From Verrucomicrobiales bacterium (lineage in GTDB: Bacteria; Verrucomicrobiota; Verrucomicrobiia; Verrucomicrobiales; V1-33), in NCBI GenBank assembly GCA_018003315.1, contig JAGNEJ010000049.1, forward strand, positions 1-36,543: a DNA stretch of 36,543 nucleotides, written 5' to 3'. A program made the translations under genes and the position numbers. Below, piece by piece: positions 1 through 36,543 of the stretch. The notes beneath the pieces were generated by a model. It worked only from the letters and a program-made list of their open reading frames with translations. It had not been told where the DNA came from and did no database searches. Numbering within the stretch: the stretch's first letter is position 1; every line of letters starts with the position of its first letter.

Positions 1-459
1 CTGGGCGCCCATGAGTGCTGCAGCGAGCTGAGAAAATGCAAGGACAGCGTCGGCATCTCCGTGGAAGGCGTGGCCAAACGCCTAATGGACTACGGGTACC
101 ACAGCCCCGCCATGTCCTGGCCGGTGCCCGGCACGCTGATGATCGAACCTACGGAGAGCGAAACCAAGGCGGAACTGGACCGGTTTTGCGATGCCCTCAT
201 CAGCATCCACGGGGAGATCACCGCCATCGAAAACGGCCTGCTGCCGAAAGACAACAACCCGCTGAAACACGCCCCGCACACCGCCGAGGTGCTGCTGTCC
301 TCCTCCTGGGACCGGCCCTACCCGCGGGAGCAGGCTGCGTTCCCTGACAAACGCCTCCGCCACCACAAATACTGGCCGCCGGTCAGCCGCGTGGACAATG
401 TCCATGGCGACAAGCACCTCATCTGCACCTGCGATCCCGTCAGCGCTTACGAAAGCTGA
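1..459 (+). CDS. gcvP: Glycine dehydrogenase (P protein of glycine cleavage), C-terminal fragment
   Basis: This is the last ~152 codons of a gene that begins upstream of the window. The frame is open from base 1 to the TGA at 457-459. The text around [23 protein letters not shown], and the end around [33 protein letters not shown] and CTC, is characteristic of the C-terminal end of long (homodimeric-type) GcvP. GcvP is the PLP-dependent decarboxylase of the glycine cleavage system and passes the aminomethyl group to lipoyl-GcvH. The PLP lysine lies outside the window, so integrity of the whole gene cannot be judged. The NUDIX gene starts 4 nt after the stop, so the two are probably co-transcribed. 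Confidence 0.95.
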
Positions 460-463
460 ACGC

Positions 464-952
464 ATGGACTGGACCCACTGGCAGCCCGGCATGAGAGCCA
501 CGCTTCTGTTCGTGGTGAGGGACGGGGAAATCCTCCTCATCCGCAAAAAGCGGGGACTTGGCGCGGGGAAAATCAACGGTCCAGGCGGAAAAATCGAACC
601 TGGCGAGACGCCCCTCGCCTCCGCACTGCGGGAAACCCAGGAAGAATTGTGCATCGAACCTACTGATCCCGAAGAGGCTGGAATTCTGCGCTTTCAGTTC
701 ACCGACGGTCTGGCTCTCGAATGTCATGTCTTCCGCGCCACCAAATTTCGCGGTGAAGCGGTGGAAACGGACGAGGCCATTCCGCGCTGGACGCCGGTGG
801 ACGCCATTCCCTATCAGGAAATGTGGGCGGATGACGCGCTCTGGCTCCCCCTGCTGCTGCAGCGCCGGAAATTTCAGGCATGGTTTGAATTTGACGACGA
901 AACCATGCTTTCCCACGAGGTGCGCGAAACATCCCCCGGCAGCGGCGCATGA
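464..952 (+). CDS. NUDIX hydrolase, MTH1-like (oxidised purine nucleotide diphosphatase)
   Basis: A 162-residue protein with a NUDIX box: GGKIEPGE, seven residues, then RETQEEL. The usual Gly near the end of the box is Cys. The whole chain resembles the eukaryotic MTH1/NUDT1 type more than E. coli MutT: KKRGLGAGKINGPGGK near the start, then the WADDALWLPLLLQ block (MTH1 has a WPDD...WFPLLLQ block), and an EFDDETMLSHEVRE end. MTH1 hydrolyses oxidised purine dNTPs such as 8-oxo-dGTP and 2-OH-dATP to monophosphates; the substrate here is inferred. The frame is open upstream to 398, but ATG 464, just after the gcvP stop, avoids a 60-nt overlap; ATG 491 is also possible. The stop overlaps the bioD start (ATGA), indicating translational coupling. 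Confidence 0.9.
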   Translation: MDWTHWQPGMRATLLFVVRDGEILLIRKKRGLGAGKINGPGGKIEPGETPLASALRETQEELCIEPTDPEEAGILRFQFTDGLALECHVFRATKFRGEAVETDEAIPRWTPVDAIPYQEMWADDALWLPLLLQRRKFQAWFEFDDETMLSHEVRETSPGSGA

Positions 953-1575
953 ACTGCTTCATCACAGGCACCGACACCGGCGTCGGCAAAACCCATTGCA
1001 CCGCGCTGCTGCTGCGCACCCTGACAAAATCCGGGATGACCGCCGCCGGCTACAAGCCGGTCTGCAGCGGCGGCCGGGAGGATGCCGCCGCCCTGCTGGC
1101 AGCCTCCAGCGCCCCACTGGAGCTGGATGAGGTGAACCCGTTCTGGTTTCGCGTCCCGCTTTCCCCGCTGGTTGCCGCCCTCATTGAAAACCGCCCGGTG
1201 CCTTGGGAAGCACTGCTGACAGGCTACCACGCACTGGCAAAACGGTTCGACCGCGTGCTGGTGGAGGGAGCGGGCGGCTGGGAAACCCCGCTGAGCCAAG
1301 GAAAAACGATGGCCGATTTCGCTGCTGCCCTCCAGTTGCCGGTCATCGTGGTCGCCGCCAACCGCCTGGGCGCCCTGAACCACACCATCCTGACCGTCCG
1401 CTCGGTGCAGGCCCGTGGGCTCCGCTGTGCGGGAATCATTCTCAACCACGTTGAGGAGGAACGCGATGCCGCCAGCATTTCCAACCGTGCGGTGCTGGAG
1501 GAACTGCTGCAGGTTGCAGTGCTCGCCGAAGTCATGCACAACGAAACGGAACTGGCGCTCGAACAAGCGCTGTAA
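949..1575 (+). CDS. bioD: Dethiobiotin synthetase
   Basis: A 208-residue cytosolic enzyme that closes the ureido ring of 7,8-diaminopelargonic acid using CO2 and ATP in biotin synthesis. The P-loop GTDTGVGKT is at residues 7-15, followed by the conserved GYKPV block with the lysine, and the EGAGGWETPL segment typical of BioD. The VIVVAANRLGALNHTILT stretch matches the family's nucleotide-proximal region. Length is normal for BioD, which is usually 210-240 residues. The start overlaps the NUDIX stop by 4 nt, so it belongs to the gcvP-nudix-bioD transcript. No other bio gene is nearby, so the pathway must be completed elsewhere. Confidence 0.93.
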   Translation: MNCFITGTDTGVGKTHCTALLLRTLTKSGMTAAGYKPVCSGGREDAAALLAASSAPLELDEVNPFWFRVPLSPLVAALIENRPVPWEALLTGYHALAKRFDRVLVEGAGGWETPLSQGKTMADFAAALQLPVIVVAANRLGALNHTILTVRSVQARGLRCAGIILNHVEEERDAASISNRAVLEELLQVAVLAEVMHNETELALEQAL

Positions 1576-1601
1576 ACATTCCCGCCGCTGCACCGTGCCG
1601 G

Positions 1602-1997
1602 TTATTGCTTTGCCAGCGGGAGAAACTGCCCATCCGGCATGCGCAGAAACAGTCCTTGACGCCCGGACTTGGCATCCGGACGGTAGAGCCAGAAGGCGCC
1701 ATCCGCTGCCGCTCCCGCGCGCAGCAGGCGATCGGGCGCCAGCTTCAGCGGAGGTTCCGCCGTGGCTTTGAACGACGCTCCGCCGGGGTCCGCATCGGTC
1801 CACGCTTGAAACACCGCCCCCGCAAGCACCGTCGGAGGTACTTCCAGGGCATCCCCCAGTGCGGTGGGATACACCACGGATTCCAACTGGGGACGCATCT
1901 GCCCGTCCCGCCACACCGCCGCCACCACTCCCGCGAATAAAAACGCGAAAAGCAGCAGGACACGGGCAGGAGTGGACCGGGGTAGGTTTTCAGCCAT
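1602..1997 (-). CDS. Small membrane-anchored protein of unknown function
   Basis: I do not recognise this 131-residue protein. From ATG 1997 it has a short basic N terminus (MAENLPRSTPARV), one hydrophobic segment at about residues 12-27 that looks like a signal anchor, and a ~100-residue probably periplasmic domain. That domain has a repeated theme of short hydrophobic/aromatic pieces (GAFWLYRP, GLFLRMPDGQFLPL) suggesting a small beta-rich fold. The frame is open to 2069, but the extension is rich in Cys and Trp and looks non-coding. The gene is divergent from the OmpA-like gene, with 163 nt between the starts, and convergent with bioD. Function could be envelope-related by topology only. 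Confidence 0.6.
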   Translation of the reverse strand: MAENLPRSTPARVLLLFAFLFAGVVAAVWRDGQMRPQLESVVYPTALGDALEVPPTVLAGAVFQAWTDADPGGASFKATAEPPLKLAPDRLLRAGAAADGAFWLYRPDAKSGRQGLFLRMPDGQFLPLAKQ

Positions 1998-2160
1998 CGA
2001 AAACGCAACGGAACTGCGTCCCTGCCAACATGCAAGCACCGCAAATCGCCATTGGCATTCCCAGAACACTCAGGCACACTGCCATTGCCTCTCCGGACCT
2101 CCAGTCGCTCAAGTCAACCCGCGCAGTCCGTCCGTGAATCTTCCCTTTCTTCATCGTCTC

Positions 2161-3147
2161 ATGCCCGGATTCAACCGCAGCCTTTTTGAAATGCGGGTGG
2201 GCCGTTCGTTGTGGTTTGCAATCACCATCGTTGCCGTCCTGGTTGCCGGGACGGATCCTGCCCGTGCTGGCACCCCACCCTCCCGGACTGGCGAAACCAT
2301 TGATTCGCTCCACCAGCAGATTCGCACCGCCGAAGAGCAGATCGGCACCCTAACCGGAATGCTGGACGACCTGCGGCGCGAAATCAGGGCTGCCGACAGC
2401 AGCAGCCAGTCCCTGCGGGAGAAAACTGTGCAACTAACCAGGGAAAACGGCAGACTCCAGGAGCAGTTGGCATTGCTGGCGAAGGAACGCGACGCGGCCT
2501 TGCAGGAACTCGAAACCGTCCGCACGGAATCGGCAGAGGCAAAGGCACTGGCGGAAAGGATGCAGGCAGAAAATTCATCCCAAGCAAGCCGGGCACAGCA
2601 GGCCCGTGAAGCGGATCGCATTGCCGCGCAGCGCATGCAGGCACAATTTCTCGCGCAGGGCCGCCGGTTGAAGGAAGCGGAAGCTGCCCTCGCCGCACGG
2701 GAAGGAGCGCGGCTCCCCGAGGTCCGGAGTGCGAAGGAATCCGGCGAATCATCCCTCAAGCCCACAACGCCGCAGAATCCAGCGGCCAAAAACGCCGCCC
2801 GGTTGCAGGTGGAAGACTCGATCCCTCCGGTTTGCTTCGCCACGAGCAATGCGCGACTTTCGGGCGACTACTCCCGGGTGCTCGCGGCGATGAAAAAGAT
2901 CCTCACCGAGTCTCCGGGTGCCCGGTTCACCCTGACCGGCCACGCATCGCAGGAAGGAAGCGAGGAAACAAATCTCCGCTTCAGTGCCTGCCGGGCCGAA
3001 TCCCTGGCGCAATTCCTCACCACCCGTGGCATCCCCCGCGAGCGCATCACCGTCGTTGCCTCCGGTGCGCTCCACCCGATTGCCGATGCAAGCAATCCTG
3101 CGGAGGATCGCAAAAACCGCCGCGTCGAAATCCTTGTGGAACGTTAG
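2161..3147 (+). CDS. OmpA-family envelope protein with long coiled coil
   Basis: A 328-residue protein. The N terminus carries a hydrophobic export signal ending near PARAGT (about residues 13-40). A long heptad-rich, Gln/Glu/Arg-rich coiled coil spans about residues 45-195, followed by a charged linker. A C-terminal OmpA-like domain covers about residues 220-328, with GHASQEGSEETN, CRAES and a final NRRVEI, which place it in the OmpA/MotB/Pal peptidoglycan-binding fold. In that fold the loop normally reads GHTD; here it is GHAS, so the Asp that contacts diaminopimelate is Ser 263, while the conserved Arg of the following helix is present. Starts at 2161 or 2191 (MRVGRS) are both reasonable. 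The reading frame extends upstream to 1864 but overlaps the promoter region and an opposite gene. The stop overlaps the opposite-strand erpA stop by 4 nt. Confidence 0.85.
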   Translation: MPGFNRSLFEMRVGRSLWFAITIVAVLVAGTDPARAGTPPSRTGETIDSLHQQIRTAEEQIGTLTGMLDDLRREIRAADSSSQSLREKTVQLTRENGRLQEQLALLAKERDAALQELETVRTESAEAKALAERMQAENSSQASRAQQAREADRIAAQRMQAQFLAQGRRLKEAEAALAAREGARLPEVRSAKESGESSLKPTTPQNPAAKNAARLQVEDSIPPVCFATSNARLSGDYSRVLAAMKKILTESPGARFTLTGHASQEGSEETNLRFSACRAESLAQFLTTRGIPRERITVVASGALHPIADASNPAEDRKNRRVEILVER

Positions 3148-3521
3148 GCCGCAAAGCTTTCCCCGCAGGAACAGGTCACCACCGCATTCGGATTCTTCAC
3201 CTTGAATCCGCCGCTCTGCAGGTCCTCGCTGAAGTCCAGTTCCGATCCCGAGACAAACAGGGCGCTTTTTGGATCGATGACCACCCGCACTCCCCCGCTT
3301 TCCACCAGAATGTCGCGGTCCGCAGGTCCGTCCACCAGGTCCATTTTATACTGCAGTCCGGAACAGCCTCCCCCCACCACGGCCACCCGCAGGGCTCCGT
3401 GCAGAGCCCGGCCCTGCTTGTCGAGCAGGGAGGTGAGCTTCTGAGCTGCGCCGGGCAGCACGCGAATCAGCTTTTCATTGCCGATCCGGTAATTGATCTG
3501 GCGGAGCGAGGATGGAGTCAT
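3144..3521 (-). CDS. erpA: A-type iron-sulfur carrier (IscA/ErpA/SufA family)
   Basis: A 125-residue cytosolic protein that receives Fe-S clusters from a scaffold and delivers them to apo-enzymes. The three family cysteines are present: Cys 53 in GGGCSGLQY, and Cys 117 and Cys 119 in the C-terminal TCSCGESF. The preceding VDPKS-like (VIDPKSALFV) and GSELDFSEDLQSGGFKVKNPNA segments are family-typical. About 18 residues precede the usual start of the domain; the ATG at 3521 is the first in the open stretch. Within the family it could be ErpA, IscA or SufA, and no isc or suf genes flank it, so the symbol is a best guess. It is convergent with the OmpA-like gene, sharing four bases (TTAG). Confidence 0.92.
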   Translation of the reverse strand: MTPSSLRQINYRIGNEKLIRVLPGAAQKLTSLLDKQGRALHGALRVAVVGGGCSGLQYKMDLVDGPADRDILVESGGVRVVIDPKSALFVSGSELDFSEDLQSGGFKVKNPNAVVTCSCGESFAA

Positions 3522-3693
3522 GCGGGAAAATGCCGGTGCGCAGCCGCTTCGTCAACGAATTCGCTCCATCCACGGACCGGCCATCCCTGTGCTCTCAGCC
3601 AGCCGAAATTTGTCCGTCATCGTGTGTTTCTTTTCTGGTAGGGGCGCAAAAGGTGGGCTATGGCAGCCCCTGATGTCACGGCAACTGTCCATC

Positions 3694-4563
3694 ATGAATC
3701 CACCGGCCACCATTGGGATCGTGACCAACCTGACAAAACCAGAGGCGCTGGAGCGAACGCGGGAACTGGCAGTGCGGTTTCGCGCCTGCGGGAGGCAGGT
3801 GGTGCTGGAATCCGGAGGTGCCGCCGCCCTGGGCGAGGCGCCCGGTGTTGCCTTGACGGAACTGGGTTCGGAAGCGGATGTCGTGGTGGTGCTCGGCGGG
3901 GACGGCACCATCCTGTACACCGCCCGGAGGATGGGCAGGCTGGTCCGCCCATTGGCCGCCATCAACACCGGACGCCTGGGTTTCCTGACAACCTCCACCG
4001 CTGGGGAGATCGACTCATTTGTAGAAAGCCTCTGCACGGGAAACTTCCAGCTCAGCCAGCGCAGCCTCATCCAGGCGGAGTTTACCGACCGGAAGGGGCG
4101 GCAGCATTCCCTTTGCGGACTGAATGAAGTGACGGTTTCCCGCGGAGCGATTTCCCGGCTCCTGAGGCTGGAGGTGTCAATCGACGGCGCCCAGCTCAAC
4201 CGCTACAGCGGCGATGGCCTGATCGTGGCCACGCCGACCGGCAGCACTGCCTATTCGCTTTCCGCCGGCGGTCCGCTGGTGAATCCGGAGGCGGATGTAT
4301 TTCTGGTAACGCCCATCTGTCCGCATGCCCTGGCCAGCCGGGTGTTTGTAGTGAACGATGACGCCACCATCCAAATCCGCCCTGAGGAACACCGTGAGGA
4401 AATCCTCCTGACAGTGGACGGCGGCGAACCGTTCAGCCTGCGCAAGGACACCACGGTCAACCTGCGCCGCGCGGACTATACGCTGCCGCTGGTCATGCTG
4501 CGCCACCGCAGTTTTTACGCAGTCCTGCAGCAAAAACTGCGGTGGATGGAGACGAATACCTGA
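3694..4563 (+). CDS. nadK: NAD kinase (ATP-NAD kinase)
   Basis: A 289-residue cytosolic enzyme that phosphorylates NAD to NADP, the only de novo NADP route. Visible family motifs are VVLGGDGTILYTAR (GGDG active-site loop), AINTGRLGFL, GLNEVTVSR (NE motif), and GDGLIVATPTGSTAYSLSAGGP. The tail includes TPICPHAL, the usual conserved segment near the C terminus. Length fits bacterial NadK. The start is uncertain: ATG 3694 (MNPPATIGIV) matches where homologues begin, while ATG 3673 adds seven residues. Neither has a Shine-Dalgarno sequence. It is divergent from erpA and convergent with the isomerase gene, so it appears to be a single-gene transcript. Confidence 0.96.
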   Translation: MNPPATIGIVTNLTKPEALERTRELAVRFRACGRQVVLESGGAAALGEAPGVALTELGSEADVVVVLGGDGTILYTARRMGRLVRPLAAINTGRLGFLTTSTAGEIDSFVESLCTGNFQLSQRSLIQAEFTDRKGRQHSLCGLNEVTVSRGAISRLLRLEVSIDGAQLNRYSGDGLIVATPTGSTAYSLSAGGPLVNPEADVFLVTPICPHALASRVFVVNDDATIQIRPEEHREEILLTVDGGEPFSLRKDTTVNLRRADYTLPLVMLRHRSFYAVLQQKLRWMETNT

Positions 4564-4592
4564 GGTTTTCGGAATGCTTTTTCGTTAGGAAA

Positions 4593-5624
4593 TCAATCCC
4601 AGCCGTGGGCATCGCGGACTTCCATCATTCGGGCGAGAATGGTGTTCCAAGTTTCGGTCGTTTCGAGCACCGCATTCGGGAACATGCACCCGTCCCAGCA
4701 GATGTGCTGGATGCCGCGGCTGGCGGCGTCCTTCAGCCAGTAGCCGGAGCATTTCACGATGTCGAGTTTGCCGTTGGGATCGTCTGCGCGGCAGTGTTTG
4801 CCGGTTTTGTCATGACTTCCGGCTCCGTGGACGGTGCCATCGTTTTGCGCGACGTGAAAGTCGATCGTCCAGGGACGCAGGGCATCCGTCATCTTTTCAT
4901 AGGCGGCGTAGAATTCGGCATCGGTATAACCTTCCTTGAGCAGCGCATGTTCCGGCGCATTGTAGCCTAACGTGTAGAGATAGGTGTGGGCGAGGTCAGC
5001 CTGGAAGCCCAGGGTCTCCGGCATGCCGACGCCTTCGAGGACATCGAGCATGTCCCGCCACGAATGCATGCCGGCCCAGCAGATTTCCCCTTCGGCGGCA
5101 AGCCGTTCGCCGTTGTCGCGAGCGATCTGTGCGGCCTTTTTGAAGGTGTCGATGATGCGGCCGGTGCCGGCCTTGGAATTCTCCCGCCATTTGGCCACGC
5201 CAAACTCCGCAGAGTCGATGCGGATGACTCCATACTTCCGGACGCCGTGAGCATTGAACACCCTGGCAATGCGGCAGGCCATCCTCACGGCATCGAGGAA
5301 TTTTTCCTGCGCAGCGTCATCGCCCATCGCCGAGTCCCCAACCGTGCCGGGCCAGACCGGTGCAACGAGGGATCCGACCGCAAAGCCCTTCCCGGCAATG
5401 AGATCGGCAATGCGCTTGAGTTCATCCTCACTGGCATTCGGATCGGTGTGCGGGAGAAACAGAAAATAGTCGATGCCTTCAAACTTCTGACCGTTGACAT
5501 TTGCCGCGGCAGTGAAGTCGAGCATGCGTTCGAGGCTGACCGGGGGCTCCTGGTCCGGTCCGTCGCCTTTGCCGACGAGCCCGGGCCACATTGCATTGTG
5601 CAGTTTTGGTTTGGTGTGTGCCAT
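4593..5624 (-). CDS. Sugar phosphate isomerase/epimerase, xylose-isomerase-like TIM barrel
   Basis: A 343-residue cytosolic protein of the xylose isomerase-like (AP_endonuc_2) TIM-barrel superfamily. Barrel strands and metal ligands can be followed: [12 protein letters not shown], a Glu-containing strand [11 protein letters not shown], the Asp/His strand [10 protein letters not shown], and [11 protein letters not shown] with a likely metal or catalytic His, then a final [11 protein letters not shown] strand. No signal peptide. ATG 5624 is chosen because the sequence upstream of it ([14 protein letters not shown]) is low-complexity and unlike the domain. The substrate is unknown; related enzymes in planctomycetes and verrucomicrobia act on sugars or inositol. 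It is a single-gene unit preceded by a 14-bp palindrome at 5677-5690. Confidence 0.8.
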
Positions 5625-5676
5625 GGGATGGATGGGATTGGGTTGCGTGAGATCTTGGCGAACCACTATTTAGGAA

Positions 5677-5690
5677 ATCCCGGACGGGAT
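5677..5690. promoter_or_regulatory. 14-bp perfect inverted repeat upstream of the isomerase gene
   Basis: ATCCCG-GA-CGGGAT, with perfect 6-bp arms, begins 53 nt upstream of ATG 5624. An A/T-rich stretch (CTAAATAGT on the minus strand) lies just downstream and could be a -10 region, so the palindrome would sit near -35. This suggests an operator for a dimeric regulator; no regulator gene adjoins it. It has no T-run on either side, which argues against a terminator. Confidence 0.35.
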
Positions 5691-5823
5691 GCACGCAGAA
5701 AATGCCGGAGATTCTCGGCTGGCGGCCATTTCTCCATCCTCCCCAGACAACGGCCATCATTTTGGGCAGTCGCCTTGCGCCGAAAATCCCGTGAAGCGCC
5801 GATGTCAGGAAAAGTCTCCCCAG

Positions 5824-8800
5824 TCAGGCCACCGGTGCCTGCGCCGCCGGCAGCGTGATGGATTCCGCCGTGGTCTCTGGTTCTTCCGCGGATTCCGGAC
5901 GATGTTCCGAGGCGATCAGGGTGTAGAAAACGGGAACGACAAAGAGCGTGAAGATCGTGCCGATGAACATGCCGGACACGAGCACGATCCCAATGCTGTT
6001 GCGGGCCTCGGCACCGGGACCCGAAACCAGGACGAGGGGGAAGTGTCCAAAAATCGTTGCCGCCGAGGCCATCAGAACCGGGCGCAGGCGAGTGAGGGAT
6101 GCTTCGCGGATGGCCTTTGCCCTGCTGTGTCCTCGCAGGCGCAGTTTGTTCGCGAACTCCACGATGAGGATTCCATTGCGCGCAATGAGTCCGACCAGAG
6201 TGATCAGGCCGACCTGCGAATAGATGTTGATGGACGTGAGGTCGAGATAAGTGAAGGCCAATGCACCGGACAGGGTCAGCGGCACCGAACCGAGCAGCAC
6301 AATGAGAGGGTCCCGAAAGCTGCGAAACTGTGCGGCGAGCACCAGATAGACCAGGAGAATCGCAAAGACGAACGTGACGACAAGGGCTGATCCTTCGGAT
6401 CGAATCTGCCGGGATTCGCCGGTGTAGTCGGTCCCAATGGATTCTCCACCCGCACTGCGTGCCGCGTTTTCCAGCACATCGAGGGCCGCTTCCTTGGTCC
6501 AGCCGGGAGCGACTCCGCCAAAAACGCGCACCGCGTTGCGCTGTTGAAACGTGTTGAGGCTGCGCGGGGAGTTTTTTGATTCGATCCTGACAAAAGATGA
6601 AATGGGCACCAGATCGCCCGCTGGGGTTTTGATGCGGAGGTCCAGCAGTGCCTCGGGCGTCGCCCGGGCTTGATCCTCGATCTGGGGAATCACTTTGTAA
6701 CTGCGGTCGAAGAAGTTGAAGCGATTGACATAACCGCCGCCGAGCAGAGTGCCCAACTCTCGCCCGACACTGGCCAGGTCCAGACCGAGATCGGCGATGC
6801 GTTCCCGGTCCACCACCACCCGTGCTTCGGGGCGGTCGATTTTCAGATCGGAGTCCACGTAGAGAAACTTTCCGCTCTTGAAGCCAGCGGCGATGGTTTG
6901 CTGGACAAGTGGGAGGAGATCCTCCACGGAGCCATTGGTCTGAAGCACCAATTCCACGTCGTGCTGGCCCGGAGTCGGCAGGGGTGGATTGAGCCGAGGA
7001 AAAACCCGCAGCCCCGGGATCCCGGAAGTTGTCGCGTAAACATCCCGGTACATTTCCTTGGTCGAACGGCTCCGCTGATCCCACGGCACTGTGTTGTAGC
7101 CTCCAAAGCCGCCCCAGTTCGTGGTCTGAGACCAGACACGATTGGCCTCCGGCAGGGCCAGCAGGGCCTTGATCAGCTCCAGCGATTGGCGGGCGGAGGC
7201 TTCAGGCGTGGAATCAGGCGCGGCTTCAAAAAACAAGCGGATGGCACTCTCATCCTCGACCGGAGCCAGCTCTTTGGAGGAACCGAGATAGAGCGGCACG
7301 GCTGCGGCCATGATGACCAGGGAGAGGAGGACGATCACGCCCCGGATTTGCAGCGCGCCGTCGAGCAGGCGGCCGTAGGCATTGCGCACCTTGTTGAACA
7401 ACCGATTCACCTGCCGGGTGAGCCAGGCCTCCTTCCCCTGGGCGTGGATCATGTGCGCACTGAGCATAGGCGAAAGCGTGAGCGCAACGAGACCGGAAAT
7501 GATGACGGTGCCTGCCAGAGTAATGGCGAATTCGAGGAACAGGGAGCCGGTGATTCCCCCCTGGAATGCGATGGGGGCGTACACGGTGGCCAGCGTGATG
7601 GTGAGGGCGATGATGGGGCCGACCAGTTCACGCGTCCCCTCAAGCGCCGCCTGGATCCGGGTTTTGCCCAGCCGGATGTGCCGTTCGATGTTTTCCACCA
7701 CGACGATGGCATCGTCCACGACCAGGCCGACGGAGAGGACGATGGCGAGGATGGTCAGGAGGTTGAGACTGAAGCTGCAGGCCAGCATGAGGACGCAGGC
7801 GCCCACGAGGGAAATGGGCATCGCAATGAGGGGGATCAATGCCGTGCGCAGCGAGCCGAGAAAGAGAAACACCGCGATGCCCACGATGATCATCGTTTCC
7901 ACCAGTGTTTTGGAGATTTCCTTCAAGGCATCGCGCATAAACTCGGTGCCATCGTAAACCAGGATCATGTTCATGCCCGCGGGCAGCGTTTTTTGAATGC
8001 GGTCCATCTCGGCGACCAGCCGTCCGTGGACCTCGATTTCGTTGGCACCGGGCAGCGGCCAGACGCCCAGGGAAACGCCATCGTGGGTGTTGTGCCGCGC
8101 GACAAATTGCAGGTCTTCGGCTCCAAGTTCGACGCGGGCGACGTCGCTCAGCCGCACCAGGGAACCCTCGCGCTCCGCCACAATGAGCCGGGCAAATTCA
8201 TCCCGGTCGTGAAGGTCCGTATCGGCCAACAGATTGATCTCCACTTCCTTTCCCTTGGTGCGTCCGACGGCGGCCAGGTAGTTGTTGCGCTGCAGTGCGC
8301 GATAAATGTCGCCGGGTGCGAGGTTGACCGCGGCGAGGCGGTCCTGGTTGATCCAGATGCGCATTGCCAGCGCCTGACCACCGCCGACGGTCACCCGCTG
8401 CACCCCTTCCACCGTGGCCAGTTGCGGCTGAATGTGCCGCGTCAGCCAGTCGGTGATCTGCGGGATGGTGCGTTCCTTGGAGTTGAAGTTGATGTAAAAC
8501 GCAGCATGCGGACGGTCCGCCCGCTGGATTTCAACCATCGGCGGTTCTGCTTCGGAAGGCAGTTCGGAGCGCACCTGCTGGAGACGGGCGGAAACCTCAG
8601 CCAAGGCGGCCGTGGCGTTGTAGTTGAGTTTCAAGCGCACCGTGACCACGCTGGAACCTGCCCGGCTGATGGACTCGACGTAATCGACTCCGCCGATCTG
8701 GGCAACGGCCTGCTCGATGGGATTGGTTAGAAATCCCCGGATCGTCTCCGCGCTGGCTCCGTAGTAGAGCGTGGTGATCACCACCGAGGAACTCTCCAGT

Positions 8801-8925
8801 TTCGGATACTGCTGCACCGGCAGGGATGTCGCCGCGCGCCAACCCATCAGAATGATGATGAAATTGACAACCAGGGCAAGGACCGGATGCCGGATGAAAA
8901 TGTCAGTGAAGGATCGGCCGCGCAT
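5824..8925 (-). CDS. RND multidrug efflux transporter, inner-membrane pump (HAE1/AcrB type)
   Basis: A 1033-residue proton-driven pump, full length for the AcrB/MexB family. The N terminus (FTDIFIRHPVLALVVNFIIILMG) is TM1, and the two halves each carry a large periplasmic loop. The TM4 proton-relay acid pair is present as VVDDAIVVVENIERH (Asp 404, Asp 405). In TM10 the family lysine (AcrB Lys940, GLSAKN) is Arg 916 here (GLIARNGILIVEFAN). Hydrophobic segments cluster at ~330-550 and ~860-1010. The final ~25 residues are a Glu/Thr-rich tail. It lies 20 nt after the membrane fusion protein gene in a tetR-MFP-RND operon. No TolC-like gene is present, so the outer-membrane channel must come from elsewhere. 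Substrate is not predictable, but the HAE1 type usually exports drugs, detergents or dyes. Confidence 0.95.
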   Translation of the reverse strand: MRGRSFTDIFIRHPVLALVVNFIIILMGWRAATSLPVQQYPKLESSSVVITTLYYGASAETIRGFLTNPIEQAVAQIGGVDYVESISRAGSSVVTVRLKLNYNATAALAEVSARLQQVRSELPSEAEPPMVEIQRADRPHAAFYINFNSKERTIPQITDWLTRHIQPQLATVEGVQRVTVGGGQALAMRIWINQDRLAAVNLAPGDIYRALQRNNYLAAVGRTKGKEVEINLLADTDLHDRDEFARLIVAEREGSLVRLSDVARVELGAEDLQFVARHNTHDGVSLGVWPLPGANEIEVHGRLVAEMDRIQKTLPAGMNMILVYDGTEFMRDALKEISKTLVETMIIVGIAVFLFLGSLRTALIPLIAMPISLVGACVLMLACSFSLNLLTILAIVLSVGLVVDDAIVVVENIERHIRLGKTRIQAALEGTRELVGPIIALTITLATVYAPIAFQGGITGSLFLEFAITLAGTVIISGLVALTLSPMLSAHMIHAQGKEAWLTRQVNRLFNKVRNAYGRLLDGALQIRGVIVLLSLVIMAAAVPLYLGSSKELAPVEDESAIRLFFEAAPDSTPEASARQSLELIKALLALPEANRVWSQTTNWGGFGGYNTVPWDQRSRSTKEMYRDVYATTSGIPGLRVFPRLNPPLPTPGQHDVELVLQTNGSVEDLLPLVQQTIAAGFKSGKFLYVDSDLKIDRPEARVVVDRERIADLGLDLASVGRELGTLLGGGYVNRFNFFDRSYKVIPQIEDQARATPEALLDLRIKTPAGDLVPISSFVRIESKNSPRSLNTFQQRNAVRVFGGVAPGWTKEAALDVLENAARSAGGESIGTDYTGESRQIRSEGSALVVTFVFAILLVYLVLAAQFRSFRDPLIVLLGSVPLTLSGALAFTYLDLTSINIYSQVGLITLVGLIARNGILIVEFANKLRLRGHSRAKAIREASLTRLRPVLMASAATIFGHFPLVLVSGPGAEARNSIGIVLVSGMFIGTIFTLFVVPVFYTLIASEHRPESAEEPETTAESITLPAAQAPVA

Positions 8926-8945
8926 CGCAAATGAGGGAAGCTGAA

Positions 8946-10067
8946 TCAGTGTTCACCCGCGTCCGATACGGCAGGCTGCTCCGGCGCTTCCGCCACCAGC
9001 ACGCCCTCGCGCAGCTTGAACGATCCGGTGGCGGCAATCCGTTCGCCGAATTTCAACCCCTGGGCGACGAAAACCATTTCGTTTTCCAGCGCCTCCACCT
9101 TGATCGGACGCAGCGAAGCACGCTCCTTTCCCTTGGCGTCCTTGGCCACCACAAAGACGAAATCCCCGTCAGCTCCCCGGCGCAAGGCACTGATGGGGAT
9201 GGCAGCCGCCTTCTCCGGACTTCCCACTGGAACCCGAACTCGCACGGCGGCCCCAGGCGCCAGGGCTGCCGCGTGATCGGCGACGTCGATCCGGGCCCGC
9301 ACCGCGATATTGCGCGTGTTTTCGTTCACGCGGGAGTCGAGGGCGACGATTCGTGCAGCAGCCTGCTGTGCCGTTACGCCCGCCACGATCGCAACAGAGT
9401 CACCGACCTTCAGTTGTCCGGCTGTCTCCTGGGTGACTTGGAAATCGACATGCACCGCGTCGGCAACTCCCTGGAGGGTGGTCAGTTCCGTGCCGGCTTC
9501 CAGATACTGTCCGCGATGCAAATCGCTCAACCCCACACGAGCCCGGAACGGCGCCCGGAGGGTTTTGCGCGCCATGACCGCACGGATGCCCTCGATGCGG
9601 GCCAGCGCCACGTCGCGCTGGGCACGCGCCTGGTCCAACTCCAATTCTGGAACCGCCTTCTCCGTGGAGAGTTTCTCCATCCGCTCCAGCGTGCTCCGCG
9701 CCAAAGCGGCCTGTGCTTCCTGGGCCTTGAGGTCCGCCTCCTCGACACTGATGTCGAGGGCCACCAGAATCGTGTCCGCTTCGACGATTGCCCCCGGAAC
9801 CAATGAAACCGAGTGCACCGTCCCGGGCAGTTCGTTTTTCAGGACAATCGATTGGAGGGCTCTGACGGTGCCGGTCGTCGTGCTGTAACGATGGAATTCA
9901 CGCTCCTCCACCGCCGCAATCCGCAGCGATTCGACTCGCTCCGGAATATGCGCGGTCGCCTCGGCAGCCTTTTTCTTGGCATGCGATTTCCATGCCCACA
10001 GGCCGGAAAACACGGTCCCCACCAGCACGATCAGAGAAATGGATGCCAGCCAGCGGCGCAGGTTCAT
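8946..10067 (-). CDS. RND efflux periplasmic adaptor (membrane fusion protein, HlyD/AcrA family)
   Basis: A 373-residue adaptor anchored by one N-terminal hydrophobic segment (about residues 9-27, ISLIVLVGTVFSGLWAW). The chain then follows the family order. First is a barrel-sandwich half (TTTGTVRALQSIVLKNELPGTV...VEADTILVALD), then a short alpha-hairpin (AQEAQAALARSTLERMEKL...ELDQARAQRDVALARI). The second lipoyl half follows with LRAPFRARVGL, then the beta-barrel and membrane-proximal domains. It bridges the RND pump to an outer-membrane channel. The hairpin is short, as in MexJK/BesA-type adaptors. It starts 73 nt after tetR stops and ends 20 nt before the pump gene starts, so the three form one operon. 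Confidence 0.93.
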   Translation of the reverse strand: MNLRRWLASISLIVLVGTVFSGLWAWKSHAKKKAAEATAHIPERVESLRIAAVEEREFHRYSTTTGTVRALQSIVLKNELPGTVHSVSLVPGAIVEADTILVALDISVEEADLKAQEAQAALARSTLERMEKLSTEKAVPELELDQARAQRDVALARIEGIRAVMARKTLRAPFRARVGLSDLHRGQYLEAGTELTTLQGVADAVHVDFQVTQETAGQLKVGDSVAIVAGVTAQQAAARIVALDSRVNENTRNIAVRARIDVADHAAALAPGAAVRVRVPVGSPEKAAAIPISALRRGADGDFVFVVAKDAKGKERASLRPIKVEALENEMVFVAQGLKFGERIAATGSFKLREGVLVAEAPEQPAVSDAGEH

Positions 10068-10140
10068 GGAATAGCAGTTTTTTGGGGGTGGAGAATGCTC
10101 AGGATGAAAGCGCGATGGTGAGTAAAACGGAGCCTGCGAA

Positions 10141-10761
10141 TCATGCGGTGGTTCGAGTGCCCTCAGGTGCCTTGGGAGCAGGCTTTCCCGGCTTCGGCAT
10201 GGCGCAGTGATCCTTGAGCACCTTTCCCAGTGCGCGATGCACGCGTTTCAACATGGCGTAGTCCAGATCGGAAATGTGCAGGGCCCAGTGCAGCCACATT
10301 CCGTCAAAGGCGGCGCCGATCATTTCGCTGACGCCCTCGGGAAGTCCGTCTTCTCTCAGAAAACGGTAGAGTTCCTCATACGTCTCCCTGACCGGGCGCA
10401 CCAGCGACTGGTTGTGCATCAGGGCTACCAGCACGGAAGAGAATCCGCGGCGCATTTCCTCCGCCCATGAATCCGGCTCCATGAAACCGCTGTGCAGCAG
10501 CGCCCGAGCCATGCGTCCAGGACCTTCGGATGTTTGGTGATAGGCTCGCATGTAAAATTCCCGCCAGCGCCGCGCGCTCCGCTCCACCATCGCCCCGATC
10601 AACTGGTCCTTGCTCCAAAAATGGTGCAGGACGCCGCCCTTGCTGATGCCTGCTTCGAGCGCAATCGCGTCGAAGGTGAGGCGGGAAATCCCGCAACTCA
10701 ATGCCACTTCCTCCGCTGCATCCAGCAGGCGTTCCTTGAGGTCGGATCGATGGAGCGTCAT
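10141..10761 (-). CDS. TetR-family transcriptional repressor of the RND operon
   Basis: A 206-residue regulator. The N-terminal helix-turn-helix is clear: AAEEVALSCGISRLTFDAIALEAGISKGGVLHHFWSKDQLI, matching the TetR pattern with the recognition helix ISKGGVLHHF. The C-terminal two-thirds is an all-helical ligand-binding/dimerisation domain resembling TetR types next to efflux pumps. The frame is open upstream to 10896, but ATG 10761 starts the HTH at the usual distance and has a GAGGG Shine-Dalgarno-like sequence 7 nt upstream. It is first in the operon with the MFP and RND genes and so probably represses itself and the pump through the palindrome at 10798-10815. The inducer is unknown. The tail is Pro/Lys-rich. 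Confidence 0.92.
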   Translation of the reverse strand: MTLHRSDLKERLLDAAEEVALSCGISRLTFDAIALEAGISKGGVLHHFWSKDQLIGAMVERSARRWREFYMRAYHQTSEGPGRMARALLHSGFMEPDSWAEEMRRGFSSVLVALMHNQSLVRPVRETYEELYRFLREDGLPEGVSEMIGAAFDGMWLHWALHISDLDYAMLKRVHRALGKVLKDHCAMPKPGKPAPKAPEGTRTTA

Positions 10762-10770
10762 GCGACGACC

Positions 10771-10799
10771 CTCATACCGCTCCTGCGATCCCTCGTCAA
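10771..10799 (-). promoter_or_regulatory. Predicted sigma70-type promoter of the tetR-RND operon
   Basis: On the minus strand, TTGACG (10799-10794) is followed after exactly 17 nt by TATGAG (10776-10771). They match the -35 and -10 consensus at 5/6 and 4/6 positions. Transcription would start only a few bases from ATG 10761, giving a very short leader, and the -10 overlaps the GAGGG ribosome-binding candidate. An alternative promoter further upstream is therefore possible. Confidence 0.45.
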
Positions 10800-10815
10800 A
10801 CCGTCCAGACGGTTT
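10798..10815. promoter_or_regulatory. TetR-type operator palindrome
   Basis: AAACCGTC-CA-GACGGTTT is a perfect inverted repeat with 8-bp arms and a 2-bp centre, 37 nt upstream of the tetR start. It overlaps the predicted -35 hexamer by two bases. Autoregulated TetR repressors commonly bind palindromes of this length with ACCG/CGGT cores. The T-run on the plus strand could make it look like an intrinsic terminator, but no plus-strand gene ends here. Confidence 0.7.
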
Positions 10816-10968
10816 TTTTATTGCGCAAGTGCGGGTCCACCCTTGGGGCAGTGCCGTCTTTCTCCTGCCGACGCACAGGCGTGGCCCATCATCCACACGG
10901 CGCTGCTGATTTGTGGCAACCGGGTTGGAAGCCCCGTCCCTGCGGAGGCAAGGAGGCCCGGACGATCG

Positions 10969-11433
10969 TCAGCCGGCATCCCGCAGCCGCAGGAGGTTTT
11001 CCGGCGGCCACCATTGATAGAGCATGAGGTAAACCAGAACGCCAGTCACTGACACATAGAGCCAGACCGGAGCGGTCCAGCGGGCCACCCGGCGGTGCCC
11101 GGTGAAGTTCCCGCGCAGCGCCTTGACCACGGCGGTGAGTACCAGAACCGCCGCTACTGGCGCCAGGAGAATGTGGCTGACCAGCGTGGTTTTGTACACC
11201 AGGTTAGCCCAGGCCGGATAGCGCGCGACATCGAAGCGCAGTGGTTCGGGTTTGCTGAGGTGGTAGCTCACATAACAGATCAGAAAGGCCACCGAGGCCA
11301 GCAGTGCGCAAGCCATGCAAAGCACATGCGGAGTTTTCCGTCCCCTGCGGATAAACCACAAACCGGCGAGGATGAAACAGGTGCTGATGCCATTGAGCGT
11401 GGCATCAACCGCCGGAAGATCATACACGGACAT
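10969..11433 (-). CDS. DUF420 integral membrane protein (YozB/CtaM-like)
   Basis: A 154-residue protein with four hydrophobic helices: ATLNGISTCFILAGLWFI, LCMACALLASVAFLICYVSYHL, LVSHILLAPVAAVLVLTAVVKAL, and PVWLYVSVTGVLVYLML. The pattern LPAVDATLNG..., YVSYH, HI and TGVLVYLMLY matches DUF420, whose Staphylococcus member CtaM is needed for maturation of a heme-copper oxidase. The conserved His residues (in YVSYH, VSHILL and GHRRVARW) could bind heme or metal. It starts 9 nt after korA ends, so it is probably co-transcribed with it. No cytochrome oxidase genes are in the window. Function here is inferred from the family. Confidence 0.85.
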   Translation of the reverse strand: MSVYDLPAVDATLNGISTCFILAGLWFIRRGRKTPHVLCMACALLASVAFLICYVSYHLSKPEPLRFDVARYPAWANLVYKTTLVSHILLAPVAAVLVLTAVVKALRGNFTGHRRVARWTAPVWLYVSVTGVLVYLMLYQWWPPENLLRLRDAG

Positions 11434-11442
11434 GCGGCAGGC

Positions 11443-13254
11443 TTAACTTTGCTGGATTTTTTCGATGCCGGCGATGATTTCCCGCACCTTGAAGCTCAGC
11501 CCGTCGGTTTTGCAGACGGACTGAATGTTCGGGTTGGCGAGCCTGGCGCGCAGCATGGTGGCGAGCTGGCCGAATCCATAGAGACCACGGTCGTTCATTT
11601 CCACGACCGCGATCTTTTTGAATTTGTTGAAAATGCCGTCCAGCCCGTTGGGCAGCGGATGAATGTGGCGCAGGATCATGCAGCCGACTTTTCGCCCCTG
11701 GGCGCGCAGCCGTTCGGTGGTTTCCTTGAGGGGACCGGAAGTGCTCCCCCAACCCACCAGCAACACATCCCCATTCTGGTCACCATGGACCGCTGGGACC
11801 GGAATTTCCTCCATCAGGCGGATCAGTTTGTCCCTGCGCCGGGCGGTCATTTCGGTGTGCAGTTTCGGACTCGCGCTGGGGTGGCCCCATTCATCGTGTT
11901 CCAGGCCGGTTACCACCGGATATTTTCCGCCCAGCATCCGGGTGCCCGGCGCGGCATGGTTCACCTCGCCTGCTGTTGGATAGGGCCGCCAGTCGGCCTC
12001 GCGCGGCGTGAGGTCGAGGGCGGCGTCGGTCATCCATTCATCGAGATTCGGTTCCTTGAATGCCTCGATGCGGCTGGATATCGACTGGTCGCTGAGAATG
12101 ATCACCGGGCAGGAATACTTTTTGGCAATGCGTCCGGCTTCGATCGCGATGTAAAAGCAGTCCTCCACGTCCTTCGGTGCCAGAACCACGCGGGGGCAGT
12201 CGCCATGCGATCCGTAAATGGCCTGCATGAGGTCGGATTGTTCGACGCTGGTCGGCATGCCCGTGGACGGGCCGCCGCGCTGGACGTTGACGACGATGAG
12301 CGGCAGTTCCGCCATCACCGCGTAGGACAGCGCTTCCATCTTCAGCGAAAGCCCCGGGCCGGAACTTCCGGTGACCGCCAGATGGCCGGCATAGGCAAAG
12401 CCCAGTGCCGTTGCCACGGCGGCAATTTCATCTTCCGTCTGCACAAAAATGCCGCCATAGCGCGGCAGCTCAGTGCGCAGGGACTCCATGATCGAGGACC
12501 ACGGGGTGATGGGATAGCTCGCACCATAACGGACTCCCGCCGCCAGCAGGCCGCAGGCCATGAGTTGGTTTCCATCCGTTGTCAGCCGGTGCTCGTCCGA
12601 ATTGTGACCGGGGTGGAAATGAAAACGCAGCCGGGCCACGTCGCCGACCTGATAGCCATAGCCGCTGTCAAAGGCCAGCATCACATTGCGCAGCACATCC
12701 TCCTTCTTTTTGCCGAACTGGCGCTCGATGATGCCCTTGAGCTTTTCCACGTTGAGCTGGAAAATCTGCGCCACGATGCCAAGGACGAACATGTTTTTGC
12801 CCTTGTCCTTGGAGGTGCCGCCCAGCGCTTCCACCGTTGCGGTGGTGATGGGCACGCCCACGTAGCGGTGGTCCTTGTCCGTGTCGTCGGGCGTGACCTT
12901 GTCGGAATCGTAAATGCAGACGCCGCCCTTGCGCAGAAAGCCGATGTGGTTTTCGTAGCTGTCCTGATAGAAGGTGACGAGGAAGTCGGCGTCGTCCCCG
13001 GCGGAGAGCACCTCCCCGGAACCGATGTGCACCTGAAAGATGGAAGGGCCGCCGGAAATGGTGGCCGGAATGGTCATGTAGGTCATGACATCCTGCTGGG
13101 TGCGTCCGGCAAGGCGTGCCAGAAAGCCGCCGATGGACTGAATGCCGTCCTGGGAATTTCCCGCGAAACGAATCACGGCATCGCGAATGTTTTGGTCACC
13201 GGTGCCGGCAGTATTGCCGGCCTGGTCAGGAGAGGGGGCAGTGGGAAGACTCAT
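11443..13254 (-). CDS. korA: 2-oxoacid:ferredoxin oxidoreductase, fused gamma-alpha subunit (2-oxoglutarate type)
   Basis: A 603-residue cytosolic subunit. Residues ~20-190 are the gamma (acceptor oxidoreductase) domain: NIRDAVIRFAGNSQDGIQSIGGFLA, then SGEVLSAGDDADFLVTFYQDSYENH. From ~205 onward comes the alpha/pyrimidine-binding domain with GNQLMACGLLAAGVRYGASYPITPWSSIMESL, a GFAYAGHLAVTGSSGPGLSLKMEALSYAV stretch, and RGGPSTGMPTSVEQSDLMQAIYGSHGD. The C-terminal part has LLVGWGSTSGPLKE. This is the fused organisation of KorA in oxygen-tolerant bacteria (TIGR03710-like), which with KorB converts 2-oxoglutarate and CoA to succinyl-CoA, reducing ferredoxin. The TPP-binding beta subunit should adjoin but does not: the next gene, 9 nt on, is DUF420. 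Confidence 0.93.
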   Translation of the reverse strand: MSLPTAPSPDQAGNTAGTGDQNIRDAVIRFAGNSQDGIQSIGGFLARLAGRTQQDVMTYMTIPATISGGPSIFQVHIGSGEVLSAGDDADFLVTFYQDSYENHIGFLRKGGVCIYDSDKVTPDDTDKDHRYVGVPITTATVEALGGTSKDKGKNMFVLGIVAQIFQLNVEKLKGIIERQFGKKKEDVLRNVMLAFDSGYGYQVGDVARLRFHFHPGHNSDEHRLTTDGNQLMACGLLAAGVRYGASYPITPWSSIMESLRTELPRYGGIFVQTEDEIAAVATALGFAYAGHLAVTGSSGPGLSLKMEALSYAVMAELPLIVVNVQRGGPSTGMPTSVEQSDLMQAIYGSHGDCPRVVLAPKDVEDCFYIAIEAGRIAKKYSCPVIILSDQSISSRIEAFKEPNLDEWMTDAALDLTPREADWRPYPTAGEVNHAAPGTRMLGGKYPVVTGLEHDEWGHPSASPKLHTEMTARRRDKLIRLMEEIPVPAVHGDQNGDVLLVGWGSTSGPLKETTERLRAQGRKVGCMILRHIHPLPNGLDGIFNKFKKIAVVEMNDRGLYGFGQLATMLRARLANPNIQSVCKTDGLSFKVREIIAGIEKIQQS

Positions 13255-13370
13255 GGAAAAAAATGTGGGGAGGCGAAGTTAGGAAAACAAGGATCGGCTG
13301 CACGGGAGGAACCGTTCCGGAGCAGGCACGGCTCGAAGACCCTGCGAAGGTGGCAGACACCGCAGTGCCA

Positions 13371-13392
13371 TCAAGGACGTTTTCCTCCTTGA
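13371..13392. terminator. Hairpin between the ATPase gene and korA
   Basis: TCAAGGA, an 8-nt loop and TCCTTGA form a perfect 7-bp stem in the 217-nt gap. On the minus strand it lies 80-101 nt past the ATPase stop and about 116 nt before the korA start. No T-run follows it, so it is at best a weak or Rho-assisted terminator; it could also be a leader structure of korA. Confidence 0.3.
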
Positions 13393-13471
13393 CGATGAAA
13401 TTTTCTCGCCCCTGCGCCGCCGGGTTTCAACCGGGAAAACCGATTGCGCATGAATTTTTGAACGACCGCGC

Positions 13472-15565
13472 TCAGCGGGTGAGCGGGATGAGCGGCCGCG
13501 TCAGGCGTTTCCAGAAGCCGTCGAGGTGGTCAGAAAGCACCAGGAAGATTTCATCCGCCGGCGGGAGGCCTTCGTTGGCGTGTTCGGAGGCATGGAGCAG
13601 TTCATCCGCCGCGTAGAGCGTGGCCAGCGAATCCTGGTCGAGACTGACAATGTCGAGGTAGCGGCCTTTGGCTTCGGCAATCTGGTCCGCGGCCAACCAT
13701 TGTTGGAGGTCGGCGGGCGACTGTTGGGCGGAAAAAACGGTGAGCCGCTGGCGGTTTCCATTGCCGGAGCGAAGCTGGGTTTCCCGGACATGCGCCGCGA
13801 GGGCCTTCCAGTAGGCAACATCCTCGGCAGGTTCCGAGCCGAAAAAGATTTCGCCGTCCGGAGTGTGCCAGACGAGGGCAGCCGGGCCGTTGAAGCCCGG
13901 GATGGCCAGGTACTCCACCCTGACAACTGCAAGCCGCCGCCCGCCGGTCTCCAGCAGATGGCTGAAGATGTCCTGGTCGATGCGCAGGGGCTTGGCATGC
14001 AGCAGGCGCTGCCGCAGCGCGTGGAATTTTTCTTCCACCGGGTGCAGCTGCGGTGCCGGTGCGCCGGTGACTGGCACGGTGCCGCCAGACGCCAGGGAAT
14101 GCGGCGGGTCGGCCAGCACCACTCCCGAAGCGGAAGCCGGACGCTCCGGCGCGATGGCCTCAGTGAATTTCCGGCCCAGGCGCAGCTTTTCGAGCATGCT
14201 CTTGAGTTGCTGGAACGAGGTGCCACCCACCGGCATGGGGGCGGAAGCCGCGGGATCGGCTCCGGGCGGGGTCAGCGGCGGTTCGGTTGGTCCACCAGAG
14301 GCTTCGAAAAGCGGGGCATCTTCGAGGCGCAGCGGGGCAACATCCGATTTTCCGGCCGCCCGTTCCGCTTCCGTTTCCTCCCAGAGGCGCGCGGCGTGGC
14401 GCAGCAGGGAACGTGCAGAAAATACCCGGCCTGACTCCTTGGCCATCAGCTCGGGAAGCCGCAGGCGGTCGAGAAACGATTCCCCCTGCACCACATCGAC
14501 CCCGGCATGGTGCAGCCGGTGGCGCAGCAGGGCGTCCGCTTCACTCCGGGAGAGGCCCTCCAAATGGACCTGATCACCGCTCAGCCGATCCTCCAGGGCG
14601 CTCGGTAAAAACTTTTGGAATACATTGGCCCAGAGGTCCTGATTGACACTGAGCACGATGAGAGCGTGAGGCTGCAGGCGGCGCAATTCACTCAAAATGC
14701 CGGCTAGCTTCACGGGCATTTCAGTGCCCCCCTGGATGCGGTCGAGGTGGTCCACCAGAAAGACCACCGGCCGGCAAAGCCCGGCGAGGCGACCCAGCTC
14801 CATCAGTCGATCCTTGAAATAGGGTTCATCCAGCATCGGTGCCTGCACCAAGCTGAGCCCTCCGCTCTGCACCGCAGGCGCATGTCCCTGCTGAACGGCC
14901 CAGCGCAGCCCTGCAAACCGAACCTCCGGCCCGTCCGCAATGCCCTGGGCATACCCGCACAGCATCCGCAACCACCCGGCGGCGGCGGATTCTTCCAGTC
15001 CACCTTCTCGTGCCAGCAACTGGCTGGCAGCCGGCAAAAGCCGCTCAAAATGCTCGGCAAACCACCGCGCCACCGGCTGCTTGGAGTCGGAAAAGTCAAA
15101 CAACTGAAAATGACGCGTTTCCAATGCCCCCAAGGCGGCTTCGGGATTGGCGCAGGGAATTCGCCCTTGCCGGATCAATTCTTGGTTGATCCGTGCAAAC
15201 AAATGTCGGGTCAGGACATCCAGCAGACTCCCCTGCCCTGCACCGGAGGGGCTTGCGTGCAGCTGCTCCAGCACCTGCCAGAACAATCCCGCCCATTTCA
15301 GATCCCGGTCGGCATCGTATTCCACGGCGACGACAAATGCCCGACTGCTCTGGCGCTGCCGGACCAGTTCCAGGAGGTGGGATTTTCCAAATCCCGCCCG
15401 CGGTGCCTTCAGCAACACCACCCGTCCCGCCAAATCCGGACCGGCTCCCACCCGGTCCAACAACCGCTGAAACTGCTCCAACGCCACCGCATGCAGCGGG
15501 AACTCCGTAGCCGCGACCGGGTATCCATCCGGATAAATATCTGAAGAAAAAGGGTTCCAAACCAT
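13472..15565 (-). CDS. Orphan AAA/STAND-like P-loop ATPase with unassigned C-terminal domain
   Basis: I do not recognise a named family. The 697-residue protein has no signal peptide or membrane segment. Walker A is APRAGFGKS (residues 54-62). Walker B is VVFLVDHLD (Asp 272, with Asp 275 in place of the more usual adjacent Glu). A polar sensor-like Asn 308 follows in VLSVNQD, and Arg 327 in EDRLSG could be a finger residue. Together these resemble ORC/STAND-type ATPases. A helical lid spans ~335-410, then a Pro/Ala-rich linker ~415-515. A separate C-terminal alpha/beta domain (~525-697) contains VVRVEYLAIPGFNGPAALVWHTPDGEIFFGSEP-type strands. The start ATG 15565 has no Shine-Dalgarno. It is preceded by an AT-rich leader. 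Neighbours (HemW-like, korA) give no functional hint. Confidence 0.75.
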   Translation of the reverse strand: MVWNPFSSDIYPDGYPVAATEFPLHAVALEQFQRLLDRVGAGPDLAGRVVLLKAPRAGFGKSHLLELVRQRQSSRAFVVAVEYDADRDLKWAGLFWQVLEQLHASPSGAGQGSLLDVLTRHLFARINQELIRQGRIPCANPEAALGALETRHFQLFDFSDSKQPVARWFAEHFERLLPAASQLLAREGGLEESAAAGWLRMLCGYAQGIADGPEVRFAGLRWAVQQGHAPAVQSGGLSLVQAPMLDEPYFKDRLMELGRLAGLCRPVVFLVDHLDRIQGGTEMPVKLAGILSELRRLQPHALIVLSVNQDLWANVFQKFLPSALEDRLSGDQVHLEGLSRSEADALLRHRLHHAGVDVVQGESFLDRLRLPELMAKESGRVFSARSLLRHAARLWEETEAERAAGKSDVAPLRLEDAPLFEASGGPTEPPLTPPGADPAASAPMPVGGTSFQQLKSMLEKLRLGRKFTEAIAPERPASASGVVLADPPHSLASGGTVPVTGAPAPQLHPVEEKFHALRQRLLHAKPLRIDQDIFSHLLETGGRRLAVVRVEYLAIPGFNGPAALVWHTPDGEIFFGSEPAEDVAYWKALAAHVRETQLRSGNGNRQRLTVFSAQQSPADLQQWLAADQIAEAKGRYLDIVSLDQDSLATLYAADELLHASEHANEGLPPADEIFLVLSDHLDGFWKRLTRPLIPLTR

Positions 15566-15798
15566 TGGTAATCAGCAATGTGAGCGCTAAATTTCTCAGA
15601 CACTACTTAATCACCACTTTATTGAAATTGCAATAAATTTCACAAACGAATTGCATTTTCCAGAACAATTTCTTTCAACAACACCCTCCAGAACCAACAA
15701 GCTCCATTCATGCCATGCACCCTTACTTGAAGGCGTGCATTTCAACATAACACATTGTTCTTCAGTGAATCCCAACCGTTTTTCCGTTTGAATCAGAA
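15566..15798. promoter_or_regulatory. AT-rich leader of the ATPase gene with inverted repeat
   Basis: This 233-nt gap is visibly poorer in G+C than anything around it. It carries TGAAATT-GCAATA-AATTTCA at 15623-15642, an inverted repeat with 7-bp arms, 58-77 nt upstream of the ATPase start codon. Several overlapping ATTG/CAAT pieces lie near it. A convincing -35/-10 pair was not found. The low G+C would suit a regulated promoter or binding of a nucleoid protein, or a recent junction. No reading frame of note occurs in it. Confidence 0.4.
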
Positions 15799-17157
15799 CT
15801 ATGTATAGCGTGCCCCACGGTGTTGGGGAAGGAAAAAATCGTGGAGCAGTCGATCCACTTGCAGGAGGCTGTCGCGGTTCAGGGAGAATATGTCGCCTTC
15901 CATCTGGCCAAAATTTTCGTCTGCCAGGCGGTGCAACTGGGGAGCGAAACGTTCCCAGGGATCAATGCCAAATTTGTTGAGGAAATAGCGGGCGGAAACC
16001 CGCCCGGTTTTGAGGGTGAGGATGAATTCCCGGATGAAGCGCTCTTCCTGGTTGGGAACATAGGCCCGATAGACCGGAAGCTGACCGTTTTGCACCAGCA
16101 GCATGTAGGGGCCGATGTCGGCATGGTTTTGAATATGCACGCCGCCGAGGTGCCCGAAACTGGCCACTCCCAGCGGCACCAAATCCGCTCCCTGCCAGAG
16201 GGCGTCACGATACACAAACCGGGTTTTGGCAGGGTCTTTCACCACCGTGGTCACGCTGGTCACGGTGTAGCCGGCGGCTTCGAACTGCTGGAAGGCGTAA
16301 TCCACCCACCGGCGCTTGGTGGGCCAGTCGGCGACGGGAGCGACCAACTGCCCTGCAGCCTTCATTTGCTGGTAGATTCCGGTATTGTAGGGCACCTCCA
16401 TCTGGTAAACGGTGAGGCTGTCCGGCTCCAGTTCCAGCGCCCGCGCCACCGCGCGCTTCCATTTTTCCTCGGTCTCCTCCACCATGCCCGCGATCAGGTC
16501 GATGTTGATCTGCGGAAAGCCAATGCTCCGGGCGTGGGCGTAAGCGCGCTCGATCTCTCCGCTGCGATGGGCGCGTCCGTTGATTTCCAGAATGTGATCG
16601 TCGAAGTGCTCCACCCCCAGACTGAGCCGGGTTACTCCGATCTGCCGGATGCCGTCGAGCTTCTTTTCCGTCAGGGTGCCGGGTTCCGCCTCGAAGGCAA
16701 TTTCCTGCGCCGCATCCCAGGGGAAGAGATCCTTCATGCGGTTGGTGAGATCCGTAAGCTGCTGGACGCTCAAATAGCTGGGCGTCCCACCGCCAAAATA
16801 GACAAACTGCGGCTTGCGACCCTGCACCCAGGGCTTGGACGCCATCATTTCCATCTCTCTGACCCCGGCATCGAGATACTCTTTGATCTCGGCGGCGTTT
16901 TTGTCCGTATAGACGCGGAAATAACAGAAATGGCAGCGTTTCCGGCAGAACGGAACGTGGAAATACAGCCCCATGGGTAGATCCGCCGGGGCCGGTCGCT
17001 CCAGCACCGTCAACGCCTCCTGCACTGCCTCCCGCGTCCAGAAGGAAAAAGGCGGATAGTTCGCCACAAAATAATTTCCGGCTTCGGTGGCCTCGTTCTT
17101 TTCGGTGGGTGGCGGCGGCAGGGAGATTCGGGTCTCAGCGGGAGGTTCAGCAGACAT
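15799..17157 (-). CDS. Radical SAM protein, HemW/HemN-like (coproporphyrinogen III oxidase family)
   Basis: A 452-residue protein. The 4Fe-4S site is CRKRCHFCYF (CxxxCxxC) after the family's MGLYFHVPF lead-in. The SAM-binding blocks FVYFGGGTPSYLS, FEAEPGTL, ITRLSLGVE-like (VTRLSLGVEHFDD) and INIDLIAGM follow in the HemN/HemW order. The C-terminal HemN domain runs from ~330. HemN proper has CxxxCxxCxC; the final Cys is Phe here, as in HemW-type proteins, so true coproporphyrinogen oxidation is unlikely. HemW is a heme chaperone; other relatives act on heme or in natural-product chemistry. A ~70-residue Pro/Glu-rich extension precedes the core. GTG 17181 could add eight residues. No heme-synthesis genes adjoin. 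Confidence 0.82.
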   Translation of the reverse strand: MSAEPPAETRISLPPPPTEKNEATEAGNYFVANYPPFSFWTREAVQEALTVLERPAPADLPMGLYFHVPFCRKRCHFCYFRVYTDKNAAEIKEYLDAGVREMEMMASKPWVQGRKPQFVYFGGGTPSYLSVQQLTDLTNRMKDLFPWDAAQEIAFEAEPGTLTEKKLDGIRQIGVTRLSLGVEHFDDHILEINGRAHRSGEIERAYAHARSIGFPQINIDLIAGMVEETEEKWKRAVARALELEPDSLTVYQMEVPYNTGIYQQMKAAGQLVAPVADWPTKRRWVDYAFQQFEAAGYTVTSVTTVVKDPAKTRFVYRDALWQGADLVPLGVASFGHLGGVHIQNHADIGPYMLLVQNGQLPVYRAYVPNQEERFIREFILTLKTGRVSARYFLNKFGIDPWERFAPQLHRLADENFGQMEGDIFSLNRDSLLQVDRLLHDFFLPQHRGARYT

Positions 17158-17256
17158 GGCGTGCGGCGGTGATGCCTGCACGCTACGTTTCCCGTCTCAC
17201 CCGGCAACTGCGGAATCGCGGTCCGACCACGACGGCCCCACCCCACAGCCGCCTAA

Positions 17257-17570
17257 TCAGGAGGTAATCCTCAGCCCAAGGATGCCGAGGATGATGAACC
17301 CAAGACAAACGATGCGGACAGGCGGGATCGGTTCGCTGAAAATGACCGTTCCACAGAGCCGGTGCCCACCGCGCCAATCCCCGTCCAAACCGCATACGCC
17401 GTGCCAATCGGCAGCGCCCGTGCGGCAAGCCCCAGCAGCCCCACGCTGATCACCAATGCCACAAGCGTGCCCACGCTCGGCCAAAAGCGCGTAAAACCCT
17501 CGGTAAATTTCAAACCGACGGCCCAGGCAATTTCAAACAGCCCGGCACAGAATAGAATCATCCATGACAT
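17257..17570 (-). pseudogene. SMR-family exporter (SugE/Gdx type), broken by a -1 frameshift
   Basis: The first frame reads [26 protein letters not shown]...[19 protein letters not shown], closely matching SugE/Gdx guanidinium exporters, including the membrane-embedded Glu in helix 1. After GIGAVGTG the frame turns to nonsense. The expected fourth helix, [13 protein letters not shown]...[12 protein letters not shown], is intact in another frame and ends at the TGA at 17257-17259. The span from ATG 17570 to that stop is 314 nt, one short of the 315 needed for a 104-residue protein. The lesion lies at about 17356-17364. Either the gene was recently inactivated or the base is a sequencing error. 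No guanidine riboswitch was evident upstream. Confidence 0.85.
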
Positions 17571-17786
17571 GCGCAGTCGTTCAGTTGTCAGGGCCTCCCC
17601 TGGTGAATTCATCCTGGTTTCCCATGCAGCAGAGAATGAGGAGGCCACAGCCTGCGGCCGATGTCAAGGCCAGGGCCGCACGGTGCCGGTCGCACTGGAG
17701 CCCGCAGACGGCCATCCCTGAAATGGGCGATGTGAGGAAAATCCACCTTGCGGTCTTGGCCTCGGGGCTCAGATTTGCGCCAATCC

Positions 17787-18314
17787 ATGGAACGCATTGC
17801 CGCTGTTTTCGCTGTTCTCCTGTTCGCCCTGCTGGAAGCCGGAGCCGAGGAATTCAAAATCGGTGACCCCGCCTGGGGTGCCCGGATCCAGTTCCCTGAG
17901 CAGTGGGAGAGCGACAATTCCACGGGCATGTGGTATCAGGGGTGGACGAAGGACCGCAAGGTGTGGCTGTCCGCGATCACCTTCGGCCGACTGCCCATTG
18001 ACTGGCACCGGAAGTGGCTGGTCAAGCATTGCGACACCTTTGGCGTTGGCATTACCGTCGCCGCCAATCAGCCGGAGGAACGGGATTGCCGAGTGGGTGA
18101 ATTCCATGCCAAAGAGTATCGGATCGCCGCCACCTGGGATGAGTCCCCTGTCGAAATCAGCGCCTTTGCCGTGACGCTCGCGCCGGGCCGGATCGTTCTG
18201 TTCACGGTGGGCGGCAGGGCGGCGGATCGCCTGCGGCACAAGGACACAATCGCCAGGATTGTCGAGTCCTTGCGAGTGGAACCCGCCACGGCCAAGCCCC
18301 CGTCCCGCGAATAA
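17787..18314 (+). CDS. Small secreted protein of unknown function
   Basis: A 175-residue protein I do not recognise. Residues 1-21 (MERIAAVFAVLLFALLEAGAEE) form a good signal peptide with an AGA-type cleavage site. The mature part has many Trp and hydrophobic/charged alternations (ARIQFPEQWESDNSTGMWYQGWTKD, VWLSAITFGRLPIDWH) and ends in a helix, DTIARIVESLRV. The overall pattern resembles small periplasmic proteins (such as DcrB/PsbP-like folds) in which a strand region is followed by TPGRIVLFTVGG-like strands, but this is only an impression. It stands 124 nt upstream of the M1 peptidase on the same strand and could share its transcript. Upstream TTG starts exist; ATG 17787 fits the signal peptide. 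Confidence 0.65.
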   Translation: MERIAAVFAVLLFALLEAGAEEFKIGDPAWGARIQFPEQWESDNSTGMWYQGWTKDRKVWLSAITFGRLPIDWHRKWLVKHCDTFGVGITVAANQPEERDCRVGEFHAKEYRIAATWDESPVEISAFAVTLAPGRIVLFTVGGRAADRLRHKDTIARIVESLRVEPATAKPPSRE

Positions 18315-18438
18315 TCGACCGTTTCCGGAGCGATGGTTATTCGCCATTCTTCCTCGGATGAGGGAGCTTTGGTTTCCCTGTCCACGGAATAGCAAACACT
18401 TGGCAATCGCCCGCCCTGTGCATGAAACTCCAAGTTCC

Positions 18439-21057
18439 ATGCGACAAGTCCCTCTGCTTTTTCTGCTAACACTGCCACTGATGGCCGGTGCCCATGAACT
18501 TTCCGCCGGCGCTTGCGAACACGGAAAAAAGGAAATGTTCCTGCCCGCTCCGGTGGGAGACAAACCGGGACGCAAATATGCCCGCGACCGGCTGGTGGAC
18601 ATCCGTCATGTGGCGCTGGATGTGACGCCCGATTTCGCGGCCCGCAATGTTTCCGGTGCCATGCAGATGCGTTTTGCGCCGATTGCCCTGCCGCTGGCCA
18701 AACTGCAGCTCGACGCGGTGGAGTTGCGGATTTCAGCGGTCGATTGCACCCAGCCACTGGCCGAATGGCACAACGACGGCGAACACCTGCACCTGCTGTT
18801 CAAAACGCCGGTTCCACCGGATGCCGAGGTCAAGCTGAATGTCGCCTTTGCCGCGGCTCCGGAACGGGGGCTGTATTTCCGGACTCCGGAAATGGGCTAC
18901 AAACCGGAGGACACCCAGGTCTGGACCCAGGGCGAGGCGGAACTGCACCGCTTCTGGTTTCCCTGCTATGATTACCCCAACGAGCGCTTCACCACGGAGC
19001 TGACCTGTCATGTGCCGGACCCCATGGTGGTCATCTCCAATGGGACTCTGGCAGACCGCATCAAGGATGCCCGCGGTTTGACCGCCTGGCACTGGAAACA
19101 GGACAAGCCCCATGTGAACTACCTCATCGCCATGGCAGCGGGGTACTTTCACAAGGTGGAGGACCGGCTGGGCGATCTTCCACTGGCCATGCATGTGCCA
19201 CCATCCGAACGGGAGCAGGCGGCCTTCGCCTTCCGCGACACGAAGGACATCATGGCGTTCTACCAAAATGAGATCGGAATGCCGTTCCCCTGGGCGAAGT
19301 ATGACCAGGTGTATCTGCACGATTTCGTGGCGGGAGGCATGGAAAACACCTCGTGCAGCTTCATGGCCGGGCGGCTGCTGGCGGCGGCAGAATCCGAAAA
19401 CCTGCACACGGTGCGCGGGCTGGACGCCCACGAAATGGCGCACCAGTGGTTTGGGGATCTGGTGACCTGCCGCGACTGGGCGCACCTGTGGCTCAACGAG
19501 GGATTCGCCAGCTACTATCCAATCCTGTTTGAAGAACACCGGGACGGCCGCGACGCCATGCAGGCAAAGCTCTGGCACGAAGCCCAGCGGGTGCTCAATG
19601 CCAACGACTCCCGCCCCATGGTCTGGCGCGACTACGGCGATCCCATGCAGCAGTTCGACCACCGGGCCTATCCAAAAGGCGCCTGGGTGCTGCACATGCT
19701 GCGCTGCCAGCTGGGTCCGGACCTTTTCCGCAGGGCGATTCAACATTACCTGGAGCATCACCAGTTCGGCAATGCCACCACCGACGACCTGCAGGAGGAA
19801 ATGGAAGCGGTCAGCGGACGGTCATTTGACCAGTTTTTCGACCAGTGGGTGCATCATGGCGGAGCGCCGGATCTGGAAGCCAATTATTCCTGGGATGGCC
19901 AGGAAAAGCTGGCCCGCATCAGCATCCGCCAAAAGCAAAAGGTGACCCCGGAGGTGCTCCTTTTCCGATTCCCGCTGCCGGTCCGCTTTTTCCTGCCGGG
20001 GGAAGCGGCGCCGCGTGACTTCACGGTCACCGTAAGCCGCGACCAGGAAGACTTCCATTTCCAGCTTCCTGCCGCTCCGGAATGGATGCGGCTGGACCCG
20101 GACTTTACCATTCTCGCCAAATGGGAGGCGAACCTGCCGCCGGAGATGCAAAAGCGGATCCTGACGGCAGACTTCGTCGGACGCCTCCAGGCGGTCATTA
20201 AACTGGGCGAGCGCAAGACGCAGGAAAGCATTGATCTGCTGAAGGAACGGCTCAACGGCGATGCCCATCACGAAATCCGCCGCGAAGCCGCGGAAAGCCT
20301 GAAGAAAATCGCCACCGATCCCGCCCGGAACGCCCTCATTGCCAGCCTCAATCAACCGGATGCCCGCGTACGCCTGGCGGTGGTTGCCGCGCTGGCCACT
20401 TTTCTCAATGCCCCGGCACAGACGGCCCTAACCACTCATGCCGCAGCGGAGAAAAACCCGGAAATCCTCGCCGCGATCATCGAAAGCTGGGGTGTCCGCC
20501 CTGGAGATCCCGCGCTGGCGGCGGAAGTCCGCCGCTGGCTGGAAACCTCCAGTTACAATCAGGTCCTGACCAATGCAGCGATCAGGGTTTTTCAGACTTG
20601 GGACGACGCCGCGGCCGTGCCGGACATTCTGCGCCGCCTCCAGTCCGCTGCGCTTTCGTTTGAGTCCGGCACGCTCATTACCGCCTGCGAAGCGCTGGGA
20701 TTTCTCGGCCGCCGAATGGAGCAAAAGGATGCGGTTCGGACATTTCTCACCGGCCACCTCACGCACCCCAACGAACGCATCCGCGCCGCCGCCGCCAAGG
20801 CGCTGGGCACGCTGGGAGATCCCGCCGCCATCGGACCGCTCACCGCCCTGACCGCCGTCAGGAAGCCGTTCCGCGACGCCTCGCGCGATGCGGCGGAAAA
20901 GGCCCTGCAGGAAATCGGCGCACAGCAGGCGGGTCCGCCGGAACTGCAAAAACTTTGGCAGGAACTCCAGGCAGTGCAGCGCAAGAATCAGGACCTGGAA
21001 AACCAGATCCAAAAGCTTAAGGAAAAACAACCCCAGCCTCCGGCACCCACGCCATGA
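18439..21057 (+). CDS. Secreted M1-family metallo-aminopeptidase with C-terminal HEAT repeats
   Basis: An 872-residue protein. Signal peptide at 1-18 (MRQVPLLFLLTLPLMAGA). The N-terminal beta-saddle domain runs to ~240. The catalytic domain holds GGMEN (299-303, a variant of the GAMEN exopeptidase motif) and HEMAH (331-335) with Glu 354 eighteen residues on, in WLNEGFASYY, the standard M1 zinc site. Beyond ~560 come tandem helical HEAT-like repeats (LLKERLNGDAHHEIRREAAESLKKIA and others). It ends with a ~40-residue Gln/Lys-rich coiled coil (LQAVQRKNQDLENQIQKLKEK). It should remove N-terminal residues from peptides in the periplasm or outside the cell; the HEAT part may contact partners. Its stop overlaps the sulfatase start by 4 nt. 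Confidence 0.93.
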   Translation: MRQVPLLFLLTLPLMAGAHELSAGACEHGKKEMFLPAPVGDKPGRKYARDRLVDIRHVALDVTPDFAARNVSGAMQMRFAPIALPLAKLQLDAVELRISAVDCTQPLAEWHNDGEHLHLLFKTPVPPDAEVKLNVAFAAAPERGLYFRTPEMGYKPEDTQVWTQGEAELHRFWFPCYDYPNERFTTELTCHVPDPMVVISNGTLADRIKDARGLTAWHWKQDKPHVNYLIAMAAGYFHKVEDRLGDLPLAMHVPPSEREQAAFAFRDTKDIMAFYQNEIGMPFPWAKYDQVYLHDFVAGGMENTSCSFMAGRLLAAAESENLHTVRGLDAHEMAHQWFGDLVTCRDWAHLWLNEGFASYYPILFEEHRDGRDAMQAKLWHEAQRVLNANDSRPMVWRDYGDPMQQFDHRAYPKGAWVLHMLRCQLGPDLFRRAIQHYLEHHQFGNATTDDLQEEMEAVSGRSFDQFFDQWVHHGGAPDLEANYSWDGQEKLARISIRQKQKVTPEVLLFRFPLPVRFFLPGEAAPRDFTVTVSRDQEDFHFQLPAAPEWMRLDPDFTILAKWEANLPPEMQKRILTADFVGRLQAVIKLGERKTQESIDLLKERLNGDAHHEIRREAAESLKKIATDPARNALIASLNQPDARVRLAVVAALATFLNAPAQTALTTHAAAEKNPEILAAIIESWGVRPGDPALAAEVRRWLETSSYNQVLTNAAIRVFQTWDDAAAVPDILRRLQSAALSFESGTLITACEALGFLGRRMEQKDAVRTFLTGHLTHPNERIRAAAAKALGTLGDPAAIGPLTALTAVRKPFRDASRDAAEKALQEIGAQQAGPPELQKLWQELQAVQRKNQDLENQIQKLKEKQPQPPAPTP

Positions 21058-22580
21058 TGACAATGCTTCCTCCACGCAGCACTCCAGATTCGTTTTCCAT
21101 GCCGATGCCTTGCCCTGCATTCCACGCGCCGCTTCGGTTGACAGCGTTGCTGCTGATGCTCGGCCTCTGCGCGGGAGCGGCGGAACGTCCGAACGTGGTG
21201 CTGATTTACGCCGACGATTTTGGCTATGGCGATGCGGGATGCTACGGTGCCAAGCGGGTCAAAACACCGAACATCGACCGCCTGGCGGAATCGGGCCTGC
21301 GATTTACCGACGCCCATGCCTCCGCAGCGACCTGCACGCCGTCGCGCTATTCCCTGATGACGGGGGAATATGCCTGGCGGAAAAAGGGAACGAACATTTT
21401 GCCGGGGGATGCCGCGCTCATCATCCAACCCGGACGCACCACCCTGCCGGGCATGCTGCAGAAAGCGGGGTATGTGACGGGAGCCACGGGGAAATGGCAT
21501 CTGGGGCTCGGCGACGGACCGGGAAAAACCGACTGGAACAAGGACATCAACCCCTGCCCGCTGGACATCGGATTCAACTTTTCCTTCGTCATGGCGGCCA
21601 CTGCGGACCGGACGCCGTGCGTGTATTTGTCAGGACGCCGTGTGGTCGGCCTCGACCCTGCCGATCCGATTTCCGTGAGCTACACCGACCCGTTTCCCGG
21701 TGAACCAACCGGGGCGAAGAATCCGGAACGGCTGAAAATGCACTCCAGCCACGGACACAATCAGGCCATCGTCAACGGCATCGGTCGCATCGGCTACATG
21801 AAGGGCGGTGCCGCAGCGCGGTGGAAGGACGAAGACATGGCCGATACGTTTACCGGGCAGGCGGTGGGATTCCTGGAACAGCGCGCCAAAGAAAAGGAGC
21901 GTCCATTTTTCCTCTACTTTGCGCTGCATGATCCCCATGTGCCCCGCGTGCCGCATCCCAGGTTTGTCGGGAAATCCGAAATGGGACCGCGCGGAGATGC
22001 CCTGGCACAGGCCGACTGGTGCGTGGGCGAGGTGCTGGCCGCGCTGGACCGGCTGAAGCTGGCGGACAACACCATCGTGATGTTCAGCAGCGACAACGGC
22101 CCGGTCGTGGATGACGGCTATCAGGACCAGGCGGTGGAAAAACTGGGGGACCATCGCCCCGCCGGGCCGTGGCACGGAGGAAAATACACGCCCTACGAAG
22201 GCGGAACGCGGGTGCCTTTGGTGCTGCGCTGGCCAGGCCGCGTGAAACCCGGAACGAGCAGTGCGCTGATTTGTCAGGTGGATTTTCTGGCCTCTTTTGC
22301 CGCACTGACCGGGCAGGCATTTTCCAGGCAGGACGCACCTGATTCCGAAAACGTGCTGCCTGCCCTGCTGGGTGAAGGCCAGGGGCGGGCCACCCTGGTC
22401 GAGCAGGCCGGGTCCCTGTCGCTGCGCGAGGGCGCCTGGAAATACATCGTCAACGGTCCGCAGCTCTACAATCTGGCGAACGATCCTGCGGAGGAGCACA
22501 ATCTCAAGGACGCCGAACCGGAGCGCGTGCAGCGCATGGCGAAGCAGCTTGTGGAAATCAAACGACGAACCACCAAATGA
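21054..22580 (+). CDS. Secreted arylsulfatase (type I, Cys-type)
   Basis: A 508-residue sulfatase, family S1. After a signal peptide (hydrophobic part about residues 27-42, ending LCAGAAE) the catalytic domain opens with RPNVVLIYADDFGYGD, whose Asp pair binds calcium. The active-site motif is CTPSR with Cys 94, the residue converted to formylglycine. TGKWHLG and later FSSDNGP and HGGKYTPYEGGTRVP provide further catalytic and metal residues. It should hydrolyse sulfate esters on sugars or glycans outside the cytoplasm. No maturase (anSME or FGE) gene is present in the window. The start at 21054 overlaps the peptidase stop (ATGA), so the two are coupled. ATG 21099 or 21105, closer to the signal, are alternative starts. 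Confidence 0.95.
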   Translation: MMTMLPPRSTPDSFSMPMPCPAFHAPLRLTALLLMLGLCAGAAERPNVVLIYADDFGYGDAGCYGAKRVKTPNIDRLAESGLRFTDAHASAATCTPSRYSLMTGEYAWRKKGTNILPGDAALIIQPGRTTLPGMLQKAGYVTGATGKWHLGLGDGPGKTDWNKDINPCPLDIGFNFSFVMAATADRTPCVYLSGRRVVGLDPADPISVSYTDPFPGEPTGAKNPERLKMHSSHGHNQAIVNGIGRIGYMKGGAAARWKDEDMADTFTGQAVGFLEQRAKEKERPFFLYFALHDPHVPRVPHPRFVGKSEMGPRGDALAQADWCVGEVLAALDRLKLADNTIVMFSSDNGPVVDDGYQDQAVEKLGDHRPAGPWHGGKYTPYEGGTRVPLVLRWPGRVKPGTSSALICQVDFLASFAALTGQAFSRQDAPDSENVLPALLGEGQGRATLVEQAGSLSLREGAWKYIVNGPQLYNLANDPAEEHNLKDAEPERVQRMAKQLVEIKRRTTK

Positions 22581-22587
22581 AGCGACG

Positions 22588-22617
22588 ACAGGGCCGCCAC
22601 GTTCGTGACGACCCTGT
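22588..22617. terminator. Two-part hairpin between convergent sulfatase and metalloprotease genes
   Basis: The outer stem is ACAGGG (22588-22593) with CCCTGT (22612-22617). The inner stem is CACG-TT-CGTG (22598-22607). It sits exactly in the 55-nt gap between two converging stops and could serve both strands. No T-run follows on either strand, so it is not a textbook intrinsic terminator. Confidence 0.4.
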
Positions 22618-22635
22618 GCAAAGCTGGCGGTGGAT

Positions 22636-25461
22636 TTACCGCTGAATGAGGTATTTCGACTCCTGAAGTTTGCTGATGCGGTTGATGGCATCGCGCAAGT
22701 GGGCGCGGCTGTAGGCATCGACATTGGGGAGATTGGCGACGTTGCCGATTTTCCCTTTCAGATCATCCAACTGCGCAACCGCGAGGTCACTGATGGGCTT
22801 GGCGGCCGGGCCGGCCATTTTGCTGCTGGCCAGGTCCATGAGTCGCTCGAGGTGTTCCCGCTGCAGATTGCGGCGCAGGCTGCTGATGAGCGGCTGGCGC
22901 GGAGTAAACGGCTTGTTCGCGTCCACCTGGTCCAGCTCGCCCCAGATCCCATTGCGGACGGTGTCGAGCAACTCCGGGAGGGTCAGTGCGTCCTGATCCT
23001 TCGGCGTGCGGAATTCATTGTCGAACACACGGCTCAGGGTGGAGGGGTTCATCAGCGCGGTCAGAGCACTGGCCTGGATGCCCAGGATCCGGTCATGCAC
23101 CGGCCAAGTGGGTTCCTCAAACTGCGTTTCCATGTCGAACCACTTGTCCACGGTGAGGTGGTTGAGCAAATCCGGAGTGAGCCCAAACGCTTCATCCCGG
23201 AAGGTGTTTTCCGCGATAAACGCGATAGCGGCGCGCTGCTGGTCCACCGGGACCACCTGCACGGGCGGACGGGAATTGGGATCGCCCTTGCGGTCGCGGT
23301 TGATGAAGCTGCCGCCCACCCAGTCGGACATCATGCTGACGGCGCTGATCTGCGCCCTGAGCGTCAACTGGTATCCGCGCCGGGCCTTGGCCCAACTGTC
23401 CCCGTCCTTGACGAACCGGTTCAAAATCTTTGACCGGTGTTCATTGACCAGCACCATCTGGTTTTGAGCGTAGGCCAGCGGATTTTTGCCGAAGTCATAG
23501 CGTCGCGCCAGCGGGTCCGGGCCGCCGGTGTCCTCGTCGGTGGCATAGGTTAGCAGCGGATCCGCCACGCGGGAAAGGATGGGTTTGAGATCCTTTTCGA
23601 AGCTGTAACCGTATTCGATGACCCATTCGTCGTAGGGACCGACGGAGATCATGCCCCAGTCGCCCTGGGGAAGCTTCTTCCCGGCGACGATGTTGGTGGG
23701 GATGTAGTCCATGACCGACCCGGCAAAGGGTTTTTTGCCTTTGATCGCGTCACCTTGGATTTCTTCGAAAGAATAAATCGAGGAAGCTTTAAAGTTATGG
23801 CGGAGTCCAAGCGTGTGTCCGACTTCATGCACGGTGACGTCCATGAGCAGCGGTCCGATGAAGCTTTCCGGCACGCCGTCGAGCAGTTGTTCACCGGAAG
23901 GCGCGGGCTGGGGCTGCGGCGGTTGCGGTGCCGGCGGGGGCGGGGGCGGGTCTGCCGCCACTTCTGCGGCGGCGATTTCCATCTCCATGGCCATCTGGGA
24001 AAGCCCCATGACTTTCGCATTGGTCATCGCGCAGTAGCCGTTCTGCTGGCTGTAGCGGCCGACCAGACCATCGAATTCCCCCTGGCCCAGCAACCCTTTG
24101 CCGGCCTGCGCCAGCGGGTGGCCGCCCAGTGCGGGCATGGGTTCGCGACTGCGGGCATCAAGAATTTCCTGACGTTTTTCCGGCGCGGCCATGCGGACCC
24201 GCGGGTCCCACTGCGGATTCTTGTAGAGCCATTCCATGGTTTCCGGCGTCATCCCTTCCATCGCCAACTGCGGGACGATGTCGTTGTAGTTGGTCCACCA
24301 GTGGCGGATCCAACCGTCGGTCAGGATGATGTCGGCATCCAAAATCTGGCCGGTGAGCGGATGCACCCGGCTGGGTCCGATGGCGGTGCCGACGCCGTTG
24401 TTCAGCCAGCGGATAAAATTATAGCGCACGTCCTCGGGGTCCTTGTCCATGTTTTCCCCGGTGGCGGCATCCTGGAAGCGCACTTCCATCGCATTGACGA
24501 GGCCGACTTTTTCAAAGGCCTTGTTCCACAACAGCACGCCTTCCTTCACCCAGCGGCGGTAGCGGATGGGGCAGGTGTGCTCGATGTAGAAAATGATCGG
24601 ATTTTTTGGGGGACTGAGCTTCAGACTGGGATCGGCCTTTTCCAGATGCCAGCGGTTGATGAAACGCACGCGGGTCTTGTCCGGTTCGAATTTGCCGAAG
24701 TCCGTGTAGTGGGTGATGAAGTAGCCGATGCGCTCATCCGCCAACCGCGGCTCGTAGCCGGTTTTGTCCGGCATGTTGCTGAAGCTGTAGTGGAAGGTCT
24801 TCATTTGCCCGTCCGCCACGGCCGCTTCAAATGCCAGTTCCACATTGGTCGGAAACGTCTTGGCCGTTTTGGTGGTGTAGAGATTCCGGTTGATGCCCGC
24901 AGCATGTGGTCCAAAAAATTTGCCGGCCATGCCGACGCACAGTTCGTCCATGTCAACGAGCGGACCGCCGCGTGGCACCCAGCCGAGAATGGGCACGTCC
25001 AGCAGCACCTTGTCGGTAAAGAGCCGCTTCACGGAACGCTGGGATTCCTGATCCCCCGTGCTGCGGATGTCCAAATTCGGCACCACCAAGGCCAGCCGTT
25101 TGCCAAACTGTTTCCAGTAAAAATAAACATCCCCCGCCTGGAGCCCCGCATAACTTTCTCCGCTGGCCACGGTCAGGGCCAAAAAATGCCGCTGGGTGGC
25201 GAAAGCCTGCGGCAGTTCCGCCATCACCTGCTGGTCCTTGCCCCGCACCCACAGGGTGTAAAATGGCTTGGCTCCGTCTGCAGTGGACACCACTTTCTCG
25301 AAATCCTTCAGCGTCTGTTCCACTGGCGGGTAATCCGCCTCCGGAGGGGAGGGCTGCGGAGGTGCGATGGCCGGAGCCTGGCCGGGAGCAGGTTGCTGCC
25401 CGAATGCCAGCGTGGCAGCTCCGGCAAGCAGCAACGTGCTGAAATAGAGTGTGTGTTTCAT
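22636..25461 (-). CDS. Large secreted zinc-dependent metalloprotease (DUF5117/DUF4953-like, metzincin-type site)
   Basis: A 941-residue protein. Signal peptide at 1-22 (MKHTLYFSTLLLAGAATLAFGQ) followed by a Pro/Gln-rich mature start. A large N-terminal region (~50-480) resembles the conserved part of these proteases (LGWVPRGGP, KGVLLWNKAFEKVG-like, DPEDVRYNFIRW). A Pro-rich insert lies at ~500-527. The zinc site is HEVGHTLGLRH (545-555, HExxHxxGxxH), and SVMDYIP ~30 residues later is the Met-turn of metzincins. A helical C-terminal region of ~300 residues follows. The frame runs far upstream of ATG 25461, but that part overlaps the sigma gene and is not coding. It is divergent from the ECF sigma gene. 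It is expected to act in the periplasm or outside; substrate unknown. Confidence 0.93.
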   Translation of the reverse strand: MKHTLYFSTLLLAGAATLAFGQQPAPGQAPAIAPPQPSPPEADYPPVEQTLKDFEKVVSTADGAKPFYTLWVRGKDQQVMAELPQAFATQRHFLALTVASGESYAGLQAGDVYFYWKQFGKRLALVVPNLDIRSTGDQESQRSVKRLFTDKVLLDVPILGWVPRGGPLVDMDELCVGMAGKFFGPHAAGINRNLYTTKTAKTFPTNVELAFEAAVADGQMKTFHYSFSNMPDKTGYEPRLADERIGYFITHYTDFGKFEPDKTRVRFINRWHLEKADPSLKLSPPKNPIIFYIEHTCPIRYRRWVKEGVLLWNKAFEKVGLVNAMEVRFQDAATGENMDKDPEDVRYNFIRWLNNGVGTAIGPSRVHPLTGQILDADIILTDGWIRHWWTNYNDIVPQLAMEGMTPETMEWLYKNPQWDPRVRMAAPEKRQEILDARSREPMPALGGHPLAQAGKGLLGQGEFDGLVGRYSQQNGYCAMTNAKVMGLSQMAMEMEIAAAEVAADPPPPPPAPQPPQPQPAPSGEQLLDGVPESFIGPLLMDVTVHEVGHTLGLRHNFKASSIYSFEEIQGDAIKGKKPFAGSVMDYIPTNIVAGKKLPQGDWGMISVGPYDEWVIEYGYSFEKDLKPILSRVADPLLTYATDEDTGGPDPLARRYDFGKNPLAYAQNQMVLVNEHRSKILNRFVKDGDSWAKARRGYQLTLRAQISAVSMMSDWVGGSFINRDRKGDPNSRPPVQVVPVDQQRAAIAFIAENTFRDEAFGLTPDLLNHLTVDKWFDMETQFEEPTWPVHDRILGIQASALTALMNPSTLSRVFDNEFRTPKDQDALTLPELLDTVRNGIWGELDQVDANKPFTPRQPLISSLRRNLQREHLERLMDLASSKMAGPAAKPISDLAVAQLDDLKGKIGNVANLPNVDAYSRAHLRDAINRISKLQESKYLIQR

Positions 25462-25728
25462 CGGTTTGTTTCGATTCGATTGATTATTTCTGTTTATTGA
25501 AATCGGGGTTTTTCTGAAATTTCGAGTGAGCCTATCGATTCTGAAAGTTTTTTCAACTAAAAAGACGCGGGAGGCGAAGCGGCAGCAACCCAAGGCGTTG
25601 TCGGAACCAGAATTTGTCCTGAAATCCCTGCCGCACCGCGAATCCGTGGGAGGCAGGGAGACCATCGGGAAAGAATCCACCCCCGATGCTGTAACCTTCG
25701 GAATCCGCTTTCCCGTCTGAGGAGGGAA
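25462..25728. promoter_or_regulatory. Divergent control region between metalloprotease and ECF sigma factor
   Basis: This 267-nt gap is A/T-rich on the protease side (25462-25560) and GC-rich on the sigma side. The A/T-rich part contains repeated TTTCTG and GAAAT pieces around 25488-25522. On the minus strand a TTGAAA lies some 90 nt from the protease start, but no strong -10 partner was found at the right spacing. It should hold both promoters, and an ECF autoregulatory promoter is likely here but cannot be pinned down. Confidence 0.35.
25720..25725 (+). promoter_or_regulatory. Shine-Dalgarno sequence of the ECF sigma gene
   Basis: AGGAGG stands 3 nt before ATG 25729. It is the only near-perfect anti-16S match before a start codon in this window and supports the long N terminus of the sigma factor. 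The spacing is short, which may reduce efficiency. Confidence 0.6.
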
Positions 25729-26403
25729 ATGATCGCCACTCCAATCGATCTCCCATTTGTCGGGTCTGCACGGTCCGGAGCGTTCTGCCCTGCGCTGCCG
25801 GGGCTGTGTGCGAAACCTGCTGGACGTGCCGCACCTCCCCCGGCATGGTCCGCTTCCGTGGACGAAGACCTCGAACTTGTCGGCTTGGTCCGCCAAGGCA
25901 ATCATGCGGCGTTCGGCGAGTTGGTGGTCCGCCACAAAAGCCGGGTGCTGGCCATGGCGGCCCGCTACGCCCGCAACCATCACGAAATCGACGACCTCGC
26001 GCAGGAGGTTTTCATTCGCGCCTGGCAGAAATTTTCCCGATTTCGCGGCGAAGCCCCGTTTGAACACTGGCTGATGCGCCTGGCCGTGCGCTGCTGTTTT
26101 GACTTCCTGCGCAAGCACCGCCGCCGCCGGGAACGGGAAGTGTCCTATGAAGCGCTGGGCAGCGGAGCCCCCCTCCCGGAGGGGGCGGTGGGACCAGCCG
26201 CCGACCCTTCGGACGCAGTGCTGCGTCTGCGCCGTGCCTTGCAGCAGCTGGCACCCAAGGAACAACTGGTCATCACCCTGCTGGAAATCGAGGAGCGCAC
26301 CGTTCGCGAAACCGCCAGCCTCACCGGGTGGAGCGAAGGCAACGTCAAAGTCCGCGCCCACCGCGCCAGACTCAAACTCCGGAATCTGCTCGCCTCACCC
26401 TGA
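25729..26403 (+). CDS. ECF-type RNA polymerase sigma factor (sigma-70 family)
   Basis: A 224-residue sigma factor. After an unusual ~45-residue Pro/Ala-rich extension, region 2 runs ~48-135: LVRQGNHAAFGELVVRHKSRVLAMAARY, then the core-binding DDLAQEVFIRAWQ and the -10 recognition helix FEHWLMRLAVRCCFDFLRKHRRR. A Gly/Ala/Pro linker follows. Region 4 (~168-222) has LQQLAPKEQLVITLLEIEERTVRETASLTGWSEGNVKVRAHRARLKL, the -35 recognition helix-turn-helix. No region 1.1 or 3. It is followed after 8 nt by a small membrane protein and then a Spy-like protein, which may be its control partners. The metalloprotease gene opposite is a candidate target. Confidence 0.94.
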   Translation: MIATPIDLPFVGSARSGAFCPALPGLCAKPAGRAAPPPAWSASVDEDLELVGLVRQGNHAAFGELVVRHKSRVLAMAARYARNHHEIDDLAQEVFIRAWQKFSRFRGEAPFEHWLMRLAVRCCFDFLRKHRRRREREVSYEALGSGAPLPEGAVGPAADPSDAVLRLRRALQQLAPKEQLVITLLEIEERTVRETASLTGWSEGNVKVRAHRARLKLRNLLASP

Positions 26404-26411
26404 CCAATTTT

Positions 26412-26720
26412 ATGGAACCCGACCCGCTCACTCCCTACTTTGAAACTGCCCGGCGGCAGGTGGCAGCGACCGATCTGTCCCGGATCGAACTGGGATTTGA
26501 AACCCGCCTCCAGGCCAGGCTCCGGGAAATCGAACCGGAGGGTCTCGACTCCCCAGCGTTGCTGCGCCGCCTCTGGAAAACCCTGGCAGCCTGCGCGGCG
26601 GTGGTCGGATTTCTCTCCTTTTGGATGCTTTCCGGAGGCCATGTTTCCCTGGATCGGGAGGCACCCCACTGGGCACTCTGGGGAGGAGCAGACCAATCCG
26701 TAAACCTCTTTCCCCACTAA
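26412..26720 (+). CDS. Small single-pass membrane protein, candidate anti-sigma partner
   Basis: A 102-residue protein without a recognised domain. A cytosolic N-terminal ~60 residues, helical and charged (PYFETARRQVAATDLSRIELGFETRLQARLREIE), precede one hydrophobic segment at ~62-78 (TLAACAAVVGFLSFWML) and a short external tail. The size, the N-in topology and the position 8 nt after the ECF sigma gene suggest an anti-sigma factor. It lacks the HxxxCxxC zinc motif of ZAS anti-sigmas, so the function is inferred from context only. The start ATG 26412 is preferred over upstream in-frame codons that overlap the sigma gene. Confidence 0.7.
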   Translation: MEPDPLTPYFETARRQVAATDLSRIELGFETRLQARLREIEPEGLDSPALLRRLWKTLAACAAVVGFLSFWMLSGGHVSLDREAPHWALWGGADQSVNLFPH

Positions 26721-26724
26721 CATC

Positions 26725-27111
26725 ATGCGCCGCACCTGGAAATTCTGGCTCGGCATCGGCGGACTCTTTCTGCTGGGACTGATGCTCGGCATCGGCTTGG
26801 GAATGGGCGCGGTGCAAGGCTGGGTGAAACGCCTGGCCCAGGCCCCGCCAGCCGAACTGGAATCCCTGGTCCTCAACGACTGGAAAAAGAAACTGGACCT
26901 CAGCGAGGGTCAGGTGGAGGCCCTGCGCCCGGCATTGGAGGAAAGCACCAAAAAAATCGTCCCGCTGCGCGACCAATTCCGGCGCGAGGTCATGGGCGTG
27001 CTTTCCAACCTGCATCCGCAGGTGAAAAGCGTGCTCGACGAACGACAGCGCAAAAAATACGAGGAAATGGTCGGTCGCTTTGAAAAGCGTGTCGGCAAGG
27101 GTCTCGAATAA
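26725..27111 (+). CDS. Spy/CpxP-like periplasmic stress-sensor or chaperone protein
   Basis: A 128-residue protein with an N-terminal membrane anchor (FWLGIGGLFLLGLMLGIGLGMGAV, residues ~7-30) and a helical periplasmic part. That part has WKKKLDLSEGQVEALRPALEESTKKIVPLRDQFRREV, then LNPQ-like VLSNLHPQVKSVLDERQRKKYEEMV. The pattern of a first LxLSEGQ helix and a second LDERQRKKYEEM helix resembles the LTxxQ/Spy/CpxP/ZraP/CnrX group, which senses metals or binds unfolded proteins in the periplasm. Such proteins often act with ECF sigma and anti-sigma pairs (CnrH-CnrY-CnrX), and this gene sits 4 nt after the candidate anti-sigma. No Cys or His cluster for metal is visible. Confidence 0.75.
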   Translation: MRRTWKFWLGIGGLFLLGLMLGIGLGMGAVQGWVKRLAQAPPAELESLVLNDWKKKLDLSEGQVEALRPALEESTKKIVPLRDQFRREVMGVLSNLHPQVKSVLDERQRKKYEEMVGRFEKRVGKGLE

Positions 27112-27277
27112 CCGGCAGCGAACGAAGGGAAAGACCACCCGCACAGCCTGGCACTGCGCAGTCCTCCCCGCAGCGGAGATGCGCGCTTGATCCAGTCCCG
27201 GCGGAGGCGGTTGGAGAAACTTCCGTTTCCTGATTTGCAATCGGGAGCGCTTCCACCACTGTCGGCTTTTGCACATC

Positions 27278-28573
27278 ATGAGCCAGCCCCTCCAGAACCT
27301 TCCCGGATTCCGCGATTTCTTTCCCGAGGCTTGCGCGGTGCGCAATTACATTTTCCAGCACTGGCGGAATGTGGCCTTCCGCTATGGATTCGTCGAATAC
27401 GAAGGCCCAACCCTGGAGCCGACGGAACTCTACACGCGCAAGAGCGGCGAGGAAATCGTCCACCAGCTCTTTAATTTCCAGGACCGGGGAAAACGGGAGG
27501 TCGCGCTGCGTCCGGAAGTCACCCCCACCCTGGCCCGCATGGTGGCGGCAGGACAGCGCCACTACAAAAAGCCGCTCAAGTGGTTTCAGATCGGCCCCTG
27601 TTTCCGCCACGAAGCCACGCAGAAAGGCCGGGGCCGGGAATTTTACCAGTTCAACTGTGACATCGTCGGCGAATCCGGAATCGAAGCCGATGCCGAGCTG
27701 GTGGCCATGGCCATCGATCTGATGCTCGATCTCGGATTCCAGCCAGGCGACTTCAAGGTGCGCCTGAGCGACCGGCGCGTCTGGAATGCCTTTGCCGACG
27801 GCAGCGGAATTTCCAGCGAAAGTCTGCCGCTTTTCCTGCAGGCCATCGACAAACTGGATCGTGAAAAACCCGAAATCACCGCGCAGAAACTCGCACAACT
27901 GGGCACCAGCCTGGAAGCGGTGCGGACGTTTTTGCAGAATCCGGACGCTGCCAGGGAAGGCGTGCTCGGAGCACTGCTGGACAGTCTGGATGCCCGCGGT
28001 CTGGCGGAGCATGTGTGCGTCGATCTGGGTGTGGTTCGCGGCTTGGCCTACTATACGGGCGTGGTTTTTGAAGTCTTCGACGCCGGTGGAACCCTGCGCG
28101 CCGTGGCTGGCGGGGGGCGGTATGACAGTCTCTGCCAGCTCATCGGCGGCGTAGACCTGCCCGCCGCTGGCTTCGCCATGGGGGACATGGTGCTGGCCGA
28201 GTTTATTCAAGCCACTGCGCCCGCCAGGAATCGGCTCATGGCCTATCAAAGCGCGGTGCACAACCTCGACGCCTATGTGATCATCGCCGAGGAATCCTGC
28301 CGCCGCCAGGCGCTGGAAATCGTGCAGATGCTCCGCGCGGAAGGGGTGCGGGTGGACTTTCCACTCGCCCCGGCCAAAGTGGGCAGGCAGTTCCAGAACG
28401 CGGAACAGGGCAGGGCCCGCGTCGCCGTGGTGGTGGGAGCCGAATTTCCCAGTGTCAAAATCAAGGACATGACCAGCCGCAGTGAAATCGTGGTGGATGC
28501 CGACGACGTGCCTGCGGAAGTGTTGGAAACGCTGGTGCGCCCGGAAGAAACGCCGCTGCTCGCCCAGGACTAG
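27278..28573 (+). CDS. hisS: Histidyl-tRNA synthetase
   Basis: A 431-residue class II aminoacyl-tRNA synthetase. Motif 1 lies near the N terminus (MSQPLQNLPGFRDFFPE...). Motif 2 is the CFRHEATQKGRGREFYQFNCDIVG segment. RGLAYYTGVVFEVFD is the histidine-binding loop, and GGGRYDSL and MGDM with the nearby Arg region complete motif 3. The C-terminal ~90 residues are an HGTP anticodon-binding domain (LDAYVIIAEESCRRQALEIV). The presence of all catalytic blocks and the anticodon domain argues against HisZ, the truncated regulatory paralogue. ATG 27278 is preferred to a TTG three codons upstream. No T-box-like leader was seen in the 166 nt before it. Confidence 0.96.
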   Translation: MSQPLQNLPGFRDFFPEACAVRNYIFQHWRNVAFRYGFVEYEGPTLEPTELYTRKSGEEIVHQLFNFQDRGKREVALRPEVTPTLARMVAAGQRHYKKPLKWFQIGPCFRHEATQKGRGREFYQFNCDIVGESGIEADAELVAMAIDLMLDLGFQPGDFKVRLSDRRVWNAFADGSGISSESLPLFLQAIDKLDREKPEITAQKLAQLGTSLEAVRTFLQNPDAAREGVLGALLDSLDARGLAEHVCVDLGVVRGLAYYTGVVFEVFDAGGTLRAVAGGGRYDSLCQLIGGVDLPAAGFAMGDMVLAEFIQATAPARNRLMAYQSAVHNLDAYVIIAEESCRRQALEIVQMLRAEGVRVDFPLAPAKVGRQFQNAEQGRARVAVVVGAEFPSVKIKDMTSRSEIVVDADDVPAEVLETLVRPEETPLLAQD

Positions 28574-28648
28574 GCGGCTCCCTTCCCCGCATTTTTCCGG
28601 TTTCCCTCCGGCTGCTGCACCGCATAAACTATTGCACCTGCTTCCTCC

Positions 28649-29461
28649 ATGCTTCCCAGTTCCTTCTGGATTGTCCTTTTCTTCGCGATCACGCTGCTGG
28701 TTGCGTTCGTGATCCGCGAATTCCGGCTGCGCACCCGCCGCCAGAAAGTGTTGGCACACTGCTTTCCGGAGGAGTGGGTGGGCATCCTGGAACGCAATGT
28801 GCCGCTGTATCGGTCCATGCTCAACGACATGCGGCAGGATTTTCAGAACAAGGTCCACCGCTTCATCGAACACAAAAAATTCATTCCCTGCGGCGGACTG
28901 GATGACGTGACCGATGAAATGAAAGTCACCATTGCCGGCAATGCCTGCATGCTGGTGCTCAACCGCGACATAACCTACCCATTCAAGCGGGTTTACTCGG
29001 TGCTGGTGTATCCCACCAGCTTTTTTAACAGCCGGGATGAAGAGGAGGAATTGATGATGGGGGAAGCCTGGTCCGGCGGTTCCGTGGTGGTAGCCTGGGA
29101 CAACGCCCGCAAAACCGCCCGTGACCTGCGCGATGGAAAAAACCTCGTCCTGCACGAGTTCGCCCATCAACTGGACCTGGAACACGGCGGGGAGGCCGAC
29201 GGACGCCCGGTGCTTGAGGGCTACCAGCACCGCACCTGGGCTCGAGTGCTGGGCAGCGAATTCCAGAAACTCCAGGAAGCCACCGCCCGCGGCAAACGCA
29301 CCGCCCTTGATTCCTACGGAGCCGATGACCCCGCCGAGTTCTTCGCCGTGGCCACAGAAGCCTTCTTTGAAAGACCCGACCGCCTCCTGCGCGACTATCC
29401 GGACCTCTACTCCGAACTGCGCAGCTACTACAAAGTGGACCCCGTCCGCTGGCGGCGCTAA
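28649..29461 (+). CDS. mtfA: MtfA-like zinc peptidase, membrane-anchored
   Basis: A 270-residue protein of peptidase family M90 (MtfA/DgsA anti-repressor). An N-terminal hydrophobic helix (residues 5-22, SFWIVLFFAITLLVAFVI) should anchor it. Conserved parts include FPEEWVGILERNVPLYRSM, VTIAGNACMLVLNRD and YPFKRVYSVLVYPTSFF. The zinc site is HEFAHQLD with His 169, Glu 170 and His 173, and the third ligand region is the later DDPAEFFAVATEAFFE, as in MtfA. E. coli MtfA binds the repressor Mlc and has aminopeptidase activity; the membrane anchor is seen in many non-enterobacterial members. It lies 75 nt after hisS and may be co-transcribed. Confidence 0.9.
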   Translation: MLPSSFWIVLFFAITLLVAFVIREFRLRTRRQKVLAHCFPEEWVGILERNVPLYRSMLNDMRQDFQNKVHRFIEHKKFIPCGGLDDVTDEMKVTIAGNACMLVLNRDITYPFKRVYSVLVYPTSFFNSRDEEEELMMGEAWSGGSVVVAWDNARKTARDLRDGKNLVLHEFAHQLDLEHGGEADGRPVLEGYQHRTWARVLGSEFQKLQEATARGKRTALDSYGADDPAEFFAVATEAFFERPDRLLRDYPDLYSELRSYYKVDPVRWRR

Positions 29462-29476
29462 GCTGTTAGGCAGCGC

Positions 29477-30283
29477 TCACGGTTTTGGCGGAGGCGCAGC
29501 AGGATCCGGCTCCGGAATGCGGCTGGCTGCGGGAATATTCAGGACGTTCTCCAGAAATTTCAGCCGGGTGATGACCGTGGGAAAGCGCTCCGAGGGTCCC
29601 TGGTCATACAGCTGTTTCAGCAGGCGGTAAGCCTGCTCCTTGCGTTCCGGCAGGTTGGAAACACTGAAGACATAATTGCGGTAAAGATACCGGGGAGCAT
29701 GGGGACACTGGCTCGCCTTGAGAAAATATTCCGCCGCCTTGCCGTAGTCCGGATTGGGATTGATGTCCCGGCTCGGCCAGGCCAGAATCCACGCCGCCCG
29801 TTCATAAATCCGGTAGTCGTCCGGGTTGAACTTCATCCCCCGTTCGGCGATTTCCAATCCGCGCCGACGGTAGTCCTGTCGGCGTGCCTGATCCAGACCG
29901 TGGACGGATTTTTCCGCCAGGTCCTCCGCGGCATTCGAGGAAAGCATCCAGCTGTGCATTTCCCAGTAGTGGCCATCCCTGGGCTGAAGCTGGGTGCAGA
30001 GCGCATAATAATGGTCCACCACATCCCAGCGGGGCGGTTCTCTGGCAAATCCGGAGAAGGCCTCCAGTTCATAAAAACTGGCCAGCAGCGAGCGCAGCCC
30101 GCCAAACGCCGCAGCGAACGATTCCTGGCTCATCTGCTCGCGCAGGGTGGCATCGAGCTTTTCCGGCAGCAGCTGCTTTTCCCGCAGTTCGGTGGTCAGG
30201 TGCTGTTCCGCGGGCAGCCTGACAAATGCCCCTGCCAGCAGCAGCGCGAGGGCCAGCATCCGGTTGCGGCAGGAACGGGTCAT
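29477..30283 (-). CDS. Secreted TPR-like protein, last gene of the ABC operon
   Basis: A 268-residue protein without a named family. Signal peptide or anchor at ~9-24 (MLALALLLAGAFVRLP). The rest is helical and repeat-like, with TPR-type spacing in the second half: RGLEIAERGMKFNPDDYRIYERAAWILAW, YGKAAEYFLKASQCPHAPRYLYRNY, KEQAYRLLKQLYDQGP. This fits a short TPR stack that could bind a protein partner in the periplasm. The C terminus is Pro-rich. It starts 3 nt after the permease stops, with AAGGA 10 nt before ATG 30283, so it is firmly in the operon. A start at 30259 would also retain the signal. Role in the transporter complex is inferred. Confidence 0.72.
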   Translation of the reverse strand: MTRSCRNRMLALALLLAGAFVRLPAEQHLTTELREKQLLPEKLDATLREQMSQESFAAAFGGLRSLLASFYELEAFSGFAREPPRWDVVDHYYALCTQLQPRDGHYWEMHSWMLSSNAAEDLAEKSVHGLDQARRQDYRRRGLEIAERGMKFNPDDYRIYERAAWILAWPSRDINPNPDYGKAAEYFLKASQCPHAPRYLYRNYVFSVSNLPERKEQAYRLLKQLYDQGPSERFPTVITRLKFLENVLNIPAASRIPEPDPAAPPPKP

Positions 30284-30286
30284 CGG

Positions 30287-31288
30287 TCAAAGTTCCTTTT
30301 CCGCGAAGATAAATACGGCGATGCCCAGGTAAATGGCAAGATAGACCGCGGTGAGTCCCAGCATTTTCAGCACGGAGCCCTGGTCCAGCGATTTTCCGGC
30401 CACCACGGCATCCACCACATTGTATGCCTGGAAATCCGGAAACACGACGGCGATGGCCCCCGCCGCCACGCGCAGGACCGGGCTGGGCGGGACCGCCTGC
30501 GGGGCTGCCGCCGCGCCGGGACCGCGGTGGGAATGCGGCGGCTCGGGATTCATCAGTGTCTCCCGCGCGGTGGCCTGCAGGTGGCCGATGACATACATGC
30601 TGAGCGCCACGAGGATCGTAAAAATGGTGCTCCCGGCAAAAGTGGACACCGCCAGGGTCACCGCGGTGATCACCGCCGCTTTCAGGAAAATGGCCGCCAC
30701 CGCCGCCTGCATTTCCCAACGCAATCCGTGCCGCGCCAGCTCCCCCACGGCTGCGGCGCGGGCTTCTTCAAATTCCTGCGGACTCATCTTCCCACTGTCA
30801 CGCACGGATTCGACCTGTGCGACTGCCGCCGATTCTGCCAGGTGATATTTCAACTGCAATACGCCGCAGGCCAGCAAGTCCATCACCACCAGGCTGAGCA
30901 GCAGCACCAGCAGCACCCCCAGATATTTCCCCAGCAGGTATTCATGCCGCCGCACCGGCTTGCTGAGAATGGTGTAGAGCGTCCGGTCCTCAAGATCCTT
31001 CGGCAGCAGTTGCGCCATGCCCACGATGCCGAAAATGGCGCTGAAAACCTGCATGACCCCAAAGGCGGCATCCTTCACCAGTTTCAATTCCTGGTCCGGT
31101 GAAATGCTGCTGAGCACAAACCCGGCAACAAACAGCACCACGCAGAAGACAAGCATAAAATAAAACACCTTCATCCTGACCAACTGCGTGAAGGTGTGCA
31201 TGGCCAGCACGCCAATGCGCCGGAGCCAGCCGGACAGTCCGCGCCGCACCGGCGAAGTGGCCGTGAATGAAATCAGGTCCTGGTTCAT
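30287..31288 (-). CDS. ABC-2-type transporter permease
   Basis: A 333-residue inner-membrane protein with about six to seven hydrophobic segments. The first is near FYFMLVFCVVLFVAGFVL, followed by the stretch FGVMQVFSAIFGIVGMAQLLPKDLEDRTLYTILSKPV. That block (DLEDRTLYTILSKPVRR...YLLGKYLG) is typical of ABC-2 permeases of the NosY/GldF kind. A long charged loop (~175-205) and a Pro/His/Ala-rich loop (PPHSHRGPGAAAAPQAVPP) separate later helices. ATG 31288 lies 1 nt after the ATPase stop, so the pair is translationally linked. It should form a homodimeric exporter with the ATPase. Cargo is unknown. Confidence 0.85.
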   Translation of the reverse strand: MNQDLISFTATSPVRRGLSGWLRRIGVLAMHTFTQLVRMKVFYFMLVFCVVLFVAGFVLSSISPDQELKLVKDAAFGVMQVFSAIFGIVGMAQLLPKDLEDRTLYTILSKPVRRHEYLLGKYLGVLLVLLLSLVVMDLLACGVLQLKYHLAESAAVAQVESVRDSGKMSPQEFEEARAAAVGELARHGLRWEMQAAVAAIFLKAAVITAVTLAVSTFAGSTIFTILVALSMYVIGHLQATARETLMNPEPPHSHRGPGAAAAPQAVPPSPVLRVAAGAIAVVFPDFQAYNVVDAVVAGKSLDQGSVLKMLGLTAVYLAIYLGIAVFIFAEKEL

Positions 31289-31289
31289 G

Positions 31290-32168
31290 TCAGTGCGCGG
31301 CGGGATGTTCCTCTTCGGCAGCGCCGGTGACCTCCAGGTAGAGGTGTTCCAGCGTGGTGCGGGAGTTTCCCGCATGCACCAGGCTGGCCCGCGCATCCTG
31401 CGCCACCAACAGGCGGATTTTTTCCAGCAGATCGGGCGTGGCGCCCTGGAGCACAATTTCCTGCCGGTCCTGCAGGGCGATGAGTTCCTCCAGCGGCCCC
31501 TGCCGAACCATGCGGCCCCGGCTCATGATGCCGATGCGGTCGCACACTTCCTGCACCTGCTCCAGCAGATGGCTGGTGAGAATGACCGTGATGCCGCGGG
31601 CTTTCAGTTCCAGAATGAGATCGCGGATGGTGCGGCTGCCCGCGGGATCGACTCCCGCCGTGGGTTCGTCCAGCACCACCATGCGTGGATTCTGCACCAG
31701 AGCCTGCGCCAGCCCGATCCGCTGCAGCATCCCCTTGGAATAGCTTCCGACGGCCCGCGAGGCCGCCGGTTCCAGCCGGACCAGACGCAGGAGTTCCGCG
31801 GTGCGTTCCCGCAGCGCCCGACATCCCAGACCGCAAAGTTTCCCATAAAACTGCAGCGTCTCCAGGCCGCTCAGATGCTTGTAGAAATACGGGTTTTCCG
31901 GGAGATAGCCGACCGCGTCGCGGCTGCCGGTTTTCAGGCTGTCCTGACCAAAAATCTCCGCTGTTCCGCTGGTGGCGCGCAACAGTCCCAGCAGCACCTT
32001 GAGCGTGGTGCTTTTGCCGGATCCGTTCGGCCCGATGAGGCCGTAAACCTCCCCGGGAGCAATGGTGAAGGAGACATCGTCCACGGCCCGCACCTCCCGT
32101 TTTCGCAGGGTGGGAAGCCGGAACACCTTGACCAGATGTTCGATGCGGACAGCAGGGACGGCAGCCAT
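31290..32168 (-). CDS. ABC transporter ATP-binding protein (ABC-2 exporter type)
   Basis: A 292-residue cytosolic ATPase. Walker A is GPNGSGKST (near residue 48), the signature is YSKGMLQRIGLAQAL, in the SKGM form usual for ABC-2 exporters, Walker B is RMVVLDEPTAGVDP and the switch is LTSHLLEQVQEVCD. A ~70-residue C-terminal extension follows (GPLEELIALQDRQEIVLQG...), as in CcmA/NatA-type ATPases. ATG 32168 is chosen over an upstream TTG at 32219, which adds a Lys-rich stretch. It lies 56 nt after the glycosyltransferase-like gene on the same strand and is followed by its permease with one base between. Confidence 0.93.
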   Translation of the reverse strand: MAAVPAVRIEHLVKVFRLPTLRKREVRAVDDVSFTIAPGEVYGLIGPNGSGKSTTLKVLLGLLRATSGTAEIFGQDSLKTGSRDAVGYLPENPYFYKHLSGLETLQFYGKLCGLGCRALRERTAELLRLVRLEPAASRAVGSYSKGMLQRIGLAQALVQNPRMVVLDEPTAGVDPAGSRTIRDLILELKARGITVILTSHLLEQVQEVCDRIGIMSRGRMVRQGPLEELIALQDRQEIVLQGATPDLLEKIRLLVAQDARASLVHAGNSRTTLEHLYLEVTGAAEEEHPAAH

Positions 32169-32224
32169 GAGGGGGAAGGAGGATGGAATTTTCTTACGCG
32201 CAGCACGGCAGGCCGTCAACCTGG

Positions 32225-33781
32225 CTAGATGACATCCGGATCAAACCAGACGCCGTTGCCCCAGTCGTGCCGGAGCATGGTCAGCCGCCAGACAATGGAG
32301 CAGAAAATGAGGACGTGGATGCCGCGGTAAACCAGCCGAAACCAGCGGCCATCCCCGCCGCGCCGGTCCGCCCATTTTTGCAGGTATTCCGCACCCCAGA
32401 GCAGGCTGAGCACCAGCGGCGCATACAGTCCCAGCAGGAAGCGCTCCCCGCGACCCACCGGATGGTACCAGCCGTAGGCCAGGCAGTAGGCGGCAAAGGT
32501 TCCGATGACAAAAATGGCGGCGGAGCCGGCTTCTGGATGCAGCGCGGGGCCAGTCTGAAACCACGCCGGTCCGCGCGTCCGGGCATACACTGCCGCCAGC
32601 CCCAGCATGACCACCAGCCCGCCCAGATAAACCCCGCGCAGGTCCAGAATGCGCTTCCATCCGTCACGCGGTTTTTTGAATTCCGGTTTCGGTGCCAGAA
32701 ACTGGTCCAGCTTGGCATGGGTGCCATCGGTCAGGCGATGCCACCACTGCGGCCATGGGTGGGCTTTGAAGTAGTTGCGGGCATTGGGAATTTCCTCCGG
32801 AGGCACCGCCTGCAGCTCTTTGGCCGTCGGGTGCTGCTGCATCCACTTGTAGCCGGTGGTGTCGAAGTCATCCATCCACATCCAGTAACGCGGGAAATTG
32901 TGGAAGGCGCTGCCGAAACGCTCCCGGTTGTAGCCCAGCGTCGGTCCGATGACCAGCAGGTAGGCAAACAGAAACGCCAGCACCCCGATGAAATGGTTGC
33001 GGCAACTCCACGCTGAGGGATCGCCCCGGTGCAGGCATCCCCTGACAAACCGCCAGCTGCTGACTCCAAACCATCCCAGAATCAGCGGCTCGATCGACGT
33101 TTTGCTCAAGTAGGCCAGCCCGCAGAGCAGTCCGAAAAGCGCGTGCCGCCACACCGCATTGCGCTTCAGCAGGGCGATGGCACAAAGCCACGCCAGCAGG
33201 AACAGAATGAAAAACAACGGCTCCGGTTGGAAATAAACCGCTCGCGGCAGAAACGCTCCGAATCCGGCGAGGAGCAGGAAATTGGCGGTGCCCAGCACGC
33301 TGAAATGCCGCGCCGTCCACAAGCCGAGCAGCAGCAGAAAGCCCAGGGTCAGCCTGACATTGAACCATTTTCCGCGCTGAAAAAAAGCCAGGTCCTGCGG
33401 CGTGTCGGTGGCAAAGCTTGCCTCGTCAATGCTGTCCTCCGGTGCGGCAAGCCGAGCCGCCACCCACGGCCACAATGGGGCCACCACGCCATCGGTGGCA
33501 TGGGGCATCCAGTCGGTCAGCCGCTGCATCACCCCGCGATTGTCAGATCCTTCCAGCAAATCCCGCGCCACCAAGGCGCGGCGCATGTTGTGCTTTTGGT
33601 CCTGACGTTGCGGCTCCAGGTTGGTGGTGGAAATGAGCTTCCCCGCAAACGCCAGGTAGGCCCACGCGAACGCCCCCAGAAAAACGGCCACCGCCAGCCA
33701 GTGATACGGTCCGGACCGCGCCCTCAGAAGGGCAGCCCCCTCCGGACCGTCTGCAGATGCTCTATGAAACCAGGGACCCAT
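32225..33781 (-). CDS. Multispanning membrane protein, GT39/ArnT-like glycosyltransferase
   Basis: A 518-residue inner-membrane protein with some ten to twelve hydrophobic helices (GPYHWLAVAVFLGAFAWAYLAF first). An extramembrane stretch between helices 1 and 2 is rich in charged residues (NLEPQRQDQKHNMRRALVARDLLEG) and WMPHATDGVVAPLWPW, a layout typical of GT-C lipid-linked-sugar transferases of the GT39/GT83 group. The central periplasmic loop (WMWMDDFDTTGYKWMQQHPT) and the Arg/Trp-rich last third also fit. The catalytic Asp-Glu of the first loop cannot be assigned with confidence, so the activity and the sugar are inferred. It could head an envelope glycan operon with the downstream ABC genes, 56 nt away. 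Divergent from the AGE epimerase. Confidence 0.65.
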   Translation of the reverse strand: MGPWFHRASADGPEGAALLRARSGPYHWLAVAVFLGAFAWAYLAFAGKLISTTNLEPQRQDQKHNMRRALVARDLLEGSDNRGVMQRLTDWMPHATDGVVAPLWPWVAARLAAPEDSIDEASFATDTPQDLAFFQRGKWFNVRLTLGFLLLLGLWTARHFSVLGTANFLLLAGFGAFLPRAVYFQPEPLFFILFLLAWLCAIALLKRNAVWRHALFGLLCGLAYLSKTSIEPLILGWFGVSSWRFVRGCLHRGDPSAWSCRNHFIGVLAFLFAYLLVIGPTLGYNRERFGSAFHNFPRYWMWMDDFDTTGYKWMQQHPTAKELQAVPPEEIPNARNYFKAHPWPQWWHRLTDGTHAKLDQFLAPKPEFKKPRDGWKRILDLRGVYLGGLVVMLGLAAVYARTRGPAWFQTGPALHPEAGSAAIFVIGTFAAYCLAYGWYHPVGRGERFLLGLYAPLVLSLLWGAEYLQKWADRRGGDGRWFRLVYRGIHVLIFCSIVWRLTMLRHDWGNGVWFDPDVI

Positions 33782-34000
33782 GATTTTCCCGCCATGCAAG
33801 CACGCATTGCATCGTGTGGGAACCCCTTTTTCATCCTGCCTCCGTTGCGGAATGGTTTCTCAAATTGCCCGCCAACGACGGAGAGATCTGACAATTTGGA
33901 AAACACGCCCCATTTCGATTGGCCTTGGCGTGTCACAGGCCATGCTTGAAATTCACCGCCAGGCGGGCTTGGATTTCCCCTGCCATCACGACCCGATACG
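33782..34000. promoter_or_regulatory. Divergent control region with interleaved inverted repeats
   Basis: This 219-nt gap between the glycosyltransferase-like and AGE genes has no convincing gene. It contains CTCCGT (33840-33845) with ACGGAG (33878-33883), and CAAATTG (33861-33867) with CAATTTG (33892-33898). The four arms alternate, the arrangement of an H-type pseudoknot in RNA, or of two overlapping operators in DNA. Arms of 6 and 7 bp in 219 nt can arise by chance. Confidence 0.3.
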
Positions 34001-35191
34001 ATGACCACCGACCTCACCAATCCCAAATGCCGCACGCACCTTGCCGCGCTCTATCGCAGCACGCTGCTCGACAACGTGATCCCCTTCTGGCTGCGCCACG
34101 GACTCGATCGCGAGCATGGCGGCATGATCACCGCACTCGACCGCGATGGCTCGCGCCTCGACACGGACAAGAGCGTCTGGTTCCAAGGCCGCGCCGGCTG
34201 GATGTTCGGCACGCTCTACAACACCATGGAGCAACGGCCTGAGTGGCTCGAAGCCGCGCGGTCCTGCGTCGAGTTTTCGCGCAGGCACTGCCACTCGCCG
34301 GAAGGCAAAATGTGGTTCACGGTTACCCGCGAGGGCGCACCGCTGCGCATGAGGCGCTATGTTTTCAGCGAAAGCTTCGCCGCCATCAGCTACGCCGCCT
34401 TTGCCAAAGCCACCGGCGAACAGCGCGCCGCCGACGATGCGATAAAGGCCTGGGAAACCTACCTGCATTTCAGTTTCACGCCGGGAGCAATGCTGCCGAA
34501 ATTCGAGCCCACACGTCCCATGAAAGGCATCGGCGCGCTCATGATCGGCATTGTGACCGCGCAGGAACTGCGGACGAACCTCGGCGACATCGCCGTCTCT
34601 GGAAAAACCTGCACCGGGTGGATCACCGCATTCATCAGCGAGATCGAACGCGACTTTCTCAAACCCGGACACCGGGCACTCATGGAAGTCGTCGCACCGG
34701 ATGGTGATGTTATTGACCATATAGACGGGAGAATGCTGAACCCCGGCCATGCCATTGAATGCGCCTGGTTCATCATGCACGAAGGCCGCCACCGCAGCGA
34801 CCAGCGCCTCATCGCCCTCGGCGCACAAATCCTCGACTGGATGTGGGCGCGCGGCTGGGACGAGGAAAACGGTGGACTGCTCTACTTCACCGACCTCCAC
34901 GGCAAACCCGTGCAGGAATACTGGCAGAACATGAAATTCTGGTGGCCGCACTGCGAAGCCCTCATTGCCACGCTGCTCGCCTGGAAACTCACCGGCGACG
35001 AGCGCTACGTCTCCCTGCACGCCATGGCGCACGACTGGAGCTTCGCCCACTTCACCGACGCCGTGCATGGCGAGTGGTTCGGCTACCTCAATTACGACGG
35101 CACCGTCGCCCAACCCGCCAAAGGCAACCTGTTCAAAGGCCCCTTCCACTTGCCGCGGGCACTGTGGTATTGTGCGCGGGAACTTTCCTGA
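34001..35191 (+). CDS. AGE-family sugar epimerase/isomerase (N-acylglucosamine 2-epimerase-like)
   Basis: A 396-residue cytosolic (alpha/alpha)6-barrel enzyme. WFQGRAGWMFGTLYN at ~60-74 is the family's conserved Trp/Arg block. NPGHAIECAWF (His 250), FWWPHCEAL (~His 317) and GPFHLPRALWY (His 383) contain the histidines that in characterised AGE enzymes act in C2 proton transfer (His 239 and His 372 in the Anabaena enzyme). The family interconverts N-acetylglucosamine and N-acetylmannosamine, and other members act on cellobiose, mannose or sulfoquinovose, so substrate is open. No nan genes adjoin. Length and both histidines indicate a working enzyme. It stands divergent from the glycosyltransferase-like gene and convergent with glpQ. 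Confidence 0.92.
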   Translation: MTTDLTNPKCRTHLAALYRSTLLDNVIPFWLRHGLDREHGGMITALDRDGSRLDTDKSVWFQGRAGWMFGTLYNTMEQRPEWLEAARSCVEFSRRHCHSPEGKMWFTVTREGAPLRMRRYVFSESFAAISYAAFAKATGEQRAADDAIKAWETYLHFSFTPGAMLPKFEPTRPMKGIGALMIGIVTAQELRTNLGDIAVSGKTCTGWITAFISEIERDFLKPGHRALMEVVAPDGDVIDHIDGRMLNPGHAIECAWFIMHEGRHRSDQRLIALGAQILDWMWARGWDEENGGLLYFTDLHGKPVQEYWQNMKFWWPHCEALIATLLAWKLTGDERYVSLHAMAHDWSFAHFTDAVHGEWFGYLNYDGTVAQPAKGNLFKGPFHLPRALWYCARELS

Positions 35192-35260
35192 TGCCGCCGC
35201 GACCAGCCCCGCCGCTTGTGCAGCTGCGCGCGTTCAGCAACCGGGGGAATCTGGGATCAG

Positions 35261-36292
35261 TCAGCGTGCCTCAGTCGCCCGCCGCAGCGTCTTCACAAAC
35301 GCCGCGGTTCGGTCCGGAAAATCGCTGAAGACACCGTCGATTCCAGCTTCGACAAAAAGGATGCGGTGCAGTTCTTCGACTGAGGTGACGGTCTTCGGCA
35401 GTTCATCCACGCGCACCGTGTAGGGGTGCACCACGAGATGATGTGCCTGCGCATCTTTCACCAGCGAAGTCACCCGGCGATCCGCGACACTTTTTCCGCT
35501 GATGATGCTGGCGATCGCCGGACCGATGCCGTCCGCCACAAGGGCAAGTTCCTTGAGACCGGCGGGACTGCGGAGAAAGGCCATGTTGGTCCCCGCGTCG
35601 CCTTTGGCACCAGTGCTCAGCAACTGCAAAAGACGGCCCTGCCAGCCGAGTTCCCTGCGGATGCGCTTCACCTCGTCATACTCGAAACACTGCACCCAGC
35701 ACGCGTCGGCCTTGGTGCGGTAGCCGTGGCGCTGGAGGATCGGAATGACAATGCGGCTGATGTCGCGGCCCTGCTGCCGGTGCCAGGCCGGCATTTTGAT
35801 CTCTGGATAGACGCCCACCGTGCGCCCGGTGCTTTTGTTGAGTCCGGCGATGAACTCCAGTTCCTCCTCCAGCGTGTGCAGGTGGAAATACGGCTTGCTG
35901 CCCGCCGGGAAGCGCCCAGGCAGCGCCGCTTGGCCGGTCTTCAAACTGATGCGTTCGGTGACCTGAAGCTGCTTCAGCTCGGCCACGGTGAAATCAATCG
36001 CGTAGAAACGTCCGTCGGTGCGCTTGCGCCCGGGAAAGCGCGCGGCCGCGTCAGTCACCGTGTCGATGTGAATGTCGTGCAGCACCACCGGCACGTCATC
36101 CCTGGAGAGCACCACATCCTGTTCCAGAAAATCTGCGCCCATGCCAAGGGCCAGCGCCTTGGCTTCCAGCGTATGCTCAGGCAGGTAACCGCTCGCACCG
36201 CGGTGGGCGATCACGGGAGGCGGCGCATCCCCGGCAGTGGCGATGAACGGTGTCATACCTAACAAAGCGGCGAGAAGCTGGCGAATGGTCAT
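35261..36292 (-). CDS. glpQ: Glycerophosphodiester phosphodiesterase, periplasmic
   Basis: A 343-residue enzyme that splits glycerophosphodiesters into glycerol-3-phosphate and an alcohol. Signal peptide at 1-20 (MTIRQLLAALLGMTPFIATA). The catalytic motif is HRGASGYLPEHT (His 30), with Glu 57 and Asp 59 in ADFLEQDVVLS as calcium ligands and His 72 in LHD. GVYPEIK and VQCFEYDEVKRI match the later GDPD/TIM-barrel motifs of E. coli GlpQ. ATG 36292 overlaps the stop of the transporter gene (ATGA), so translation is coupled. The pairing with glpT in this order matches the E. coli glpTQ operon: the enzyme makes glycerol-3-phosphate outside the cytoplasm for GlpT to import. The reading frame runs further upstream but overlaps glpT. 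Confidence 0.95.
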   Translation of the reverse strand: MTIRQLLAALLGMTPFIATAGDAPPPVIAHRGASGYLPEHTLEAKALALGMGADFLEQDVVLSRDDVPVVLHDIHIDTVTDAAARFPGRKRTDGRFYAIDFTVAELKQLQVTERISLKTGQAALPGRFPAGSKPYFHLHTLEEELEFIAGLNKSTGRTVGVYPEIKMPAWHRQQGRDISRIVIPILQRHGYRTKADACWVQCFEYDEVKRIRRELGWQGRLLQLLSTGAKGDAGTNMAFLRSPAGLKELALVADGIGPAIASIISGKSVADRRVTSLVKDAQAHHLVVHPYTVRVDELPKTVTSVEELHRILFVEAGIDGVFSDFPDRTAAFVKTLRRATEAR

Positions 36293-36543
36293 GAGTTTTT
36301 CAGTCTGGAGTGGCTTTCCGCCCGGTGGCCGAGCGTCAGTGCGCTGAACAGGATCGTCAACAGGCAGCAGGCGATCATGGTGATGAAAACGCCGTCCCAA
36401 CTCCACCGGTCCGCAATCCACCCGACGCCCGTTCCGGCAATGGCTGATCCAAATACATAACCGAAAAACCCGGTGAAACCCGCGGCCGTACCTGCGGCCT
36501 TTTTCGGCACCAAATCAAGTGCGTGCAGTCCGATGATCATGAT
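36289..36543 (-). CDS. glpT: Glycerol-3-phosphate transporter (GlpT, OPA/MFS family), C-terminal fragment
   Basis: The last ~84 codons of a transporter whose start lies beyond the right edge. IIGLHALDLVPKKAAGTAAGFTGFFGYVFGS closely follows the C-terminal part of E. coli GlpT (IGLHALELAPKKAAGTAAG), covering its last two or three membrane helices. The frame is open to the window edge. GlpT exchanges glycerol-3-phosphate for phosphate across the inner membrane. The TGA overlaps the glpQ start codon by 4 nt. UhpT/other OPA antiporters share the motif, but the glpQ neighbour favours GlpT. Confidence 0.9.
   Translation of the reverse strand: MMIIGLHALDLVPKKAAGTAAGFTGFFGYVFGSAIAGTGVGWIADRWSWDGVFITMIACCLLTILFSALTLGHRAESHSRLKNS

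Follow-up and report, generated by a model that had tools for sequence, protein, structure and literature searches.

A stand-alone Orc/Cdc6-type AAA+ ATPase with a putative inactive REase-like domain in Verrucomicrobiales

The window (the whole stretch of 36,543 nucleotides analysed here) carries at 13472..15565 on the minus strand a gene for a 697-residue orphan protein. With roughly an even chance of being right, we read this protein as an Orc/Cdc6-type AAA+ ATPase with a dead REase-like domain, encoded by a stand-alone gene, inherited vertically and having a housekeeping role at DNA; its homologues include the ATPase subunits found in FtsK-linked, capture-type systems. The proteins closest to it form the ATPase part of a machine predicted to pump DNA against invaders, so the orphan appears to be kin to a defence component but to do an ordinary cellular job now.

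The literature found places Orc/Cdc6-type ATPases that carry dead REase domains in mobile systems, which are predicted, without experiments, to act against invaders (PMC10853773). A core, motor-less version across the whole order, including the isolated genera Luteolibacter and Verrucomicrobium, lets the ATPase module's own role be asked about, and the orphan branch lets one ask whether defence parts became housekeeping parts or the reverse. A more specific proposal is made tentatively and may well be wrong: that the orphan is the core, stand-alone branch of a predicted anti-invader ATPase lineage in Verrucomicrobiales, in which an active Orc/Cdc6 AAA+ with a dead nuclease domain does a DNA-linked job together with a membrane-tethered coiled-coil partner. 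If true, components would have passed, in either direction, between defence machinery and the core biology of the chromosome or cell cycle.

The gene and its ATPase module

The initial annotation had given an open reading frame without its strand. The frame was found at the coordinates above on the minus strand (ATG 15565–15563, stop 13474–13472), and the plus strand in the same frame is interrupted by stops. The longest open frame among 60 first-order Markov windows of equal length was 558 codons, compared with 697 residues for the ORF. The decisive evidence that the gene is real came from the orthologues, which have the same N-terminus (MVWNPFSSD in the window's protein, with the NPF start motif common to the orthologues) and are conserved over the full length. 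The ORF is a real, fast-evolving gene, as judged from a within-genus identity of 47% against 77% for the adjacent protein, which reads as KorA-like.

An alignment of 57 full-length relatives with a mean column identity of 30% was used for AlphaFold2 modelling, which gave a pLDDT of 84 and a pTM of 0.76 for the whole protein. The architecture consists of an AAA+ ATPase (residues ~1–410), a disordered linker (~411–505) and a compact alpha/beta domain (~506–690).

The ATPase module, of Orc/Cdc6-STAND type (residues 1–410; 14336..15565, minus strand), was delimited using the AlphaFold2 model, AAA+ matches in Foldseek and AAA_16/NACHT matches in the orthologues. The Walker A motif APRAGFGKSHL (residues 54–64; 15374..15406, minus strand) has R56, A57, G58, G60, K61, H63 and L64 invariant in 57 of 57 sequences, as are D272 and D275 of the Walker B motif VVFLVDHLD (residues 267–275; 14741..14767, minus strand) and the sensor-1 residue Asn308 (14642..14644, minus strand). 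Two further residues, invariant in all 57, are the candidate arginine finger Arg327 (14585..14587, minus strand), placed from the AlphaFold2 model just before strand 331–334, and the candidate sensor-2 residue Arg385 (14411..14413, minus strand) in the helical bundle. D310, W312, P321, D326 and R389 are also invariant in the 57-row alignment. The motifs quoted initially (APRAGFGKS, VDHLD, Asn308 and EDRLSG with Arg327) are thus all present, with their key residues unchanged in 57 of 57. Because this invariance is seen despite the mean column identity of 30%, the ATPase site, sensor 1, the probable arginine finger and the probable sensor 2 are under selection, and on these motifs the protein should be an active AAA+ ATPase of the oligomer type. 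It would oligomerize through Arg327, and would bind and hydrolyse ATP as a switch or loader. In the model a large helical insert sits between strand 2 (77–81) and the Walker B strand (267–271), and the C-terminal helical bundle of the module comprises residues 340–403.

No family in Pfam, NCBIfam, PADLOC or PHROGs was matched above cut-off by the 697-residue protein; Pfam NACHT scored 17.8 bits (cut-off 26.7). In the orthologue scan (E ≤ 0.01) AAA_16 was matched in 20 of 57 and NACHT in eight of 57. The P-loop module is weakly similar in sequence to the NACHT/AAA_16/nSTAND NTPases of Pfam, but the protein lies below the curated cut-off and is without recognized sensor repeats or an effector domain. 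Searches of the PDB sequences with the single protein and with profiles gave no match to a solved structure. Searching the PDB with the whole model using Foldseek placed AAA+ proteins on top (p97, HslU and BrxC, 9zdx_A), all with low TM-scores. The proposed ORC/STAND-like character gained support from the AAA_16/NACHT matches, the best in Pfam although weak, from the order of elements in the AlphaFold model and from relatives that fit published Orc/CDC6 ATPases.

That HslU and BrxC rank among the top AAA+ matches would suit a protein-remodelling or scaffolding AAA+ (ClpX/HslU-like or BrxC-like) acting on proteins, with the C-terminal domain as an adaptor-binding module. We consider this very improbable, as the TM-scores to HslU and BrxC are low (about 0.2) and the homologues fused to DNA pumps point to DNA instead. 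The BrxC (DUF6079)/DUF499 ATPases of BREX and related systems (PMC12839542) do resemble the orphan in combining an AAA+ module of the Orc/Cdc6 clade with further domains at the C-terminus, one of them alpha+beta, and 9zdx_A is among its Foldseek matches. They differ in that neither Pfam nor PADLOC matches the orphan to BrxC, no BREX genes recur beside it and its C-terminal domain order is unlike the published one. By analogy with the DNA-pump-linked homologues the orphan most likely acts on DNA, as an AAA+ switch or loader in which a dead REase-like domain serves for binding.

The C-terminal domain and the FtsK-linked relatives

The low-complexity Pro/Ala linker (residues 411–505; 14051..14335, minus strand) varies in length among the orthologues and has low pLDDT in the model, below 50 at 421–448 and 462–501. 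The C-terminal domain follows (residues 506–690; 13496..14050, minus strand) and was also modelled alone with its own alignment, giving a pLDDT of 94 and the element order H H E E E H E H E H H. The linker and separate alpha/beta domain described in the initial annotation are therefore borne out by AlphaFold2. In the model this order fits the alpha-beta-beta-beta-alpha-beta core of the PD-(D/E)XK-like fold. All Foldseek matches of the domain were weak, none falling below an E value of 1e-3 in the PDB or the viral library. Those in the PDB include recurrent REase-like proteins (Can2, AF1548 and Mus81, the entries of which we take to have an REase-like fold), and those in the viral library include proteins named restriction endonuclease and PD-(D/E)XK nuclease. 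Column counts over strands 549–553, 563–568 and 571–575 showed no conserved D...(D/E)xK site. Membership of Mrr_cat or DUF4143 was rejected, as the hhalign probability was <1% and no better than that of a reversed control.

The orphan protein matches the N-terminal half of the FtsK-linked proteins over its whole length except the linker. Profile comparison of the two groups using hhalign gave a probability of 100% and an E value of 9.5e-46 over 554 columns, within the N-terminal ~608 residues of the linked proteins; the C-terminal domains alone gave 98.9% and 2e-17. The whole-length match is thus to a described, experimentally uncharacterized architecture, and not to a characterized family. 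In the linked proteins, three from within the order (L051–L053) and five from several small genomes of family f8 (L160–L164), an FtsK/SpoIIIE motor is fused to the homologue or encoded next to it. They carry FtsK_SpoIIIE, with FtsK_alpha in the three of three motor proteins scanned. A RecB/Cas4-type nuclease motif (of the type GRxD...DYK...QLxxYA) was present in four of the eight FtsK-linked proteins scanned and missing from L051 and L164. Their PADLOC matches were to Cas4, SspH and mad8. One member of the FtsK-linked clade (L054) had no motor visible among its flanking genes. Most FtsK-linked homologues are preceded by a gene of ~240 codons, the product of which reads as a winged-helix type; the one scanned had no Pfam match.

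These relatives were set beside the published description of neighbourhoods comprising an Orc/CDC6 ATPase with an inactive REase, an active REase, HerA/FtsK, a wHTH and optionally a protein with 2–4 wHTH, which are predicted to be anti-invader 'HerA/FtsK capture' systems (PMC10853773; NAR 2024). The FtsK-linked relatives appear to fit this class. On the strand order, the weak Foldseek matches and the published architecture, and because the homologous FtsK-linked proteins fit the capture organization, the orphan's C-terminal domain is most likely the catalytically dead REase-like domain of capture-type ATPases. If the fold is indeed REase-like, the unconserved catalytic residues imply a domain without nuclease activity, which would then serve to grip DNA or a partner protein instead of cutting. 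The C-terminal half, which the initial annotation could not assign, has thus gained a probable identity as a dead REase-like domain, while the idea of an obvious new effector lost ground because no nuclease site is conserved.

The orphan itself was not filed as a capture system. It probably shares with the capture ATPase (PMC10853773) a core made of an Orc/Cdc6-like AAA+ module followed by a dead REase-like domain. However, it is without an FtsK/HerA motor, an active REase, a wHTH and a nearby multi-wHTH gene, and its Walker B motif is DxxD rather than DxxE. Furthermore, the capture system is mobile and sporadic, whereas the orphan is core in the order (38 of 57 relatives), with a tree largely following families. 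It was excluded on motor, active nuclease, wHTH and mobility, and with the first three missing it is not a complete defence system. Likeness to the SspH/DndH and mad8 translocases is confined to the linked relatives, whose FtsK motor matches SspH and mad8; the orphan protein has no such motor.

Three outlying proteins were noted. A 'Hypothetical protein' on a plasmid of Methylosinus trichosporium OB3b (L171:9094-9774) is similar to the FtsK-linked proteins in their C-terminal-domain part only (27.5%, E = 2e-13); lying beside IS6 elements, it is a probable remnant of an FtsK-linked system in Alphaproteobacteria. An AAA ATPase on a Synechococcus elongatus plasmid (L172:5515-9481) is weakly like the FtsK-linked ATPase (25.8%, E = 5e-4) and is followed by TIR-domain and macro-domain genes, with parA/parB adjoining. 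A very divergent homologue of 648 residues (L165:9209-11155; G194, family f8) occurs in a genome that also has an FtsK-fused one.

Distribution and neighbourhood

The gene was found in 38 of the 57 sampled relatives, usually as a single orphan copy, with four of the 57 carrying a separate FtsK-type paralogue in addition. One genus with small genomes, probably Akkermansia, was without it in 13 of 13 sampled members. Scanning GTDB gave 80 named loci, all titled Verrucomicrobia and mostly from Verrucomicrobiaceae, Akkermansiaceae, Prosthecobacter, Luteolibacter and Verrucomicrobium. When the whole phylum was sampled, the order contained all matches apart from FtsK-type proteins and weak relatives in f8, a family of the same class, and a single marginal one in f15. 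In the unrooted maximum-likelihood tree families f2 and f4 each formed one clade, 10 of 11 f1 sequences grouped together and f3 needed four changes; the FtsK-type proteins formed a separate clade with 100/100 support. The gene is probably inherited vertically, and it is near-universal in the sampled Verrucomicrobiales outside the one genus.

The neighbours of the orphan genes are variable across species and mostly metabolic, in agreement with the lack of functional neighbours observed initially. No conserved motor gene was found beside the orphan in ~80 loci, and no active REase or wHTH was found in the protein or recurred in its neighbourhoods. PADLOC matches near the orphan genes were to generic ATPases and kinases (ABC-type 'mad3/mad8' and the kinase 'PD-T4-6'). 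Defence-island status was rejected, as the same kinds of PADLOC match occurred in randomly drawn genes of the two genomes that formed the control. The defence-type link raised in the initial annotation therefore holds for the FtsK-linked sister clade only; the orphan genes showed no linkage beyond the random control.

These results bear on whether the orphan is a stand-alone anti-invader sensor or ATPase, recognizing invading DNA and recruiting a nuclease or FtsK encoded elsewhere. The resemblance of the sister clade to a predicted defence system would favour such a role, as would evolution faster than that of a metabolic neighbour. It is nevertheless unlikely given a near-universal gene, usually in a single orphan copy, with a tree that largely tracks families, and given that surrounding defence genes do not exceed the random control. 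In addition, no copy of the protein was found in the phage or plasmid collections, and only one of 2.9 million viral contigs carried a match.

The preferred reading, a housekeeping role at DNA, could involve a membrane-anchored coiled-coil protein. The most recurrent neighbour is a gene for a protein of ~180 residues, always divergent from the ATPase gene, at 13 loci (13 relatives of three families) and often followed by a HAD hydrolase gene. Its product reads as a coiled-coil protein with a single membrane segment predicted at the N-terminus. Among the 57 relatives both genes were present in 36, the ATPase gene only in two, the coiled-coil gene only in four and neither in 15; of these 15, 13 belong to the single small-genome genus. 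In family f2 both genes were present in nine of nine tested carriers. The co-occurrence mostly reflects that both genes are near-universal. The window's own genome has the coiled-coil gene on another contig (G000:C120:49055-49555; L166).

The coiled-coil protein (e.g. L166 and L042:7434-7976) is itself near-universal among the sampled Verrucomicrobiales except for one genus. It contains a conserved stretch, ARAEKxMxxxAPGFAxAWExAK, and matches no Pfam family above cut-off.

The AT-rich leader

The gene is preceded by a 233 bp leader (15566..15798, minus strand) towards the upstream radical-SAM gene. Its GC content is 38%, compared with 53–64% for intergenic stretches elsewhere in the window. 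At 46 out of 48 loci, a set that includes one FtsK-linked relative (L053), the upstream gap had a higher AT content than the gaps before other genes, with a mean difference of 8.4 points. The AT-rich leader remarked on initially is thus confirmed and is conserved in kind.

A TTGCAA element (15628..15633, minus strand), 68 nt before the ATG and common to other leaders of the family, is a weak candidate for a −35 box. TTGCAA was present in 14 of 54 leaders against 20 of 210 GC-matched controls, and an A-tract with TTGCA in seven of 54 against none of 594 controls. As some leaders share TTGCAA preceded by an A-tract, the leader is read as the probable promoter region of the gene itself.

The leader, unusual in its AT-richness and conserved in kind, together with the divergent gene pair of 13 relatives, might instead suggest an ATP-dependent regulator of gene expression (an Orc/STAND-like transcription factor) controlling its own leader and the divergent coiled-coil gene. 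This seems quite unlikely, as no wHTH or other known DNA-binding domain was found in the protein and the enriched leader words come mainly from one related subset. A regulatory word shared by the leaders was rejected accordingly, the top words TGTGGAAA and AAACTTACT being mainly from one Prosthecobacter-like subset. A replication origin, to which the conserved AT-richness of the leader had pointed, was also rejected, the DnaA box TTATCCACA being present in none of 54 leaders, and GC-skew samples of two single-contig relatives place the gene off both skew turning points. Scans for sigma-70 and terminator consensus sequences around the gene gave no match, nor did Rfam in the window.

Elsewhere in the window the minus strand at 5824–10761 reads by eye as an RND-type efflux pump (1033 residues), a membrane-fusion protein and a TetR-like regulator.
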